From Rhabdobacter roseus (GTDB lineage: Bacteria; Bacteroidota; Bacteroidia; Cytophagales; Spirosomataceae), in assembly GCF_014202275.1 (NCBI RefSeq), contig NZ_JACHGF010000007.1, forward strand, positions 1 through 64,000: a stretch of 64,000 nucleotides of DNA, in the 5' to 3' direction. Below are positions 1 to 64,000 of this stretch, one piece after another; within the stretch, counting starts at the first letter, position 1, and the number at the start of each line of letters is the position of its first letter. The position numbers and the translations under genes were made by a program. Under the pieces are notes generated by a model that ran no database searches, was not told the origin of the DNA, and saw nothing but the letters and a program-made list of their open reading frames with translations.

Positions 1-83
1 CTCTTCGACTGAAAATTTTCTCCTTGACATAATCCTACTAATTTAAGGGGTTTAATTAGTAGAATCCAGTTCCAGGTTTTTAG

Positions 84-602
84 GGGGCTAGTACAGAACA
101 AATAGTCGATATAAGAAAATGGGTTGACAACAAATTCAATGATAACAAAATTGGCTTTTTAAATGTTTTCCTTGACCTTGATACAGCTGTAGAATACAAA
201 GAAAAGTTCTTCTCACATTTAGGCGACATTAAATTATTCGCATTATATTTTGACAACAAAGAACGGGCAGACATTCTTGAAGAGTTTAAACCTCAATCTG
301 AGGAAATGGGAGAAATCGGGCTTCGTTTGGCACTTTTAAAAGAAATCCAGGAACAAGAAAACGAACAGCTCTTGGGATATGACTACATTGGAATTGAGAT
401 TGGCGGTAGTTTTCATTCATTTCATTGCCACGATATAGGAAAAGAATTGTCAGACAAATTCGGCTTAACTTTAAACGAGTTTGGTTTGTTTGACAGTAAC
501 AAAAATTCAAACCGGGTTCTTGACTATTTGAACGATGAAGAAAATGGTTGCGAACCTGTTCCGTGGTTTATTGTAAAGACAAAACTTGTGATAAGTGACT
601 AA
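84..602 (+). pseudogene. 5'-truncated hypothetical protein remnant
   Basis: An open frame runs from a stop codon at 81-83 to the stop at 600-602, but the only ATG in frame is at 306, in the middle of continuous protein-like sequence. The codons from about 84 to 305 read as a normal soluble protein, so the gene has probably lost its 5' end rather than starting at 306. The encoded chain is acidic, has no signal peptide or membrane segment, and ends with an Asp/Glu-rich C-terminus. I do not recognise the family. The DNA is clearly richer in A+T than the genes from 1285 onward and lacks the GGTACC-type motifs typical of the window, which suggests acquired DNA. A shorter functional product from ATG 306 (98 residues) cannot be excluded. 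Confidence 0.45.
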
Positions 603-609
603 AACACCC

Positions 610-659
610 CCCGCTAAGCGTAGTTTCTGATTACGTTTGTGCGTCGTCGATCTCCGACC
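610..659 (+). repeat. composite intergenic repeat, copy 1
   Basis: The copy consists of cccgctaagcgtagt (610-624), a short spacer, and a 29-bp block from 631 to 659 beginning ttacgtttgtgcgtcgtcg. Both blocks recur in the same order at 1081-1174, with a longer spacer there. The family is not identified. Confidence 0.6.
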
Positions 660-954
660 GACGGCAGTCCTCGCCATCCTGTACTTCGGTCAAAGACCGC
701 GTGACACCAGGACATAGCGGAGTGCCGCCCTGTCTGAGACTACGCCCAACGAGGAGAAGTGGTAAATGCCGATGCAGAACTGGGCGGCTACCTTACAGCA
801 ATTTACGATTGTGTTTGGTGACCGAGTAAGAAGCCATACCCGAATTTAAGACATGACACACTTCATTGAACATATCCACGACTTCACATAATGGGTGAAA
901 TTTTTGAGCTATCTAATGTCAATTTTACTCTTTTAAATTTCAATCAATACGATA

Positions 955-1062
955 ATGCCATTAATGCCTTGGAATAAAATAAGTTGGAAACTCCTATTTA
1001 AAGTATTTATAGGAGCACTCGCCATAATGGTACTTATAAAAATAATTTTCTTCTTATTTTGA
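955..1062 (+). CDS. possible 35-residue membrane peptide
   Basis: A short ORF from ATG 955 to TGA 1060-1062 encodes a peptide with a basic, tryptophan-containing N-terminus followed by about 20 hydrophobic residues rich in Ile, Leu and Phe, the layout of a single-span membrane peptide. No good ribosome-binding site is seen, as expected in Bacteroidota, and it sits between two copies of a repeat. It may be chance coding in AT-rich DNA; small hydrophobic toxins look similar, but nothing here proves a function. Confidence 0.2.
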   Translation: MPLMPWNKISWKLLFKVFIGALAIMVLIKIIFFLF

Positions 1063-1080
1063 ACTCGATATAGCTCCCCC

Positions 1081-1174
1081 CCCGCTAAGCGTAGTCCCCG
1101 CTAAACGTAGTCTTTGAATGGGCGGCACCCGCTGGGCGGCACCCGATACGTTTGTGCGTCGTCGGTCTTCGACC
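1081..1174 (+). repeat. composite intergenic repeat, copy 2
   Basis: The left block of copy 1 is present exactly at 1081-1095 and again with one change at 1096-1111. The right block, with a few changes, lies at 1146-1174. Between them is a tandem 14-bp duplication (1120-1147). Copies 1 and 2 are in the same orientation, about 470 bp apart. Confidence 0.6.
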
Positions 1175-1284
1175 TAGTGTATTATTCAACACGAAAGTCC
1201 CCTTCCACCAGCACCCCAAAACAAAATGCCGTCTTTTGAGTAGTCATTGGCGGTAGTTCATCACTTTCTAACCCCGTTACCTGT

Positions 1285-2166
1285 ATGATCCGTTTTCTCC
1301 TGGTACTTCCTTTGCTGCTGGCTAGTACGTTCGGCTGGTTTTTACCGCCACCGCCCACTGCCGAGCCGGGCATTCCGCTGTGTTACACGGCCGCTCCCAC
1401 CACCGACGGCTTTCCGGGCGACATGCGGCAATTTGCGCTCGATCCGGCTTTTCAGGCGCTACACCCGGCCCCGCTCCCGCTGCACTACGCGGCGGTGGGC
1501 GAGAACATTACCTTTGCCACACCCGACGGCCAGCAGGCCCAGGGGTACCTGATCAAGGCCAAAAAGAAGAGCGACAAGTGGCTCTTTGTGTACCAGGAAT
1601 GGTGGGGCCTCAACGACTACATCCGCAAGCAGGCCGATACCTTTTATAAAGACCTGGGCGAAAACGTGAACGTATTGGCGCTGGATATGTACGACGGCCA
1701 GGTGGCCACGACCCCACAGGAAGCCGGTAAGCTGCTGTCGGGCACGAAGGAGGAGCGCTTGGTCAACATCGTGAAGGGGGCTTTTGCGCACGCGGGGCCC
1801 AAGGCGCAGGTGGCCAACGTGGGCTGGTGCTTTGGCGGTAGCTGGTCGCTGCGGTCGGGCTTGCTGGGCGGCAAAAATACCGTGGGTACCGTGATGTACT
1901 ACGGCATGCCGGTGCAGGACGTGGAGCAACTCAAAACGCTCAACGGTGACGTACTGGGGCTATTTGCCACCGAGGAGCGCATTTCCAAACAAGTGATTGA
2001 GAACTTCGACGCCAACATGAAGCAGGCGGGCAAGACGCTCACCTACCGGATCTTCCCCGGCGTGCACGGCTTTGCCAACCCCAGCAACGCCAAGTACGAC
2101 GAGAAACTGGCCGCCGAAGCCTATGAGATGGCCCTGCCTTACCTCAAGAAAAAGTTCAAGGTGTAG
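1285..2166 (+). CDS. dienelactone hydrolase family protein
   Basis: This is a 293-residue alpha/beta-hydrolase of the dienelactone hydrolase family, which hydrolyses lactone or ester bonds. A hydrophobic N-terminus (about residues 1-20) suggests export or membrane anchoring. The nucleophile is Cys182 in the motif GWCFGGS, the catalytic His is His261 in VHGFAN, and the family's EWWG motif containing Glu105 is intact. The third triad residue is normally Asp, in a strand followed by a short acidic motif; here the matching segment reads LFATEER, offering Glu rather than Asp. The substrate is unknown. The gene stands alone, with a strong terminator 23 bp after its stop. Confidence 0.85.
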   Translation: MIRFLLVLPLLLASTFGWFLPPPPTAEPGIPLCYTAAPTTDGFPGDMRQFALDPAFQALHPAPLPLHYAAVGENITFATPDGQQAQGYLIKAKKKSDKWLFVYQEWWGLNDYIRKQADTFYKDLGENVNVLALDMYDGQVATTPQEAGKLLSGTKEERLVNIVKGAFAHAGPKAQVANVGWCFGGSWSLRSGLLGGKNTVGTVMYYGMPVQDVEQLKTLNGDVLGLFATEERISKQVIENFDANMKQAGKTLTYRIFPGVHGFANPSNAKYDEKLAAEAYEMALPYLKKKFKV

Positions 2167-2188
2167 GTACCTGCCCAAATTCTGCCCG

Positions 2189-2229
2189 CAGTCCCCTTTT
2201 TTCTAACGAAAAGGGGACTGTTTTTTTTT
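2189..2229 (+). terminator. intrinsic terminator of the hydrolase gene
   Basis: The 12-bp arms cagtcccctttt and aaaaggggactg are perfectly complementary across an 8-base loop, and nine T follow. Confidence 0.9.
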
Positions 2230-2379
2230 AGTACCCGCTGCCAGTATGTGGGGTAAAGTACCCCAAAACGCATTTTTGTCCGACCGGGCCGGGTACCTGG
2301 CCCGGCGACGGGTTGTAACAATTTGGCGTCGGAGCAAGTTATGGAATCATACTTCATCAATTTAAAGTTTGTATCCAGT

Positions 2380-2982
2380 ATGAAAAAGATCCTATTACTT
2401 GTTGTAGCGGCCTGCGCAGGATTGTCAGTGGCCGAAGCCCAAACGCACGTGCGGGTTAATCCAAAAGTGGGCGTGCATCTCTCGGCCCTCAATACCGAAG
2501 AATCCCTGGTGGACGCCGGCAATGCCCGCGCCGGAGCGAGCGCGGGGCTTGATCTACGGATCGGTGCTCGGAAATTCTTTTTCCAGCCTGGTATATTCAT
2601 CAGCGGTACTACCCTGGACTTCGTGAATGAAAATACCACCGGAACCGAAATCCGGAACCGGGCGGCGGCTACTTTTGTGCGCGTACCGCTGAACGCCGGG
2701 GTGTACCTGGTAGGGAATAATTCGCAGGACGTTGGTTTTCGGATCCGGGCCAACGCGGGGGTGATTCCGGCCTACCTGGTAGGGTACCGCAACCGCGAGG
2801 CGCAGGGGAACATTGCCCGGGCGGACATCAACGATTTTCAGACCAACCTCAACGCTGGGATAGGCTTTGACCTGGGCCCCATCACCATCGACGCGGGCGC
2901 CGAGTTCGGGATCAACAACTACTTTTCGCGCTTCGACGGCAAAACCGTAGCGCTAGGCCTTAAAGCCGGTTTTGTGTTTTAG
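2380..2982 (+). CDS. PorT-like outer-membrane beta-barrel protein
   Basis: The product of about 200 residues starts with a clear signal peptide (MKKILLLVV..., cleavage after AEAQ). ATG 2380 was chosen because upstream in-frame codons would place non-signal sequence before it. The mature chain alternates polar and hydrophobic residues, is rich in Gly, Asn and aromatic residues, and ends in GLKAGFVF, a C-terminal phenylalanine strand typical of outer-membrane barrels. The pattern fits the PorT/outer-membrane beta-barrel families common in Bacteroidota, whose exact roles are mostly unknown. No operon partner is apparent. Confidence 0.7.
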   Translation: MKKILLLVVAACAGLSVAEAQTHVRVNPKVGVHLSALNTEESLVDAGNARAGASAGLDLRIGARKFFFQPGIFISGTTLDFVNENTTGTEIRNRAAATFVRVPLNAGVYLVGNNSQDVGFRIRANAGVIPAYLVGYRNREAQGNIARADINDFQTNLNAGIGFDLGPITIDAGAEFGINNYFSRFDGKTVALGLKAGFVF

Positions 2983-3339
2983 AAGCTGTTTGAGTTAGTT
3001 TCTTTGAGCTGCAACGTTGTCTTTTCGGCTGCAACCGCGTTACTTTTTCGAACCGTAGCCTCTGGCTACGCTCCTGCAAAGTACCTTGTCTCGCTCGAAA
3101 ATCCTTCGTTTCGCTATCAAATTAATAACTCAAATACCTTCTTAGTCCAATAGTACATTTTTGAAAAAGTACCCCTTCGATTTTTCATGTCGAAGGGGTA
3201 CTTTTTTTTTAGCAAGTACCTATTTTTATTACCGCCAGGTACTTGCTGAACTTTTTTTTGTAACTTAACGGGGTACTTACAACCTTTGGGTACGAATTTG
3301 AATCCCGCTTGCACACCAGGCTTTATCCTAACCTACCTT
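2983..3339. other. intergenic region with hairpins
   Basis: This 357-bp spacer holds no gene. A small hairpin lies at 3055-3069 (gtagcc-tct-ggctac) and a strong terminator at 3164-3210. The block at 3050-3120 resembles other low-complexity intergenic text in this lineage, but no second copy is seen in the window. Confidence 0.5.
3164..3210. terminator. hairpin terminator with GTACC stem
   Basis: The 17-bp arms (3164-3180 and 3190-3206) are perfectly complementary across a 9-base loop and contain agtacccc/ggggtact. The downstream arm runs into a stretch of T, and a run of A precedes the upstream arm, so it could act in both directions. Confidence 0.85.
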
Positions 3340-3882
3340 ATGAAGCGATTTATCTACTCCATCGTACCACTACTGGTGCTGCTGATCACGTCCTGCTACC
3401 GCGAAACCGAACCCTTCCTGAACGGCCCTGGCTTCGACGGCACCGGCTATCGCCCGCTCTACGCCACCGCTACCGAGCTCACCCACGTCCAGACGGCCCC
3501 GGCTCGCGCGCTCAAAAATCCGGGAAAAATTTACGTCCTGGGCAACTACCTTTTCGTGAACGAAATGGGCACGGGCATTCACATCCTCGACAACACCGAC
3601 CCAAGTACCCCCGTGAACCTCTCGTTTGTGGCCATTCCGGGCAACTACGACCTGGCCGTGAAAGGTACCTGGCTCTACGCCGACAACGGCCCCGACCTGC
3701 TGGTGTTCAACGTCGCCAACCCGCGCCAGGTGCAGCTCAGCAAACGCATCAAGGACGCCATTCCGGCCAACAACTACCCACCCCACCAGGATGTGTACTT
3801 TGAGTGCGCCGATCCAAAACAGGGCATCGTGGTGGGTTGGGAGAAGGTCACGATGGCCACGCGCCCGTCCTGCTTCCGTTAG
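3340..3882 (+). CDS. LVIVD-repeat lipoprotein
   Basis: The product of 180 residues begins with a lipoprotein signal peptide (MKRFIYSIV...) whose lipobox ITSC is followed by Tyr and Arg, predicting a lipid-anchored surface or periplasmic protein. Two repeats of the LVIVD type are visible, each of the form 'display value, then event name, then value' (YLFVNEMGTGIHILDNTDPS and WLYADNGPDLLVFNVANPR), which build beta-propeller blades. The C-terminus ends in a conserved-looking GWEKV segment with a late Cys. ATG 3340 is chosen over the more upstream GTG/ATG because the signal peptide starts there. It is first in a run of three same-strand genes and lies 36 bp before the next. Confidence 0.7.
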   Translation: MKRFIYSIVPLLVLLITSCYRETEPFLNGPGFDGTGYRPLYATATELTHVQTAPARALKNPGKIYVLGNYLFVNEMGTGIHILDNTDPSTPVNLSFVAIPGNYDLAVKGTWLYADNGPDLLVFNVANPRQVQLSKRIKDAIPANNYPPHQDVYFECADPKQGIVVGWEKVTMATRPSCFR

Positions 3883-3918
3883 TTTTTTGTATCCAGCCGT
3901 TTTACTCCCATTGAGATC

Positions 3919-4692
3919 ATGAAAAAATATACGACGTTTCTTTCTTTCTTGTCCTTGGTAGCCTTGTCGCTGCTGCTGTGGCAGTGCAATATGGGCTCGG
4001 CCGACTCCGTTTCGCCCAACCAGAACGGCACCGGCGGCTCCATGGCGCGCTTCGCCATCACCGGCAACACGCTCTACATCGTGACCCGCCAGAGCCTGGA
4101 CGTCTACGACATCACCCAGCCCGACGCCCCCACGCGCCAGGCCAAAGCCGAGCTGGGCCTAGGCATTGAGACGATCTTCCCCTACCGCCAAAACCTCTTC
4201 GTGGGCGCCAACGACGGCATGTACATCTTCAACAACCAGCAGCCGCAAGCCCCTACCCTGCTGAGCAAGTACACCCATGTGATGAGCTGCGACCCCGTGG
4301 TGGTGCAAAACCAGTACGCCTACGTGACCCTACGCGGCGGCGTGGGCTGTCGGCAGTGGGTCAACAACAGCTCCCTGGACGTGGTGGATGTCTCGGACCC
4401 GGCCAACCCAAAGCTCATCAACAGCCAGCCGATGCAGTCGCCCTACGGGCTGGGCGTGGACGGCGACAAGCTCTTTGTGTGTGAAGGTATCTCCGGCCTG
4501 AAGGTCTTTGACATCAGCGACCCCACCCAGCCCCGGCTCCACCACAACTACCCCGAGGTGGCCTCCTATGACGTGATTCCGCGCCAAAACCTGCTGATCG
4601 TGACGGGACAAAACGGGCTGTACCAGTACCGCTACGGAGATAACATCGCCGAAAATTCCATGGAACTCCTGAGCAAAATCCCCGTGGAATGA
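3919..4692 (+). CDS. LVIVD-repeat beta-propeller lipoprotein
   Basis: The 257-residue product has a lipoprotein signal peptide with lipobox LWQC. At least four LVIVD-type repeats follow (LYIVTRQSLDVYDITQPDAP, MYIFNNQQPQAP, SLDVVDVSDPANP, LKVFDISDPTQP), the classic pattern of this propeller family, which is usually on the cell surface and of unknown ligand. It follows a shorter LVIVD lipoprotein and overlaps the next gene by four bases (ATGA at 4689-4692), so the three are probably translated together. The pairing of two propeller lipoproteins with an outer-membrane protein suggests a surface complex, but that is inference. Confidence 0.8.
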   Translation: MKKYTTFLSFLSLVALSLLLWQCNMGSADSVSPNQNGTGGSMARFAITGNTLYIVTRQSLDVYDITQPDAPTRQAKAELGLGIETIFPYRQNLFVGANDGMYIFNNQQPQAPTLLSKYTHVMSCDPVVVQNQYAYVTLRGGVGCRQWVNNSSLDVVDVSDPANPKLINSQPMQSPYGLGVDGDKLFVCEGISGLKVFDISDPTQPRLHHNYPEVASYDVIPRQNLLIVTGQNGLYQYRYGDNIAENSMELLSKIPVE

Positions 4693-5393
4693 AGTACCTT
4701 TTCAGCATTTTTTTCGTGCTACTGCTCGGTCAGCCGGGCAGGGCGCAAGGTAGTGCCGATACGCTAGCTCCGGGCGTGATTTTGAAACTGACGCCCCTGG
4801 CGCTCTTCGACCTCGACAACACCATCCAGCTGGGCGCGGAGGTACCTTTTGGTAGCCGCCGTTTCAGTTTTCAGCAGGAGCTGGGCTATGGCCACAACGC
4901 CTTCAATTTTTGGCAAAGCGAGCGCGAAGAGTACCCCAACCGCGAAACCTGGCGCTTCCGCTCGCAGCTGCGGCACTACTTCCGGAAGCGTGCGCCACTG
5001 GGCGGGTACGTGGCGGTGGAGTACCTTTTGAAGAAAAACAGCCAGCTGGACTGGCGCTCCGTGGGCCGCGACTGCTCCGAGAACGGCGGCTGCGCCTACT
5101 TCGAAAACCGGCAGGTACACCTGGTGCGCTACGTCAATGCCTTCCACCTCAAGTTTGGCGGGCAGTGGAAGCTCGGCTCCCGCACCACGCTCGACTTTTA
5201 CCTGGGCGGTGGCCTCCGTTCCCTGAACGTCAAAAGGTTGGGGATCGACGAGCTAGTGCTCCGTCGCGACTTCCTTCCCATCCGTACCAACACGCCCGGC
5301 CGCTACGGCCCCAACCCCAGCGCCTCGCTGGGCATCCACCTGGGGTACCTGCTGGGTGCCGCCCGCCCCAGGCCCGCCAGGTACCTGGAATAG
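4689..5393 (+). CDS. predicted outer-membrane protein
   Basis: The 234-residue product has a signal peptide (cleavage after GRAQ) and alternating beta-strand sequence rich in aromatic residues and Arg, in the style of small outer-membrane barrels such as the DUF3575 group. A pair of Cys (around residues 129 and 134, in RDCSENGGCAY) may form a loop disulfide. Its start overlaps the stop of the preceding LVIVD lipoprotein gene by four bases, strongly suggesting translational coupling. I cannot assign a substrate or function. Confidence 0.65.
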   Translation: MKYLFSIFFVLLLGQPGRAQGSADTLAPGVILKLTPLALFDLDNTIQLGAEVPFGSRRFSFQQELGYGHNAFNFWQSEREEYPNRETWRFRSQLRHYFRKRAPLGGYVAVEYLLKKNSQLDWRSVGRDCSENGGCAYFENRQVHLVRYVNAFHLKFGGQWKLGSRTTLDFYLGGGLRSLNVKRLGIDELVLRRDFLPIRTNTPGRYGPNPSASLGIHLGYLLGAARPRPARYLE

Positions 5394-5572
5394 GGGTACT
5401 TGAATGGTAGAGGTACTTGTGCCGAAAAATTTATAATTCGCTGATTTTTGGGTACCTTAACGCCAGAAAACAGTCGGGCTTCTTATTTGAAAAATCCCTA
5501 TTTCAGAAAATCCCTTGAAAAGCAGAAATTGCTACTTGTAACGTTTGATTAACGCATATCCAAACACCCCTT

Positions 5573-5989
5573 ATGACCAAAACAGTAGCCGAGAAAATGG
5601 GCATTCGGGAAAATGCCCGCGCCATCTTGTTCAACGCGGCCGAAGCCGTAACGGAGGTTCTGGCGCTGCCCAAGCTGGATTTGCAAAGTAGCCTTCAGGG
5701 GTACTTTGACTACATCCATTTCTTTGTGTATACGCAAGCGGAATTTCACGCCTACTTCCCGAAGCTGAAAAAGCATCTGGGTACCGACGGGGTACTTTGG
5801 GTATCCTGGCCCAAAGCCGGACAAAAAGGCACTGACCTGAACTTAACGATCGTCATCAAACTGGGCTACGAATACGGCCTGGTAGAAAGCAAATGCCTGA
5901 GCGTCGATCAGGTATGGTCGGCTTTGAAATTCACCCACCCGATACCCGGCAAGGTATACAACAACAGCTACGGTACGCTAACTACCTAG
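5573..5989 (+). CDS. DUF3052 family protein
   Basis: The 138-residue cytosolic protein has no signal peptide. It shows the usual layout of the DUF3052 family: an N-terminal MTKTVAEKMGI segment, a central FDYIHFFV strand, a VLWVSWPKAG motif, and a C-terminal block VWSALKF followed by a KVYNNSYG-type ending. Its length matches the family. Members are widespread, usually single genes of unknown biochemical role. No neighbour suggests a function here; the Crp-type regulator starts 28 bp after its stop on the same strand. Confidence 0.75.
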   Translation: MTKTVAEKMGIRENARAILFNAAEAVTEVLALPKLDLQSSLQGYFDYIHFFVYTQAEFHAYFPKLKKHLGTDGVLWVSWPKAGQKGTDLNLTIVIKLGYEYGLVESKCLSVDQVWSALKFTHPIPGKVYNNSYGTLTT

Positions 5990-6017
5990 CGGTGCGCTCA
6001 CCAGGTACTTTATCCAA

Positions 6018-6635
6018 ATGAACCCACGACCCGCCATGAGTACCCAACTGGTAGACTACTTTGCGCGCCTCCTGCCCCTGACCGACGCCGAGGCCAAAGC
6101 CCTGGCCGAGGAAAGCCACATCGAGACGTTCGCGAAGGGTACTTTGCTGCTGCGGGCTGGGCAGGTGGCGAGGGAGTGCTACTTTGTGCTGCAAGGCTGC
6201 GTGCGGCAGTACTACCTTGTGGAGGGCGAAGAGCGTACCACTCAGTTTTTTACCGAAGAGCAATGGGTGGTGTCGCTGAAAAGCTTCGCGCAGCAAGTAC
6301 CCGCCGACCACTACTTTGTTTGCAACGAAAACACGACGCTGGTGGTAGGTACCGCAGAAAAAGAAAATCAGCTGTACCGACGCTTCCCGAAGTTTGAGAC
6401 CCTCTCGCGCACGGTCCTGGAACGAAACCTGGCAGAGCAGCAGGAAATGACGGCCAGGTACCTCACCGACACGCCCGAGCAAAGGTACCTGTACCTACTT
6501 ACATCAAGGCCGGAGCTGCTGCAAAGGGTACCACAGTACCAGCTGGCCAGCTACCTGGGCGTGAAGCCGGAGTCGCTGAGCCGCATCCGGAAAAGGATGG
6601 CGCGCCGCCCGCCCGCTACGCCGGTACTTCCCTGA
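6018..6635 (+). CDS. Crp/Fnr family transcriptional regulator
   Basis: The 205-residue protein has an N-terminal cyclic-nucleotide-binding-like beta-roll (about residues 20-130, with the AGQVARECYFVLQGCVRQYY segment) and a short C-terminal helix-turn-helix (about residues 172-196, QLASYLGVKPESLSRIRKR). It lacks the cysteines of an Fe-S Fnr sensor. In Bacteroidota such proteins often control a neighbouring membrane protein, and here the 3' end overlaps the convergent DUF4386 gene by 20 bp. The ATG at 6036 is an equally possible start. The inducer is unknown. Confidence 0.85.
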   Translation: MNPRPAMSTQLVDYFARLLPLTDAEAKALAEESHIETFAKGTLLLRAGQVARECYFVLQGCVRQYYLVEGEERTTQFFTEEQWVVSLKSFAQQVPADHYFVCNENTTLVVGTAEKENQLYRRFPKFETLSRTVLERNLAEQQEMTARYLTDTPEQRYLYLLTSRPELLQRVPQYQLASYLGVKPESLSRIRKRMARRPPATPVLP

Positions 6636-7287
6636 CCACCGGCCGGTTAAAACCCCTGAAAATAAGCCATAGACCCAGCGTGAGCTCAAACAACCCGCCC
6701 GGTAGCGCCAGCGTGATGCCGTACGGGTAGCCAAAGAGCTCCAGCCCCGCGCCAACGAGCAGCAAAAAGTACCCCCCGCCGCCCCAAACGGCCAGCCAGG
6801 GCGGAGCGAGGCGGGATTTGTGCAACACCAGGCAGAAGAAAATACTCCCCAACCCGAGCACGATCATGGCTAGCTGGTAGGCCAGGTAATGTACCTGCAC
6901 GGCCAAAGTACCCAAGGTATTGAGATAAAGTACCTCGGGCGCGACTACGAGTTGTTGGCTTAAGGTACCCAGCGTCAGCAGGCTCACGATCCCACCGGCC
7001 AGCACCACGGCTTCCATCAGCCGGGCCGCCAGGTACCCCAGCGCCAGGCGCGGGTAGTGTGGCCGCAAGATGGGATAAAGTACCACTCCCAGAGCCACCA
7101 CCGCCCCCGAATTGACCAACATCAGCAGCGCCCCGGCCAGGAGTCGATTTTTGTGATAAACCAGGGTACTTAGGTAGTCGGGCTGCGCCAGCACCGCCTC
7201 CACCAGGGCGTTGCCGAAACCGTACGAGAGCAGTGGCACTAGAAAAAGTACTCCAGCGAGCCTGGCCATGTTTTGTTGCGTTTGCAT
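6616..7287 (-). CDS. DUF4386 family membrane protein
   Basis: The 223-residue integral membrane protein has about six hydrophobic segments, starting with one at residues 8-30 and ending near residue 212. Its layout and length fit the DUF4386 family, found in many bacteria with no established activity. It is convergent with the Crp-type regulator gene, overlapping it by 20 bp at the 3' ends. The same pairing is common in related genomes and hints that the regulator controls it, though that is inference. Confidence 0.7.
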   Translation of the reverse strand: MQTQQNMARLAGVLFLVPLLSYGFGNALVEAVLAQPDYLSTLVYHKNRLLAGALLMLVNSGAVVALGVVLYPILRPHYPRLALGYLAARLMEAVVLAGGIVSLLTLGTLSQQLVVAPEVLYLNTLGTLAVQVHYLAYQLAMIVLGLGSIFFCLVLHKSRLAPPWLAVWGGGGYFLLLVGAGLELFGYPYGITLALPGGLFELTLGLWLIFRGFNRPVVREVPA

Positions 7288-7390
7288 CCTACTGCTGTTA
7301 AGATCCGTATTTGTCGTTGTCGGCTCAAAAGTAGGTACCTTGGTAAGGAGAAGTCGTTGACTTGGGTTAAGAAAGTAGTCTATTTTATAT

Positions 7391-7421
7391 TTTGCTAAAG
7401 TTATCTTTTAGGATAACTTTG
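7391..7421 (+). promoter_or_regulatory. higBA promoter with overlapping operator-like inverted repeat
   Basis: TTTG (7391-7394), a 19-bp spacer, and TAACTTTG (7414-7421) match the Bacteroidota promoter consensus. A perfect 9-bp inverted repeat, aaagttatc-N6-gataacttt (7397-7420), covers the -7 element, where an autorepressor would bind. The toxin ATG at 7426 lies at or within a few bases of the expected transcription start, so the message may be leaderless. Confidence 0.65.
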
Positions 7422-7425
7422 ATGA

Positions 7426-7761
7426 ATGGCGAGAACGATTGTATTCCACGGAGACTATTTCATGGACTTTTATAAAGGCCTCGATCCTAAAGTAAAAGCC
7501 AAGATCCAATTTGTATTGGAATTGATAAAACAGGTAGACCGCGTGCCGGTCAAGTTTCTTGCTCCTATGGCTGGGTATGATGGTCTGTACGAAGTAAGAA
7601 TTGAGTATCAATCAAATATCTTTAGAATTTTCTGCTGCTTTGATGAGGGAAGACTCGTTGTACTGTTTAACGGATTCCAGAAGAAGACCCCAAAAACCCC
7701 TAAAGAAGAAATTGAAAAGGCCATGCGCCTCAAAAATGAGTACTTTAATTATAAAAAATAA
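7426..7761 (+). CDS. higB: HigB-like (RelE superfamily) toxin
   Basis: The 111-residue basic protein matches the phage-derived Gp49-like/HigB group of RelE-type mRNA interferases: an N-terminal helix rich in Lys, then strands around LYEVRIEYQSNIFRIFCCF and a C-terminal segment VLFNGFQKKTPKTPKEEIEKAM that carries the usual conserved Lys/Arg residues. Such toxins cleave ribosome-bound mRNA. The gene precedes its antitoxin by 5 bp, the reversed order typical of higBA. It is more AT-rich than the flanking genes and has no GGTACC motif, suggesting horizontal gain. It appears intact. Confidence 0.85.
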   Translation: MARTIVFHGDYFMDFYKGLDPKVKAKIQFVLELIKQVDRVPVKFLAPMAGYDGLYEVRIEYQSNIFRIFCCFDEGRLVVLFNGFQKKTPKTPKEEIEKAMRLKNEYFNYKK

Positions 7762-7766
7762 AATCG

Positions 7767-8066
7767 ATGGTTGATTACAGCGGAATTAAAACGTTTGACG
7801 AACTCATAGACCGAGAACACGGTAAACTCGGAACGGACAGCCGCAATCATTACGAAGCAAATGCCCAGCTGTTCATCGTGAGTGAAATGTTGAAGGAAGC
7901 CCGTAAAGAAGCTAAAATGACCCAACAGCAATTGGCAGAAAAAGCAGGAACCAAAAAGAGCTATATCTCACGAATCGAAAATGCCAGAGGAGATATTCAG
8001 CTTTCTACCTTGATCAGGATTTTTGAAAAGGGACTAAATAAGAAAATTGGCCTCACCTTTCTGTAA
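7767..8066 (+). CDS. higA: HigA-like antitoxin, XRE family
   Basis: The 99-residue protein has an N-terminal region that probably contacts the toxin and an XRE helix-turn-helix at about residues 38-90, including the MTQQQLAEKAGTKKSYISRIE core. As an antitoxin it should neutralise the upstream HigB-like protein and repress the operon through the inverted repeat at 7397-7420. It follows the toxin gene by 5 bp. Transcription probably ends in the repeat-rich hairpin region at 8076-8191. Confidence 0.87.
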   Translation: MVDYSGIKTFDELIDREHGKLGTDSRNHYEANAQLFIVSEMLKEARKEAKMTQQQLAEKAGTKKSYISRIENARGDIQLSTLIRIFEKGLNKKIGLTFL

Positions 8067-8075
8067 GAATTGATG

Positions 8076-8191
8076 TACCCCGGACGGATGTACCCCGGAC
8101 GGATGTACCCTCGCCAGAAGCACGTAGGTACTTTGAGCGAGGGTACTTTCTATTTGCTTCTGCAAACTCAGGAGGTACATCCGTCCGGGGT
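8076..8191. repeat. nested direct and inverted repeats between convergent genes
   Basis: A 19-bp unit, taccccggacggatgtacc, occurs at 8076-8094 and 8092-8110, and its reverse complement lies at 8173-8191. Inside are two further inverted pairs, taccctcgc (8107-8115) with gcgagggta (8138-8146), and cagaagca (8116-8123) with tgcttctg (8156-8163). These two inner pairs cross each other, so alternative folds are possible. The region separates convergent higA and sulfatase genes and may act as a two-way terminator. Confidence 0.7.
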
Positions 8192-8203
8192 ACTTGGTCC
8201 TTA

Positions 8204-9751
8204 CTACCTCGGCTGGGGTTTTTCGCGCACGGCTTGCAGCAGTTCGGCCAGTTCCTTCACTTTCGCGGGGTTTTCCTGGGCGCGGTTGGTACGCTCCTGG
8301 GGTTTGTCGGTGAGGTTGTAGAGCTGCGGCTCGGGGTCGTTGCCGAGCTCGATGCGCACATTAGGCTCAAACTTAATTCCGTTACTGGGCGAAATGTACT
8401 TCCAGTTTCCCTGCACGATCGCCATCGCGCCCCCGTGCTCCACCACGTAGCTGCGGCCCTGCCGCGACTTGCCCAGCCAGGTATCGATCATGTTCCGGCT
8501 GTCGGGTACTTCTTGGGCTTCCAGTTTTTGCCCCGTCAGGGCTGCCAGCGAAGCCGCCCAGTCGATCTGGCTCACCAGCGCCTCCGACACCCCCGGTTTG
8601 ATTTGCCCCGGCCAGCAGGCGAGGGTCGGTACGCGCGTACCAGCCTCGAAAGCGCTGTACTTGCCCCCGCGCAAAGTACCCGCGGGCTTGTGACTGCCGA
8701 GCCGCTCCACGGCCTGGTCGTGGTAGCCGTCGTCGACCACGGGGCCGTTGTCGCTACTAAACAAAATCAGCGTGTTGTTGGTGAGTCCGAGTTCGTCCAG
8801 CTTCCTGGTGATTTCGCCCACGCAGTAGTCCAGCTGCAAGATCACGTCGCCGCGGGGACCCAAACCGCTCTTGCCCGCAAAGCGCGAATGCGGTACGCGG
8901 GGTACGTGGATGTCGTGGGTAGAGAAGTACAGAAAGAACGGTTGGGCACGGTTGGTCTCCATAAAGGCCTTGGCTTTGGTGGTGATGACGTCGGCCATGT
9001 CTTCGTCGATCCAGCGGGCTTGTTTTCCGCCCGTCATGTACCCGATCCGGCTGATGCCGTTGACGATGGTCATGTCGTGCCCATGCGAGGGTTTCATTTT
9101 CAGCAGCTCGGGATTTTCCCGTCCGGTAGGTTCGTTCCCAATTTTTTCCTTAAAACTCACCTGAATCGGGTCGGTTGGGTCCAGGTGCACCACGCGGTGG
9201 TTTTCTACGTAAACGCAAGGTACCCGGTCGCCGGTGGCGGGGATCAGGAAGGAGTAGTTGAAGCCAATCTCCAGCGGACCGGGCTTCACGTCGGCGTTCC
9301 AGTCGGCGCCGGTTTGCGGTCCCAGGCCCAGGTGCCACTTACCCACCACGCCGGTGGTGTAGCCCGCGCGCTGCAGAATAGACGGCAGCGTGGTGTAGTG
9401 CGTAGGGATAATAAGGGTGGCGTCGCCGGTAGCGATGCCCGTGCCTTTGCGCCGCCAGGGGTACTCGCCCGTCATGAGGGCGTAGCGTGAGGGCGTGCAG
9501 GTAGACGACACGGCGTGGGCGTTGGTGAAGCGAAGGCCGCGCTGCGCCAGTCGGTCGATGTTCGGCGTTTTGAATTGGCTGGCCCCGTAGCAGCTCAGAT
9601 CGCCGTAGCCCAGGTCGTCCACGTAGATCAGCACGATGTTGGGCTTGGAAGCGGCGGGCTCGGCGGCGGAGGTACTTGGCGGACGTTTGATAAATCCGGC
9701 TACGCCCAGCAAGAGTAATAAAACGGGAAGTACCTGGCTGTATTTTTTCAT
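8204..9751 (-). CDS. secreted sulfatase (arylsulfatase type)
   Basis: The 515-residue protein has a signal peptide and the full set of formylglycine sulfatase motifs: the metal-binding DD at residues 45-46, the Cys85 modification site in CTPSR (residues 85-89), the GKWHLG motif around residues 137-142, and a later SSDNGP motif. It should hydrolyse sulfate esters after Cys85 is converted to formylglycine. The maturase gene is not in this window. The likely substrates are sulfated carbohydrates. There is no susCD pair or glycoside hydrolase beside it, so it is not part of an evident polysaccharide locus. Confidence 0.9.
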   Translation of the reverse strand: MKKYSQVLPVLLLLLGVAGFIKRPPSTSAAEPAASKPNIVLIYVDDLGYGDLSCYGASQFKTPNIDRLAQRGLRFTNAHAVSSTCTPSRYALMTGEYPWRRKGTGIATGDATLIIPTHYTTLPSILQRAGYTTGVVGKWHLGLGPQTGADWNADVKPGPLEIGFNYSFLIPATGDRVPCVYVENHRVVHLDPTDPIQVSFKEKIGNEPTGRENPELLKMKPSHGHDMTIVNGISRIGYMTGGKQARWIDEDMADVITTKAKAFMETNRAQPFFLYFSTHDIHVPRVPHSRFAGKSGLGPRGDVILQLDYCVGEITRKLDELGLTNNTLILFSSDNGPVVDDGYHDQAVERLGSHKPAGTLRGGKYSAFEAGTRVPTLACWPGQIKPGVSEALVSQIDWAASLAALTGQKLEAQEVPDSRNMIDTWLGKSRQGRSYVVEHGGAMAIVQGNWKYISPSNGIKFEPNVRIELGNDPEPQLYNLTDKPQERTNRAQENPAKVKELAELLQAVREKPQPR

Positions 9752-10032
9752 GCGAATGGGGTAAGGGTAGTTTATAATTTATAAAGGCAAAGTCCAGGGC
9801 CTGGTACCCTAACGAAAAAGAAACTTTCGGACCTCGCAAGAAGAAAAGAGAATTCCTGGTTCTCCCCTCAGACGCGCTAAGGGGTTCTTTTTACTTACGA
9901 AAATGACTATTTTTTTCACCTTTTCGATTCCGCAAGTCAGTAGAAGCCCTTGTTCGTGGCCTTAGTACAAAAAATTCGTATTCGCACATCAATTCCAACC
10001 ATTAAGGTACCTGGGTACTTTGAAAAACTCCT

Positions 10033-10704
10033 ATGAAAAAAATCCTCTACACCCTGCTGGCCTGTACACTACTCGTGGTATCCTGTACTCGCTCCGAGCT
10101 CGAAGAGCCTTTGGAAAATAACTGGGGCTGCATCGAAAGAATCCGCATTTCAGTGACTGACCACAGCATCGACCCCGCTGCCGTCCGGGTGGCCAATGCC
10201 CTTTTGGCCGCCAACAACATTGATCATAGTAACCTCCGTTACTACCAGTTTTTGGATGATTCGGTCCAGACCTACTACCCTCCCTACGCCAAATTTGACA
10301 ACAAGATTGTCAAAGCAGAACAGTACCTAAATGGACTATGAAACTTTACAGGGCAGATCATTTATGGATTTTATAACGGCGAATTCCACTATAAAAGCGG
10401 CAAAATCTCCAACGGTACCAGTCTGGATACCATCCCTAGTCAAAATCTAGGTCAGTTGCGCAGCTTATTTTTAGGACACATGCAGGAATTCGCTCGCTTT
10501 GGCTCGTTTACCCCAACTGAAGATTTCTGTTTAAAAGCAGAGTTTGGGTACTATAATCGGAATGCCGGGGTTGGCAATGCGGAGGAGCAACTGGTAAAGG
10601 CGTGGCGCGTTACGCCAAAAGAACACGACTACCCATACGCCTTCTACAATGATCATGACGGCACATTGCTTTCCTACGACGACGGCATACGGACTATCCG
10701 ATAA
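10033..10704 (+). pseudogene. lipoprotein gene interrupted by an in-frame TGA
   Basis: A frame of 224 codons is split only by TGA at 10339-10341. The first part (102 residues) begins with a lipoprotein signal peptide and lipobox VVSC. The second part continues in the same frame with no shift (FTGQIIYGFYNGEFHYKSG..., then an ATG only at 10480 or so), ending at 10704. Both halves have similar composition and read as one acidic lipoprotein of unknown function. The stop could come from a single base change of a sense codon such as CGA or TGG. Either the gene is broken, or the shorter lipoprotein is made, or the base is a sequence error. Confidence 0.7.
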
Positions 10705-10824
10705 AGCAGCAAACGCTTTTTTTAATTTCCAGAGGACCACAAACTTTTAGTGTCTTGCCGGGTTGAAGCTAAGGCCAAGGTTCATAATATACGGGCCTGG
10801 CTTTTACCAAAACCAACAAAAGGC

Positions 10825-11790
10825 ATGGGCCTGAATCCTGAAGTACGTCCTGAAAATCAGAAAAATAGTGCTGCTTCCGAAAAAAAACTGATTGTACTGG
10901 CCGGAGCAACCGGCGATCTCGGCCTGCGCATTGCCAAGTACCTCCGGCAGCGGGGAGCCCACGTGAGGGCGCTGGTACGGCGGGGAAGTACCAGCCCGGA
11001 AGTAGCCTCCTTGCGCGCGCAGGGCGCTTCGCTCGTGGAGGTAGACTATACCAGCCTGGCCGAGCTGACCCAAGCCTGCGCGGGGGCCTCCTGCGTGGTT
11101 TCGGCTTTGTCGGGCCTGCGGGAGGTCATTGTTGAAGCCCAAACCCGGCTGCTCCAGGCGGCCGTGGAGGCTGGGGTCCCGCGCTTTATTCCTTCCGACT
11201 ACTGCATCGACTTCACCAAGCTCCCCTACGGGAGCAACCGGAACCTTGACCTGCGGCGGGAGTTCAGCGAGCGCCTGGACCAGGCTCCCATCCAAGCTAC
11301 CTCCATTCTAAACGGCATGTTCTCGGACTTACTGACCGGACAGGCCCCGGTGGTACTTTCTGGACTCAAACGCGTGGTCTACTGGGGCGACGCCGACCAG
11401 CCCCTTGACTTCACGACCACCGACAATACCGCCGAATACACCGCGGCGGCGGCCCTCGACGCCTCCACGCCCCGCTACCTCCGTATAGCCGGGGACGTGC
11501 TGAGTAGCCACGGATTGAAAAGGGCCGCCAGCGAAGCATCGGGAGAAAAGTTTCGCCTTTTTCGGGCGGGGGGCCTGGGTACTTTGGCCTTTATGATCAA
11601 GGTTACCCGAGCCCTGTCGCCTAACAATGACGAGGTATTTCCTCCCTGGCAGGGCATGCAGTACCTGCACAACATGCTGAGCGGACTACCCAAGTTACAG
11701 CCGCTGGACAACGACCGTTACGAGCACCTACGCTGGACATCGGTGCGGGAAGTGCTGGCCACGGGCCAAGTACCCGACGCAAAGAAGTAG
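10825..11790 (+). CDS. NmrA-like NAD(P)-binding protein
   Basis: The protein of about 321 residues has a Rossmann fold with the dinucleotide motif GATGDLG near its N-terminus, followed by the RALVRRGS segment that usually reads the NADP phosphate. It fits the NmrA/isoflavone-reductase-like group of atypical short-chain dehydrogenases, which lack a fixed active-site tyrosine and may act as reductases or redox sensors. ATG 10825 is preferred; a GTG at 10750 would add 25 residues with no domain. Its substrate is unknown and neighbours give no clue. Confidence 0.75.
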   Translation: MGLNPEVRPENQKNSAASEKKLIVLAGATGDLGLRIAKYLRQRGAHVRALVRRGSTSPEVASLRAQGASLVEVDYTSLAELTQACAGASCVVSALSGLREVIVEAQTRLLQAAVEAGVPRFIPSDYCIDFTKLPYGSNRNLDLRREFSERLDQAPIQATSILNGMFSDLLTGQAPVVLSGLKRVVYWGDADQPLDFTTTDNTAEYTAAAALDASTPRYLRIAGDVLSSHGLKRAASEASGEKFRLFRAGGLGTLAFMIKVTRALSPNNDEVFPPWQGMQYLHNMLSGLPKLQPLDNDRYEHLRWTSVREVLATGQVPDAKK

Positions 11791-12107
11791 CCCCGAGCAA
11801 AAGCTAGACATGGCTTGCTTTGGAACCAAATTATTCCCGAATCCCAAGAAGGCACTCCCTAAGCTACTCAAGGGGCTTTTTCTCCCTCCGTCAAGTACCT
11901 AGGCGATGCAGTGGCACGGATATTTGGAGAAGTAAGCTATCGTTTAAACTGCCCCGGAAATATACTGCTTGCTATCAGGTAAAGTGCAGAAAATAAGGTA
12001 CTTTTAAGGTACCCCCAGCTACGTAGGTAGTTTACTTTTCTATTCAAGCCTGGGCTATAAAACTACCCGATGGCGGTAAGCGCATTCGACATTTTAACTA
12101 AATATCC
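11791..12107. other. intergenic region
   Basis: This 317-bp spacer holds no gene or RNA that I recognise. Several AAGTACC/GGTACTT motifs are present around 11895 and 12000. Confidence 0.4.
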
Positions 12108-12530
12108 ATGAACAAGAATGGACCCATCATAATAATCGAAGATGATCTTGAAGATCAGGAGTTTCTGGAAGAGGTTTTTCAAAAATTAGCCTATCCCAAC
12201 GAACTTATTTTTTTCACGGATGGGCTGAAAGCCCTCGAATTTTTGAATAAGGAGGAGGTGAATCCCTTTCTTATTCTTTCGGATATAAACATGCCCAAAC
12301 TGGACGGCTTTGCGCTTAGGGATAAGCTAAAAACCGATGCCGCTTTGACAATAAAGTGCATTCCGTACCTCTTCTTTTCAACAGCCTTGAATCAGAAGGC
12401 CGTCATTCAGGCATACAGCGCGTCGGTACAAGGCTTTTTTGTCAAGCAGTCTTCCTTATCGGAATTAGAAAAAACGATTTCGGCTATTATGGAATATTGG
12501 AAACGCTGCGCTGCTCCCAATAATTTTTAA
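12108..12530 (+). CDS. single-domain response regulator (copy 1)
   Basis: The 140-residue protein is a stand-alone receiver domain. The acidic pocket is Asp12/Asp13, the phosphorylation site is Asp59 in LSDINMPKLDG, the switch residue is in FFSTA (Ser91/Thr92), and the conserved Lys is Lys113 in FFVKQ. There is no output domain, so it probably acts by protein contact in a phosphorelay. No histidine kinase gene is adjacent. By direct comparison it differs from the product at 13263-13685 at only 19 of 140 positions, so the two arose by duplication. Confidence 0.9.
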   Translation: MNKNGPIIIIEDDLEDQEFLEEVFQKLAYPNELIFFTDGLKALEFLNKEEVNPFLILSDINMPKLDGFALRDKLKTDAALTIKCIPYLFFSTALNQKAVIQAYSASVQGFFVKQSSLSELEKTISAIMEYWKRCAAPNNF

Positions 12531-13262
12531 GCTAACTCATTTCAGGTTGCCTGGCTAGCCTGAAATGTTGGGTTTTCCCGCCAATAAAAAGCACAAAACC
12601 TGCCGAATCGTACAGGTACAGAGGAAAATCCACTCAACTACCTTGGGAGAGGCCTACCCGGCAAATTTTAGCTCTACATTTGCTACAACTGAAGATCCTC
12701 GTAAGTACCTTTGCACGTTGTGGGGTCTGACCTAAGATGGAATACGGCGAAAGGCGATCGTCCTTCGTTGCCAGGAAAACACCTTGAAATTGTTTTGAGG
12801 CTCTTAGACTGCTTTGCCCGGATACAAGCATCCTTGTTAGTAACTCATTGTTGAAATTTGGGCAAAAACTCAGCACTTAATTTACTGTACTCGGAGCTAG
12901 TTGTGGCTTAATTTCCCTACAATGCTGCTTCAGGGTGGGTTACTTTGTTAAAAGTACCCCAAAACGAAACGGCCCGCTTCTCGGGATAATCATGGCACGA
13001 ATATTTATCATCAAGGCTCATAGACCGAATTCAACGTCCTCGTTTGAGTACGTAGATAAAGTATTTCTTCCAAAGTATATGATGAAATACTTATTCACTC
13101 CATTCGGATCTCTACAGATTCATTTTTGAATCCCATACCAATATTCCACAACCTACTTCCACTGTATCTGGATTTGACAGTATCAAATCTAGTGACCAGC
13201 TTTATAAGCTAAATCCCTAAGTAAACGTAGATGAATAGTTAAAAATGTAAACCCAAAATACA
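12531..13262. other. 732-bp spacer between duplicated response regulators
   Basis: No convincing gene is found. Two ORFs (12634-12876 minus, 12935-13129 plus) show no domain or start signal that supports them. A hairpin, catttcagg-N12-cctgaaatg (12538-12567), follows the first regulator and may end its transcript. The region may contain a promoter for the second copy or a decayed gene. Confidence 0.5.
12538..12575 (+). terminator. possible terminator after response regulator copy 1
   Basis: The 9-bp arms catttcagg (12538-12546) and cctgaaatg (12559-12567) are complementary, and a short T-rich stretch follows. The T-tract is weak. Confidence 0.5.
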
Positions 13263-13685
13263 ATGAATAAAAACGGCCCTATTATAATCATTGAAGATGA
13301 TGCGGACGACCAGGAAATATTAGAAGAAGTGTTCCGTAAATTAGCCTATCCGAATGAAATAATTTTCTTTTTTGACGGGCAAAAGGCTCTTGATTTTTTA
13401 AACCGGGAAGACGTCGTCCCCTTTCTTATTCTTTCGGATATTAACATGCCTAAGCTGGACGGATTTGCGCTCAGGGATAAGCTAAAAACCGACGCCGAGC
13501 TTTCCATCAAATGCATTCCGTACTTGTTTTTTTCTACGGCATTGAGCCAACAGGCGGTCATCCAGGCGTATAGTGCGTCGGTACAAGGTTTTTTTGTCAA
13601 ACAATCCACCATGGCCGAGTTAGAGAAAACGATCTCTGTCATTATGGAATACTGGAAACGTTGCGCCGCGCCTAATAATTTTTGA
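13263..13685 (+). CDS. single-domain response regulator (copy 2)
   Basis: This paralogue of the 12108-12530 product is also 140 residues, with the same phosphorylation Asp59, acidic pair Asp12/Asp13, Ser/Thr switch and Lys113. The changes cluster in the segments at residues 14-52 and 115-117, the alpha1/alpha2 side and the start of the last helix, while residues 53-78 are identical. This may alter which kinase or partner it meets. The pair is probably a fairly recent tandem duplication, although 732 bp of non-coding DNA lie between them. Confidence 0.9.
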   Translation: MNKNGPIIIIEDDADDQEILEEVFRKLAYPNEIIFFFDGQKALDFLNREDVVPFLILSDINMPKLDGFALRDKLKTDAELSIKCIPYLFFSTALSQQAVIQAYSASVQGFFVKQSTMAELEKTISVIMEYWKRCAAPNNF

Positions 13686-13823
13686 GTGGGTTCCCGCCAA
13701 AAGGATGGGGCGTGGGGTAGTCTTTTTAGTCAACAACCAATACCTTCGTGGCAAATCTCCGGTCGACCCGGCAAGATTTACTGCGAAGGTATTGGTCTAT
13801 TAATTGCTCTGTTTTGTTACGCC

Positions 13824-14570
13824 ATGATCTATTCCGAAACGTACCGCATCCGCAACTACGAAACCGACCCCGAAGGCAGGCTTTGGCTTAGCGCGCTGGC
13901 TAACCTCCTGCAGGACGCCGCCGACTGCCATGCTAACCAGCTCGGCGTTGGGCGCCCTGAGCTCCTCGCCTGGGATCTGGCGTGGGTACTTCATCGCCTG
14001 GTACTTTCGGTCAATCGCTGGCCCAGACTAGGCGAATCCATTACGCTGGAAACCAACCCTTCGGGCGAGGAACGGGTGTACATCTACCGGGATTTTCGCG
14101 GCTACGATAGCGCCGGCAAACTACTGTTTACGGCTACCTCTACCTGGCTGGTTTTAAATTTAAGTACCCGGCGGCTCACTACCCCCGCACCGGAAATCAA
14201 ACGACTGTTTGAGCCCTATCGACACCTGGAGCACCTCCCCAGGCCCAGTGGCAAATTTCCGGCCGCGCCAGGTACCTGGACCTACCAAACGACACTCCAA
14301 CCCCGGCACAACGAAATCGACGCCAACCTGCACGTCAACAATGGGGTGTACTTTCAGTGGCTGCTGGAGTCGCTGCCGTTTGATTTCCTGGCCACGCACC
14401 ACTGCCATCATGTCGACCTGGTATTCAAAGCCGAAGGGCAGCGCGGCGAAACGGTGCAGGTACTTAGCGGGCCCGTTGGCCCCAACCGGTTCGTGCACCG
14501 GGTACTCAACCCCCAACAAGCCGAGCTGGTGGTGGCCCTAAGTACCTGGTCGGGGCCGGAGGCTTCCTAG
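13824..14570 (+). CDS. acyl-ACP thioesterase
   Basis: The 248-residue protein carries the double hot-dog fold of the acyl-ACP thioesterase family, which releases free fatty acids from acyl carrier protein. The first half has YSETYRIRNYETDPEGRL and DAADCHANQLG; the second has the typical NEIDANLHVNNGVYFQWLLE segment, where Asn and His lie in the family's active-site region. ATG 13824 was chosen because the reading frame upstream of it has no domain. It lies 72 bp before pyrB on the same strand. Confidence 0.85.
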   Translation: MIYSETYRIRNYETDPEGRLWLSALANLLQDAADCHANQLGVGRPELLAWDLAWVLHRLVLSVNRWPRLGESITLETNPSGEERVYIYRDFRGYDSAGKLLFTATSTWLVLNLSTRRLTTPAPEIKRLFEPYRHLEHLPRPSGKFPAAPGTWTYQTTLQPRHNEIDANLHVNNGVYFQWLLESLPFDFLATHHCHHVDLVFKAEGQRGETVQVLSGPVGPNRFVHRVLNPQQAELVVALSTWSGPEAS

Positions 14571-14611
14571 GCAGAATGTAATTTCTATTTTCTGTTTGCC
14601 GCGGGAGTGCT

Positions 14612-14619
14612 TATCTTTG
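14612..14619 (+). promoter_or_regulatory. probable -7 promoter element for pyrB
   Basis: TATCTTTG matches the Bacteroidota -7 consensus TAnnTTTG and lies 24 bp before the pyrB start. A well-spaced -33 TTTG is not clear, so the call is tentative. Confidence 0.4.
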
Positions 14620-14642
14620 CCAAACTTTCTCTTCCAATCGCA

Positions 14643-15563
14643 ATGACACAACTTTCGGTTCGGCACCTGCTTGGCATCAAAAACCTTACTGAGAACGACA
14701 TTCATACCATTCTTGATACCGCCAACCAGTTCAAAGAAGTCATCAACCGCCCGATCAAGAAAGTACCTTCCCTGCGTGACATCACCATTGCCAACGTATT
14801 TTTTGAAAATTCTACCCGCACCCGTCTCTCGTTCGAACTGGCCGAAAAGCGGCTCTCGGCCGACGTGGTAAATTTCTCCGCCTCGGGTAGTTCGGTCAAA
14901 AAAGGCGAAACCCTGCTCGACACGGTGAATAATATCCTGGCCATGAAGGTAGACATGATCGTGATGCGCCACAGCAGTCCCGGTGCGCCGCACTACCTAT
15001 CGAGCCGGATTCCGGCCAACGTCGTCAACGCCGGGGACGGTACCCACGAACATCCTACTCAAGCCCTGCTGGACGCCTTCTCGATGCGGGAGAAGCTAGG
15101 TACCTTGGTGGGTAAGAAAGTGGCCATCATCGGCGACATCCTGCATTCGCGGGTGGCGCTGTCTAATATTTTTTGTCTGCAAAAGCTCGGGGCCGAAGTG
15201 ATGGTTTGCGGGCCCACGACGCTCATCCCGAAGTACATCGGCGAGCTGGGCGTGAAAATAGGGCATAACGTGCGCGAAGCCCTGCAGTGGTGCGACGTCG
15301 CCAACGTGCTGCGCATCCAGCTGGAGCGCCAGCAGATCAAGTACTTCCCCTCGCTGCGCGAGTACGCACTTTACTTCGGCATCAACCGGCAAATGCTCGA
15401 TGAGCTCGACCGCGAAATTGTACTCATGCACCCCGGCCCCATCAACCGGGGCGTAGAGCTCTCTTCCGACGCCGCCGATTCGCAGCATTCCATTATACTC
15501 AATCAGGTTGAAAACGGTGTGGCCGTCCGGATGGCGGTACTGTACCTGCTGGCCCAGCAGTAG
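14643..15563 (+). CDS. pyrB: aspartate carbamoyltransferase catalytic subunit
   Basis: The 306-residue enzyme makes carbamoyl-aspartate from carbamoyl phosphate and aspartate, the committed step of pyrimidine synthesis. The carbamoyl-phosphate loop FENSTRTRLSFE spans residues 54-65, the HPTQALLD motif sits near residue 134, and the C-terminal half has the HPGPINRG motif that binds aspartate. The length is typical of catalytic chains. No regulatory pyrI follows, so it may be the unregulated trimeric type. ATG 14643 is favoured over upstream in-frame codons. pyrF is also in this window, at 31297. Confidence 0.95.
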   Translation: MTQLSVRHLLGIKNLTENDIHTILDTANQFKEVINRPIKKVPSLRDITIANVFFENSTRTRLSFELAEKRLSADVVNFSASGSSVKKGETLLDTVNNILAMKVDMIVMRHSSPGAPHYLSSRIPANVVNAGDGTHEHPTQALLDAFSMREKLGTLVGKKVAIIGDILHSRVALSNIFCLQKLGAEVMVCGPTTLIPKYIGELGVKIGHNVREALQWCDVANVLRIQLERQQIKYFPSLREYALYFGINRQMLDELDREIVLMHPGPINRGVELSSDAADSQHSIILNQVENGVAVRMAVLYLLAQQ

Positions 15564-15686
15564 CCGCTTCAGCAGCGTGGCCAGGGTACTTTAAGAGGTA
15601 CCTCCCCTCTCGCGGCGCGAGTCGTTCAGTAGTTTTTTCGGGGAAGGTACTTTCCTTTGAAAACCTGACCTCTTCCCTGGCCCTCG

Positions 15687-16631
15687 ATGCGCTCCTACCT
15701 TTACACCCTTTCCATCATTGCGGCGGCTACCTTCGCCATGTTTTTCCCCGGCCTGTTTACCCGCTGGGGTGATTTTGAGCTAAAAACCCTCATCGTGCCC
15801 CTGCTACAAATCATCATGTTCGGGATGGGTACCACCATGGGGCTCAAAGATTTTGAAGGAGTAATTAAATCTCCGCGTACCGTCGGCATTGGCCTTTTGT
15901 GCCAGTTTACCATCATGCCGGTGGTGGGTTTCACGTTGGCAAGTACCTTTAGTTTTCCGCCCGAGATCGCGGCCGGGGTGATTCTGGTGGGTAGCTCGCC
16001 GAGCGGCCTGGCCTCCAACGTCATGTCCTACATTGCCAAGGCCAACGTGGCGCTCTCGCTCACCATCACCGCCGTGGCTACTCTACTCGCGCCCCTGCTC
16101 ACCCCGCTGCTCATGAAGCTCCTGGCCGGTACCATGGTGGAAGTGCAGTTTCTGAAAATGATGTTCGATATCGTTAAGCTCATTATTTTACCCATCGGTC
16201 TGGGGTTGTTTGTCAACTACCTGTTTCGGAAGCAGTCCGTCTGGCTCAACCGCTACATGCCGTTGCTTTCCATGGCGGGCATTGCATTCATCATCTGCAT
16301 CATTACCGCCGCCGGGCGCGACAGCCTCCTCACCATCGGGCTGGCGCTGGTAGCCTGTACGCTTATTCATAACTTACTGGGGTACGTACTGGGGTACTTC
16401 TCGGCCCGCTTGTTGCGGCTGCCGGAGCAAGACTGCCGCACCATTGCCCTGGAGGTAGGTTTACAAAACGGCGGCCTGGCTTCGGGAATCGCCCTGCAAA
16501 TGGGCAAAGTAGCCACCGTGGGCCTGGCTCCCGCGCTTTTTGGCCCTATCATGAATATTACGGGCTCGTTGCTGGCGAGTTGGTGGGCCAAGAAAAAAGT
16601 ACCCGAAACAGAAAATAGGGCGGTGGTCTAA
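15687..16631 (+). CDS. bile acid:sodium symporter (BASS) family transporter
   Basis: The 314-residue membrane protein has about nine or ten hydrophobic segments and the BASS-family motifs MFGMGTTMGLKDF and GSSPSGLASNVMSYIAKANVALS, which form the sodium sites and the crossing region. The C-terminal half has the conserved EVGLQNGGLA motif. Bacterial members carry sodium with organic acids such as pantoate, pyruvate or bile acids; the substrate here cannot be told. It is monocistronic in appearance. Confidence 0.88.
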   Translation: MRSYLYTLSIIAAATFAMFFPGLFTRWGDFELKTLIVPLLQIIMFGMGTTMGLKDFEGVIKSPRTVGIGLLCQFTIMPVVGFTLASTFSFPPEIAAGVILVGSSPSGLASNVMSYIAKANVALSLTITAVATLLAPLLTPLLMKLLAGTMVEVQFLKMMFDIVKLIILPIGLGLFVNYLFRKQSVWLNRYMPLLSMAGIAFIICIITAAGRDSLLTIGLALVACTLIHNLLGYVLGYFSARLLRLPEQDCRTIALEVGLQNGGLASGIALQMGKVATVGLAPALFGPIMNITGSLLASWWAKKKVPETENRAVV

Positions 16632-16701
16632 AACAGACGGGCGGGCTGGTAGTTATGGATGTAGCGCTCTATTTCACTTTTAGCTGATTGAACCCACGCT
16701 T

Positions 16702-17535
16702 ATGCCACCAACCAACCGCCTCGCACTCATCACCGGACCTACCTCCGGAATTGGAAAAATAACGGCCATTGAATTGGCCAAACGCAACTTCGATCTTATC
16801 CTTGTTGCGCGTAATCCGCAAAAAGTAGCCGAGCTTCAGCGGGAATTGGGCAACCACGTGCAAACGGACTTCGTCGAATGTGACCTCGCACGGCTAAGCT
16901 CTGTACGCGAGGCAGTAGCGAAAATAAAAGCGCGCTACTCCAAGCTGGACGTTCTCATCAACAATGCGGGACTCATGATGGACCACCTGGAAATTAGCCC
17001 CGATGGCGTCGAAATGACCTTTGCCACCAATCACCTCGGGCCGTTTTTGCTCACGACGGAGCTGCTGGATCTGCTCAAGGCGGGCGATCAGGCCCGCATC
17101 GTTCACGTTTCGTCGGAGGCCCACCGCTTTGGTACGTTTCGTATTGACCAGCTGGCCCAGCCCGCTACATTTTCGAGCTGGGGTACCTATGGCAATTCCA
17201 AGCTAGCCAATATCTTGTTTTCCAATGCTTTGGCCGAGCGGCTTCAACCCTTTGGCATTACCTCCAACGCCCTCCACCCCGGCGGCGTGGCCACTAACTT
17301 CGCCGGCCAGTCTACGGGGCTTGTGAACTTAACCATGAAGCTAATCCGGCCCTTTTTCAAAACGCCCGAAGAAGGTGCGCAGATGACGATCTACCTCGCG
17401 TCCTCGCCCGAGGTAGAGGGAGTGACCGGGAAGTACTTCAGCGATCTAAAGCAGAAAAAGCCTCATAAAGATGCTCAGAGTAGTTTTTTGGCTAATAAGC
17501 TGTGGGCGTTGAGCGAAGAACTTACGCGCAACTAA
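16702..17535 (+). CDS. short-chain dehydrogenase/reductase
   Basis: The 277-residue oxidoreductase has the cofactor motif TGPTSGIG at residues 11-18, NNAG at 87-90, the catalytic Ser137, Tyr163 and Lys167 in YGNSK, and an extended C-terminus as in retinol dehydrogenase/WW-domain oxidoreductase-like bacterial SDRs. The basic Arg37 after strand 2 suggests NADP(H). Substrate is unknown. Its 3' end overlaps a small convergent membrane-protein gene by 14 bp. Confidence 0.88.
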   Translation: MPPTNRLALITGPTSGIGKITAIELAKRNFDLILVARNPQKVAELQRELGNHVQTDFVECDLARLSSVREAVAKIKARYSKLDVLINNAGLMMDHLEISPDGVEMTFATNHLGPFLLTTELLDLLKAGDQARIVHVSSEAHRFGTFRIDQLAQPATFSSWGTYGNSKLANILFSNALAERLQPFGITSNALHPGGVATNFAGQSTGLVNLTMKLIRPFFKTPEEGAQMTIYLASSPEVEGVTGKYFSDLKQKKPHKDAQSSFLANKLWALSEELTRN

Positions 17536-17689
17536 AAACATACATCAGCGATGCGGAAAGTACCAGCAGCAGCGACAGAATCACGAGTGTGATCAAGAGG
17601 TACTTTTTCCTGCGTTGGGTAGCTTTGTGGCTTTCGTAGGCCTGCTCTACGTAGTTACGTAGTTTTTCTCTTTCCTGGTCATTGCTCAT
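17522..17689 (-). CDS. small single-span membrane protein
   Basis: The 55-residue product (start at 17689) has a charged, helical N-terminal half (SNDQEREKLRNYVEQAYESHK), a basic patch (RRKK) and a hydrophobic C-terminal span of about 20 residues, so it would be anchored with its N-terminus in the cytoplasm. I do not recognise the family. It overlaps the convergent SDR gene by 14 bp. The clean amphipathic layout argues for a real gene. Confidence 0.5.
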   Translation of the reverse strand: MSNDQEREKLRNYVEQAYESHKATQRRKKYLLITLVILSLLLVLSASLMYVFSCA

Positions 17690-17994
17690 GCCGCACTTTT
17701 TACGATTCAATCTGTCTTACCATCCCTGCCTTAGGTACATAACCAGTACCCGCCTGTTCTCCTAGTACTTAATTTTGTGAGTATATAGCGACCAGCAACT
17801 CCTTAAAAATAACGTATATCTACCTCATTTTTAAGCATGATGCCAAAATTAACAAAACTTCTTTTTTAAATTCTACCGCACCTAAAGTACCCTGCTCTCG
17901 CCGAGAAAGTGTGGTTGCTATGAGCTAGGACGTCATGCTGCCAAAAGGGTCACGGGCTCTATCAAAACCCTTTTTTTTGGGGTACTTAGGTACT
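17690..17994. other. intergenic region
   Basis: About 300 bp with no gene. The stretch near 17950-17990 could form a weak hairpin (aaagggt/accctttt) downstream of the minus-strand gene ending at 17995. Confidence 0.35.
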
Positions 17995-19119
17995 TTAAGC
18001 AGGCTCCAGCGCCTGGGCCAGGTCAGCGATCAGGTCCTCGGCGTGCTCCAGCCCTACCGACACCCGAAGCAAGTTAGGCGGAGACTGGGAGGTAGGTCCT
18101 TCGGCAGAAGCCCGGTGCTCGATGAGGCTCTCCACGCCGCCCAGGCTGGTGGCTCGGGCAAACAAACGCAGGCGTCCCGCCAAGCGAAGTGCTTCCACCG
18201 CACCACCCGCTACCCGTACCGACAGCATGCCACCGGGCAGCTCCATCTGTCGGCGCGCCACGGCGTAGCCCGGATCAGACGGCAAGCCGGGATAATGTAC
18301 CCGCTCTATGGCCGGGTGAGCAGCCAGAAACTCGGCCAGCTGCTGGGCATTGGCCGACTGCTGCCGCACGCGCACCGCCAGGGTTTTGATACCCCGCGAA
18401 ATCATCCAGCTGTCGAAAGGAGAAGGTACCGCCCCGCCCAGGGTCTGGACCATTCGGGCCCGTTGGGCCAGCGGACCGTCTTCGCGGAAGACCAGCGCCC
18501 CGCCCAGTACGTCACTGTGGCCGCCCAGGTACTTGGTGGTGGAGTGCATCACCACGTCACAGCCCAGCAGCAGCGGGCGTTGCAAAATGGGCGTTGCCCA
18601 GGTGTTGTCGCATACCGTAAGTACGCCCCGCTCCCGGCACAGCCGGGCCACCACTTCGAGGTCCGCTACCTTGAGCAGGGGATTGGAGGGCGTCTCCAGC
18701 CAAACCACTTTTGTCTCGGGACGGATGGCCTGGCTGATCGCCTCGGCCTGGCTGGTATCTACCCGCGAAAAGTGCAGGCCCCAGCGGCTAAACAAATCCT
18801 GCAACAGCAGCGGCGTGCCGTAGTAGGCGTCATCCGGTACGATGACGTGGTCGCCGGGTTGTAAGCATTGAAAAACCGTCATGGTGGCCGCCTGTCCCGA
18901 CGAAAAAGCCAGCGCCAGTGCCCCACCCTCCAGGGTAGCCAGGGCCGACTCGAGCTGCTGGCGGTTGGGATTATGGGCTCGGGTGTACAGAAAGCCGTGC
19001 GGCAGCTCGTATTCCTCGTTTCGCTCGAAGGTAGTGGAAAGGTAGAGCGGTGCCACTACTGACGCGGCATTGGTGTCGGTAAAGCGGGTACTTTGGATAG
19101 CGATGGTTTCGGGACGCAT
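17995..19119 (-). CDS. cystathionine gamma-synthase/lyase family PLP enzyme
   Basis: The 374-residue protein belongs to the Cys/Met metabolism PLP family. It has the phosphate-binding SSGQAATM segment, the DNTWATP motif containing the Asp that holds the pyridine nitrogen, and the PLP Lys in HSTTKYLGGHSDVLGG. The late SLGGVESLIEHRAS motif is typical of gamma-synthases and gamma-lyases. Sequence alone cannot decide between synthesis and cleavage of cystathionine or methionine. ATG at 19119 is favoured; an earlier start at 19155 adds 12 residues. It is divergent from the dienoyl-CoA isomerase gene. Confidence 0.88.
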   Translation of the reverse strand: MRPETIAIQSTRFTDTNAASVVAPLYLSTTFERNEEYELPHGFLYTRAHNPNRQQLESALATLEGGALALAFSSGQAATMTVFQCLQPGDHVIVPDDAYYGTPLLLQDLFSRWGLHFSRVDTSQAEAISQAIRPETKVVWLETPSNPLLKVADLEVVARLCRERGVLTVCDNTWATPILQRPLLLGCDVVMHSTTKYLGGHSDVLGGALVFREDGPLAQRARMVQTLGGAVPSPFDSWMISRGIKTLAVRVRQQSANAQQLAEFLAAHPAIERVHYPGLPSDPGYAVARRQMELPGGMLSVRVAGGAVEALRLAGRLRLFARATSLGGVESLIEHRASAEGPTSQSPPNLLRVSVGLEHAEDLIADLAQALEPA

Positions 19120-19283
19120 AAAGAGCGGACGTTGCGGCAAGTTTTTAAGGATCAAACAACAATATATCGTTTTTAGTCATCGGGAAAAGTTAGAGGTACC
19201 TTTCGGCCCGATTTTCATTTTTAAAAACAATTTTTTCTACATTTTACCATACCCATGAAACAATCAGGAACTTTAGCGCGTTA

Positions 19284-19297
19284 GTATGCCTGCATAC
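19284..19297. promoter_or_regulatory. 14-bp palindrome in divergent intergenic region
   Basis: gtatgc-ct-gcatac lies in the divergent spacer, 44 bp upstream of the dienoyl-CoA isomerase gene, where an operator could sit. No matching copy is seen nearby. Confidence 0.25.
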
Positions 19298-19340
19298 CAT
19301 AAAAATAGAGAAAAATGAGACCTGACAACTACCAGACCAC

Positions 19341-20147
19341 ATGATGTACGAAACCCTCCTTCTTACCCTCGACGAGCACGTGGCCTACCTTCGCTTCAAC
19401 CGGCCCGATAAGGCCAATGCCCTGAATCAAACCTCATGGGATGAGCTAAAAAGGGCCTTCGAAGCGCTTGACGAAAACGACGAAGTGAGGGTAGTGGTTT
19501 TGGCTGGTGAGGGCAAGCACTTTTGCGCGGGCATTGACCTCGAATTGCTGATGACCCTGTCACACACGCCAGGTACCTGCGAAGGCCGCACGCGCGAGCA
19601 GCTCCGCCGCCAGATCCTGAACCTGCAGGCCCCGATCAATGCCATTGAGCAGTGCAGCAAACCGGTGGTTGCGGCCATACATGGGGGCTGCATCGGGGCC
19701 GGGCTGGACATCGTGAGTGCTTGCGATATGCGCTACGCTACTACCGAAGCTTACTTCAGCATTCGGGAAATAGACATGGGTATGGTGGCGGACTTAGGTA
19801 CTTTGCAGCGCTTACCGCGTATCCTTTCGCAGGGGATCGTTCGGGAGTTGGCCTATACGGGCCGGTCCGTTTACGGGCCCGAAGCCGAGCGGATCGGGCT
19901 CGTCAATGGTACCTTTGAAGAAAGTACCCTGCTGCACGAAGGCGTCCGTACCCTGGCTCGGACCATAGCGGCCAAGTCGCCGCTGGCCATCCGGGGTACC
20001 AAGCATATTCTTAACCACAGCCGGGATCACTCCGTAGCCGACGGCCTGGCCTACATGGCTACCTGGAACGCCGCCATGTTGCTTTCTGACGATTTAAAAG
20101 AGGCTTTTCAGGCCAAATTACAAAAGCGTACCCCCATCTATCCGTAA
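19341..20147 (+). CDS. delta(3,5)-delta(2,4)-dienoyl-CoA isomerase-like crotonase
   Basis: The 268-residue enoyl-CoA hydratase/isomerase-superfamily protein has the oxyanion-hole segments HFCAGIDLE and GGCIGAGLD. Three acidic residues, Asp123, Glu143 and Asp151 (in REIDMGMVADLGTLQRLPR), have the same 20- and 8-residue spacing as Asp176, Glu196 and Asp204 of the rat peroxisomal dienoyl-CoA isomerase. This supports that activity, used in the breakdown of unsaturated fatty acids with odd-numbered double bonds, over simple hydration. It is not in a beta-oxidation operon. Confidence 0.85.
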   Translation: MMYETLLLTLDEHVAYLRFNRPDKANALNQTSWDELKRAFEALDENDEVRVVVLAGEGKHFCAGIDLELLMTLSHTPGTCEGRTREQLRRQILNLQAPINAIEQCSKPVVAAIHGGCIGAGLDIVSACDMRYATTEAYFSIREIDMGMVADLGTLQRLPRILSQGIVRELAYTGRSVYGPEAERIGLVNGTFEESTLLHEGVRTLARTIAAKSPLAIRGTKHILNHSRDHSVADGLAYMATWNAAMLLSDDLKEAFQAKLQKRTPIYP

Positions 20148-20526
20148 TCCATTTTCTTAACCTAACTTCCGGGGGAGCAAGTACTGATCTTCAGCTGCTC
20201 CCCCCTTCTTTTTTACGGTTGCCAAAGTACCCCAGCGGAAGTAGCTACACTTCCCGCCCGGGCGGGACCAGGGAAGGAATTCGTGGCAAATCCACCACAG
20301 ATCCGACGGAAATGGCTAACTTGCCGCTTCGTTAGCCTTCCGTAAGCATACGGCCTCGGCGGGGGTACCTTGCATCGCCTCTGGGAGAAAAAGGCTTACC
20401 AAGTACCTCATGCCCTATGCCTTTGGTCCTGGCCCATTGCCAATGCGTAATATTTCTGTTTGTTTTTTGGGTAAAAATGCCACTTACGTCGTTAGTAGTA
20501 GTATAAGCAGAACTTTACAAAAACGT
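20148..20526. other. intergenic region
   Basis: About 380 bp with a terminator at its start (20171-20214). The rest holds no gene; an ORF extension from 20410 lacks a signal peptide in the right place and is read as upstream noise. Confidence 0.4.
20171..20214 (+). terminator. terminator of the dienoyl-CoA isomerase gene
   Basis: Arms gggggagca (20171-20179) and tgctccccc (20197-20205) pair perfectly across 17 bases, followed by a T-rich tract (20206-20214). Confidence 0.8.
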
Positions 20527-21807
20527 ATGAAGACACATGTTTGGATGTATGGGTGTTTGGTAGCATCGCTGCTGCTGATAGGCTGTTCGAGCTCCCGCAC
20601 CCCTCCGCGCCTTTCGGAATCACCCAGCCAGTCGGCCAGCATCCCCAATGCCCCCAATGAAGATCTCTCGTTGGTGGGAGTTCGGAGTAAATTCCTCGAA
20701 AAAGATTCTACTCAAGTCAGGATTTTTATGTACGTGGACGCCCGGAAAGGGAAACGCCCCGTCACGATCGAAGAATTCATATCCCTCTTTACGCTCAATT
20801 ACGTCATTTACTCCGACTACGGTACCCGCGACCGGCTCGGCTACGGCAACGTACCGCTTAACGCCAGCAACGTGTCAAAAAGTGAAAACCAAATTCTGGT
20901 CGAATTTGACATCAAAAAACCAGACCGCGACTACGGCGTCATGCTGAGTGAAATCAGCCAAACGGGTACCCTCAAGAAAGTATTAAACGACCTGCCCATT
21001 CGCTTTCGGGAGCTGCGGGCCAGCGATCGGTACGGCCTGTTTGAAGCCACCGGTAAAGAACCCCTGCAGCACCATTTTGTAACCCAGGGCGAATCCGTCC
21101 AGATCAAGAACCTAGCGGGCCAGTCGGACCAGCTCTATGTGTACTACTACCGGCACAGCTTCGAGCCCGCCGGATCACCCATGAACACGGTGCCCCGTAC
21201 GGTATCCAAGTCGCTGCAAGTAGACAGCCTGTTTACGATCCGGACCAGTGAGCCCGTGCAGTTTGAGCGGGAAGGGCTCTACTACATGCTGGCCGACACC
21301 ACCAAAGCCGAAGGCCTAAGCCTGCTGGTGGTAAACGAAAGGTACCCCAAAATGACCTACCCTGAGCAGTTGCTCGGGCCTCTGCTGTACATGAGTACCA
21401 ACCAGGAAATCACCGAACTCCAGAACGCCCGCGACTTCAAAAAGGCACTCGATAAATATTGGCTCTCGCTCATGAACGGCAACCCCGACCTGGCCCGCCA
21501 GGTGATCCGTACCTACTACCAGCGGGTAGAGGAAGCCAACCGACTCTTTACCACCTACAAAGAAGGCTGGAAAACCGACAAGGGCATGATCTACATCATC
21601 CAGGGCCCTCCTGACCGCGTCCAGCGCGGCAAAGACAAGGAGGTTTGGGTGTACGACCAGCGCGCCAATGCCAATAATGTCAATTTTACTTTCAATCGAA
21701 GAACCAATCAATTTGTGGACGATCATTACGAGCTGGTGCGCTATGTAGAGTACCAGCCGGTGTGGTATCCCATCGTAGAAGCATGGAGAAACGGCGCTAT
21801 CCGCTAA
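20527..21807 (+). CDS. GWxTD-domain lipoprotein
   Basis: The product of 426 residues has a lipoprotein signal peptide (lipobox LIGC) and ends in the GWxTD domain, visible as EGWKTDKGMIYIIQGPPDRV near residue 360. The domain is named for this motif and is mostly found in Bacteroidota and Acidobacteria; its role is unknown. ATG 20527 is chosen as the start of the signal peptide. The 3' end overlaps the rlmB start by 25 bp, so the two are probably cotranscribed. The region between the lipobox and the domain has no recognised family. Confidence 0.82.
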   Translation: MKTHVWMYGCLVASLLLIGCSSSRTPPRLSESPSQSASIPNAPNEDLSLVGVRSKFLEKDSTQVRIFMYVDARKGKRPVTIEEFISLFTLNYVIYSDYGTRDRLGYGNVPLNASNVSKSENQILVEFDIKKPDRDYGVMLSEISQTGTLKKVLNDLPIRFRELRASDRYGLFEATGKEPLQHHFVTQGESVQIKNLAGQSDQLYVYYYRHSFEPAGSPMNTVPRTVSKSLQVDSLFTIRTSEPVQFEREGLYYMLADTTKAEGLSLLVVNERYPKMTYPEQLLGPLLYMSTNQEITELQNARDFKKALDKYWLSLMNGNPDLARQVIRTYYQRVEEANRLFTTYKEGWKTDKGMIYIIQGPPDRVQRGKDKEVWVYDQRANANNVNFTFNRRTNQFVDDHYELVRYVEYQPVWYPIVEAWRNGAIR

Positions 21808-22553
21808 GAAAACCCGCCCCCCGCCCAACCGCCGACATGGTGTTTGGGACGCAGTCGGTCATGGAAACCCTTCGCTCCGGCAAGGAAATAGAACGGCTGC
21901 TGATCCAGCGGGAGCTGGGCATGAACGAAATTCAGAAACTAGCCGCCGAACTACAGGTACCCTACCAACGGGTACCTCTGGAAAAGCTCAACCGCGTGAC
22001 GCGCAAGAACCACCAGGGGGTGATCTGCTTCGTTTCGCCGATCCGGTACGTACCCCTGCACAACGTCCTCACGCAGGTATACGAAGACGGCCAGGTACCT
22101 TTCTTCCTGCTTCTGGACCGCATCACGGACGTCCGGAACTTCGGGGCCATCTGCCGAACCGCCGAGAGCGCCGGGGTACAGGGGGTGATTGTACCTACCC
22201 GCGGCGGCGCTCAGATCAACGCCGACGCCATGAAAACCTCCTCGGGTGCCCTGAACTACCTGCCCGTATGCCGCGAGCCCAGTTTGCTGGAGTCGGTCAG
22301 GTACCTGCGCGACAGCGGCCTGCAGGTAGTGGCCTGTACCGAAAAATCATCCGTACCGCTGTATGACGTCGATTTTACGGTACCTACGGTGATTATCATG
22401 GGTTCCGAAGAAGACGGCATTTCCCCCGAGCTGCTGGACCTCGCCGACCACCGGGCGCGCATTCCTCTGGCGGGGCAGGTCGATTCCTTGAATGTATCAG
22501 CCGCTGCGGCCATTGTGCTGTACGAGTCGGTCAGGCAGCGATTTCCTGCTTGA
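21783..22553 (+). CDS. rlmB: 23S rRNA 2'-O-methyltransferase, RlmB/TrmH type
   Basis: The 256-residue SPOUT-family enzyme should methylate the 2'-hydroxyl of a guanosine in 23S rRNA (G2251 in E. coli). It has the N-terminal substrate-binding segment beginning MVFGTQSVMETLRSGKEIERLL, motif 1 (DVRNFGAICRTAESAG), motif 2 (IIMGSEEDGISPELL) and motif 3 (IPLAGQVDSLNVSAAAAIVLYE) that together make the SAM-binding knot. ATG 21783 overlaps the upstream gene by 25 bp. The gene is dense in GGTACC motifs. Confidence 0.9.
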   Translation: MEKRRYPLRKPAPRPTADMVFGTQSVMETLRSGKEIERLLIQRELGMNEIQKLAAELQVPYQRVPLEKLNRVTRKNHQGVICFVSPIRYVPLHNVLTQVYEDGQVPFFLLLDRITDVRNFGAICRTAESAGVQGVIVPTRGGAQINADAMKTSSGALNYLPVCREPSLLESVRYLRDSGLQVVACTEKSSVPLYDVDFTVPTVIIMGSEEDGISPELLDLADHRARIPLAGQVDSLNVSAAAAIVLYESVRQRFPA

Positions 22554-22977
22554 TTTTCGCCCATAAGGTACTTTAAAAAAGAAAAAGCCGAGGAAAATCT
22601 CCTCGGCTTTTTGGTACAACCTAACCTCATAATCTATGTGTAAGAATACTGTATTCTATTTTTTCATGGCTTCACAAAAGTAGGGTACCCAGGGCGTCTA
22701 TTTTAGCGCCAAATCCCCCGTTTTTTTTCGTAAGGTATTTTTTTAAATATACTCCAAAACTACGTAAGAGCCTATACGTAGTTCTACGCATTTTAGCAAG
22801 CGGCTTAGCCGTCAAGAGAACTACAACTACCTCATTTACAATCGATTAACTTTATCACAAGCTTTCATCTTAAGCGCGTCATTTGCCATTACTTTGTTTT
22901 CCTAGTAACTTGGTGTCGCTTACGGTGAAGCATTTCGATTATCTAAAACCCTTTTTTACTTAACAACTCCAATAACC
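22554..22977. other. intergenic region
   Basis: A terminator lies at 22582-22612. The remaining 365 bp hold no gene I can support; the tract is AT-rich with several tacgtag-like words (22758-22790). Confidence 0.4.
22582..22612 (+). terminator. rlmB terminator
   Basis: Arms aaaaagccgagga (22582-22594) and tcctcggcttttt (22600-22612) are perfectly complementary around a 5-base loop, with the T-tract included. Confidence 0.92.
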
Positions 22978-23355
22978 ATGGTTGAAGCATCAAAATTTCA
23001 AGGTACTGAAGGTACTTTTATCACTTCCGAAGAAGCGGCAAAACGCACGAAAAAATTTCACGAAAAGAAAAAGGAAGCAGGCTCAAAACCTCAATCGTAC
23101 GTGGAGGCACAGTTCTTTGGCAAAAAGAACATCATGAAGCTACTGGATAAATTTGGTGATGAGTGCGCTGGTCTGCGCATTTACTACACCTGTGATCCCG
23201 GTAAGAAAGACATGGAAGACGGGCTGTTGATTGTACCCGTCAATGCCGAAGGCAAGGACCTAACCTCCAGTCGGCTCGGCCTTAAAGATATGCCCGCTGA
23301 CCGGGAAGAAGTACTGGCAGACGGGCCCATTTGTCCCAGAAACTGCAATCCTTAA
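22978..23355 (+). CDS. conserved small hypothetical protein
   Basis: The 125-residue cytosolic protein starts with a QGTEGTFITSEEAAK segment and a Lys-rich helix, has a middle AQFFGKKNIMKLLDK helix followed by strands with LRIYYTCDPGKK, and ends in CPRNCNP. Similar small proteins with a C-terminal CPxxC-like ending occur in Cytophagales as I recall them, but no function is known. The following membrane-protein gene starts 19 bp after its stop, suggesting cotranscription with the two-component genes downstream. Confidence 0.6.
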   Translation: MVEASKFQGTEGTFITSEEAAKRTKKFHEKKKEAGSKPQSYVEAQFFGKKNIMKLLDKFGDECAGLRIYYTCDPGKKDMEDGLLIVPVNAEGKDLTSSRLGLKDMPADREEVLADGPICPRNCNP

Positions 23356-23374
23356 ATCGTAGTTCGGAAAGCCG

Positions 23375-24073
23375 ATGATTGAAAACTATATCCTTTTCTT
23401 CCAGCGCAGCCCTTTATCAAGCCTATCCGTATTCGTTACGCTTATTCCGCTTACTATTTTATGGCTGCGAAAAGCATATAGCAACGAGGCTTTCCGATTA
23501 CTTTTTGTCTATTTGATCGTCAAATTGGTGATTGATCTGACGATGTTTCATTTCGCTTCCCGGAGCCAGAATACCATCCTGTACTACAATCTGAATATTA
23601 TTCTGAGGTACTTGCTGCTGAGTGGTATGCTGTTCTATTCCTTTCAGAGCGAAATATTTAAAAAGCCCTTGATGATTGTGGGCGGGTTATTTGTGTTCTT
23701 TTCTGTTTGGGATATTCTGCACGTCAATCCCGTGTTGAGCGATCTCCACAACCACGCCATGGTACTTTATGCCAATACGCTCGAAAGTGTATTGATGATA
23801 TTCTGGATTCTGATGTACTTTTACGAAACGGTACAATCCATGCGGACGGCAAATATTCTTACTTTTCCTTTTTTTTGGATCTGTTCCGGCCTATTATTGT
23901 ACTACTCAGCCAACGTATTTGTGGCACCCGTGATGCACTATGCTAATAAATGGGAAGGGCGCTTTGAACTCGGTTTTTTATACCAGGTACCCGACCTCTT
24001 TGAAATAATTTGTATGCTGTTCGTTAGTCTTGGGGCCTGGTTCTTTTCATTACACGAGCATGGTCAATACTGA
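23375..24073 (+). CDS. seven-span membrane protein upstream of a histidine kinase
   Basis: The 232-residue protein has about seven hydrophobic segments and almost no soluble domain. It overlaps the start of the histidine kinase gene by 14 bp, and the kinase itself has only one membrane segment and no sensor domain. A plausible role is the sensing partner of that kinase, similar to MASE-like sensor modules encoded separately. This is inference from position; the family is not recognised. Confidence 0.6.
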   Translation: MIENYILFFQRSPLSSLSVFVTLIPLTILWLRKAYSNEAFRLLFVYLIVKLVIDLTMFHFASRSQNTILYYNLNIILRYLLLSGMLFYSFQSEIFKKPLMIVGGLFVFFSVWDILHVNPVLSDLHNHAMVLYANTLESVLMIFWILMYFYETVQSMRTANILTFPFFWICSGLLLYYSANVFVAPVMHYANKWEGRFELGFLYQVPDLFEIICMLFVSLGAWFFSLHEHGQY

Positions 24074-24935
24074 GAATATACAATGGGCGATATTCATCGC
24101 CATGCTGGCCATGCTCATGATGGCTGTCTTTGTGATAGCGTTTGTGATTTATTACCAGAAAAAACAGCTCGAACAAGAAAAAAAACTACGGGAAATTGAA
24201 AAAAACTACCAGCGCATGCTCCTCGAAACGGCCCTCGACTCGGAGGAGTCCGAAAGGCGCCGCATTGCGCAGGATCTGCACGACGACATAGGTACCATGC
24301 TTTCGCTGACTAAGCTGAGCCTCAATCAGCTAAGCAAAATTATGAACAAAGAAGAAAGCCGCACCGAATTCACCTTCAACAAGGTGCAGTCACTGGTAGA
24401 AGAGACCATCCTGCACGTGCGGCGCATCACCCGTGACCTGGTACCTACTACGCTGGAGCAATTTGGCCTGGCCGCCGCCATCGAGGATTTTGTGCGGAAG
24501 CTGGGAGAAAACAACACCCTCTCGGTACAGTTTCATTGCCAGCCCGACGCCATTCCTCGCCAATCCCAAAAAGTAGAGCTAACCCTGTACCGGATCATGC
24601 AGGAGCTGGTCAATAACGCCATCAAACACTCCCAGGGAAACGAAATCGAGATTGAACTGCTCGCCGACAAAGACAAAATTCAGCTACTGGTTTCGGACAA
24701 CGGCCGGGGCTTTGACCTGCGTGCCGTGCGCGAAAGCAAGCGCGCCGGCCTGGGGCTGCGCAGTATCGAAAGCCGGTTGAGCGTGGTGGACGGCGTGATG
24801 CAATACCATACGCTCAGCGTACCGGGCTGCCGGGCGGGCATTCAGGTACCCATCGAAAGGAACCGGGGAAAAAAGCCCGAACCGCTGCACCCCTTCCGGC
24901 GGGAGCGCTCGCGGGTTCAGGATTTTCCGTCCTAA
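24060..24935 (+). CDS. histidine kinase, NarL/LuxR-coupled type (HisKA_3)
   Basis: The 291-residue protein has one transmembrane span (residues 9-32), a coiled linker, a HisKA_3 dimerisation domain with phosphorylated His74 in RRIAQDLHDDIG, and a HATPase domain with ELVNNAIKHS (N box) and DNGRGFDL (G1 box) before GLGLRSIESRL (G2). It has no extracytoplasmic sensor, so it may depend on the overlapping seven-span protein. The LuxR-type response regulator gene follows 97 bp downstream and is its likely partner. Confidence 0.92.
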   Translation: MVNTENIQWAIFIAMLAMLMMAVFVIAFVIYYQKKQLEQEKKLREIEKNYQRMLLETALDSEESERRRIAQDLHDDIGTMLSLTKLSLNQLSKIMNKEESRTEFTFNKVQSLVEETILHVRRITRDLVPTTLEQFGLAAAIEDFVRKLGENNTLSVQFHCQPDAIPRQSQKVELTLYRIMQELVNNAIKHSQGNEIEIELLADKDKIQLLVSDNGRGFDLRAVRESKRAGLGLRSIESRLSVVDGVMQYHTLSVPGCRAGIQVPIERNRGKKPEPLHPFRRERSRVQDFPS

Positions 24936-25032
24936 GTACCTTAGCGGGTCTTTCTTTAAAATTCTCTCCGGGGTACACGCGATTTTCTAAGCCTGGCTTG
25001 CTTACCTTTATGTGAATTTCCTGACTCTTCCT

Positions 25033-25692
25033 ATGCCTACTCTTAAATTAGCCATCGCCGACGACCACGAACTATTTCGTAAAGGGTTCATTTCCATGCT
25101 CAGCAACGTACCTGATTTTGAGTTCGTGCTCGAAGCCGCCAACGGCCAGGAGCTGCTGGATAAAATGCCCGGCCACCAACCGGACATCGTCCTCATGGAC
25201 CTGCAGATGCCCGTCATGGACGGGATGCAGGCCACGGAGGTACTTTTTGAGCAGTACCCCACCATCAAGGTGATTGTGGTGTCGATGTACGACGAAGACC
25301 GCTTCATCATTCATATGCTCGAAAAAGGCGTACACGGGTACCTGCTGAAAGATACCACGCCCGACGAAGTGGAAAAGGCCATCCGGCGCGTGGCCGACGA
25401 GGGATTCTACTACAGCGACTTCGTCTCACGCGTGATGCACCGCAAAATGGTTAACCGCCTGCCGGCCAACAAGCACCCCTTTTTCCCTAACGCCACCAAC
25501 GTGGGGCTCTCCAACCGCGAGCAGGAGGTACTTCAGCTGCTCTGCGACGGCCTCTCTACCAGCGAGATCAGCGACAAGCTCTTCATCAGCTCCCGTACCG
25601 TAGAAGGCCATAGGCTGCGGATTCTGGAAAAAACCGGCACCAAAAACACCGCCGCCGCCGTGGCCTACGCCTATAAGAATCATTTGATTTAA
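25033..25692 (+). CDS. LuxR/NarL-type response regulator
   Basis: The 219-residue protein has an N-terminal receiver with acidic pair Asp10/Asp11, phosphorylation site Asp56 in LMDLQMPVMDG, and the conserved Lys in LLKDTT. A C-terminal LuxR helix-turn-helix follows (about residues 155-215; LSNREQEVLQLLCDGLSTSEIS and SRTVEGHRLRILEKTG). It should bind DNA when phosphorylated by the kinase encoded upstream. ATG 25033 is preferred over an upstream GTG at 25012. Confidence 0.93.
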   Translation: MPTLKLAIADDHELFRKGFISMLSNVPDFEFVLEAANGQELLDKMPGHQPDIVLMDLQMPVMDGMQATEVLFEQYPTIKVIVVSMYDEDRFIIHMLEKGVHGYLLKDTTPDEVEKAIRRVADEGFYYSDFVSRVMHRKMVNRLPANKHPFFPNATNVGLSNREQEVLQLLCDGLSTSEISDKLFISSRTVEGHRLRILEKTGTKNTAAAVAYAYKNHLI

Positions 25693-25828
25693 TAAATACT
25701 CTTAAAAGTACCTTCCCGCTAGTCCAGGTTTGGTATCTTAAACGGTTCAAGAGCATCCAAAGGGGTACTTTTTACGTATCTGAAATCAAGGTCGGGGCCC
25801 GCCGGTGACTATTTCCCGACAGCACAAC

Positions 25829-27178
25829 ATGAAGCATATCGTTATTTTGGGCAATGGCATCGGCGGTATCACTACGGCCCGCCACGTCCGTAAGCTCAGT
25901 CAGCACCGCATCACCGTCGTTTCGGGCGAAACCGAGCATTTTTTCTCGCGCACCGCCCTCATGTACCTCTACATGGGCCACATGAAGTACGAGCACATCA
26001 AGCCCTACGAGGATTTTTTCTGGGCCAAAAACCGCATCGAGCTCCGGCAAGCCTGGGTAAAGAGCATTGATTTTGAGAAGAAAGAACTCCACTTTGCCCA
26101 AAGTACCTCCGAGCCACTCGGCTACGATATCCTGGTGCTGGCTACCGGCTCTACGCCCAGCTACTTCGAATGGCCGGGCCAGGAGCTACCCGGCGTGCAG
26201 GGACTGTACAGCTACCAGGACTTAGAACGCATGGAAACGGCAGCCCCCCGGGGTACTTCGCGCGGAGTGGTGGTAGGCGGCGGGCTCATCGGCGTCGAGA
26301 TGGCCGAAATGCTCCTCAGCCGCGACATCCCCGTGACGCTCCTGGTACGCGAGAAAAGCTACTGGGGCAACGTACTACCCCGCGAAGAATCGGAGCTGGT
26401 GAGCCGTCACATCCGTGAACACGGCGTGGACCTGCGCTTCGGCGCCGAACTAGCCGAAATCAAACCCGACGCCAGTGGCCAGCGCGTAGGGAGCATCAAA
26501 ACGACCTCGGGCGAGGAGATCGCCGGCCCGTTTGTGGGACTAGCCACGGGGGTACGCCCCAACGTGGACTTCCTGCGGGGTACTTCGTTGGAGGTAGACC
26601 GGGGGATTTTGGTCAATAAGTACCTCGAAACCAACCTCCCCGACGTGTACGCCCTCGGCGACTGCGCCCAGCACCGCGAGCCGCCCGCCGGGCGCAAGCC
26701 CGTGGAGCAAATCTGGTACACGGGCCGCATCATGGGCGAAACCCTGGCCCGTACCCTCTGTGGCACCCGCACGCCCTACACGCCGGGGGTATTTTATAAT
26801 TCGGCGAAGTTTTTTGATATAGAATACCAAACCTACGGGCAAGTACCCGCCCGACTGGACGCCGACACGGGTACTTTCTATTGGGAGCATCCTGAGGGGA
26901 GAATCGCTTTGCGGATTAATTTTGAAAAAGAAACGGGGGCCGTAACGGGCTTCAACGCCTGCGGCCTGCGGCTGCGCCACGAGGTATGCGCCCGCTGGAT
27001 TGAGCAGCAAAGTACCCTGAGCCACGTGATGCAGCACCTGCGCGAAGCGCACTTCGACCCGGAGTTTTTTCGACGGCACGAGCCCGCTATCGCCGCTGCT
27101 TTTCGGGCGGCGCATCCAGCGCAGGCGTCGTCGCTGCAAGGCAAACGTTCGTGGCGGGAGCGGTGGTTTTCGTTTTGA
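25829..27178 (+). CDS. FAD-dependent NAD(P)-disulfide-type oxidoreductase
   Basis: The 449-residue flavoprotein has an N-terminal FAD-binding GNGIGG motif, a second Rossmann motif GGGLIGVEMAEMLL near residue 155 for NAD(P)H, and the DVYALGDCAQ motif near residue 280 that contacts FAD. There is no redox-active CxxxxC, so it resembles rubredoxin/ferredoxin or nitrite-reductase-type reductases. The polyferredoxin gene starts 210 bp downstream on the same strand, which suggests that the two pass electrons between NAD(P)H and Fe-S centres in the membrane. Confidence 0.87.
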   Translation: MKHIVILGNGIGGITTARHVRKLSQHRITVVSGETEHFFSRTALMYLYMGHMKYEHIKPYEDFFWAKNRIELRQAWVKSIDFEKKELHFAQSTSEPLGYDILVLATGSTPSYFEWPGQELPGVQGLYSYQDLERMETAAPRGTSRGVVVGGGLIGVEMAEMLLSRDIPVTLLVREKSYWGNVLPREESELVSRHIREHGVDLRFGAELAEIKPDASGQRVGSIKTTSGEEIAGPFVGLATGVRPNVDFLRGTSLEVDRGILVNKYLETNLPDVYALGDCAQHREPPAGRKPVEQIWYTGRIMGETLARTLCGTRTPYTPGVFYNSAKFFDIEYQTYGQVPARLDADTGTFYWEHPEGRIALRINFEKETGAVTGFNACGLRLRHEVCARWIEQQSTLSHVMQHLREAHFDPEFFRRHEPAIAAAFRAAHPAQASSLQGKRSWRERWFSF

Positions 27179-27240
27179 TTATTTGATTTGTTGGTGTTCT
27201 CACCAACAACGGGGAAAGGTACTTATAGTATAGATAAAAT

Positions 27241-27307
27241 TGACCGCCGCGCGGTCACACGCTTAAAGAAATTTAGCTCCTGCGAACTCCCGACCGCAGA
27301 GCGGTCG
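27241..27307. repeat. pair of 17-bp hairpins GACCGC-N3-GCGGTC
   Basis: tgaccgc-cgc-gcggtca (27241-27257) and cgaccgc-aga-gcggtcg (27291-27307) lie 33 bp apart in the spacer before the polyferredoxin gene. A related, damaged copy (cgaccgccgcgcg) lies near 47838. They could be operator sites or a REP-like element. Confidence 0.7.
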
Positions 27308-27388
27308 CACTTGGCCGGTAGCACCTCGCCGGTAGCAAAGGGGGGAAGAAATAAAAGGAAGCAGGTACCTGATGCGTTATACAAACCG

Positions 27389-28933
27389 ATGAGATCATTA
27401 AAAAAAATAGGATTAGGTATTTTTCTGCTGGGTTTTGTAGCCTGGGTAGGTACTTTGACGATGGGGCAGTTTACCCTCACCGATGCCATCCTGAAACAGG
27501 AACTCAAGCCCGAGCACTACGAGCTACTTCGCCCGGCCCTGGAGCCGATGATCGGTCGTACCTACGCCTCGCCTTTTGGCTTTGGCCGCGACTTCAACAC
27601 CGCCTTCGGCCGCATCAACGACGACTTCAAGGCCAACCAGCAGTGGGACAGCGTCATTTATGACAACTACGCCTTTCCCGTAGCCAGAGCGGCCTCGGCT
27701 GGGGTACTTACCGAAAGTACCTTGCTTTGGTTTTGGCTTACTTTCGGGCTGGCTATTCTGGGGGCTTTGCTGTACATACTACCCAATCTGCGTCAACTGC
27801 CCGGCATCAAAAACGACCACATCTACCACCGCTCCATGACCTCCCGGGGCTGGCTGGGTATTAGCCTGGGTGTGTTCCTGATCGTCTTTTACGTGGGTTT
27901 GTACTTTTATCCCGAGTACCTCGTCAATTGGACGCTCCTCGTCGATCCGCTGAGCCGGGCGCTGAGCGGCAATCCGGCCAGTCAGTGGTTTTTGTACGGG
28001 TTCATCTACACGCTGGCCATCGTAGTGATGGGCGTGCGGATGCTTATCAAGTACCGGCACTCGCCCTACCAGATGCTCCGCACCGGTTCGGTGATGTTTT
28101 TCCAAACGTCCTTTGCCTTTATCATTCCTGAGGTACTGGTAGCCCTCAACCGCCCCTACTACGACTTCAAGAACATCTGGCCGCTCGACTACGACTTCTT
28201 CTTCGACTGGCACCTCAACACGCTCCTGAGCAACGGTACCCTGGGCGTATTTATGCTCGTATGGGGCATTGCGCTGGCTTTTATTGCGGTGCCGATACTT
28301 TCCTATTTCTACGGCAAGCGCTGGTACTGCTCGTGGGTATGCGGCTGCGGTGGCCTGGCCGAAACCCTGGGCGACCCCTACCGCCAACTCTCCGACAAAT
28401 CCCTGAAAGCCTGGAAGATTGAAAGGTACCTGGTGCATAGCGTGCTGGTCTTTGCGGTAGTCATGACGGCCCTGGTACTGTATACGTACTTCACGGGCCA
28501 GGCCAAGATCGGCCCCGTCGATAGCTACTCGGTCCGCTCGGTCTACGGTTTCTGGATCGGGGCGTTGTTTTCGGGTGTGGTGGGTACGGGCTTCTACCCC
28601 TACATGGGCAATCGCGTGTGGTGCCGCTTCGGCTGCCCGCTGGCGGCCTACATCGGCCTTGTGCAGCGGTTCAAGTCGCGCTTTCGCATCACCACCAACG
28701 GCGGTCAGTGTATCTCCTGCGGCAATTGCTCCACCTACTGCGAAATGGGCATCGACGTACGCTGGTACGCCCAGCGCGGCCAGGACGTGGTGCGGGCCTC
28801 CTGCGTGGGCTGCGGCATTTGCTCGTCGGTATGTCCGCGGGGGGTACTTAACCTCGAAAACGCCGACCCCGACAGCCGCGTCACGGTGGCTCCCGAGGTA
28901 CTTTTCGGAAACGACATGCCGAAAATTAAGTAG
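27389..28933 (+). CDS. membrane polyferredoxin, NapH/NosR/CcoG-like
   Basis: The 514-residue protein has five or six membrane spans, the first at residues 5-28, and a membrane-side cysteine motif WYCSWVCGCGG near residue 315, followed by WCRFGCPLAAY near residue 410. Two [4Fe-4S] ferredoxin motifs close the protein: CISCGNCSTYCEMG and CVGCGICSSVCPRG. This matches the polyferredoxin family that carries electrons across or along the membrane. The real partner is unknown, but an FAD oxidoreductase gene lies directly upstream. ATG 27389 starts the first membrane helix; upstream in-frame codons run through repeat sequence. Confidence 0.87.
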   Translation: MRSLKKIGLGIFLLGFVAWVGTLTMGQFTLTDAILKQELKPEHYELLRPALEPMIGRTYASPFGFGRDFNTAFGRINDDFKANQQWDSVIYDNYAFPVARAASAGVLTESTLLWFWLTFGLAILGALLYILPNLRQLPGIKNDHIYHRSMTSRGWLGISLGVFLIVFYVGLYFYPEYLVNWTLLVDPLSRALSGNPASQWFLYGFIYTLAIVVMGVRMLIKYRHSPYQMLRTGSVMFFQTSFAFIIPEVLVALNRPYYDFKNIWPLDYDFFFDWHLNTLLSNGTLGVFMLVWGIALAFIAVPILSYFYGKRWYCSWVCGCGGLAETLGDPYRQLSDKSLKAWKIERYLVHSVLVFAVVMTALVLYTYFTGQAKIGPVDSYSVRSVYGFWIGALFSGVVGTGFYPYMGNRVWCRFGCPLAAYIGLVQRFKSRFRITTNGGQCISCGNCSTYCEMGIDVRWYAQRGQDVVRASCVGCGICSSVCPRGVLNLENADPDSRVTVAPEVLFGNDMPKIK

Positions 28934-28940
28934 GGGTACT

Positions 28941-28971
28941 TTTGGGCGGGAATCGCATTTTTTCTACTTTG
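28941..28971 (+). promoter_or_regulatory. probable promoter for the DJ-1/PfpI gene
   Basis: TTTG at 28941-28944 is followed after 20 bp by TACTTTG (28965-28971), near the Bacteroidota consensus and 30 bp before the start codon. Confidence 0.5.
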
Positions 28972-29000
28972 GGGCATAAAACCAACGCCCCCCGCTCGCC

Positions 29001-29681
29001 ATGAAAGTACTGATCGTTTGTACCAACCACGACACCTACCCTACCAAGGCCACCAAAACGGGCCTGTGGCTGAGTGAACTGACGCATTTTTACGAGGTAC
29101 TGGCCAAGCGCCGCCTCCTGATGGACTTCGTCAGTCCGCAGGGCGGGCCAATTCCCATCGATCCGCGCAGCCTCGACCTCAAAGACGACATTAACCGCAC
29201 CTACTACGAAGACGAGGCCTTCCGGCAAAAGCTGGACAACTCCCTGAGCCCCGCGCAGGTAAACGCCAGGGACTACCGCCTCATCTACTTCACGGGTGGG
29301 CACGGCACCATGTGGGACCTGCCCGACAACGAGCCCCTGCAAGCCATTACGCGCACCATCTACGAGCGGGGAGGTACGGTTGCGGCCGTGTGCCACGGGG
29401 TCTGCGGCTTGCTTCACGTAACGCTTTCGGATGGTACTTTGCTCATTCATGACAAGTACCTCACGGGCTTTTCCAACGTGGAGGAACGCCTGGCCAGCTT
29501 TGTGAGCGAAGTACCCTTTTACCTGGAAGACAAGCTGCGCGAGCAAGGCGCGCACTACACCAAGGCCATGCTGCCCTTTGTGGAGTACATCGAGCTGGAC
29601 GAACGCCTCATTACGGGCCAAAATCCCAACTCGGCGCATAAAGTAGCCACCAAAGCCATGGAAGAGCTTTTTGAGAAATAG
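29001..29681 (+). CDS. DJ-1/PfpI family type 1 glutamine amidotransferase-like protein
   Basis: The 226-residue protein has the DJ-1/PfpI fold. The nucleophile elbow is AVCHGVCGLL with its Cys near residue 132, preceded by GGHGTMWDLPDN, and a Glu early in the fold is expected to complete the site. Members of this Hsp31-like subgroup act as chaperones, glyoxalase III or deglycases, and the sequence does not distinguish these. It is not attached to any amidotransferase partner. Confidence 0.85.
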   Translation: MKVLIVCTNHDTYPTKATKTGLWLSELTHFYEVLAKRRLLMDFVSPQGGPIPIDPRSLDLKDDINRTYYEDEAFRQKLDNSLSPAQVNARDYRLIYFTGGHGTMWDLPDNEPLQAITRTIYERGGTVAAVCHGVCGLLHVTLSDGTLLIHDKYLTGFSNVEERLASFVSEVPFYLEDKLREQGAHYTKAMLPFVEYIELDERLITGQNPNSAHKVATKAMEELFEK

Positions 29682-29725
29682 AGGTACTAAAAAAAACAAA
29701 GTACCTCATGCCCTCTAGCCCTTTG

Positions 29726-30502
29726 CTACGTACCCAGCTCGTTGTTGACCAAACCAATATCCGTCATGAGCCGAAAGTACGGCTGCCGCTCCGACTCCCA
29801 GAGGTAGGCTAGCTGGCTTTCGTGGTGTACGTTGGTGCCCACAAAAGAAACCATCCGGTAGTCCACGAGGCGTTCGGCCAACTGGCGAACTTCCGGATTT
29901 TCCCGCGCGTGAAAGGAAGCCCAGTCCAGCTGAAAAAACACGCCCATCCGAAACAACTCAATGGTGCGGTTGAAGTTTTTCTGGAGGTACCGGTAGCGCT
30001 CCGGGTGCGCCAGCACGGGCCGGATGTGGCGCTGGAGTAAGCTTCGGATCAGTGCTTCCAGTTGCGGGGGTTCGTCGAGGATACCCGTCTCAAACAGCAG
30101 GTAAGGCTGGTGCCCTTTCCGGCCAAAAGTCAGGAGGGGCTCTCCGCCCTGCACGCGATCCAGCAACTCGGGCTCGGCGTAGTATTCGGCCGCCGCTTCC
30201 AATTGCAGCTCGATGCGCCGGTACCTGAGCTCGCTCTGTAGCTCCCGGCATACTTCCTGAATCCGTGCTACCGAATTTTCGTAGTAGCCCTTCATGATGT
30301 GGGGGGTGGCAATCACTTTACGGATGCCGGCATTGGCAAGTACCTGGGCCATCCGGACACTGCTTTCCAGCGCCAGCGGCCCATTATCAAGGCCAGGTAA
30401 CACATGGGAGTGGACATCAACCCGTAACGATGTAAAACGTAGCACGGGTGGTTTCTCGATAGTTGTTTTACGGTTAAGAAAAGAGAAGGTCATAACATGC
30501 AT
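29726..30502 (-). CDS. CpsB/YwqE-type PHP-domain tyrosine phosphatase
   Basis: The 258-residue protein has a PHP metal-binding domain, with DVHSHVLPGLDNG near residue 29, IATPHIMKGYY near residue 64, the AHPERY motif near residue 170 and a late GTNVHHES motif. This fits manganese-dependent tyrosine phosphatases of the CpsB/YwqE type that control capsule or exopolysaccharide export by dephosphorylating the tyrosine kinase. rfbC follows upstream on the same strand, about 140 bp away, consistent with cell-surface polysaccharide synthesis. No tyrosine kinase gene is present in the window. Confidence 0.85.
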   Translation of the reverse strand: MHVMTFSFLNRKTTIEKPPVLRFTSLRVDVHSHVLPGLDNGPLALESSVRMAQVLANAGIRKVIATPHIMKGYYENSVARIQEVCRELQSELRYRRIELQLEAAAEYYAEPELLDRVQGGEPLLTFGRKGHQPYLLFETGILDEPPQLEALIRSLLQRHIRPVLAHPERYRYLQKNFNRTIELFRMGVFFQLDWASFHARENPEVRQLAERLVDYRMVSFVGTNVHHESQLAYLWESERQPYFRLMTDIGLVNNELGT

Positions 30503-30573
30503 GTAGTGGAGTACGTTGCCCTACTAAGCGCAAGGAATGTGCCAGAACCACGTAGCAGACTTAAAATAGCAAA

Positions 30574-30607
30574 AAAAGGGGGTACTTCGGCCTTGAAGTA
30601 CCCCTTT
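30574..30607. terminator. hairpin with GTAC stem downstream of rfbC
   Basis: gggggtacttc and gaagtacccc pair around a short loop, with A-rich sequence before and T after. It lies between rfbC and the phosphatase gene and can terminate in the minus direction. Confidence 0.7.
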
Positions 30608-30639
30608 GAAGAATTGGTATATTTATTGTAATAGGCAGC

Positions 30640-31185
30640 TTACTGAGCCGCTTCCGGAAAAAGCTCCCTGAACGTAGGCAAAATAAGGTCTTTTTCCGAA
30701 ACGATGGGATTAGAAACGCCCCAGTCGATATTCAGCACGGGATCATCCCAACGAATACCCGACTCCGAGGCCTTGTGGTAGGAGTTGGTACATTTATAGC
30801 TAAAAATAGAATCTTCCAGCGCCATAAAGCCGTGCGCAAAGCCTTCGGGAATGTACGCCATGTTATTTCTTTTGGCATCCAGCTCAAATACTTCGTACTT
30901 TCCAAAGGTAGGTGACTCGGGGCGAATATCCACCGCTACGTCCAGCACCCGGCCCGCTATTACCCGTACCAGCTTGCCCTGCGCAAAAGGCGCGTCCTGA
31001 AAATGGAGCCCCCGAACGACGCCTTTGATGGAGAACGATTGGTTGTCCTGCACAAAAGTGGTGGGCAAACCTAGCTTCCCAAACGTCTCCTGGTTGTACG
31101 ATTCAAAAAAAGCTCCCCGATCATCTTCAAATATTCTGGGCGTAATCTCAACAAGACCGGCAATGGATGTTTCGCGAATCTGCAT
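30640..31185 (-). CDS. rfbC: dTDP-4-dehydrorhamnose 3,5-epimerase
   Basis: The 181-residue cupin enzyme makes dTDP-4-keto-L-rhamnose in the third step of dTDP-L-rhamnose synthesis. The catalytic His61 lies in VVRGLHFQ, and the active-site Tyr130 lies in FSYKCTNSYH; the YIPEGFAHGF cupin motif precedes it. Length is normal for the family. rfbA, rfbB and rfbD are not in the window. It is divergent from pyrF. A TAnnTTTG-like element is seen on the minus strand at 31241-31248. Confidence 0.95.
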   Translation of the reverse strand: MQIRETSIAGLVEITPRIFEDDRGAFFESYNQETFGKLGLPTTFVQDNQSFSIKGVVRGLHFQDAPFAQGKLVRVIAGRVLDVAVDIRPESPTFGKYEVFELDAKRNNMAYIPEGFAHGFMALEDSIFSYKCTNSYHKASESGIRWDDPVLNIDWGVSNPIVSEKDLILPTFRELFPEAAQ

Positions 31186-31296
31186 GGGTAGTTTGGGGGA
31201 ATTGGTATAAAAATAGGGATCTAACGTTGGTATCTGGGCGCAAATTTATGAATCTATTGGTAGAGGTTGTAATTTCGGCGCAATATTTCAATCGTT

Positions 31297-32124
31297 ATGA
31301 CTTACGAAGCCCTCTTCGAGCACATTCAGCAAAAGCAATCGTACCTCTGCGTGGGGCTCGACACCGACCTGCGTAAAGTACCCGCTCACCTACACCGCGA
31401 GCCCGACCCGATTTTTGCCTTCAACCGGCAGATCATCGACGCCACCGCCGACTACTGCGTGGCCTACAAACCCAACGTGGCCTTCTACGAAGCCCTGGGC
31501 CCGCGCGGCTGGGAGAGCTTGCAAAAAACGGTGGAGTACATTCCAAAAACCTACTTCACCATTGCCGACGCCAAGCGCGGCGACATCGGGAATACTTCCG
31601 GCCTCTACGCCCGGACGTTTTTCGACGCCTCCTCGTCGGGCCTCGACTTCGACGCCGTGACGGTGGCACCCTACATGGGCCGCGACTCGGTGACGCCTTT
31701 CCTGGATTTTGAAGGCAAATGGGTGATCCTGCTCGCGCTGACGTCCAACGTGGGTAGTGACGATTTTCAGCGCCTACCTACCCCCGAAGGTACCTTGTAC
31801 GAGCAGGTACTTCGCACGTCCCAGACCTGGGCCGGCCCCGACCGCCTCATGTACGTCGTGGGCGCTACCCAGGCCGACGCCCTCCAGCAGATCCGGCAGC
31901 TGGTACCCGAGCATTTCCTGCTGGTACCCGGCGTGGGGGCCCAGGGCGGCAGCCTGGAGGAAGTCTCGCGCTACGGCATGAACCGATCCTGCGGATTGCT
32001 CGTTAATGCCTCACGGAGTATCATTTACGCCAGCGCCGGTCCTGACTTCGCCGAAAAAGCCCGGCAGGAAGCCCAGGTGCTACAACTGGAAATGGCCAGG
32101 TACCTGGAGAAGTACCTGGGGTAG
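31297..32124 (+). CDS. pyrF: orotidine 5'-phosphate decarboxylase
   Basis: The 275-residue enzyme makes UMP from OMP. It is of the longer type seen in Bacteroidota and mycobacteria: the catalytic [10 protein letters not shown] segment near residue 92, an early CVGLDTDL motif, and the PGVGAQGG phosphate-binding segment near residue 206. The last codons (RYLEKYLG) and the following 37 bp are duplicated at 32298-32358. This duplication probably does not affect the protein because the copy lies after the stop. The window also contains pyrB, in a separate place. Confidence 0.95.
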
Positions 32125-32160
32125 TTTGAAAAATGGCGACGCCCGGCGTGGCGGTAAGAA
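32100..32160 (+). repeat. 61-bp direct repeat, copy A (3' end of pyrF)
   Basis: The segment covers the last eight codons and stop of pyrF plus 36 bp after it. It recurs at 32298-32358 with two base differences. Confidence 0.95.
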
Positions 32161-32183
32161 CCCGGCGTGGCGACGCCCGATTT

Positions 32184-32214
32184 ACCCGGCTAACCCGGCT
32201 AACCGGCTAACCCC
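32184..32214 (+). repeat. short tandem repeat acccggcta
   Basis: Three successive copies of a unit near cccggctaa, the last losing one C. It leads straight into the 93-bp repeat. Confidence 0.8.
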
Positions 32215-32298
32215 GATTTATAATCGGGCGTTGCATCTGATTTGCGTTTTAAACGCAAATCAGTACCCGTCTCCGATTGCAAATCGGGACGAGCACAG
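32206..32298 (+). repeat. 93-bp palindromic repeat, copy 1
   Basis: The element contains three small inverted repeats: cccgatttataatcggg, gatttgcgttttaaacgcaaatc, and ccgattgcaaatcgg. It matches 33030-33122 at 87 of 93 positions with no gap. It is in the same orientation as the second copy, 824 bp apart. The palindromes suggest a REP- or MITE-like element. No transposase is encoded nearby. Confidence 0.9.
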
Positions 32299-32358
32299 TA
32301 CCTGGAGAAGTACCTGGGGTAGTTTGGGAAATGGCGACGCCCGGCGTGGCGGTAAGAA
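32298..32358 (+). repeat. 61-bp direct repeat, copy B
   Basis: This is the duplicate of the pyrF tail, beginning directly after the 93-bp repeat and ending before the antitoxin gene. It cannot be translated as part of pyrF. Confidence 0.95.
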
Positions 32359-32404
32359 TTTAGTAGATAATAAAATTCGCATTACCACTAAAAAAGAATG
32401 AATC

Positions 32405-32641
32405 ATGAGAGCCATAGAAGCTACCGGAGAAATCGATAAAAAAGGGGTCTTACGATTAGACGGCCCTTTGTCGTTAAGAGAAAAGAAGGTAAAAGTAATT
32501 ATTCTCATGTCGGAAGAAGACGAGGAAATAGAGGAAAAACGCTGGTTATCAGCTATGACAAGCAACCCAGCTTTCGACTTTTTGCATCAAGAACAAGAAA
32601 ACCAATATTCTCTTCAAGATGGTGAGCCATTCCATGATTAA
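32405..32641 (+). CDS. antitoxin-like protein of a PemK/MazF module
   Basis: The 78-residue acidic protein starts with a strand-rich N-terminus (MRAIEATGEIDKKGVLRLD) and a VKVIILMSEEDEEIEE segment, then a flexible C-terminus with SNPAFDFLHQEQE and DGEPFHD. This is the typical architecture of small antitoxins next to PemK/MazF toxins: an N-terminal DNA-binding or dimerisation part and a C-terminal toxin-binding tail. It overlaps the toxin start by 8 bp (32634-32641), strongly suggesting coupling. It is intact while the toxin is not. Confidence 0.7.
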   Translation: MRAIEATGEIDKKGVLRLDGPLSLREKKVKVIILMSEEDEEIEEKRWLSAMTSNPAFDFLHQEQENQYSLQDGEPFHD

Positions 32642-32976
32642 AGGGAAAATTGTGCTTGTTCCTTTTCCGTTTGATGATTTTAGCGGAACCAAAGTCAGGC
32701 CAGCAGTTTGTCTAACGGACAAGATTTGGTTACTATCATCATGTCGTTATAGCTTTCATCAGCAGCCAAGTGCCTGCAACTTTTGAAATGTCAGATTTGC
32801 TGATTGAAAGAAAAGATATTGATTTTAATGTAACGGGACTTCGTGTAGATTCAGTTATAAAATTACACAGGCTGGTAACTATACCCGTAAATCTTATAAG
32901 AAGACAACTGGGCAGTATTTCCCCAAAACAGCAATCTGAGATAGATAAAAAGCTTAAGATATTATTTGGTTTGTAG
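32634..32976 (+). pseudogene. frameshifted PemK/MazF-family toxin
   Basis: ATG 32634 opens MIKGKIVLVPFPFDDFSGTKVRPAVCLTDKI, the N-terminal strand and KVRPA motif of PemK/MazF endoribonucleases, but the frame ends at 32784-32786. The family sequence resumes in the next frame (GYYHHVVIAFISSQVPATFE...TGLRVDSVIKLHRLVT...), which reads to 32976. The shift lies at 32725-32727, where a run of T has one base too many. As drawn, the ribonuclease is not made. An assembly error in a T run is the other explanation. Confidence 0.85.
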
Positions 32977-33029
32977 TAAGAATAATTATTAGAAGCTGAT
33001 TTTTACTTACTAGTATAATCATTACCCGA

Positions 33030-33122
33030 GCTAACCCCGATATGTAATCGGGCGTTGTATCTAACTTGCGTTTTAAACGCAAATCAGAACCCGTCTCCGA
33101 TTGCAAATCGGGACGAGCACAG
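33030..33122 (+). repeat. 93-bp palindromic repeat, copy 2
   Basis: It matches 32206-32298 with six substitutions and no gap. It lies just after the toxin pseudogene, so the two copies flank the toxin-antitoxin cassette. Confidence 0.9.
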
Positions 33123-33148
33123 AGTTGCAAATCGGGACGAGCACAGAT
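33101..33148 (+). repeat. tandem 24-bp repeat
   Basis: The unit ttgcaaatcgggacgagcac plus four bases occurs twice in a row (33101-33124 and 33125-33148). A partial third copy with an insertion follows to about 33190. Confidence 0.85.
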
Positions 33149-33347
33149 CTCCGATTGCAATCGGGAGGCGCTCCGCCGGGACGAGCGACGTACCACAGTA
33201 ACAAAGGAAGTTATAGAATACTTCAAAAGAGACGAAAGAAATAAATCCCTGTGTATTAGCGTAATGCTTTTCAGAAAACAAAAATCATAACCCAATCAAA
33301 GTACCTTTACCCCAAAGTACCCTTCCCAAAAATCATTTTTTTCATTC

Positions 33348-34574
33348 ATGCAATTCACCGACACCGAAACGCAAACCCTGGATATCGACGCCGCCCAGCT
33401 GTGCCAGCAGTACGGCTCGCCGCTGTACGTGTACCAGGGGAGTATCATTCGCCGCAAAGTACAGGCCCTGCAAGAGGCCTTTTCCGGGGTAACGATGAAG
33501 ATCAAGTACGCCTGCAAGGCCAATACCAACCTGGCCGTCCTGCGCCTGATGCGCGAACTGGGCGTGGAGCTCGACGTGGTGTCGCCGGGGGAATTTGAGA
33601 TGGGAAAATACGCGGGCTACGCGCCCGAGCAAATGACCTTTACGCCCAGCGGGGTACCTTACGAGGAGGTACGCACCGCCGTGGACGAAGGAGCGACCGT
33701 CAACGTCGATAGCATTTCGCTGCTCGAATGGTTCGGTCAAACCTACGGCAGCAGCAAGCCCTGCCTCATCCGGCTCAAACCCAACGTGACCGCGGGCGGC
33801 CACGATAAAATCATGACGGCCCATCCCGACTCCAAGTTTGGGATCTCGGTGACCCTGCTGGACGACATTCTTGCCTTCGTGAACAAGTACTCGATCAACG
33901 TCATTGGGCTGCACCAGCACACCGGCTCCGACATCAAGGAGGCCGAGCCGTTTCTGAAAGCGGCCCGTGTACTCTTTGAGGCGGCCATGCACTTCCCCAA
34001 CCTTCAGATCATCGACCTGGGCGGGGGCTTCAAGGTAGGTTATAAGCCCGACGACGCCGTGACCGATATGCAGCACCTGGGCGCGGAGATTACCGAGGGC
34101 TTCCGGGCGTTTTGCGCGCGCTACGGCCGCGAGCTGCAGCTGTGGTTTGAGCCGGGCAAGTACCTGGTGAGCGAGTGCGGGTACCTGCTCACGACGGCCA
34201 CGGTGGTGAAGGAAGACCCGGCCCGGACGTTTGTACACGTCGATTCTGGCCTGAATCACTTGATCCGGCCCATGATGTACGGCTCGTACCACCACATCCT
34301 GAACACAACCAATCCCGACGGCCCGCTCAAAACCTACAACGTGGTGGGGTACATTTGCGAAACCGACACCTTCGCCACCGACCGCGAACTACCCGAAGTA
34401 CGCCCCGGCGACGTGCTGGCGTTCCTGAACGCCGGTGCCTACGGCTTCACGATGAGCTCCAACTACAACGCCCGCTACCGCCCCGCCGAGGTACTGGTGG
34501 ACCAAGGCGAAGCCCGGCTGGTGCGCCGCCGCGAAACGCTCGACGACCTGCTGCGTACGCAGATAGATTTATAA
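33348..34574 (+). CDS. lysA: diaminopimelate decarboxylase
   Basis: The 408-residue PLP enzyme converts meso-diaminopimelate to L-lysine. The PLP Lys57 lies in KIKYACKANTN, the HQHTGSDI motif near residue 188 binds the phosphate, and IDLGGGFKVGY near residue 225 is the Gly loop. The C-terminal CETDTFATDRELPE segment carries the Cys that completes the partner active site. Length and motif order are normal. It is convergent with katE and shares a two-way terminator with it. Confidence 0.95.
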   Translation: MQFTDTETQTLDIDAAQLCQQYGSPLYVYQGSIIRRKVQALQEAFSGVTMKIKYACKANTNLAVLRLMRELGVELDVVSPGEFEMGKYAGYAPEQMTFTPSGVPYEEVRTAVDEGATVNVDSISLLEWFGQTYGSSKPCLIRLKPNVTAGGHDKIMTAHPDSKFGISVTLLDDILAFVNKYSINVIGLHQHTGSDIKEAEPFLKAARVLFEAAMHFPNLQIIDLGGGFKVGYKPDDAVTDMQHLGAEITEGFRAFCARYGRELQLWFEPGKYLVSECGYLLTTATVVKEDPARTFVHVDSGLNHLIRPMMYGSYHHILNTTNPDGPLKTYNVVGYICETDTFATDRELPEVRPGDVLAFLNAGAYGFTMSSNYNARYRPAEVLVDQGEARLVRRRETLDDLLRTQIDL

Positions 34575-34596
34575 TTTGTTTTGTGTAGTAAATCCA

Positions 34597-34645
34597 AATA
34601 AGCGGGGGTACTTTGATTGCTCAAGGTACCCCCGCTTATTATTTT
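34597..34645. terminator. two-way terminator between lysA and katE
   Basis: aataagcgggggtac (34597-34611) and gtacccccgcttatt (34626-34640) pair, with A/T-rich tails on both sides. It lies between convergent genes. Confidence 0.85.
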
Positions 34646-34662
34646 CAATTATAAAGTACCTT

Positions 34663-36822
34663 TTAGGCAGGTACTTTTCCTTCCTTTTCCCGCTCCCAGA
34701 AACGGTGCTGCGCCATGGCCTTGATGAAGGACTCCGGATTTTGCTCCAAAAGCAGGCCCGCATCCACGGGGGTACTTTCCCCGCTGACTTTTTTGGTGAA
34801 GTAAGTGGCCAGCAATAGTTTTTTTCCTTCCTCACTGGCCGCAATGGGCTTGCAGTGCAGGTAGGCTTCGTTCAGGAAATGAATGGCCTTAGGTACCCCC
34901 AGCAGGGTATCGACGCTCTGGGTACCTCCTGGCACGTACACGGCATCAAACACCACCGAAGTACCCGTCAGGAAGCTTTTCTCCACTTTGAACTCCGTGC
35001 CGCCGCTTGCCTTGATGGTACCCAGGTGCGGTGCTACGATTTTGGTCATGGCTCCTTCGGCTTCCAGGGCTTTCTGCATCTGCGTGAGCTCGTCTTCGTT
35101 GACGCCGTCGGCCGCCAGAATCGCCACCATTCGGGTTTTGATGCTGTCCTTGGCCGTATTGGCCATGCTCAGTGCTTCCGACTTCTCGATCATCGGTTTG
35201 CGGCGGCGCGGCTGGTAGCTTTCCGGATCGGCGTCGGCGGGGATGCTCTGGTTCAGCGGCTCTTTGGGCTGCGCAGGTACCTTGAGGCCCAGGCCTTCGG
35301 CTACCTGCTGCGCCAGCGACTCGTCGACCTCCTTGAGGTGGCTCAGCATCCGCTCCCGGATCGCCTCGATCTCCACCATACCCAGCTCAAAGCGAAGCGC
35401 CTCCATGATGTGGGTTTTCTCTGCCTCCGACTGGCTATTATAAAACAGCGTAGCCTGGCTGTAAAAATCCATGAAGCTCTCGCTCCGGGCCCGTACCTTG
35501 GGCGCGTCGATGCGCTCGGCGTAGCTCGCAAAGCCGCCCTCGCTCATTTTGGCCTGAAACGGGCAGCCGCCCCGCATGCTGTTGGGCTCGTAGCTGGTAC
35601 GGCCCTTGTTGATGGTCTGGCGCATGTGGCCGTCGCGCTGGTTGTTATGTACGGGCGCTACGGGCCGGTTGATGGGGATTTCGTGGAAATTTGGTCCGCC
35701 TAGTCGCTTCAGCTGGGTATCGGTGTAGGAAAAGAGTCGCCCTTGCAGCAACGGATCGTTGGTGAAGTCGATGCCCGGCACTACGTGGCCCGGATGGAAC
35801 GCTACCTGCTCGGTTTCGGCAAAGAAGTTGTCCGGATTGCGGTTCAGAACCATTTTCCCGATGCGCTTCACGGGTACCAGTTCCTCGGGAATAATTTTGG
35901 TAGGATCGAGCAAATCGAAGTCAAACTTGTGCTCGTCTTCCTCCTCCACGATCTGCACGCCCAGCTCCCACTCGGGGTAGCTACCCGCCTCGATGGCCTC
36001 CCAGAGGTCGCGCCGGTGGAAGTCGGGGTCTTTGCCCGAAATCTTCTGGGCTTCGTCCCAGGCCACGGCGTGTACGCCCAGCAGCGGCTTCCAGTGAAAC
36101 TTCACAAAGCGCGCCTTGCCCTCGGCATTGACAAACCGGAACGTATGTACCCCGAAGCCCTCCATCATGCGGTAGCTGCGCGGAATCGCGCGGTCCGACA
36201 TGGCCCACATGATCATGTGCATCGACTCCGGCATGAGCGAAATAAAATCCCAGAAGGTATCGTGCGCCGCACTAGCCTGCGGAATTTCGTGGTGCGGCTC
36301 GGGCTTGACGGCATGGACCAGGTCCGGGAATTTGATCGAATCCTGAATGAAGAAAACGGGTATGTTATTGCCCACCAAATCGTAGTTGCCTTCTTCGGTA
36401 TAAAATTTTACCGCGAAGCCCCGCGCATCACGAGCCAGGTCGGTAGAGCCCCGAAAACCCACCACCGTCGAGAATCGCACAAACACGGGCGTCTGCACCG
36501 AAGGATCTTGCAGAAAGCCTGCCTTGGTATACTCGGCCATTGACTCATACACCTGAAAGTACCCGTGCGCACCCGCGCCTCGGGCGTGTACGATGCGCTC
36601 CGGAATACGCTCGTGGTCAAAATGGGTTATTTTTTCGCGAAAGATAAAGTCCTCCATCAGCGTAGGACCGCGATCACCGGCTTTTAGCGAGTTCTGGTTG
36701 TCGTTGATCCGGACACCCTGGTTGGTCGTCAGAAATTGCTCGTCGCTATTTTCGGTGTGCGGAGCCAGGTTTTCGGTTTTCTTGTTTTCGTTTGCCGGCT
36801 TGTCATTAGGTTTTTGGGCCAT
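34663..36822 (-). CDS. katE: large-subunit catalase with C-terminal DJ-1/PfpI domain
   Basis: The 719-residue protein matches HPII-type clade 2 catalases. The distal His79 lies in [12 protein letters not shown], the active-site Asn lies in VGNNIPVFF near residue 152, and the haem-ligand Tyr lies in [18 protein letters not shown] near residue 366. After the core (to about residue 560) a flavodoxin-like DJ-1/PfpI domain occupies residues 565-700 and lacks a clear catalytic Cys motif, as is usual. It should detoxify hydrogen peroxide in the cytoplasm. It is monocistronic. Confidence 0.95.
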
Positions 36823-37028
36823 ACTGGGTTTTCAGTTTGATATGAAGAATAAAACTTTTTGTGGGTAAAGCATGAGAATCCGTGCCCGCAAGTAGCCCTA
36901 TCCTATCCAAAAAGCATTCCACGTATTAGGTACCTTGCGCAGGTACCCCTTATCTTTACCATTCAAAAAAATCTTTTTTTATTTTTATCGAAACGCCGCT
37001 CTCCCTCCTCTACCAATCAGAAACGCTC

Positions 37029-37676
37029 GTGGCCATCAATAAACCCCACGGCCTGCTGGTACACCGCTCACCTATTGCCCAAGAAGCCACCGAGTTTGCT
37101 GTGCAGCTCCTGCGCAACCAGCTCGGCCAGCGCGTGTACCCCGTTCACCGCCTCGACCGCAAAACGGGCGGCGTGCTGCTCTTTGCCCTCAATGAAAGTA
37201 CCAACTCGGCTCTGCAGGTACTTTTCGCCACGGGGCAGGTACATAAAAAGTACCTGGCTGTCGTACGCGGCTATATGCCGGATACGTTTGAGATCGACTA
37301 CCCGCTGCGGCGGGAGGATGGTACTTTGCAAGAATCCTTCACCGCCGGAAAAACGCTGGCCCGAACCGAAGTACCCATGGCCTCGGGCCAGCACGCTACC
37401 TCGCGCTACTCGCTGGTGGAGCTTTGCCCCACCACGGGCCGGATGCACCAGCTCCGCAAGCACCTGGCGCACGTGTTTCATCCCATCATCGGCGACCGAC
37501 CGCACGGCTGCAACAAACAAAACAAATTTTTCAAGGAATACTTCGGCATGACTACCATGCTGCTCCATGCCCGGGAGCTACGCTTCGTACCGCCCGGCAG
37601 CCAGCAGGAGGTACTGATCGACGCGCCGGTGCAGGCGGAGTTCCGTCGGATGCAGGAGGTACTTGAGCTCAATTAG
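37029..37676 (+). CDS. RluA-family pseudouridine synthase, TruC-like
   Basis: The protein of at least 215 residues has the catalytic Asp in VHRLDRKTGGVLLFA near residue 44 and LCPTTGRMHQLRKHLAH near residue 133, as in the RluA family; VAINKPHGLLVHRSP and the IIGDRPHGCNKQNKFF segment fit the TruC subgroup, which modifies position 65 of tRNAs. No ATG exists upstream in frame, yet the frame stays homologous-looking (LLYQSETLVAINKP) before the GTG at 37029. A start at ATT 36981 or another rare codon is likely, so the true N-terminus is uncertain. Confidence 0.82.
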   Translation: MAINKPHGLLVHRSPIAQEATEFAVQLLRNQLGQRVYPVHRLDRKTGGVLLFALNESTNSALQVLFATGQVHKKYLAVVRGYMPDTFEIDYPLRREDGTLQESFTAGKTLARTEVPMASGQHATSRYSLVELCPTTGRMHQLRKHLAHVFHPIIGDRPHGCNKQNKFFKEYFGMTTMLLHARELRFVPPGSQQEVLIDAPVQAEFRRMQEVLELN

Positions 37677-37686
37677 TAAATAAAAA

Positions 37687-37718
37687 AAGTACCCCGGCTA
37701 CAACGAACCGGGGTACTT
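37687..37718 (+). terminator. hairpin with GTACC stem after the pseudouridine synthase gene
   Basis: aagtaccccgg (37687-37697) and ccggggtactt (37708-37718) are perfectly complementary around a 10-base loop; poly-A precedes. Confidence 0.75.
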
Positions 37719-37781
37719 CGGGAAGGTACTTTTCAGGAAGCCGGGGGTACTTTCCCGGCTATTTTTTTAATGTTAAAACAA

Positions 37782-40571
37782 TTACTCACCCTGCACCACG
37801 CCCGTCGGTACTTCGGTGGCGTAAAACTGATTGAACAACAGCTTAAAAGTACCATGCGCCTGGGCGCGGAAGGTAATTTCGGGTCCGAAAGCGTAGAGGG
37901 TACCTTTGCCTACTTTGGCCGAAAAAGCCGCCACGCCGTTTTGCAGGTAGGCCTGTCCCCAGGCCCAGCCGCTTCGGAGGGGCTTGTCGGTCGGGAACCA
38001 CATTAGGGGTTTCAAAGTACCCCTAGCGATGGCGTCAGGAGCCAGGTTAAAGACCGGACTGGCGTCAAAGTACACGTCGCAGGCGGCGGGCATACCCCAG
38101 GCGGCCTGCTGCGTGGAGTCCAGGCTCACCCGTAAGATACTCCCCGGTATGTAGTACTTTTCGCCCGGCAGGCGCTTCTCCTGCCCGTCGCTGCTGATTT
38201 CGACCAGCGCATTTTTAACGGGTAGTTTGAGGTGGTAGGCCAGGTTGGTACTGCTGCCGATGGTCACGATGTTGCCTCCCGCTTCCAGGAATTTCTGGAG
38301 CTGCGGAATGGTCTTGTCGGCGGTGATGCGGCCCAGCCAGGTACGGTACTCGGCGGGTACTTCCTCGGGCTTGGGGTCTCGCCGCGAATAGCTGCTGCTC
38401 CCGCTCTCTGGCGTAGCCAGGGGCGGAATGGCCCCACCCACGAACACCACTAGGTCGTACTTGCTACGGAGGTCCTCCTTTTCAAGATCGGGTGCGTAAA
38501 GTACCTCGACCGGAAAATGAAACTGCTCGGTGAGCCAGCGTACCCAGCCCGAGGGCATGGAGCCACCGTAGGTGTCCCAAAGTGCCACGCGCTGGGGCGT
38601 CACCTTGGCCAGAGCGGCTGGTCGCTGGGCCACCGCCCGTACCGCTACGCCCTGCTCGCGGGCCAACCGCTCCAGTACCGCTTTGGCCTGATCATTCGCC
38701 GCCACAAAAAACGACCCTACGGCCTCGGTGGCCGTACCTTCCGTGAGCCGAAGTACCTCCACGCCCGCTTTGAGTAAATCATTGACAGCCAGAAACGACT
38801 GGTTGGCCTGGCTGCTCAGCAAGTACCCCCCGGCGGCCGTAGCAGTGCCAAGCTGCCCCTTAGGTACCTGCAACTCGCCGTAGGGTACTTTGCGGAAGGG
38901 GCCGTCGAAGTCGTCCAGCTGGCGATCAAACTGCACGCCCATCTGGTAGGCGAGCGTCCAGCCCGCGGCGTCGTAGGGGCGCACGGGTGGTCCACCGGGG
39001 TACTGAAAGTCGTTGGGGTGGTCCTGCGGCTCGAACATGTCCAGCACGTGCGGACGAAACGCCTGGGCCGTTTTGACAACATACGAGCCCGCCGGGTAGG
39101 CTTTTCCGGCCACGTTGAAACTGGCCGTAGCTTGCTGGACCTGCACGCCCGATTTGAGCAGTGCGTTAATGAACGCCACCGCCGTGGGGAAGTCCGGCTG
39201 ACTGGCCGGGAGAATATAGGCCCGCGGGTCGCGCAGGCTGCGGTTGGTCATCACGGTATCGTAATACTTGGTTGCCAAAGTACCTGTTGTTGAGCCGGTA
39301 CCGGTAGGGGTACTTTTCTGGCTGTCGTTCCGCTGGGCCTGGGTTATTTCTTCAATCCGTTTGGGGTACAACGTCCAGTGGTCCTGCTTGCCGCGGTCAA
39401 TGGCGTTTTTTCCCATTCGATAAATATTAAACAACAGGCCGTCGCGGTAGCGGGCGGCGTAGTCGAGCACGGCGTAGTTGAGCGACACGGAGTAGTCGAT
39501 CGACTGCCGGAAGTGCCAGTCCTGCGGTTTGATCGGGTTGGGCGTGGCACCGTTGGGGATGAGCCGTTGCGGCACCAGGGGTACTTTGGCGGGCGTAGGG
39601 CTACCGATGATTTCCGTCAGAATCCCGATTATGTTATGAAAGTAGGGTGCCGTGCGCAGGCCCCCGTTCCACCAGGTAGAATACACCGAGCCCGCGCGCT
39701 GGGTATAGCCGGGCTTGCCTTCCACGTTGAGGCGGTTGTTCATGGCTGCACCCAGGGCGTCGATGCTTGTGATGAGCAGCGGATCGTACACGTGGTTGAA
39801 CGGGTCGCGGTAGGGCGGCCCGGCTACCACCGAGCCCGCAGGCCCCGCCTGGTGGTGGTTATAAACAATCTGCGGGATCCAGTCCACGTACAGCTGCCGC
39901 CCGATGTTCCAGGATTCCTTCATGTTCATCATAAAAAAATCGCGGTTGTTGTCGTGGCCAATGTACTTCTGGTACAGCCGGGGCAGGTGGTCCAGGCTAC
40001 GTTTTTCGGGATTGGCCTCCCGCATGTACCAGTTGCTGACCAGCTCCTGGCCGTCGGGATTGGCGTGGGCCAGCAGGATGATCACCTCGTCCAGAATGCG
40101 GAGCGTTTCGGCGTCTTTCCGGCTCACCAGCTGCCAGGCCGTTTCGATGAGTTGGTGGGTACCTACCGTTTCGGTGGCGTGCAGTCCGCCGTCGATCCAG
40201 ACCACGGCTTTGCCCTGCGCGGCCAGCTGCCGGGCCTGTTCGTCGGTGAGGCCTTCGGCTCGGGCCATTTTTTGGGAGATACTCCGGTACTTTTCCAGGT
40301 TTTTCAGGTTGGCGGGCGACGACACCACCAGCATGTACTGGTGCCGCCCTTCTTCCGTTAGGCCCATGTCCACGAGCTTTACCCGGTCCGACGCCGCCAG
40401 TTTTTTAAAGTAGGCTTCGGTTTGGGTGTAGGTAGCCAGCTGGTAGTCGTCGCCGATGGCAAAGCCAAAGTGTTCTTTCGGAGAAGGTACCTTCTGGGCC
40501 TGCAAAGTACCCACCGTCAGGCAGGCGAGCAGGAGCAGGCTGGTAAAAAATCGGGTAAGGGTAGATTGCAT
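37782..40571 (-). CDS. secreted M14-family zinc carboxypeptidase-like protein
   Basis: The 929-residue protein has a signal peptide (cleavage after LQAQ) and an M14 domain: the first zinc motif HATE (His131 and Glu134), the third zinc ligand in VYNHHQAGPAG near residue 240, and a LTEIIGSP segment near residue 325 near the expected catalytic Glu. The other two-thirds are mixed alpha/beta with a Gly-rich C-terminal region that may be a GATase1-like domain. Related large M14 proteins occur in Bacteroidota and cleave peptides outside the cytoplasm. The next gene on the same strand encodes an ATP-grasp enzyme 22 bp upstream. Confidence 0.82.
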   Translation of the reverse strand: MQSTLTRFFTSLLLLACLTVGTLQAQKVPSPKEHFGFAIGDDYQLATYTQTEAYFKKLAASDRVKLVDMGLTEEGRHQYMLVVSSPANLKNLEKYRSISQKMARAEGLTDEQARQLAAQGKAVVWIDGGLHATETVGTHQLIETAWQLVSRKDAETLRILDEVIILLAHANPDGQELVSNWYMREANPEKRSLDHLPRLYQKYIGHDNNRDFFMMNMKESWNIGRQLYVDWIPQIVYNHHQAGPAGSVVAGPPYRDPFNHVYDPLLITSIDALGAAMNNRLNVEGKPGYTQRAGSVYSTWWNGGLRTAPYFHNIIGILTEIIGSPTPAKVPLVPQRLIPNGATPNPIKPQDWHFRQSIDYSVSLNYAVLDYAARYRDGLLFNIYRMGKNAIDRGKQDHWTLYPKRIEEITQAQRNDSQKSTPTGTGSTTGTLATKYYDTVMTNRSLRDPRAYILPASQPDFPTAVAFINALLKSGVQVQQATASFNVAGKAYPAGSYVVKTAQAFRPHVLDMFEPQDHPNDFQYPGGPPVRPYDAAGWTLAYQMGVQFDRQLDDFDGPFRKVPYGELQVPKGQLGTATAAGGYLLSSQANQSFLAVNDLLKAGVEVLRLTEGTATEAVGSFFVAANDQAKAVLERLAREQGVAVRAVAQRPAALAKVTPQRVALWDTYGGSMPSGWVRWLTEQFHFPVEVLYAPDLEKEDLRSKYDLVVFVGGAIPPLATPESGSSSYSRRDPKPEEVPAEYRTWLGRITADKTIPQLQKFLEAGGNIVTIGSSTNLAYHLKLPVKNALVEISSDGQEKRLPGEKYYIPGSILRVSLDSTQQAAWGMPAACDVYFDASPVFNLAPDAIARGTLKPLMWFPTDKPLRSGWAWGQAYLQNGVAAFSAKVGKGTLYAFGPEITFRAQAHGTFKLLFNQFYATEVPTGVVQGE

Positions 40572-40592
40572 AAAAGAATTAAAAAAAGAAAA

Positions 40593-42023
40593 TTAGTAAA
40601 GTACCCAGGTGTCCTTGCCGCCGCCGCCCTGCGAGGAATTCACCACCAGCGAGCCCTTACGCAAAGCCACGCGGGTGAGCCCGCCGGGAATGACGTGGAT
40701 GTCGTCGCCGTAGAGAATGTACGGGCGCAGGTCCACGTGCCGGCCCTCGGCGTGGCCATCCACCATGCAAGGTACCCTTGAGAGCGATATGGTAGGCTGG
40801 GCAATGTAGTTGCGGGGGTTGTCTTTGATTTTTTTCCGGAAAGCCGCGTGTTCCTTTTTGGTAGCCTTGGGACCGATGAGCATCCCGTAGCCACCGGCTT
40901 CGTTGGCTTCCTTCACCACCAGCTGCTCAATGTTTTCCAGCACGTATTGCCGATCCTCTTCTTCCCGGCAAATGAAGGTTTGGACGTTCGGAATGATGGC
41001 CTCCTCCTGGAGGTAGTACTTGATGATGCGCGGTACGTAGGCATAGATCACCTTGTCGTCGGCCACGCCCGTACCGGGGGCATTGGCCAGGGCTACGCGG
41101 CCTTTTTTATACACCTCAAAAATACCCGGAATCCCGATCAGGGAATCGAGGTTGAACGCCTGTGGGTCCAGGAACGTATCGTCAATGCGGCGGTAGATCA
41201 CGTCCACGATCTGGAAACCATTGGTGGTGCGCATCTTGACGTAGCCGTCCGACACCACCAGGTCGCGGGCGTCTACCAGCTCCACACCCATTTGCTGCGC
41301 CAGGTACGAGTGCTCGAAGTAGGCCGAGTTGTAGATACCCGGCGTGAGCACCGCCACGGTGGGGTTGGGGCGATCGGCCAGGAACCGGAGCATGTCCAGG
41401 AGGCGGTTGGGGTAATCCGACACGGGCCGCACGCCGGTACGGGCCATCACTTCGGGGAATATCTGCTTGGAGAGCTCCCGGTTTTCGAGCATGTACGACA
41501 CGCCCGACGGACAGCGGAGGTTGTCTTCCAGCACCATGAAAGCCCCGTCGTCACCCCGGATGAGGTCGGTACCCGTAATGTGGCACCACACGCCTTTGGG
41601 AGGTTTGAGGCCCATGCAGGCCGGCAGAAAACACTTGCTGGATTCAATGAGGTCGCGCGGTACCACGCCGTCGTTCAGGATGTGCTGCTCGTTATATACG
41701 TCGTGAATAAACATATTGAGCGCCCGAATGCGCTGCTTCAACCCCCGCTCGAGCTGATTCCACTCCGAGCTGGGAACGATACGCGGAATAATGTCCAGCG
41801 GCATGATGCGCTCACTCCCTTCTCCTTCGGAGTACACGTTGAAAGTAATGCCCATCGACAGCAAGGCTCGCTCGGCACTGAGCTGGCGGTTGGTCAGTTC
41901 GTCACTCGTTAATTGTTCACATTTTTTTTTCAGGTGTTCGTAGCCCGTTCGTATTTGACCTTCGGTCGTAAACATTTCGTCATAGAAAGCATCATTGGTG
42001 TATCCGTTAAACGAAAATTTCAT
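40593..42023 (-). CDS. circularly permuted ATP-grasp protein
   Basis: The 476-residue protein belongs to the circularly permuted ATP-grasp family (type 2), related to peptide-ligase-like proteins. Marks include a LEDNLRCPSGVSYMLENR segment near residue 166, GIYNSAYFEHSYLAQQMG near residue 223, VKEANEAGGYGMLIGP near residue 380, and GGLTRVALRKGSLVVNSSQGGGGKDTW at the end. In many bacteria it is clustered with an alpha-E domain protein, a transglutaminase-like protease and a proteasome-like hydrolase; these partners are absent here and an M14 peptidase takes their place. ATG 42023 is favoured over 42032. Confidence 0.85.
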   Translation of the reverse strand: MKFSFNGYTNDAFYDEMFTTEGQIRTGYEHLKKKCEQLTSDELTNRQLSAERALLSMGITFNVYSEGEGSERIMPLDIIPRIVPSSEWNQLERGLKQRIRALNMFIHDVYNEQHILNDGVVPRDLIESSKCFLPACMGLKPPKGVWCHITGTDLIRGDDGAFMVLEDNLRCPSGVSYMLENRELSKQIFPEVMARTGVRPVSDYPNRLLDMLRFLADRPNPTVAVLTPGIYNSAYFEHSYLAQQMGVELVDARDLVVSDGYVKMRTTNGFQIVDVIYRRIDDTFLDPQAFNLDSLIGIPGIFEVYKKGRVALANAPGTGVADDKVIYAYVPRIIKYYLQEEAIIPNVQTFICREEEDRQYVLENIEQLVVKEANEAGGYGMLIGPKATKKEHAAFRKKIKDNPRNYIAQPTISLSRVPCMVDGHAEGRHVDLRPYILYGDDIHVIPGGLTRVALRKGSLVVNSSQGGGGKDTWVLY

Positions 42024-42272
42024 AGTTTGCAAAATCTGATTAGGTAGTAGCGACTATTTTCCCCAACAATTTATGGCATGACTCCATCATTACCAAATTT
42101 TACGTAAGCTCGCCTCGTTTGATTTATGTTTTACATACGTTAAATGATAAATTCAACTATTAACTTTCCTGGTTGTTGAGTCAATGGGCTAGGTCTTGTG
42201 TTGAAATTCATTTTCTTTGTACTCTTTTTATTGTACCTAGCCCCTGCCACTGATCGCCCCAAGTTCGTTACT

Positions 42273-43826
42273 ATGCACAATTCCCGGTTACTATTCTTTC
42301 TATTTTGGTTAAGCGGCCTGGCCACAAGCCAGGCTCAGCACCTACCCGGCGCGGCAATGGGCAACTACGCGGGTACCCAGGCACTCTACCACAACCCCGC
42401 CTTCGTGGCCGACTCGCGCTACAGTGTATTTGTAAATCTGGCCGCTACGCAGCTCTACGAGGCCAGCAACTACGCCAAGTACGACGCCCCTTACTCCCTG
42501 CTGAGCATCGTCACCAATACCGTCCCGGCCGAATACCGCAGCGAGCGGGGGGGCATTCTTTTTCCGCGCACCTACGTGGGCGAAAAACTAACGGGGGGCA
42601 TCAAGCACCTAAACCTGGGCGGAGACACCCGGCTTCCTTCGCTGATGGTCAGCTTGCTAGATGGCAAGGTGGGAGTGGCCGTGACGAGCCGGGCGCGGTA
42701 CATGCTCAACATTGCCCAGGTAACCGAGCCCATCGCCCAGCTGGCCCGCGGAGGGGCCCGCGAGCCAGCCATCCAAAACCAGCTCTTCGAAAACCAGGCG
42801 GGCAACCTGCACCTAAATGGCCTGGGCGAAGTGGCCTTCACGCTGGGAGGCGTGGTGGTGGATCGCGAGACGGAGTTTTTCAAGGCGGGGTTAACCGTAA
42901 AACGTGTACTGGGGCTGTACAACGCTCACGCCGTACTGGAAAACACCAGCTACGAAATCCGGCCCGATCCGGCCTGGAACAACATGCGGCAGCTCGTACG
43001 CTCACCCCAGATCACGGCCGACTACGGCTACACCGCTGACGGTGCTTTTGAAAACTTTCAGCTTTCGCCCGCCTGGCTGCTGGGCAACGCCCCCGCCGGG
43101 AGTGGCTGGGGCTTTGACCTCGGCATGGTGTACGAGTACCGCCCCGAAATTCGTAAGTACTCCCACAACGAGCGCGGGGGCAGGAAATACGATCATAGCA
43201 AAAACAAGTACCTCTACCGCATCGCGCTGTCGGTCACGGGCATTGGGCGGGTTCATTTCAAAAATCCCAACTACGTCACGAACTACTCCGTGAACGCTAC
43301 CAACCGTAACTTCACCTACGATATATTCCAGCGCTTAAACGGTAGCTCCGGATTTTACAACGCCATCGATCAGTCGATGGGCGTCTCGGCCGCCGACCGC
43401 CAAACGTCATTTCGCTCAGTACTGCCGATGGCTTTCCAGGCCAGCGTAGACTACCAGCTCCAACCCAATATCTACCTAAGCACCTTGTGGGTGCAGAGCC
43501 TGCGCAGCGCCGGGGCTTTCGGGATGCGCGCGGAGTCGGTACTGGCCGTGACACCGCGCTACGAGCACAAGTGGTACGAGCTCTCAGTACCGCTGTCGCT
43601 CATGAACCGGTACCGCTCCCCGTCCATTGGCCTGGCGGGGCGGGCAGGGCCGCTGTGGCTGGGCACCGATCATCTGTTTGGGCTACTAAACATTGGCAAG
43701 CCTCAGGCTTTCAATCTCTACGTAGGAATTTCCGCCGGACTGTACCGCCGCCCGCCGCAGTCGGCCACGCGCTGCTGGCCCCGCGAAAACTCCTGGCTGA
43801 GGCGGCTGTTTCAGCGTAAAAATTAG
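42273..43826 (+). CDS. DUF5723-like outer-membrane protein
   Basis: The 517-residue product has a signal peptide (cleavage after SQAQ) and the LPGAAMGNYAGTQALYHNPAFVADSRYSVFVNL opening that I associate with DUF5723 proteins of Bacteroidota. The chain is a long series of amphipathic strands, as in outer-membrane beta-barrels of the FadL/PorV style. Its function is unknown. ATG 42273 was chosen because it starts the signal peptide; an upstream in-frame ATG at 42198 adds a second hydrophobic stretch. It is alone in its transcription direction. Confidence 0.65.
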   Translation: MHNSRLLFFLFWLSGLATSQAQHLPGAAMGNYAGTQALYHNPAFVADSRYSVFVNLAATQLYEASNYAKYDAPYSLLSIVTNTVPAEYRSERGGILFPRTYVGEKLTGGIKHLNLGGDTRLPSLMVSLLDGKVGVAVTSRARYMLNIAQVTEPIAQLARGGAREPAIQNQLFENQAGNLHLNGLGEVAFTLGGVVVDRETEFFKAGLTVKRVLGLYNAHAVLENTSYEIRPDPAWNNMRQLVRSPQITADYGYTADGAFENFQLSPAWLLGNAPAGSGWGFDLGMVYEYRPEIRKYSHNERGGRKYDHSKNKYLYRIALSVTGIGRVHFKNPNYVTNYSVNATNRNFTYDIFQRLNGSSGFYNAIDQSMGVSAADRQTSFRSVLPMAFQASVDYQLQPNIYLSTLWVQSLRSAGAFGMRAESVLAVTPRYEHKWYELSVPLSLMNRYRSPSIGLAGRAGPLWLGTDHLFGLLNIGKPQAFNLYVGISAGLYRRPPQSATRCWPRENSWLRRLFQRKN

Positions 43827-43948
43827 CCGGGTATTAGCCAGCTCAAACGGCCTTTTGCCAGAAAGGTACCTTAGCTCACCGTCCAAAACCATTTTTGGCT
43901 TTTCATCGTTTATATAGAACAAGAAATAGTATTTCCCACGGCCAGGCA

Positions 43949-43975
43949 CCCCCGTTCGAATCGTTCGGGGGTGTA
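43949..43975 (+). terminator. hairpin upstream of msrB
   Basis: cacccccg and cgggggtg pair perfectly around an 11-base loop at 43949-43975. It could end the upstream transcript or act as an attenuator before msrB; no clear T-run follows. Confidence 0.55.
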
Positions 43976-44017
43976 TTGGTTGAACCCTACCAAGACAACC
44001 TAAAAACCAAGGTATTC

Positions 44018-44521
44018 ATGAGAAAAATGCGATTAGTCGTCCTGCTGTGTGCGCTGTTCGGATTAGTGACTTCCTCCTGCTCCCAGGCCCAGAAAAAAGT
44101 CGCCAAAACCAACGAAACCTCCGTGCCCCGGCAGGTGCAAAAAACCGAAGCCGAGTGGAAAGCGGAGCTCAGCCAGCAGCAGTACTACGTGCTCCGCGAG
44201 AAAGGCACCGAGCGCCCCTACTCCAGCCCTTTCAACAAAAACAAGGACAAAGGTACCTACCTCTGCGCCGCCTGCCGAACGCCGCTGTTCAGCTCAGAAA
44301 CCAAGTTTGAATCCGGCACGGGCTGGCCCAGCTTCTACAAGCCCCTCAGCGAAAAGAACGTAGAAGTAGCCCTCGACAACAGTGCGGGCATGGTGCGCGA
44401 CGAGGTACTTTGCCGCACTTGCGGCGGGCATTTAGGCCACGTATTCGACGATGGCCCCAAGCCAACCGGGCTCCGCTACTGCCTCAACGGCGTGGCGCTC
44501 CGGTTTGAGAAAAAAGAATAA
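44018..44521 (+). CDS. msrB: peptide-methionine (R)-S-oxide reductase
   Basis: The 167-residue lipoprotein (lipobox TSSC) has a single MsrB domain that reduces methionine-R-sulfoxide. The structural zinc is held by two CxxC motifs (CAAC and CRTC), and the catalytic Cys is in [13 protein letters not shown]; the [11 protein letters not shown] and [15 protein letters not shown] blocks are complete. Because it is lipid-anchored it should act in the periplasm or at the outer membrane. ATG 44018 was chosen by the signal peptide. The terminator of the gene is at 44535-44566. Confidence 0.95.
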
Positions 44522-44534
44522 TGTAAAAGGTTAC

Positions 44535-44566
44535 AAAGCCGAACGTACCAGGATTCGTTCGGCTTT
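44535..44566 (+). terminator. msrB terminator
   Basis: aaagccgaacg (44535-44545) and cgttcggcttt (44556-44566) pair perfectly across a 10-base loop. Confidence 0.8.
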
Positions 44567-44569
44567 CGT

Positions 44570-44577
44570 TATATTTG
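44570..44577 (+). promoter_or_regulatory. -7 element before the PBP1A gene
   Basis: TATATTTG matches TAnnTTTG and lies 24 bp before the ATG at 44602. No convincing -33 element is seen 19-21 bp upstream, where the msrB terminator lies. Confidence 0.35.
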
Positions 44578-44601
44578 ACGCCCAAGAACCTAATCCGCTT
44601 G

Positions 44602-47157
44602 ATGGAAGCTATACGAGCTTTTTTTGCCAGAATAAGTGCCGCAATTCAACGTTTTGTAAATCAGATCAAACGCCTGCTGGGTACTTGGCTGTACCGCTTG
44701 GTAGCCCTGGCAGCCGGCCAAGAACGCGCCGATAGCTGGGCTAACTGGCTGACGGCCAAGAGGCAGCAAAGTCGCCATTTCTGGCATAGCCTGGTTGATT
44801 CTTCCTCGGCCTATTACCGGCCGGTCATGACGGCCTGGAAGGTATTTTTCTTCGGAATCCTGTTCGTTGTCTTTTATATTTTCTGCGTCGAGACCAACTT
44901 CCTCTACCTCATGGGTAGTATGCCCAGCGTCGAGGATTTGCAGAATCCGCAGGTGGCGCAGTCGTCCGAAATATATACCTCGGACGGCGTCATGATCGGG
45001 AAATTTTACACCGAGAATCGTACGCCGGTCCCTTATGACCGCATTTCACCCAACCTTGTCAAAGCGCTCATTGCTACGGAAGATATTCGTTTCTACCAGC
45101 ACTCGGGCATCGACTACAAAGCGTTAGCCGCCGTGGCGGCGGGCATCGTGACGGGCGGCACCGACCGCGGAGGCGGAAGTACCGTGACGCAGCAGCTGGC
45201 CAAAAAACTCTTCAAAACCCGGCGCCGCGATAGCCGCGGGCTTTTGGGCAAAGTACCCCTTTTAGGTACCGTCGTTTATAAAACCAAGGAGTGGCTGACG
45301 GCCATCAAGCTCGAGCGCAACTTTACCAAAGAGGAAATCCTGACGATGTACTTCAACACCGTCGATTTCGGGAACAATACCTTTGGCATCAATACGGCGG
45401 CTAAAACGTACTTCAGCAAAGATCCTGACAGCCTCACCATCCAGGAATCGGCGGTGCTGGTAGGCCTGCAAAAAGCCACCACTACCTATAACCCCATCCG
45501 TAACCCCAAGCGCTCCAAAGAACGCCGCGACGTGGTGATCGGGCAGATGGCTAAGTACGGCTACCTCAGCAAACAACAGGCCGACTCGATCAGCGCGCTA
45601 CCCATTGAGCTCAAAACTAATTTTACGGCCCCCTACGACGGTAGCGCCAACTACTTTAAGAACGCCGTGGTGCGCTTTGTGGAAAAGTGGGGCGAAGAAA
45701 ACGGCTACGACCTCTACACCGATGGCCTGAAAATATACACGACCATCGACTCGCGCATGCAGGCCCACGCCGAAGACGCCGTAACCGAAAAAATGCGGGC
45801 GCTGCAACGGGAATTTGAGAACCACTGGGGTAGTAAAAATCCGTGGGTTGATGAGCGCGGCCAGGAGATTACCACTTTCCTCCAGGATGTGGTGAAGCGC
45901 ACCCGTCGCTACCAAACGCTGGCCGCCAAGTACCCCAACGCACCCGACTCCATCAACTTCTACCTCAACCGCAAGGATACCATGACGGTATTCGACTGGA
46001 AAACCAGCGGCAAAATGACGGTCTACTGGAGCCCGATGGACTCGCTCAACTACTACAAGCGGATTCTGCGGGCGGGCATGATGTCCATGGACCCCTACAC
46101 GGGCCACATCAAGTCCTGGGTGGGTGACCTGGACTACGAATTTTTTAAGTACGACCACGTGAAGCAGGGGCGTCGCCAGCCGGGCTCTACGTTTAAGCCC
46201 TTTGTGTACGCCACGGCCATCGACGACTCCCTCCACAACATGTCGCCCTGTGACCAGATCCAGGACCGTCCCTTTGAAAAAAGGTACGAAGAAAACGGCG
46301 AAGAAAAAGTATGGCGACCGCGCAACTCCATGGGTACTTTCTCGTACGTGAACATGTCGCTGCGGTACGCGCTGGCGCAGTCCATCAACTCCGTCACGGC
46401 TGAGCTCACCGACCAGGTGGGGCCAGCCAACGTGGTGAAGTACGCCAAGCGGATCGGGATCAACACGCCCCTGAAGCCGGTGCCGTCCATTGGGCTGGGG
46501 CCTTTTGACGTAACGCTCTACGACATGGTAGCCAGCTACGGTACTTTCGTCAACGGAGGTACTTATACGGAGCCCATCCTGGTCACCAAGATCGAAGACC
46601 GCAACGGCAAGGTACTGGACGAATTCGTGCCCGAAACCCACCAGGCTATTAGCCGGGAGTCGGCCTTCCTGATGGTACAGATGCTCAAGGGCGTGGTAGA
46701 GAGCGGCACCGGCAGCCGGATTCGGTGGTTGTTTCCCGAAGTAGCCAAAAACGGCAACGAACTGGGCGGCAAGACTGGCACTACCTCCAACAACTCCGAC
46801 GGCTGGTTCATGGCCATCAGCCGTGACCTGGTGGTGGGAGCCTGGGTGGGCGGCGACGACCGCAGTATCCACTTCCGGACCACCAACCTGGGTGAAGGTG
46901 CCAAAACGGCCCTGCCGCTGGTAGGTAGTTTTCTGGAGAGAGTTTATAAAGACAAAACCATTGGCCTGGAGCGCGGGCCTTTTCCCAAGCCTACGTTCAC
47001 CGTCAGCAAGTCGTTCAACTGCCCGAATCCCGTCTTCCCGCGCGATACGATTGAAACCTACGACGACAGCCTGGAGGTACCTACCCGGATTCAGTTCGAC
47101 GTGCAGCCCATCGGCCCACAGGCCCCACCCCCAGCCCCCATTGGGCCACAACCATAG
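44602..47157 (+). CDS. penicillin-binding protein 1A, bifunctional
   Basis: The 851-residue protein has a cytoplasmic N-terminus, one transmembrane span (residues 80-98), a glycosyltransferase domain with catalytic Glu160 in EDIRFYQHSGID and GGSTVTQQLAKKLF, and a transpeptidase domain with the SxxK motif in GSTFKPF, SIN (the SxN motif) and KTGTTSNNSDGW. It should polymerise and cross-link peptidoglycan in the periplasm. The C-terminal tail is Pro-rich. ATG 44602 is chosen, although an in-frame TTG at 44575 exists. It follows msrB closely. Confidence 0.94.
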   Translation: MEAIRAFFARISAAIQRFVNQIKRLLGTWLYRLVALAAGQERADSWANWLTAKRQQSRHFWHSLVDSSSAYYRPVMTAWKVFFFGILFVVFYIFCVETNFLYLMGSMPSVEDLQNPQVAQSSEIYTSDGVMIGKFYTENRTPVPYDRISPNLVKALIATEDIRFYQHSGIDYKALAAVAAGIVTGGTDRGGGSTVTQQLAKKLFKTRRRDSRGLLGKVPLLGTVVYKTKEWLTAIKLERNFTKEEILTMYFNTVDFGNNTFGINTAAKTYFSKDPDSLTIQESAVLVGLQKATTTYNPIRNPKRSKERRDVVIGQMAKYGYLSKQQADSISALPIELKTNFTAPYDGSANYFKNAVVRFVEKWGEENGYDLYTDGLKIYTTIDSRMQAHAEDAVTEKMRALQREFENHWGSKNPWVDERGQEITTFLQDVVKRTRRYQTLAAKYPNAPDSINFYLNRKDTMTVFDWKTSGKMTVYWSPMDSLNYYKRILRAGMMSMDPYTGHIKSWVGDLDYEFFKYDHVKQGRRQPGSTFKPFVYATAIDDSLHNMSPCDQIQDRPFEKRYEENGEEKVWRPRNSMGTFSYVNMSLRYALAQSINSVTAELTDQVGPANVVKYAKRIGINTPLKPVPSIGLGPFDVTLYDMVASYGTFVNGGTYTEPILVTKIEDRNGKVLDEFVPETHQAISRESAFLMVQMLKGVVESGTGSRIRWLFPEVAKNGNELGGKTGTTSNNSDGWFMAISRDLVVGAWVGGDDRSIHFRTTNLGEGAKTALPLVGSFLERVYKDKTIGLERGPFPKPTFTVSKSFNCPNPVFPRDTIETYDDSLEVPTRIQFDVQPIGPQAPPPAPIGPQP

Positions 47158-47263
47158 CAAGGGGTACTTTGAGATCACTAGACGTAATTGGCCTTACACA
47201 CGTGTAAGCCATCAAGTTGAGTGTGGCTTTCAATAGTTTCACCATAAGAAAAACTCGATAGCC

Positions 47264-47830
47264 TTGATCGCTTTAATAGCCCTCGTATATCTTGTGTTCT
47301 TTCTGCTCTGCGCAGGAATCACGTATGCGGCCTATGCCATTCCCCAAAAAATAGGCTATGCTAAACAAGGGGAGGTACTTTCAAAACTAGTTGGGCTTGC
47401 CTTTCTTGGCTTGGTAGGAGCCATCGTTTTTGAAGATCAGCTTTTCTCTAAACGGGACGCGCTAAAACTACTCGTGGAACAGAATATTAGCCTGAACGAT
47501 GATTTTGAATTAATCCACAATAAGTCCATGTCTGCGCCTGGCGATTATTATCACACCTTCATGCTGAGGATTACGCCCCATGACAAAGCGCGGATTATCG
47601 ATTTGATTACACACGAGAAAGAATTCAAGAAAATCGGCCTCCTCACCGTAGATTTAAGCGAGCAAACGGATCGGTATACCGGAAAAAAGCAGAAGCAACA
47701 TTACGAAACCGACACTGATTTTGTAACCGAATTATTCGAGCCAAACGGGGAAGGGTATGCCCCAACGTGGAGGATAATCAAGATAAGCAAACGAGAAAAC
47801 ACGCTGGTTTTTCAGGACATTGATCTTTAA
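47264..47830 (+). CDS. hypothetical protein with an N-terminal membrane segment
   Basis: The 188-residue product begins at TTG 47264 with two hydrophobic stretches (residues 3-25 and 40-56), then a polar part with a DFELIHNKSMSAPGDYYHTFMLRITPHDKARI segment and a C-terminal DFVTELFEPNGEGYAPTWRIIKIS strand region. No ATG exists upstream in frame before the stop at 47234-47236, so the start is uncertain. I do not recognise the family. The composition is more AT-rich than its neighbours. It is convergent with the ABC transporter gene. Confidence 0.55.
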   Translation: MIALIALVYLVFFLLCAGITYAAYAIPQKIGYAKQGEVLSKLVGLAFLGLVGAIVFEDQLFSKRDALKLLVEQNISLNDDFELIHNKSMSAPGDYYHTFMLRITPHDKARIIDLITHEKEFKKIGLLTVDLSEQTDRYTGKKQKQHYETDTDFVTELFEPNGEGYAPTWRIIKISKRENTLVFQDIDL

Positions 47831-47904
47831 AAAGGTACCGACCGCCGCGCGTATAACGAAGTACCTACTACGATTCCGGTGTTCTCAAGCCTTTCATCCT
47901 CCCC

Positions 47905-49677
47905 CTACGATATAATCCGAAGTACCTCTTTGTACTGCATCCGGTGGAGGTTGGCGTAGAAGCCGTTCTTTTCCAGGAGCTCTTCGTGGGTACCTGCTTC
48001 CTTAATTTCCCCCCGATCGATCACGATGATCTTGTCGGCCTCCTGGATAGTGGAGAGCCGGTGGGCAATGACGATGGCCGTGCGGCCTTTCATGAGGGTT
48101 TCGGTGGCTTTCTGGATCAGGTACTCCGTTTCGCTGTCTACGGAAGAGGTAGCTTCGTCCAACACCAGAATCTTGGGGTCGTGAACCATCGCCCGCACAA
48201 ACGAGATTAACTGCCGCTGGCCCACCGAGAGCGTCGAGCCGCGCTCCATGACGTTGTAGTGGTAGCCGCCGGGGAGCCGCTCAATGAACTCATGTACCCC
48301 CACCAGCTTCGCCGCCTCCACAATGCGCTCGTGGGTAATATCCGTATTGCCCAGTCGGATGTTGTTCTCGATGGTATCCGAAAACAGAAACACATCCTGC
48401 AACACCACCCCAATGTGACGACGCAGCGCCAGGAGCTCGTAGTCGCGCACTTCTACGTCGTCCACGTAAATATGTCCTTTGTTAATGTCATAAAAACGAC
48501 TCAACAGGTTAATCACGGACGATTTCCCCGCTCCCGTAGCGCCCACCAGCGCCACCGTTTCGCCTTCGTTGACGGTGAGATTCAGGTTTTTGAGTACGTA
48601 CTCTTCGTCGTTGTAGGCAAACCACACGTCCTTGAATTCCACCTTGCCCCGAAAGGTCTCGGGATGGTAAGTACCTTCATCCACCGTGTAGTCGTCGCTG
48701 TCGAGCAGCTTCAGGATGCGATCTGTACTCACGATGCCCATCTGAAGCGTATTGAAGCGGTCGGCGAGCTGGCGGATGGGCCGGAAAAACAGGTTGATAA
48801 ACATCACAAAGGCCGTCACGGTCCCGAAGGTGACGTTTTCGTTCAGGATTTGCTTGGAGCCGTACCACACCACCAGCCCGGTACCTGCCGCCGCAATGAC
48901 GTCCGCCACGGGGAAGTAGATGGAGTAGTACAAAATGGACCGGATGTTGGCGTCGCGGTGTTCGGTGTTGATCTTTTCAAATTTCTCGTACTCTTTATCC
49001 TCACTGCTGAATATTTGTACAATGTGCATGCCCGTGATGTGCTCCTGCACGAAGGAGTTCAGGTTCGACACCGCCGCCCGTACTTCGTTGAAGGCATCCT
49101 TGATTTTTTCCTTGAACACGTAGGTACTGAACAGCATCAGCGGGATCATAGACAAGCTGATGAGTGACAGCCGCCAGTCGGTATAAAACATCACGGCGAT
49201 GATCAGCACCAGCTGCATAATATCGCCCACCATGGCGGCCATGCCTTCACTGAATACGTTGGAGAGCGTCTCGATGTCGGAGATGACGCGCGTCACCAGC
49301 CGCCCGATGGGTGTGTTGTCGAAGAATTTCAGCCGCAGGTTGATGATCTTCTCGTAGAGCTGCACCCGGATGTCGCGGATCACGTATTGGCCCAGCCAAC
49401 CCGACAGGTAGGTGTTGGAAAACTGCACCAGCCCCTGCACGATCAGCACCCCCACCATCACGGCCATCATGAGCGCCAGCTGGCCGTAGTCGCCGCTCGA
49501 TATGGGTACATCAATGGTATACTTGATCAATAAGGGTGAAAGCGGAGCCAGGATTGCCCCCAGTACAATGACTAAAATAAGGAGGTAAAATTGCTTTTTG
49601 TAAGGCCCTACGAAGGTATATAATCTTTTCAGCGTAGGAAGATCAAAGATTTGGCCGCTTTTGGTTTCCTGGTTCAC
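47905..49677 (-). CDS. ABC exporter, fused permease and ATPase (MsbA-like)
   Basis: The 590-residue half-transporter has six spans (about residues 30-310) and an ABC domain with Walker A GATGAGKS (379-386), the signature LSVGQ (483-487), Walker B ILVLDE (503-508) and an H-loop in VIAHRLSTI near residue 540. It should work as a homodimer, or with a partner gene that is not nearby, exporting lipids, peptides or drugs. It is divergent from the AraC regulator gene, 194 bp away. Confidence 0.93.
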   Translation of the reverse strand: MNQETKSGQIFDLPTLKRLYTFVGPYKKQFYLLILVIVLGAILAPLSPLLIKYTIDVPISSGDYGQLALMMAVMVGVLIVQGLVQFSNTYLSGWLGQYVIRDIRVQLYEKIINLRLKFFDNTPIGRLVTRVISDIETLSNVFSEGMAAMVGDIMQLVLIIAVMFYTDWRLSLISLSMIPLMLFSTYVFKEKIKDAFNEVRAAVSNLNSFVQEHITGMHIVQIFSSEDKEYEKFEKINTEHRDANIRSILYYSIYFPVADVIAAAGTGLVVWYGSKQILNENVTFGTVTAFVMFINLFFRPIRQLADRFNTLQMGIVSTDRILKLLDSDDYTVDEGTYHPETFRGKVEFKDVWFAYNDEEYVLKNLNLTVNEGETVALVGATGAGKSSVINLLSRFYDINKGHIYVDDVEVRDYELLALRRHIGVVLQDVFLFSDTIENNIRLGNTDITHERIVEAAKLVGVHEFIERLPGGYHYNVMERGSTLSVGQRQLISFVRAMVHDPKILVLDEATSSVDSETEYLIQKATETLMKGRTAIVIAHRLSTIQEADKIIVIDRGEIKEAGTHEELLEKNGFYANLHRMQYKEVLRIIS

Positions 49678-49871
49678 GGGAGATGCTTTTGGCTATGGGA
49701 AGGCAAATGAAGTACCTTTACTGCGAGGTACTTTTTTGCCTAACAACGAAACGGACGGGAAAGTTACCCGTGGAGGTACTTTTTGGGAAGGTTTACGCCA
49801 GCTTCCCAACGGACCGATCCGGCTGTACGGGTAAAAGCATTCACCGGTGGTCTTTTCTAAAAAATAGTACG

Positions 49872-50795
49872 ATGTCGCAGACGATCCCGACCCATAAGCT
49901 CCCGAGCGAAACCAGTCATTTACCGATCCTGAAGATTTTTCGTTTCAAGAATAGCTTCCCGGTGGCTCCGGAAGCCAAGGCATCCGTGTCGCTGCCCATT
50001 ACGCCTTTGCCCACCGACGCCCCTCACCGGCACAACTACTACGAGATTCTGTTCATTGAAGAAGGCCAGGGCATGCATGAGATCGACTTCCGTTCGCACC
50101 CGGTGCAGGCTCCAGCGCTGCACTTCCTCACGCCGGGGCAGGTCCATTTGCTCAACTTCACTACGCCCTGCCAGGGGTTCATCCTGGCTTTTCCCGAAAC
50201 ATTTTGCTCGTTTTTTAGCCCCAACAGTCCGCTGCCGTCGCACTACCCTTTCTTCAACCCGGCGGCACACCAGCCCGTCATCGCCCTCACCAACGAAGGC
50301 CAGAGGTACTTTCACAACATCATGGACAACATGGTGACCGACTACCTCGACCGCACCGCCGAAAGTACCCTGGCCAGCAGGTACCTGGAGATCATCCTGG
50401 AGAAGTGTCACGTGCTGTCGGCCCAGTCGCCGCGTGAGTCGGCCCAGTCGCCCTTTGCCGTACCCGACCTGGTGGGGCGTTTTCAGGAAATGGTGGAGAA
50501 GAATTTCCGCCAGCTGCACGAAGTACAGCAGTACGCCACCGAGCTGCACGTCTCGCCCGACTACCTTAGCAAAACCGTCAAGAAGCACCTGGGGGTGTCG
50601 GCGGGGGAGTACATCATGGAGAAGCTCCTGCTCGAAGCCAAGCGCCTGCTGGTGTTTACGCCCATGAGCAGCAAGGAGATTTCCTATCACCTGCACCTGG
50701 AAGACCCCTCCTATTTCGGGCGCATCTTCAAGCGCAAAACCGGCCTCACGCCCAACGAGTACCGCGCCTCGGTACGTAAAAGTACCATTCAATAG
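49872..50795 (+). CDS. AraC-family transcriptional regulator
   Basis: The 307-residue protein has an N-terminal cupin-like ligand domain (HRHNYYEILFIEEGQGMHEIDF and FLTPGQVHLLNF) and a C-terminal pair of helix-turn-helix motifs (residues 205-300), including VSPDYLSKTVKKHLGVSAGEYI and FGRIFKRKTGLTPNEYRAS. A 15-bp direct repeat in the gene (50417-50431 and 50438-50452) encodes SAQSPRESAQSP. It lies just upstream of the uronide operon in the same direction, the position expected for its activator. ATG 49872 was chosen over 49683. Confidence 0.9.
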   Translation: MSQTIPTHKLPSETSHLPILKIFRFKNSFPVAPEAKASVSLPITPLPTDAPHRHNYYEILFIEEGQGMHEIDFRSHPVQAPALHFLTPGQVHLLNFTTPCQGFILAFPETFCSFFSPNSPLPSHYPFFNPAAHQPVIALTNEGQRYFHNIMDNMVTDYLDRTAESTLASRYLEIILEKCHVLSAQSPRESAQSPFAVPDLVGRFQEMVEKNFRQLHEVQQYATELHVSPDYLSKTVKKHLGVSAGEYIMEKLLLEAKRLLVFTPMSSKEISYHLHLEDPSYFGRIFKRKTGLTPNEYRASVRKSTIQ

Positions 50796-50807
50796 CACGA
50801 ATGTACC

Positions 50808-50837
50808 TTGCTGACTCTATTTTCCACTTCTATCTTT
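50808..50837 (+). promoter_or_regulatory. promoter of the GH88 operon
   Basis: TTG (50808-50810), a 19-bp spacer and TATCTTTG (50830-50837) fit the Bacteroidota consensus. It lies 58 bp upstream of the GH88 start and after the AraC gene stop, so the operon has its own promoter. Confidence 0.65.
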
Positions 50838-50894
50838 GTATTATACAAATCAAGTACCCCTGATTTTTGCTATTTCTTCATCTTTATCTTTCTT

Positions 50895-52274
50895 ATGAAA
50901 ATACGGCAAGACCTTACCGCGGCCGACTTACAGCCCAAAATTGACCGTTTGTGGCAGCTTTCTGCCGACAAAATCCGCCTCATCAACCGCGAATACGACA
51001 TCTCCAAAGGCTCGCCGGTTTTTACGGTACAGGGCAAATACACCACCCGCGGCTGGACCGAGTGGACCGAAGGCTTCCGCTACGGCGCTGAGGTACTTCA
51101 GTACGACGCCACCAACGAGGAGGAATTTTTGGAAGGGGCCCGGCAAAAGACCATCGCCCAGATGGCCTCGCACGTGGGCCATTTCGGCGTACACGACCAC
51201 GGCTTCAACAACGTAAGTACCTACGGCAACCTGCTACGCCTGATGAACGAAGGGCGGATCGAGGAAAACGCCTGGGAGCGCAATTTTTACGAAATAGCCC
51301 TCAAAATCTCGGGCTCGGTGCAGGCTAAGCGCTGGTCCAACTGCAAGGATGGCGGGTACATTTATTCCTTCAACGGCCCGCATTCGCTCTTCGTGGACAC
51401 GATCCGCTCGGTGCGGGCGCTGATGGTGTCGCACCTGCTGGGCCACAGCCTCATGGGCGAAAACGACCTGAAGACGAGCCTGCTCGAAAGGGGTACTTTG
51501 CACTCCATCGCCACGGCCCGCTACTCGGTGTTTTACGGCGAAGGCCGCGACAGCTACGACCTCTGGGGCCGCACGGCGCACGAGAGCGTCTTTAATACCA
51601 ACGACGGCAATTTCCGTTGCCCCAACTCCCAGCAGGGCTTCTCGGGCTTCACCACCTGGACGCGCGGCCTGGCCTGGGCTATGGTGGGTTTTCCGGAGCA
51701 ACTGGAGTCGCTCAGCCGCTTCACCGACGAAGAACTAAGTACCCTGGGCGGCCGGGAGGCCATCGAGGCCATCTACCTCAAAGCGGCCCGCGCTACCTGC
51801 GATTTTTACATTGAAAATACCGCCTCCGACGGCATTCCTTACTGGGATACGGGAGCACCAACCCTCCATAAACTAAGCGACTACACCGAGCGCCCCTCTG
51901 ACCCCTACAATGCCTACGAACCCGTAGACGGCTCGGCGGCGGCCATCGGCGCGCAAGGACTGCTGCGCCTGGGTAAGTACCTTCAGGACAAAGGCCAAAC
52001 CGAAGAAGGCCAGCGCTACTGGCAAGCGGGCCTCACGGTGCTGGATTCGCTCTTCGAAGAGCCGTACCTCTCGACCGACCCCACGCACCAGGGGCTGATC
52101 CTGCACTCGGTGTACCACCAACCCAACGGCTGGGACTACATCCCCGAAGGCCAAAAGGTACCTTGCGGCGAGTCGAGCATGTGGGGCGACTACCACGCCC
52201 GCGAAGTGGCGCTGTACGTACACCGCCTCAACCAGGGCCTGCCGTACTACTCGTACCTGGGCGCGGTAAAGTAA
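50895..52274 (+). CDS. GH88 unsaturated glucuronyl hydrolase-like enzyme
   Basis: The 459-residue protein is a GH88 (alpha/alpha)6-barrel hydrolase. Asp101 in VHDHGFNN and Asp168 in SLFVDTIRS match the two catalytic Asp of the family, and GFTTWTRGLAWAMVGF and EPVDGSAAAIGAQGLLRL are typical. Such enzymes remove the unsaturated uronic acid that lyases leave at the end of oligosaccharides. There is no signal peptide, so it acts in the cytoplasm. No polysaccharide lyase is nearby. It opens a five-gene same-strand run reaching 56438. ATG 50895 is chosen because upstream codons are a hydrophobic artefact. Confidence 0.88.
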   Translation: MKIRQDLTAADLQPKIDRLWQLSADKIRLINREYDISKGSPVFTVQGKYTTRGWTEWTEGFRYGAEVLQYDATNEEEFLEGARQKTIAQMASHVGHFGVHDHGFNNVSTYGNLLRLMNEGRIEENAWERNFYEIALKISGSVQAKRWSNCKDGGYIYSFNGPHSLFVDTIRSVRALMVSHLLGHSLMGENDLKTSLLERGTLHSIATARYSVFYGEGRDSYDLWGRTAHESVFNTNDGNFRCPNSQQGFSGFTTWTRGLAWAMVGFPEQLESLSRFTDEELSTLGGREAIEAIYLKAARATCDFYIENTASDGIPYWDTGAPTLHKLSDYTERPSDPYNAYEPVDGSAAAIGAQGLLRLGKYLQDKGQTEEGQRYWQAGLTVLDSLFEEPYLSTDPTHQGLILHSVYHQPNGWDYIPEGQKVPCGESSMWGDYHAREVALYVHRLNQGLPYYSYLGAVK

Positions 52275-52307
52275 CCTCATCAACCAGACCTCTTAAATTG
52301 TATCAGG

Positions 52308-53123
52308 ATGAACTTAGATAAGTGCTGCATCCATACCATCACTACCAAGCCGTGGAGCCTGTCCGAAGCGGTAGACCACTATGCGGCGGCGGGGGTGAAG
52401 GGCGTAAGCGTGTGGCAAAATGCCGTCGAAAATAGCACCCACCACCAGGCGGGTGAGCTCATTCGCTCGCACGGACTGGACGTCGTGTCTTACGTACGCG
52501 GGGGCTTTTTCCCCCATACAAGTACCTCCGAGCGCGCCAAGGCCATCGAGCACAATAAAAAACTCGTGGAAGAAACCGCCGCCCTCGGCGCACCCCTCAT
52601 CGTGCTGGTGTGCGGGGCTACCCCGGGTCAGTCGCTGGAAACCTCCCGGCAGCAGATCCGGGACGGGATCGAGGCGGTACTTCCGCTGGCCGAGGAGCTC
52701 AACGTGAAGCTGGCCATCGAGCCGCTACACCCCATGTACGCCGCTGACCGTTCGGCCATCAATACCCTCGGGCAGGCCAACGACATGGCCGAGGCGATTG
52801 GTTCCGCCCACGTGGGCGTAGCCGTAGACGTGTACCACCTCTGGTGGGACGGCGCGCTGGAAACCGAAATAGCCCGCTGCGGAGCCAACGGCAACCTGCT
52901 GGCCTACCACGTGTGCGACTGGAAGGTCAATACGCTGGATATGCTCAACGACCGCGGGCTGATGGGCGAAGGCTGCATCGACCTTAAGCGCATCGGCAGC
53001 TGGGTAGAAAAGGCCGGTTTTGACGGCTACCACGAAGTGGAGATTTTCTCGGACATCTATTGGAAAATGGACCAGAGCGAATTTTTATATAAAGTAACCC
53101 AGGCTTTTAAAGCCCACGTGTAA
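52308..53123 (+). CDS. sugar phosphate isomerase/epimerase (TIM barrel)
   Basis: The 271-residue protein is a xylose-isomerase-like TIM barrel. It has metal-ligand segments of the type [28 protein letters not shown] and [10 protein letters not shown], ending in EVEIFSD. The chemistry could be isomerisation, epimerisation or, as in some Gfo/Idh-linked pathways, 3-keto-glycoside processing. It lies 34 bp after the GH88 gene and 47 bp before the Gfo/Idh/MocA gene, so the three are probably one transcript. Confidence 0.82.
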
Positions 53124-53169
53124 GTACCTCTTTGTAAAAAACTCTCATTCATTCATAACTCGTAACTAC

Positions 53170-54315
53170 ATGACCACGCATACCATCGGTATCATCATGA
53201 ACGGCGTAACGGGCCGCATGGGTACCAACCAGCACCTCCTCCGCTCCATCAAGGCCATCCGCGAGCAGGGCGGCGTAAAACTTTCGGCCGACGAGGTCAT
53301 CATGCCCGACCCCATTCTGGTGGGCCGCAACGAAGCCAAACTGAAAGCGCTTTGCGCGCAGTCGGGCGTGGAGAAGTACACCACCGACCTGGATTCGGTG
53401 ATGTCCGACCCCCACTACCAAATCTACTTCGACGCCCAGGTGACGGGCCGCCGCGCGGCGGCCGTGAAGAAGGCCATCGAAGCCGGAAAGCATGTCTACT
53501 GCGAAAAACCCACGGGTACTTCGACCGAAGAAGCCCTGGAGCTGTACGAGCTGGCTACCGCCGCGGGCATCAAAAACGGCGTAGTGCAGGACAAACTCTG
53601 GCTGCCGGGTATGCTGAAACTTAAGCGCCTCATGGAGAATGATTTCTTCGGTGAGATTTTGTCGGTACGCGGGGAGTTTGGCTACTGGGTATTTGAGGGC
53701 CACAGCATTCCGGCGCAGCGCCCTTCCTGGAACTACCGTAAAGAAGACGACGGCGGGATCATCGTGGATATGCTGTGCCACTGGCGCTACGTCCTCGACA
53801 ACCTCTTCGGCAACGTGAAGGCCGTTTCGTGCCTGGGCGCGACGCACATCAAGGAGCGCATCGACGAAAACGGCAACCCCTACACCTGTACCGCCGACGA
53901 CGCCTGCTACGCTACGTTTGAGCTGGAAGGCGGCGTAATTGCCCAATTTAACTCCTCTTGGACGACGCGCGTCCGCCGCGACGACTTGCTGACACTGCAC
54001 GTGGATGGTACCAAGGGCTCGGCCGTGGCCGGTCTGCGCGAGTGCGTGATCCAGCACTACGGCAACACGCCCAAGCCCGTCTGGAACCCGGATATTCCGC
54101 AACCCATTCAATTCTTTGAAGGCTGGGCCGAAGTACCCCAGCAGGAGCTCTACGACAACGCCTTCAAGGTACAGTGGGAGCTCTTCCTGAAGCACGTTGT
54201 CAAAGACACGCCGTTCCCCTGGGACCTGAAAGCCGGTGCGAAGGGCGTACAGTTGGCCGAAAAAGGCCTGGAAAGCTGGGAAAAAAGAGCGTGGGTAACC
54301 ATTGACGAACTATGA
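53170..54315 (+). CDS. Gfo/Idh/MocA-family oxidoreductase
   Basis: The 381-residue protein has an N-terminal NAD(P)-binding Rossmann fold ([13 protein letters not shown] is a modified nucleotide motif) and the family signature CEKPTG near residue 117, where the Lys is catalytic. The substrate half includes [10 protein letters not shown] and a conserved [17 protein letters not shown] with the expected Asp and His. Substrates of this family are sugars or inositols oxidised at one hydroxyl. Its stop overlaps the start of the SDR gene by four bases. Confidence 0.85.
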
Positions 54316-55082
54316 GTAAAGTAGCACTCATCACCGGCGGTAGCCGGGGAATTGGCCTGGGCATTGCCCAGGCCTTAGCCCAGGATGGTTTCGACCTGGC
54401 CATCAACGGCGTGCGCGCCGAAGAAGGCGTGCAGGAAACCCTCGACGCGCTGCGAGCCACCGGCCGCCGCGTCGTCTACTGCCAGGGTAGTATTGCCTCC
54501 GCCGACGACCGCGCGCGCATTATCCAAACGGCTTACGATGCCTTTGGGCAAATCAACGTGCTGGTCAATAACGCCGGGATCGCGCCGCGCCAACGCCTCG
54601 ATTTGCTCGAAACGACGCCTGAAAGCTACCGCGAGCTCCTGGAAACCAACCTCGAAGGCCCCTTCTTCCTGACGCAGGCCATTGCCCAACGCATGGCCGC
54701 GGCCCGGCAGGCTGACGACGCGTTTCAGGGTACGATCATCTTTGTGACGTCCATATCGGCAACGGTGGCTTCCATCAACCGCGGCGAGTACTGTATTTCC
54801 AAAGCGGGGCTGGCCATGACCTCCTCGCTGTTTGCGGTACGGATGGCCGAGTACGGCATTCCGGTCTACGAAGTACGGCCGGGCGTTATTGCTACCGACA
54901 TGACTTCCAAGGTACAAGGCAAGTACGACGAGCTATTCAGCAACGGACTAGCCCTGCAACCGCGCTGGGGTACCCCTACCGACGTGGGCAAGGCCGTGGC
55001 GGCACTTTCGCGCGGCGACTTCCCCTACTCCACCGGCCAGGTGATCCTGGTGGACGGCGGTATGTTGGTGGATCGCCTCTGA
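54312..55082 (+). CDS. SDR oxidoreductase, 3-ketoacyl-ACP reductase-like
   Basis: The 256-residue classical SDR has TGGSRGIG at residues 8-15, NNAG at about 88-91, and the catalytic Ser near 147, Tyr and Lys in GEYCISKAG. It is annotated as a fatty-acid-type reductase by similarity, but its place in a sugar operon, between Gfo/Idh/MocA and an MFS transporter, makes a sugar or ketouronate the likelier substrate. ATGA overlap with the preceding gene indicates tight coupling. Confidence 0.88.
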
Positions 55083-55193
55083 GAAAGTACCCCGGCTTTG
55101 GTACAAAAAGAAAAAATAATTGCTCTGGTGCTAAATTGCCGGTTTTTACCCCCATTTTTAGAATTCCTTATTCCTAAAACCTAACCCTCTCTT

Positions 55194-56438
55194 ATGTCCC
55201 AGCCTCTTAGTCCCCAGCGATCCGTTGTCTCTCAGCTTATGCAGGTACCCGTGGTGGTAGCAGCGCTGGGGTACCTGGTGGATATGTACGACCTCTTTCT
55301 GTTCAGCGTGGTGCGCGTGCCGAGCCTCAAAGCACTGGGCGTAGAAGGCGAAGATTTACTGAACGAAGGCGTCATGCTGCTCAACATGCAGATGGCCGGT
55401 ATGCTCATCGGGGGTGTGCTGTGGGGTATCCTGGGTGACAAGCGCGGTCGGCTTTCGGTACTTTTCGGTTCTATTTTGATGTACTCTTTGGCCAATATCG
55501 CCAACGGTTTCGTCAACAGCCTGCCCATGTACGCCGTGCTGCGGTTTATTGCCGGGGTAGGTCTGGCGGGTGAGCTGGGGGCCGGTATCACGCTCGTGAC
55601 GGAGGTACTTCCCAAGGAGATTCGTGGCTACGGTACTACCCTCGTAGCTACGCTGGGGGTACTTGGGGCCATCCTGGCGTACTTCATTGCTGACCTCTTC
55701 CAGTGGCGCGTATCCTATTTTGTGGGTGGCGGGCTCGGCCTGATGCTCCTCATCATGCGGGTGAATGTATTCGAATCCAAGCTGTTTGATAAAGTCAAGG
55801 AAAAATCAGTCAGCCGGGGCGACATCATGATGATCTTCAACAACCGCGGCAGGCTCGCCAGGTACTTGCTCGCCATCGTGGTGGGTCTACCGATCTGGTT
55901 TGTGGTGGGTATTCTCATCACGTTCTCGCCCGAGTTTGGCAGTGCCAAGGGCATCGAGGGCATCAACGCGGGCAAGGCCGTGATGCTGGCCTTCACGGGC
56001 CAGGTGTTCGGTGATATTGTCAGTGGCTTGCTGAGCCAATATTTCAAAAGCCGCAAAAAAGTGATTGGGATGTTCATCACTTTGTCGCTGATCATGATGG
56101 GTGTTTACCTACTCTTCCCGGTCAACACCGCCTTTGGCTTCTATTTGATCTGTGCGCTGTTGGGCTTTTGCAACGGCTACTGGACGCTCTTCATCACCAT
56201 CGCGGCCGAGCTGTTTGGTACCAACATCCGGGCTACCGTGGCTACCACCATTCCTAACTTTGTACGTGGGGCTACCATCCCGCTGGCGGCGCTTTTCGTA
56301 TCGCTCAAGCCCGACTGGGGCGTGATTTACAGCGGAGCCGCGCTAGGTGCTCTAACTATTTTTATGGCCCTGATCTCGCTAAAGTACCTCGACGAGACCT
56401 TCCATAAAGACATGAACTACCTCGAGGAAGATAAGTAG
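55194..56438 (+). CDS. MFS transporter
   Basis: The 414-residue membrane protein has 12 hydrophobic segments and the MFS motif A GVLWGILGDKRGRLSV between spans 2 and 3, a central loop, and TELFGTNIRATV-like motif between spans 10 and 11. It resembles sugar/acid transporters of the major facilitator superfamily, and as the last gene of the operon may bring in the uronate or glycoside processed by the earlier enzymes. A terminator follows 32 bp after its stop. Confidence 0.88.
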   Translation: MSQPLSPQRSVVSQLMQVPVVVAALGYLVDMYDLFLFSVVRVPSLKALGVEGEDLLNEGVMLLNMQMAGMLIGGVLWGILGDKRGRLSVLFGSILMYSLANIANGFVNSLPMYAVLRFIAGVGLAGELGAGITLVTEVLPKEIRGYGTTLVATLGVLGAILAYFIADLFQWRVSYFVGGGLGLMLLIMRVNVFESKLFDKVKEKSVSRGDIMMIFNNRGRLARYLLAIVVGLPIWFVVGILITFSPEFGSAKGIEGINAGKAVMLAFTGQVFGDIVSGLLSQYFKSRKKVIGMFITLSLIMMGVYLLFPVNTAFGFYLICALLGFCNGYWTLFITIAAELFGTNIRATVATTIPNFVRGATIPLAALFVSLKPDWGVIYSGAALGALTIFMALISLKYLDETFHKDMNYLEEDK

Positions 56439-56469
56439 TAGCCCCACTGCCCAAAAAGTTTTTTTGTCC

Positions 56470-56511
56470 CGAGGCCGTCGTCCAATCCGGATGCCGGCCT
56501 CGTCTTTTTTT
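56470..56511 (+). terminator. terminator of the uronide operon
   Basis: cgaggccg (56470-56477) and cggcctcg (56495-56502) pair around a 17-base loop, followed by a T-rich tract. Confidence 0.8.
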
Positions 56512-56588
56512 CTCTATGTTATTTTTTCGTTTCCAACCAATATAGTACCCGTCTGTGCGTTAGCTATCTAAGTCAAAAACCTCTGTGA

Positions 56589-59006
56589 ATGCGAATACTT
56601 TTTACCAGCCTCTTTCTTTTCCTTTCTTTCCTATCCCTCGGCCAATCTAAATACACCCTCAGTGGTTTTGTGAAGGAAAAAGGGAGTCAGGAGCAACTCC
56701 CCGGCGTTAATGTATACGTACCGGGTACTCCCTACGGCGTCAGCACGAATACCTACGGGTTTTATTCCCTTACGCTTCCTGCCACCGACTCCCTCGTACT
56801 GATTTTTTCGGCCGTAGGCTACGAAACTACCACCCAGCGCTTTGCTTTCCAGAAAGACCAGGAGCTGACCATTCAACTGGCGTCCATCACGCAGCTGGAC
56901 GAAGTGGTGGTATCCTCCCGACGGCAGGAAGATTACGTGAGCCGCAGCGCCCAGATGAGCCAGGTGGAAGTACCTATTTCGCAGATTAAAAAAATTCCGG
57001 CCTTCTTTGGCGAAAAGGACGTTTTGAAGGTACTTCAGCTCATGCCCGGCGTGCAGAAAGGCACCGAAGGACAAACCGGCCTCTACGTGCGCGGCGGCGG
57101 CCCCGACCAGAACCTCATCATCCTGGACGACGCCGTGGTCTACAACGCCAACCACCTCTTTGGCTTTTTCTCGATCTTCAACAGCGACGCCCTCAAGAGC
57201 GTCGAGCTCACCAAGGGCGGCTTCCCGGCGCGCTTTGGCGGGCGGTTGTCGTCCGTGCTGGACATGAGCATGAAAGAGGGCAACAAGGAAGGTTTTCACG
57301 GGGAGGGCGGCATCGGGCTTATTTCGTCCCGGCTGACGCTGGAAGGACCCATCGCCAAGGGGAAATCGTCGTTTCTGGTGTCGGGGCGGCGTACCTACAT
57401 CGACGTGCTGGCCGCGCCCTTCATTGCCTCCCAGCAGCGGGGCGACGACAGCCAGGTGCGCCCTGGCTACTACTTTTATGATCTCAACGCCAAGGTCAAC
57501 TACGATTTGGGCAATAAAGACAAGCTGTACCTCAGTGGGTACTTTGGCCGGGATAAGTTTTACGCCAACGAATCGAACTCTTCCGGCGGTACCCGCGCCG
57601 GGCTCGACTGGGGCAACGCCACCGCCACCCTCCGCTGGAACCACCTCTTCGGGCAAAAGCTCTTTGCCAATACGTCGCTGATTTTTAGTGATTTTAATTT
57701 CGGCGTAGCCAACGAAACCCAGTCCCGCAACGTGAACGACGTCGTAACCAGCCAGTTCAGCCTGCGCTACGACTCCCACATCCGCGACCTGGGTCTGAAG
57801 ACCGACTTTGACTACTACCCTTCCGTGCAGCACGCCGTGCGGTTTGGGGCGCAGGCTACCTTCCACCGCTTTGTGCCGTCGGCGCTGGCCATTCAGGGCT
57901 CCTTTCTCAATACGCCCATCGAGCGCTCCGTGACGCCCGTCAACTCCGTCGAAGCGGGGATTTACGTACAGGACGTCTGGCAGCCCATCGACGCCCTCAA
58001 AATGAACGTGGGCATGCGCCTAAGTACCTTTACTACCGAAAACCAGACCTACCTACGCCCCGAGCCGCGCTTCTCGGCGGCGCTCCGGCTGGCGCAGGAT
58101 TTTTCGTTCAAGGCGTCCTACGCCCAAATGAACCAGTACGTGCACCTGCTCTCCAACACCGGCCTGGGCCTGCCCACTGACCTGTGGGTACCCACCACCG
58201 ACCAGATCGCCCCGCAGCAGTCGCAGCAGGTAGCGGTGGGTTTTGCCAAGGATCTGGAGCGCCCGGCCCTAACGTTCACGGTGGAGGGCTACTACAAACA
58301 CATGAATAATATCCTCAACTACAAGGAGGGGTCCTCGTTCCTGAGCCTCAGCGGTGAAAACGCCAACGAGCTCACCTGGGAAGACAACGTTACGGCCGGG
58401 CGGGGCTGGTCGTACGGGGCTGAATTCCTGGCGCAGAAAAAATCGGGACGTTTTTCGGGCTGGGTGGGCTATACGTTGTCCTGGACCCAGTGGCAGTTTC
58501 CGGAGCTCAACTTCGGGCGCATCTTCTACCCCCGCTACGACCGCCGTCATGATATTTCGGTGGTAGGTATTTTTGAGCTCAGCAAACGCATTACGCTCTC
58601 AGGTACCTGGGTGTACGGTACCGGCAACGCCCTCACGCTGCCGCTTTCAACCTACCAGGCCGTGCGCGACAACTTCTCCATCACGCGTGACCCCAACAAC
58701 GCCGAGGCGCGCTTTGTCACCTGGCGGGCCACGACCGTCAACGAGTACGGCGAAAAGAACGCCTTCCGGGCCGAGCCCTTTCACCGGCTCGACCTGGCCA
58801 TTCAGTTTCACAAAAAAATGAAGCGGCACGAGCGTACCTGGGAGTTTGGTCTTTATAACGCCTACAACCGCCGGAATCCTTTCTTTTATAACCTGGATAC
58901 CGAAACCACCAACGACGGCTCCACACCGGCCCGCGAACGTACGGTCCTTAAGCGCTACTCGCTGTTTCCGGTACTGCCTTCGTTTAGCTATAATTTTAAA
59001 TTTTAG
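56589..59006 (+). CDS. TonB-dependent receptor with carboxypeptidase-like domain
   Basis: The 805-residue outer-membrane protein has a signal peptide, an N-terminal carboxypeptidase-like/CarboxypepD_reg domain (residues 20-110, GFVKEKGSQEQLPGVNVYV), a plug domain (120-230, with LYVRGGGPDQNLIILDD) and a beta-barrel ending in FSYNFKF, with a C-terminal Phe. It is not of SusC type because it lacks the typical plug sequence and a SusD partner. The DUF4249 lipoprotein gene begins 3 bp after its stop and probably forms the outer-surface partner. Confidence 0.88.
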   Translation: MRILFTSLFLFLSFLSLGQSKYTLSGFVKEKGSQEQLPGVNVYVPGTPYGVSTNTYGFYSLTLPATDSLVLIFSAVGYETTTQRFAFQKDQELTIQLASITQLDEVVVSSRRQEDYVSRSAQMSQVEVPISQIKKIPAFFGEKDVLKVLQLMPGVQKGTEGQTGLYVRGGGPDQNLIILDDAVVYNANHLFGFFSIFNSDALKSVELTKGGFPARFGGRLSSVLDMSMKEGNKEGFHGEGGIGLISSRLTLEGPIAKGKSSFLVSGRRTYIDVLAAPFIASQQRGDDSQVRPGYYFYDLNAKVNYDLGNKDKLYLSGYFGRDKFYANESNSSGGTRAGLDWGNATATLRWNHLFGQKLFANTSLIFSDFNFGVANETQSRNVNDVVTSQFSLRYDSHIRDLGLKTDFDYYPSVQHAVRFGAQATFHRFVPSALAIQGSFLNTPIERSVTPVNSVEAGIYVQDVWQPIDALKMNVGMRLSTFTTENQTYLRPEPRFSAALRLAQDFSFKASYAQMNQYVHLLSNTGLGLPTDLWVPTTDQIAPQQSQQVAVGFAKDLERPALTFTVEGYYKHMNNILNYKEGSSFLSLSGENANELTWEDNVTAGRGWSYGAEFLAQKKSGRFSGWVGYTLSWTQWQFPELNFGRIFYPRYDRRHDISVVGIFELSKRITLSGTWVYGTGNALTLPLSTYQAVRDNFSITRDPNNAEARFVTWRATTVNEYGEKNAFRAEPFHRLDLAIQFHKKMKRHERTWEFGLYNAYNRRNPFFYNLDTETTNDGSTPARERTVLKRYSLFPVLPSFSYNFKF

Positions 59007-59009
59007 GCC

Positions 59010-59978
59010 ATGAAAACAATTCCCTATTTTCTGATCCTGAGCCTGATCGTGCTGGGTACTTCCTGCGAGACCCTCGTCAATACCCTGCCCGAATCCAAAC
59101 TACCTCAGGTGGACACAAAGCTGGTGGTTCAATCGTTTATTTCTCCGCAAGATTCCCTCATTAAGGTGGTGGTGACGGAATCCAGCCCGCTCTTTGGTGA
59201 AACTACCCCCGGCAACCGGGTTATTTCCAAAGCGCTCGTTTCCCTGTCCAACGGCACCACTACCGCCGTCATTCCTTACGACACGGCCAGTCAGTTGTAC
59301 GCGCTGCCGCGTGCCCGCTTTCCCATTGCCGCCGGACGTACCTACACCCTCACCGTCACGGACGGCACGCGTACCGCCACAGCCGCCTGTACGGTACCTG
59401 CCCAGCAGGTCTTCGTGGCTTCCTACAAAATAGATTCGGCCGTGGCGTCGTCGCAGGTTTTTGGCGCTGGGTTTATCCAGCGCGATACGGTACTGCTGGT
59501 CAAGGCCCTCTGGCAGGACCCCGCCGGGCAGCCCAACTTTTACCGTCTCAAAGGATGGCTGCAGACAGAGTCGTCGGTCATCGAGTTTCAGGACCGGGAC
59601 AACTACACCGAGCGGCGCGTGGTCATTACCCGCGCTTTCGACTGGGATGAAAGCAACGGACGCCCGGAGTTTCAGTCGGACCTCAACCTGGATGGCATCC
59701 AGCTGAGCTCCCCGATCGGGCGCGTGGTGATGCCCCAAACGACCACCACCAATTACCAGGGGAAGCTGATTGTACCCAAGCAAAAAACAAAAATACTGGC
59801 CGTAACGCTGCGCCTCCTCAACACCGACCAGCACTACTACGAGTACCACCGCTCCGTGGAGCTGAGCCGCCGTTCGGGGAATCCATTCGCCGAGCCCGCT
59901 CTGGTTTATTCCAACGTCACGGGTGGGCTGGGGGTATTTGCGGGCTTTACCAGTACTACAGTGGTCGCCAGGCCTTGA
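59010..59978 (+). CDS. DUF4249 lipoprotein
   Basis: The 322-residue lipoprotein has lipobox GTSC and a chain of Ser/Thr-rich Ig-like strands of the DUF4249 family, found mainly next to TonB receptors in Bacteroidota. Its start is four bases after the receptor stop, so it is cotranscribed. The likely role is surface capture of the receptor ligand, analogous to SusD though unrelated. The ligand is unknown. Confidence 0.78.
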   Translation: MKTIPYFLILSLIVLGTSCETLVNTLPESKLPQVDTKLVVQSFISPQDSLIKVVVTESSPLFGETTPGNRVISKALVSLSNGTTTAVIPYDTASQLYALPRARFPIAAGRTYTLTVTDGTRTATAACTVPAQQVFVASYKIDSAVASSQVFGAGFIQRDTVLLVKALWQDPAGQPNFYRLKGWLQTESSVIEFQDRDNYTERRVVITRAFDWDESNGRPEFQSDLNLDGIQLSSPIGRVVMPQTTTTNYQGKLIVPKQKTKILAVTLRLLNTDQHYYEYHRSVELSRRSGNPFAEPALVYSNVTGGLGVFAGFTSTTVVARP

Positions 59979-60010
59979 AGTACCTTTTGATTTTTGTGTG
60001 GCCGCTCAAT

Positions 60011-60066
60011 TGGGGTACTTCCCGTGTGGCACTTCTAGTGGGGTACTTCCCGTGTGACACTTCCAG
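60011..60066 (+). repeat. tandem 28-bp repeat
   Basis: The unit tggggtacttcccgtgtggc plus eight bases occurs twice in a row, with two base differences, 32 bp after the DUF4249 stop. It contains the GGGTACTT motif. Confidence 0.9.
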
Positions 60067-60130
60067 GGTGGCCCGATTTTTTAGGGGTTAGTTAGGAAAA
60101 TAAATTTTTTATTTAATCCTAAACCGCATC

Positions 60131-60319
60131 ATGAAGAAATGGATGATTATGCTGGCACTGCTGGGAGGAAGCCTGGCCGCCTGCCAAACGCGAGAAAACA
60201 CGCAAACGCTGGAAAATAGCGACACCAGCGCCATTTATCCCGACGCGATCGACGATAACGCCGATACTACCAACACCCTGGCTGACACGCTCTCGGGACA
60301 ACCCATTCCGCGTCCCTAG
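60131..60319 (+). CDS. small lipoprotein of unknown function
   Basis: The 62-residue product has a lipoprotein signal peptide (MKKWMIMLALLGGSLAAC) and an acidic, Asp- and Thr-rich tail of about 40 residues. No domain is recognised. It has its own start after the tandem repeats and is followed by a hairpin terminator at 60347-60379. Confidence 0.6.
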   Translation: MKKWMIMLALLGGSLAACQTRENTQTLENSDTSAIYPDAIDDNADTTNTLADTLSGQPIPRP

Positions 60320-60626
60320 TGACTCTTATCTTTGATTTATAATTCTAAGTACCCCGCTCCCGAATCGAGCGGGGTACTTGGCGTTTTTGGGGGTGTAGTT
60401 TAACAGATTTATTTACTCATAAGCAGCGTTTCTGAAGGCACAAAAAGCGGTACACATAAGTAAAACTGAAATGTTACTACTATCTTTATCCGTTTAAAAG
60501 TAATCTATTGTAAAATAACACTTTTATATATTACTTACTTAGAATTCATTTATAGGCAAAAGCGCCCTTTAACACGAAAAACAAGGCATATTATTGATTT
60601 AAAACTCTACAGATTATACTTACTTA
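60320..60626. other. intergenic region before the SusC-like gene
   Basis: A TATCTTTG promoter-like box (60327-60334) and a terminator hairpin (60347-60379) are present. The remaining 240 bp are AT-rich and hold no gene. Confidence 0.45.
60347..60379. terminator. hairpin with GTACC stem after the small lipoprotein
   Basis: aagtaccccgctc (60347-60359) and gagcggggtactt (60367-60379) pair perfectly around a 7-base loop; a T run (60384-60388) follows. Confidence 0.8.
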
Positions 60627-63617
60627 ATGAGCTCTTCTACCCTTCTTTTCTTTAAAAAATGGTTTTTAATTTCTAGCTTCTGTTTGATAAGTGTCACTAA
60701 CGTCTACGCGCAGGTATTTATCAATGGGACCGTAATCAACGAATATAGTGAGCGCATACCGGCAGCAACCGTTCAAGTAAAATCAACTCCTATCCGTACA
60801 ATCACCGACGCTAACGGAAATTTTGCTCTACAAGTACCTGATAGCGCCTCTACTCTGCTTACGACGGCCAGAGGCTACATTTTACACCAAACCAAAATCA
60901 ACAGAGGTACTTCGTTCACTATTCAACTTACTATTGATGCTACTTTTCCGGGAGAAAAAGTATACGTGGGCTATGGTACTCAATCGAAACAAACAGTTGC
61001 CGGAGCTATAGCTACTGTTCGGGGAGACGAATTAAGCCAGTCTCCAGTCTTGGCGCTCTCTAATACCCTGGCGGGTCGTTTACCAGGCATTATAGTTATA
61101 AACAGAAGTGGCGAGCCTGGCAACGATGGTGCCAGCCTTTATATACGTGGCAATAACGCCTTAGGTGACGAAAGTGCTCTGATTGTAATTGATGGAGTTC
61201 TCGAGCGAATGGGAGGCCTTGATCGAATAAATCCGATTGACATAGAAACCATTTCGGTCTTAAAAGATGCTTCGGCGGCCATCTACGGCTGGAGAGCGGC
61301 CAACGGAGTTATTATGGTTACTACCAAAAAAGGAAAAATAGGAAAGCCGTCTTTATCTTATTCATTCGACCAGGGCTTTACCAATCCTACGGTCATTCCT
61401 AAAGTAACTAATGCTTCTCAATACGCGCATCTTTTAAATGAATTAAATATATACCAGCTTCCCGTATCGGAATGGGAGGCCGCTCATCAAGCTTACCGAA
61501 GCACGGGCAGCTACCTTCGTCCTAACGGCTCCGTACGAAGTGCTCCATTCTCTCCGGAAGATTTGGCTAAATACCAAAGTGGCTCAGCGCCCTGGTCGCA
61601 TCCCAATACAGATTGGTTTGAAGCCACTCTCAAAAACTTTTCACCCCAAGTGCGTCATAGCTTACGCCTACACGGCGGAACGGAACGTTTTCACTACTTG
61701 GCTTCTGTAGGTTATCTGAATCAAGATGGGAATTACATTAACTCAGCCACCAGCTATAAGCAGTATGACGCGCGTCTGAATTTGAATTTCGAAGTCAATA
61801 AATACATAAAAATTAACGTAGGCACCTTAGGCCGCCAGGAAGTAAGAAACACTTCTATTCGACCCGCCAGCTCTATCTTCAGAACCCTCCAGCTTGCTCT
61901 TCCTCATGAGCACGCTTACTGGCCTAATGGCTTACCAGGCATAGCCCTTAGGAGTGAACATAACCCGGTAGTGATAAGCACTAAACTACCCGGCTATCAT
62001 AGAAGTATCCAAAATTTTGTACAGACCAATACCTCATTTGAGATCTCCGTTCCCCGTTTAAATGGCCTGAAGTTTATCAGTATGGCTGCCCTTGACCAGT
62101 ACACTGAGGCGATCCGCCTTTGGGAGAACCCCTGGACGGTATATACTCGTGGCAATGGCTTTGAAACTGACGGCATTACGCCAAGGCTGCTGGCTACTTC
62201 ATACGGCCCCAATGAGCCGCGCATGACGCCTGGAAGTACTAAGCAACTCAATCTATTTCTAGAAGGGGTACTTTCCTATCATAAATCATTTAGGAACCAT
62301 ACGCTCTACCTACTTGTAGGCACAAACCGTGAAACCACTAAAAGCGATCACCAGTATAACACGGCCAGAGAAAGACTCTCAACAAGTCGCTTAGGGCACC
62401 TAGGTCGGATCGAGTATAACTTTAGTAGAAAGTACTTGGCTGAATTCGTGTGGAGATATGATGGCTCTTTTATGTTTCCCAAAGAAGAAAGGTACCGTTT
62501 CTTCCCAGGATTTTTAGCTGGCTGGGTTATATCAGAAGAGAACTTCTGGAAAAGGACTGTCCCTGTTGTTCATTTTCTAAAACTTCGTGGGTCAGTGGGT
62601 CAGCTTGGTAATGATCAGATTAATATGCCTATTTCCACTCCTAATAATACCTATCGCTATTTGGCTACAACCTCCTCAAACTTGGGTTTAGAAGGACTAA
62701 TTTTAGCTAATAAAATACACTTTGAATTTGATGTATTTTCTAATCAGCGGACTAAATTTATCTGGGATAGTCAAGGAAACATTCTCAGACTGCCTGTAGA
62801 ATATCTTGGCAAACTGCAAGATAAAGGATGGGATCTAAAACTAGGATATCTCCATCAAAGTACCCATTTACAATACCGCCTAAGCGCAAATGCCGGCCAA
62901 GTCAGAAACAAAATCATAACGTGGAACTTACCCTTTCATGTTCAAACGTGGCCAATAGGTATGCCCTTTAGTTCGTACTTTGTTTATGAATACGACGGTG
63001 TATTCAAAACCCAAGCTGAAATTGACGCTAACCCATTAAACTACTCGGCTCTTACGAATCAATTACGACCAGGCGACATGAAGTTCCGCGACACTAATGG
63101 CGACGGAAAAATCACGCCTGAGGACCGCATATTCTTACCTAATAGCAACTTACCTTTGTTTCAGGGAGGTATTAATGCCTCCATTCAATATAAAAATATT
63201 GACCTGGTATTACTGGTACAGGGTGCCGCCGGAGCCAAGCAATTCGTTAGTTCAGTGGAATCAGGCATCTCGAGCAACTACCTGCTGGATACCTTTGAAA
63301 ACCGTTGGACAATTGACCATCCTAGCTCCGTTCATCCTCGTATTACCAACCGTGGCGACCAGTATTATTCCGTAGGCAATACCTACTGGCTCAGAAGTTC
63401 GAACTACCTTCGATTAAAGAATTTTGAGCTTGGTTATTCCCTCCCCACTCGAGCCATTGGCAAAATAGGTCTCAAAAGTACGCGGCTGCATGTAAGTGGT
63501 TTTAATCTTTTCACCATAGACAAGCTAAAAGTTCTTGACCCTGAGGCTGATAACAACCTAGGGTACTACTATCCTCAGCAAAAAATATTCAATATGGGCT
63601 TAAGTGCCAGTTTATAA
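60627..63617 (+). CDS. SusC/RagA-family TonB-linked outer-membrane protein
   Basis: The 996-residue protein has a signal peptide (cleavage after VYAQ), a carboxypeptidase-like N-terminal domain, a TonB-box/plug region with the SusC-type segments GYGTQSKQTVAGAIATV, LAGRLPGIIVINRSGEPGNDGA, YIRGNNALGDESALIVIDGV and DIETISVLKDASAAIYGWRAANGVI, and a long barrel. Members import oligosaccharides with a SusD lipoprotein, but the next gene on the + strand is an NAD(P)-binding protein and no SusD is in sight. The DNA is more AT-rich than the neighbours, with few GGTACC sites. Confidence 0.93.
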   Translation: MSSSTLLFFKKWFLISSFCLISVTNVYAQVFINGTVINEYSERIPAATVQVKSTPIRTITDANGNFALQVPDSASTLLTTARGYILHQTKINRGTSFTIQLTIDATFPGEKVYVGYGTQSKQTVAGAIATVRGDELSQSPVLALSNTLAGRLPGIIVINRSGEPGNDGASLYIRGNNALGDESALIVIDGVLERMGGLDRINPIDIETISVLKDASAAIYGWRAANGVIMVTTKKGKIGKPSLSYSFDQGFTNPTVIPKVTNASQYAHLLNELNIYQLPVSEWEAAHQAYRSTGSYLRPNGSVRSAPFSPEDLAKYQSGSAPWSHPNTDWFEATLKNFSPQVRHSLRLHGGTERFHYLASVGYLNQDGNYINSATSYKQYDARLNLNFEVNKYIKINVGTLGRQEVRNTSIRPASSIFRTLQLALPHEHAYWPNGLPGIALRSEHNPVVISTKLPGYHRSIQNFVQTNTSFEISVPRLNGLKFISMAALDQYTEAIRLWENPWTVYTRGNGFETDGITPRLLATSYGPNEPRMTPGSTKQLNLFLEGVLSYHKSFRNHTLYLLVGTNRETTKSDHQYNTARERLSTSRLGHLGRIEYNFSRKYLAEFVWRYDGSFMFPKEERYRFFPGFLAGWVISEENFWKRTVPVVHFLKLRGSVGQLGNDQINMPISTPNNTYRYLATTSSNLGLEGLILANKIHFEFDVFSNQRTKFIWDSQGNILRLPVEYLGKLQDKGWDLKLGYLHQSTHLQYRLSANAGQVRNKIITWNLPFHVQTWPIGMPFSSYFVYEYDGVFKTQAEIDANPLNYSALTNQLRPGDMKFRDTNGDGKITPEDRIFLPNSNLPLFQGGINASIQYKNIDLVLLVQGAAGAKQFVSSVESGISSNYLLDTFENRWTIDHPSSVHPRITNRGDQYYSVGNTYWLRSSNYLRLKNFELGYSLPTRAIGKIGLKSTRLHVSGFNLFTIDKLKVLDPEADNNLGYYYPQQKIFNMGLSASL

Positions 63618-63637
63618 CCTCGGTCCCAACATGACCC

Positions 63638-63668
63638 TTGGCGTTTAGGTACTTTCCAACTACCTTTG
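63638..63668 (+). promoter_or_regulatory. promoter upstream of the NAD(P)-binding gene
   Basis: TTG (63638-63640), a 20-bp spacer and TACCTTTG (63661-63668) match the consensus. Transcription would start near 63675, leaving a leader of about 120 nt containing a long inverted repeat. Confidence 0.5.
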
Positions 63669-63680
63669 TCTCATTCTATT

Positions 63681-63788
63681 CTCATGATAAAATAGCGACT
63701 CTTGGCGTAGCGTCACGCTGCGCGTCCCGGCTTTTCCTGACCGAAAAGCACCCGGGCTCTTTCTTCATTTCTCGCATTTTATCATGAG
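63681..63788. repeat. 13-bp inverted repeat in the leader
   Basis: ctcatgataaaat (63681-63693) and attttatcatgag (63776-63788) are perfect reverse complements 82 bp apart. They could close a large RNA stem in the leader of the downstream gene, ending 8 bp before its ATG, or serve as paired operator half-sites. Confidence 0.6.
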
Positions 63789-63796
63789 TCATCATC

Positions 63797-64000
63797 ATGA
63801 AATCCAACATCAAAATAGCCGTGCTGGGCGGCTCGGGCAAAGCCGGTAGGTACCTGGTGAGCCACCTGGTCGAGCGGGGCTACGCCGTCCGGTTGCTGTT
63901 GCGTCGGCCCGAATCATTCTCCGTACAAAGTACCCTCATTGAAGTAGTGGTGGGCGACGCCCTCGATCCCGAAGCCCTACGTACCTTGCTGGAAGGCTGC
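63797..64000 (+). CDS. NAD(P)-binding (NmrA-like) protein, 3' end outside window
   Basis: The first 68 codons are present. They encode an N-terminal Rossmann motif AVLGGSGKAGRYLVSHLVERGY, followed by VRLLLRRPESF, as in NAD(P)H-binding NmrA-like proteins. The gene runs off the right edge, so length and function are open. Confidence 0.8.
   Translation, partial: MKSNIKIAVLGGSGKAGRYLVSHLVERGYAVRLLLRRPESFSVQSTLIEVVVGDALDPEALRTLLEGC

What the first reader, a model, noticed from the sequence alone, without database searches (positions are those of the whole stretch)
32100..32358. 61-bp pyrF tail duplicated 198 bp downstream
The final codons and stop of pyrF are repeated exactly after the 93-bp element, with two changes in 61 bp. 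The unit 32100-32297 therefore looks like a partial tandem duplication, or an insertion that copied its target, and may mark how the cassette arrived.
Basis: seen in the sequence. Interest (0 to 1): 0.55.

Follow-up and report, generated by a model that had tools for sequence, protein, structure and literature searches.

The report
Tandem repeat beside pyrF, later split
The end of the pyrF gene was copied together with a neighbouring palindromic repeat of a mobile type, a known habit of such repeats, and a toxin-antitoxin gene pair then most likely landed inside the second copy; it is a tidy local history rather than a new kind of element.

Summary
32100-32160 recurs at 32298-32358 (59/61 identical, offset 198); the last seven codons and stop of pyrF are exact. 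In 42 other loci (36 distinct sequences) where pyrF is followed by lysA, the gap is -1 to 66 bp with a single tail; here it is 1,223 bp. The 93-bp element belongs to a dispersed palindromic repeat family whose copies also flank, on both sides, a REP-associated tyrosine transposase (RAYT) gene. Best explanation: the unit 32100-32297 (pyrF tail, spacer, element) was tandemly duplicated, and a low-GC toxin-antitoxin cassette then entered the second unit. That unit is probably not partial: its other end is the element at 33030-33121, closest relative of the first (94%; next best over nearly full length 83%). Routine target copying is not supported: of 37 element sites only this one and one tandem array have clear flanking direct repeats. 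Tandem REPIN units that include flanks are described in Pseudomonas (PMC3116915, passages), so this is a new member of a known kind. Order of events and junction mechanism are inferred. The toxin frame is broken.

The parts
31297..32124 (+). pyrF (orotidine 5'-phosphate decarboxylase), open throughout
Evidence: ORF; relatives at 83% identity and below.
32100..32160 (+). tail copy 1: last 7 codons and stop of pyrF plus 36 nt
32161..32205 (+). spacer of unit 1, made of short modules seen elsewhere with the repeat family; absent or replaced in unit 2
32206..32297 (+). element 1: three-hairpin palindromic REP-like repeat
   Evidence: 101.7 bits, but the model was built from it among others; DNA fold z = -8.3
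32298..32358 (+). tail copy 2, start of unit 2
32359..33019 (+). low-GC toxin-antitoxin cassette (35.7% GC against 54.1% for the window); right edge uncertain, 33019-33029
32405..32641 (+). antitoxin-like ORF, 78 aa; below-cutoff match to RelN antitoxin family NF050107
   Evidence: 43.2 bits, cutoff 70; no Pfam match; homologue in 2 of 199 other family genomes
32634..32976 (+). PemK/MazF-like toxin remnant; the reading frame changes between an N-terminal part (stop at 32784-32786) and a C-terminal part (listed ORF 32770-32976)
   Evidence: (PF02452, 27.1 bits, cutoff 23.1, C-terminal part only; N-terminal piece no match)
33030..33121 (+). element 2, 87/93 identical to element 1 over 33030-33122; read as the end of unit 2
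33123..33206 (+). further partial copies of the element's 3' hairpin, followed by GTACC
33348..34574 (+). lysA (diaminopimelate decarboxylase-like); directly follows pyrF in relatives
   Evidence: Gene name from the finding; no family search was run on it.

Best explanation
The locus is a two-unit tandem cluster of a RAYT-associated palindromic repeat (REP/REPIN type). Step 1 (shown by relatives): the ancestral locus was pyrF, a short gap, lysA. Step 2 (inferred): a repeat element with accessory modules came to lie just after pyrF. Step 3 (supported by sequence, mechanism inferred): a 198-bp unit of pyrF tail, spacer and element was tandemly duplicated by illegitimate recombination, template switching at the hairpins, or strand joining by the transposase. 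The junction runs from the right end of the element (GAGCACA) into GTACCTGG of pyrF with 1 to 5 bp of microhomology. Step 4 (order inferred): a low-GC toxin-antitoxin pair entered the second unit after GGTAAGAA and removed or replaced 21-45 bp of spacer, so that unit 1 still shows the unoccupied state beside the occupied unit 2. The copied tail is a passenger with no evident function; pyrF stays open.
For: The tail is single in 42 other pyrF-lysA loci, 36 distinct; the last 27 nt of pyrF score 25 downstream here and 10 or less in the other loci scored. Elements 1 and 2 are the most similar of 153 pairs of the 18 full-length copies taken (0.935; median 0.717), and the three most similar pairs are all neighbours in the same orientation. 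Tail copies differ at 2/61 sites and elements at 6/93, compatible with one age (Fisher p = 0.48). A second array on contig C12 (L148) has three tandem units of element plus left flank; the first flank starts in the last two codons and stop of an ORF (DNA, ORF, flank match). The repeat family flanks a RAYT gene on both sides (NF047646 102 bits, cutoff 80). Tandem REPINs including flanks (f1-REPIN-f2) are reported in Pseudomonas fluorescens (PMC3116915, passages).
Against: No intermediate (two tails and elements without cassette) is at hand; no other genome of the genus is held. The spacer of unit 1 is not recognisable left of element 2 beyond TTACCCG and GCTAACC, modules common in front of other copies, so reading unit 2 as one duplicated unit rests on element similarity, orientation and order. 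The third neighbour pair leads a distant pair only by 0.833 to 0.830, and two other neighbour pairs (C3; C12 outer pair) are not among the ten most similar. Partial copies reach 86-89% to element 1 over 51-55 nt. Gene conversion could also keep elements 1 and 2 alike. Junction microhomology is weak, and GTAC is very common here (641 against 246 expected).
Confidence: 0.72

Rival explanations
1. The cassette came first: it inserted between the tail and an element, and a later event (integration of a circle carrying tail-cassette-element by recombination in the element, or tandem duplication of an 824-bp unit followed by loss of one cassette) gave the present order.
For: Element 1 to element 2, and tail copy 2 to the end of element 2, both span 824 bp. 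Recombination in the 93-bp element would give exactly this order.
Against: Needs an extra step (loss of one cassette, or a second allele). The spacer of unit 1 has repeat-family modules not seen in unit 2, so unit 1 looks like the uninterrupted state.
Confidence: 0.17
2. The element (32161-32297) inserted by a mechanism that duplicates about 61 bp of target.
For: The tail copies bracket the element like a long target duplication.
Against: Of 37 element sites compared for flanking direct repeats, only this one and two sites of the C12 array stand clearly out; a 12-nt match at C1:936541 (p = 0.029) is in the repeat family's own sequence. IS200/IS605-type transposition makes no target duplication (recalled). 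The similarity of element 2 would stay unexplained.
Confidence: 0.06
3. Elements 1 and 2 are the ends of a composite mobile unit that carries the toxin-antitoxin pair and is moved by the RAYT.
For: Same-orientation element pairs also flank the RAYT gene and one to three ORFs elsewhere (C1 935-936.6 kb, C8 232-236 kb); the cassette lies between genes that are adjacent in relatives.
Against: Does not explain the pyrF tail inside the unit. The antitoxin homologues L217 and L218 have no element in their short fetched flanks. For the C8 and C1 pairs other flanking genes are missing as well in four compared stretches each, so clean insertion cannot be shown.
Confidence: 0.05

Closest known systems
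Tandem REPIN clusters of Pseudomonas fluorescens SBW25 (Bertels and Rainey 2011, PMC3116915; passages seen)
   Same: Tandem units of 5' flanking sequence, REPIN and short 3' flank, nearly identical including flanks.
   Different: Different repeat sequence and phylum; here the 5' flank contains the end of pyrF and the second unit is interrupted by a gene pair.
Atypical REP-like structures flanking TnpA-REP subclass 2.6 genes of Bacteroidetes (PMC6006769; passages seen)
   Same: Gene flanked by hairpins whose copies occur elsewhere; repeats without GT[AG]G; motifs NH[LIV]H, WQ, YIH[QN]NP of the paper's table row match the RAYT on C1 (NHLH, WQ, YIHQNP).
   Different: I did not place the protein in a tree and did not see the paper's repeat sequences (its supplementary files), so membership rests on motifs read by eye.
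REP sequences at join points of chromosomal tandem duplications in enterobacteria (recalled, not seen; the search listed no paper)
   Same: Palindromic repeats at the ends of duplications.
   Different: As recalled, those are large duplications made by recombination between two REPs; this unit is 198 bp with one end in pyrF.
PemK/MazF-type toxin-antitoxin modules (PF02452)
   Same: Antitoxin-like ORF followed by a toxin remnant with a C-terminal match.
   Different: Toxin frame broken here; antitoxin below the NF050107 cutoff.

Membership tests
RAYT-associated REP/REPIN family | Multicopy palindromic repeat | tested here: met
   79 model matches at E <= 0.01, both strands counted, in the own genome, the 12 training copies included; 37 sites after merging strands and dropping 5 weak ones. 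Hairpins predicted; 5 of 26 pairs have changes on both sides, but the covariation term is only -0.05. Whether every copy is intergenic was not checked.
RAYT-associated REP/REPIN family | Copies flank a REP-associated tyrosine transposase gene | tested here: met
   L152 4318-4373 and 5021-5071 flank the ORF that starts near 4440; NF047646 102 bits, cutoff 80. The genome's other two Y1-transposase genes have different flanking palindromes, read by eye.
RAYT-associated REP/REPIN family | GTAG-type tetranucleotide at the hairpin foot | tested here: not met
   Most full-length elements begin GCTAACC or GCTAGCC and end near GAGC. PMC6006769 says class 2.6 and 3 repeats lack GT[AG]G, so this excludes canonical GTAG REPs, not subclass 2.6.
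RAYT-associated REP/REPIN family | Mobilised by the RAYT | not testable with these tools
   Needs biochemistry or population sequencing.
Tandem REPIN cluster (f1-REPIN-f2 units) | At least two units of flank plus element in the same orientation, nearly identical | tested here: met
   59/61 and 87/93 identical, with the reservation that unit 2 is interrupted by the cassette; C12 array of three units.
Transposon insertion with target duplication | Duplicated flank recurs at other copies with similar length | tested here: not met
   37 sites; only the window site and two sites of the C12 array stand clearly out.
Functional type II PemK/MazF toxin-antitoxin module | Intact toxin reading frame | tested here: not met
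   Frame changes within the gene; homologues in L217 and L218 keep one open frame of about 113 aa.

The most novel reading that the evidence does not exclude
Same-orientation pairs of RAYT repeats act as a gene-capture system in these Bacteroidota: transposase-made joining of an element end to nearby DNA creates tandem units, which then serve as landing or exchange sites for small gene cassettes such as this toxin-antitoxin pair, the RAYT gene itself and other single genes.
Probability: 0.07. Interest if true: 0.6.

Novelty: new member of a known kind. Interest (0 to 1): 0.25.

Why it matters
If the order of events is right, the locus keeps an unoccupied and an occupied version of the same short stretch side by side, so a repeat duplication followed by a gene insertion can be read from one genome. 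It shows that tandem duplication of REP-type repeats can carry gene ends along, and adds a Bacteroidota case, with a second smaller one on contig C12, to a pattern described in Pseudomonas.

Tried and rejected
Rfam at gathering threshold: no match in the window. RAYT targeting of GTAC: GTAC lies within 20 nt of the right end in 7 of 18 full-length elements and of the left end in 5 of 18, against a background of 19%; the array members are not independent, so I do not claim it. Homology left of element 2 as proof of a second unit: rejected because the same modules precede other copies. Cassette relatives: antitoxin in 3 of 200 family genomes including this one, no match in plasmids at E 1e-3, no element in the short flanks of the two homologues. 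Clean insertion of gene units between other element pairs could not be shown because other flanking genes are missing too. Promoter-like and terminator-like sites are at the number expected from shuffles. Assembly error: unlikely because the copies differ and lie inside a 310-kb contig, but reads were not available. PMC3733652 was seen in passages and is not used as evidence.

Full report
Observation. The 61-bp repeat is real: 32100-32160 and 32298-32358, 59/61 identical, offset 198. The first 25 nt, which hold the last seven codons and stop of pyrF, are exact; the two changes come just after the stop. With seeds of 14, minimum length 35 and at most 3 kb between copies, three direct-repeat families were found in the whole window, two of them here.

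Ancestral state. pyrF is directly followed by lysA in 43 of 68 loci compared, this window counted. The other 42 loci hold 36 distinct sequences, among them named Dyadobacter species and Persicitalea jodogahamensis. Their gap is -1 to 66 bp, against 1,223 bp here. The last 27 nt of pyrF score 25 against the DNA downstream here, and 10 or less in the other loci scored; one locus, L070, had no DNA downstream. In the remaining 25 loci lysA was not found next to pyrF in the fetched flank, so they say nothing about the gap. No other genome of the same genus is held. A single tail without element or cassette is therefore ancestral; intermediates are not available.

The element. The 93-bp element folds into three hairpins (the covariation term is close to zero) and belongs to a dispersed family. 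A nucleotide search gave 25 matches in the own genome. A covariance model built from 12 copies gave 79 matches at E <= 0.01, both strands counted and the training copies included (150 of 2,432 first-look candidates were scored, so the number may be low). Of 28 related genomes 10 have matches at E <= 0.001, the strongest being G015 with 26; G015's own pyrF-lysA gap is 56 bp. The genome has three matches to the Y1 transposase family. The one on contig C1 is flanked on both sides by copies of this element in the same orientation and matches the REP-associated tyrosine transposase model above its cutoff. The other two lie beside different palindromes, read by eye. The C1 protein's motifs NHLH, WQ and YIHQNP agree with those printed for subclass 2.6, a mostly Bacteroidetes group whose genes are flanked by atypical hairpins with copies elsewhere in the genome (PMC6006769, passages).

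What the repeat is. Element 2 at 33030-33121 is 94% identical to element 1. The next-best copy over nearly full length is 83%; some partial copies reach 86-89% over 51-55 nt. I compared the 18 full-length sites among the 37: of 153 pairs the median identity is 0.717. The three most similar pairs (window 0.935, C8 0.902, C12 0.833) are all neighbours in the same orientation, the third only just ahead of a distant pair at 0.830. By my count of that list 6 of the 153 pairs are neighbours within 4 kb; two of the six (C3, and the outer C12 pair) are not among the ten most similar. Local duplication is the likely source of the window pair. On contig C12 three units of element plus left flank stand in tandem. 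The first flank begins in the last two codons and stop of an ORF that I read as glycosyltransferase-like without a family search, a smaller parallel to the pyrF tail.

Does insertion copy the target? I compared the 250-nt flanks of 37 element sites (from, strands merged, five weaker sites dropped). Flanking direct repeats clearly above the mixed-pair background exist at the window site (61 bp) and at two of the three C12 array sites. C1:936541 reaches p = 0.029 with a 12-nt match in the repeat family's own sequence, and C5:54604 p = 0.067 with 11 nt. A target-copying insertion is not the rule.

The cassette. The stretch 32359-33019 has 35.7% GC against 54.1% for the window. It holds an antitoxin-like ORF, related to RelN antitoxins below cutoff, and a PemK-like toxin whose frame is broken; two homologous loci keep one open frame. 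Antitoxin homologues occur in 2 of 199 other genomes of the family, without elements in the fetched flanks.

Interpretation. The simplest history is: element next to pyrF; tandem duplication of the 198-bp unit with the tail as passenger; entry of the cassette into unit 2 with loss of 21-45 bp of spacer. Unit 1 then shows the unoccupied state. The divergences of tails (2/61) and elements (6/93) fit one event (p = 0.48), but these are few sites. The order of the last two steps, and the molecular mechanism, are inferred. Tandem REPIN clusters whose units include flanking sequence are described for P. fluorescens (PMC3116915, passages); the present case is a new member of that kind.

Limits. Element similarity could be maintained by gene conversion. 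The modules left of element 2 are too common in the family to prove unit 2. Junction microhomology is weak, and GTAC is over-represented here, so its presence at the junction is poor evidence. Literature was searched in three calls, and three papers were seen in passages only.

Noticed in passing
whole window; also 217,834 bases (separators included) of other own-genome stretches: GGTACTT/AAGTACC is the commonest 7-mer: 184 sites on both strands in 64 kb against about 7 expected from base composition, and 2.68 per kb in the other stretches; stretches of G015 and G051 show far less excess. Its share outside ORFs is 0.30 against 0.14 expected, but most sites lie inside ORFs. The density recalls DNA uptake sequences (recalled comparison); cause unknown.
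   Followed up: partly
L148 7226-7640 (G000:C12): Three tandem units of element plus flank; the first flank starts in the last codons and stop of an ORF that I read as glycosyltransferase-like.
   Followed up: yes
L146 12826-14117 (G000:C1): Two 52-nt element halves, identical to each other and in the same orientation, bracket a single 272-aa ORF; that ORF and two genes beyond it were not found beside the conserved neighbour genes in four relatives.
   Followed up: partly
L141 4385-7839 (G000:C8): Two 90% identical elements in the same orientation bracket three ORFs (one read by eye as a sigma factor); G015 has an element on the same side of the conserved permease-like gene.
   Followed up: partly
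L155 4177-4258 and 6513-6600 (G000:C3): Two neighbouring ORFs of 745 and 735 aa that look alike each end with a copy of the element, as if gene and element were duplicated together; not aligned.
   Followed up: no
L157 and L158 (G000:C17, C9): Two further Y1-transposase genes, each beside its own different palindromic repeat; L158 also passes NF047646, L157 was not scanned.
   Followed up: no
12108-12407 and 13263-13562: A 300-nt direct repeat at 75% identity, spacing 1,155; perhaps paralogous genes.
   Followed up: no
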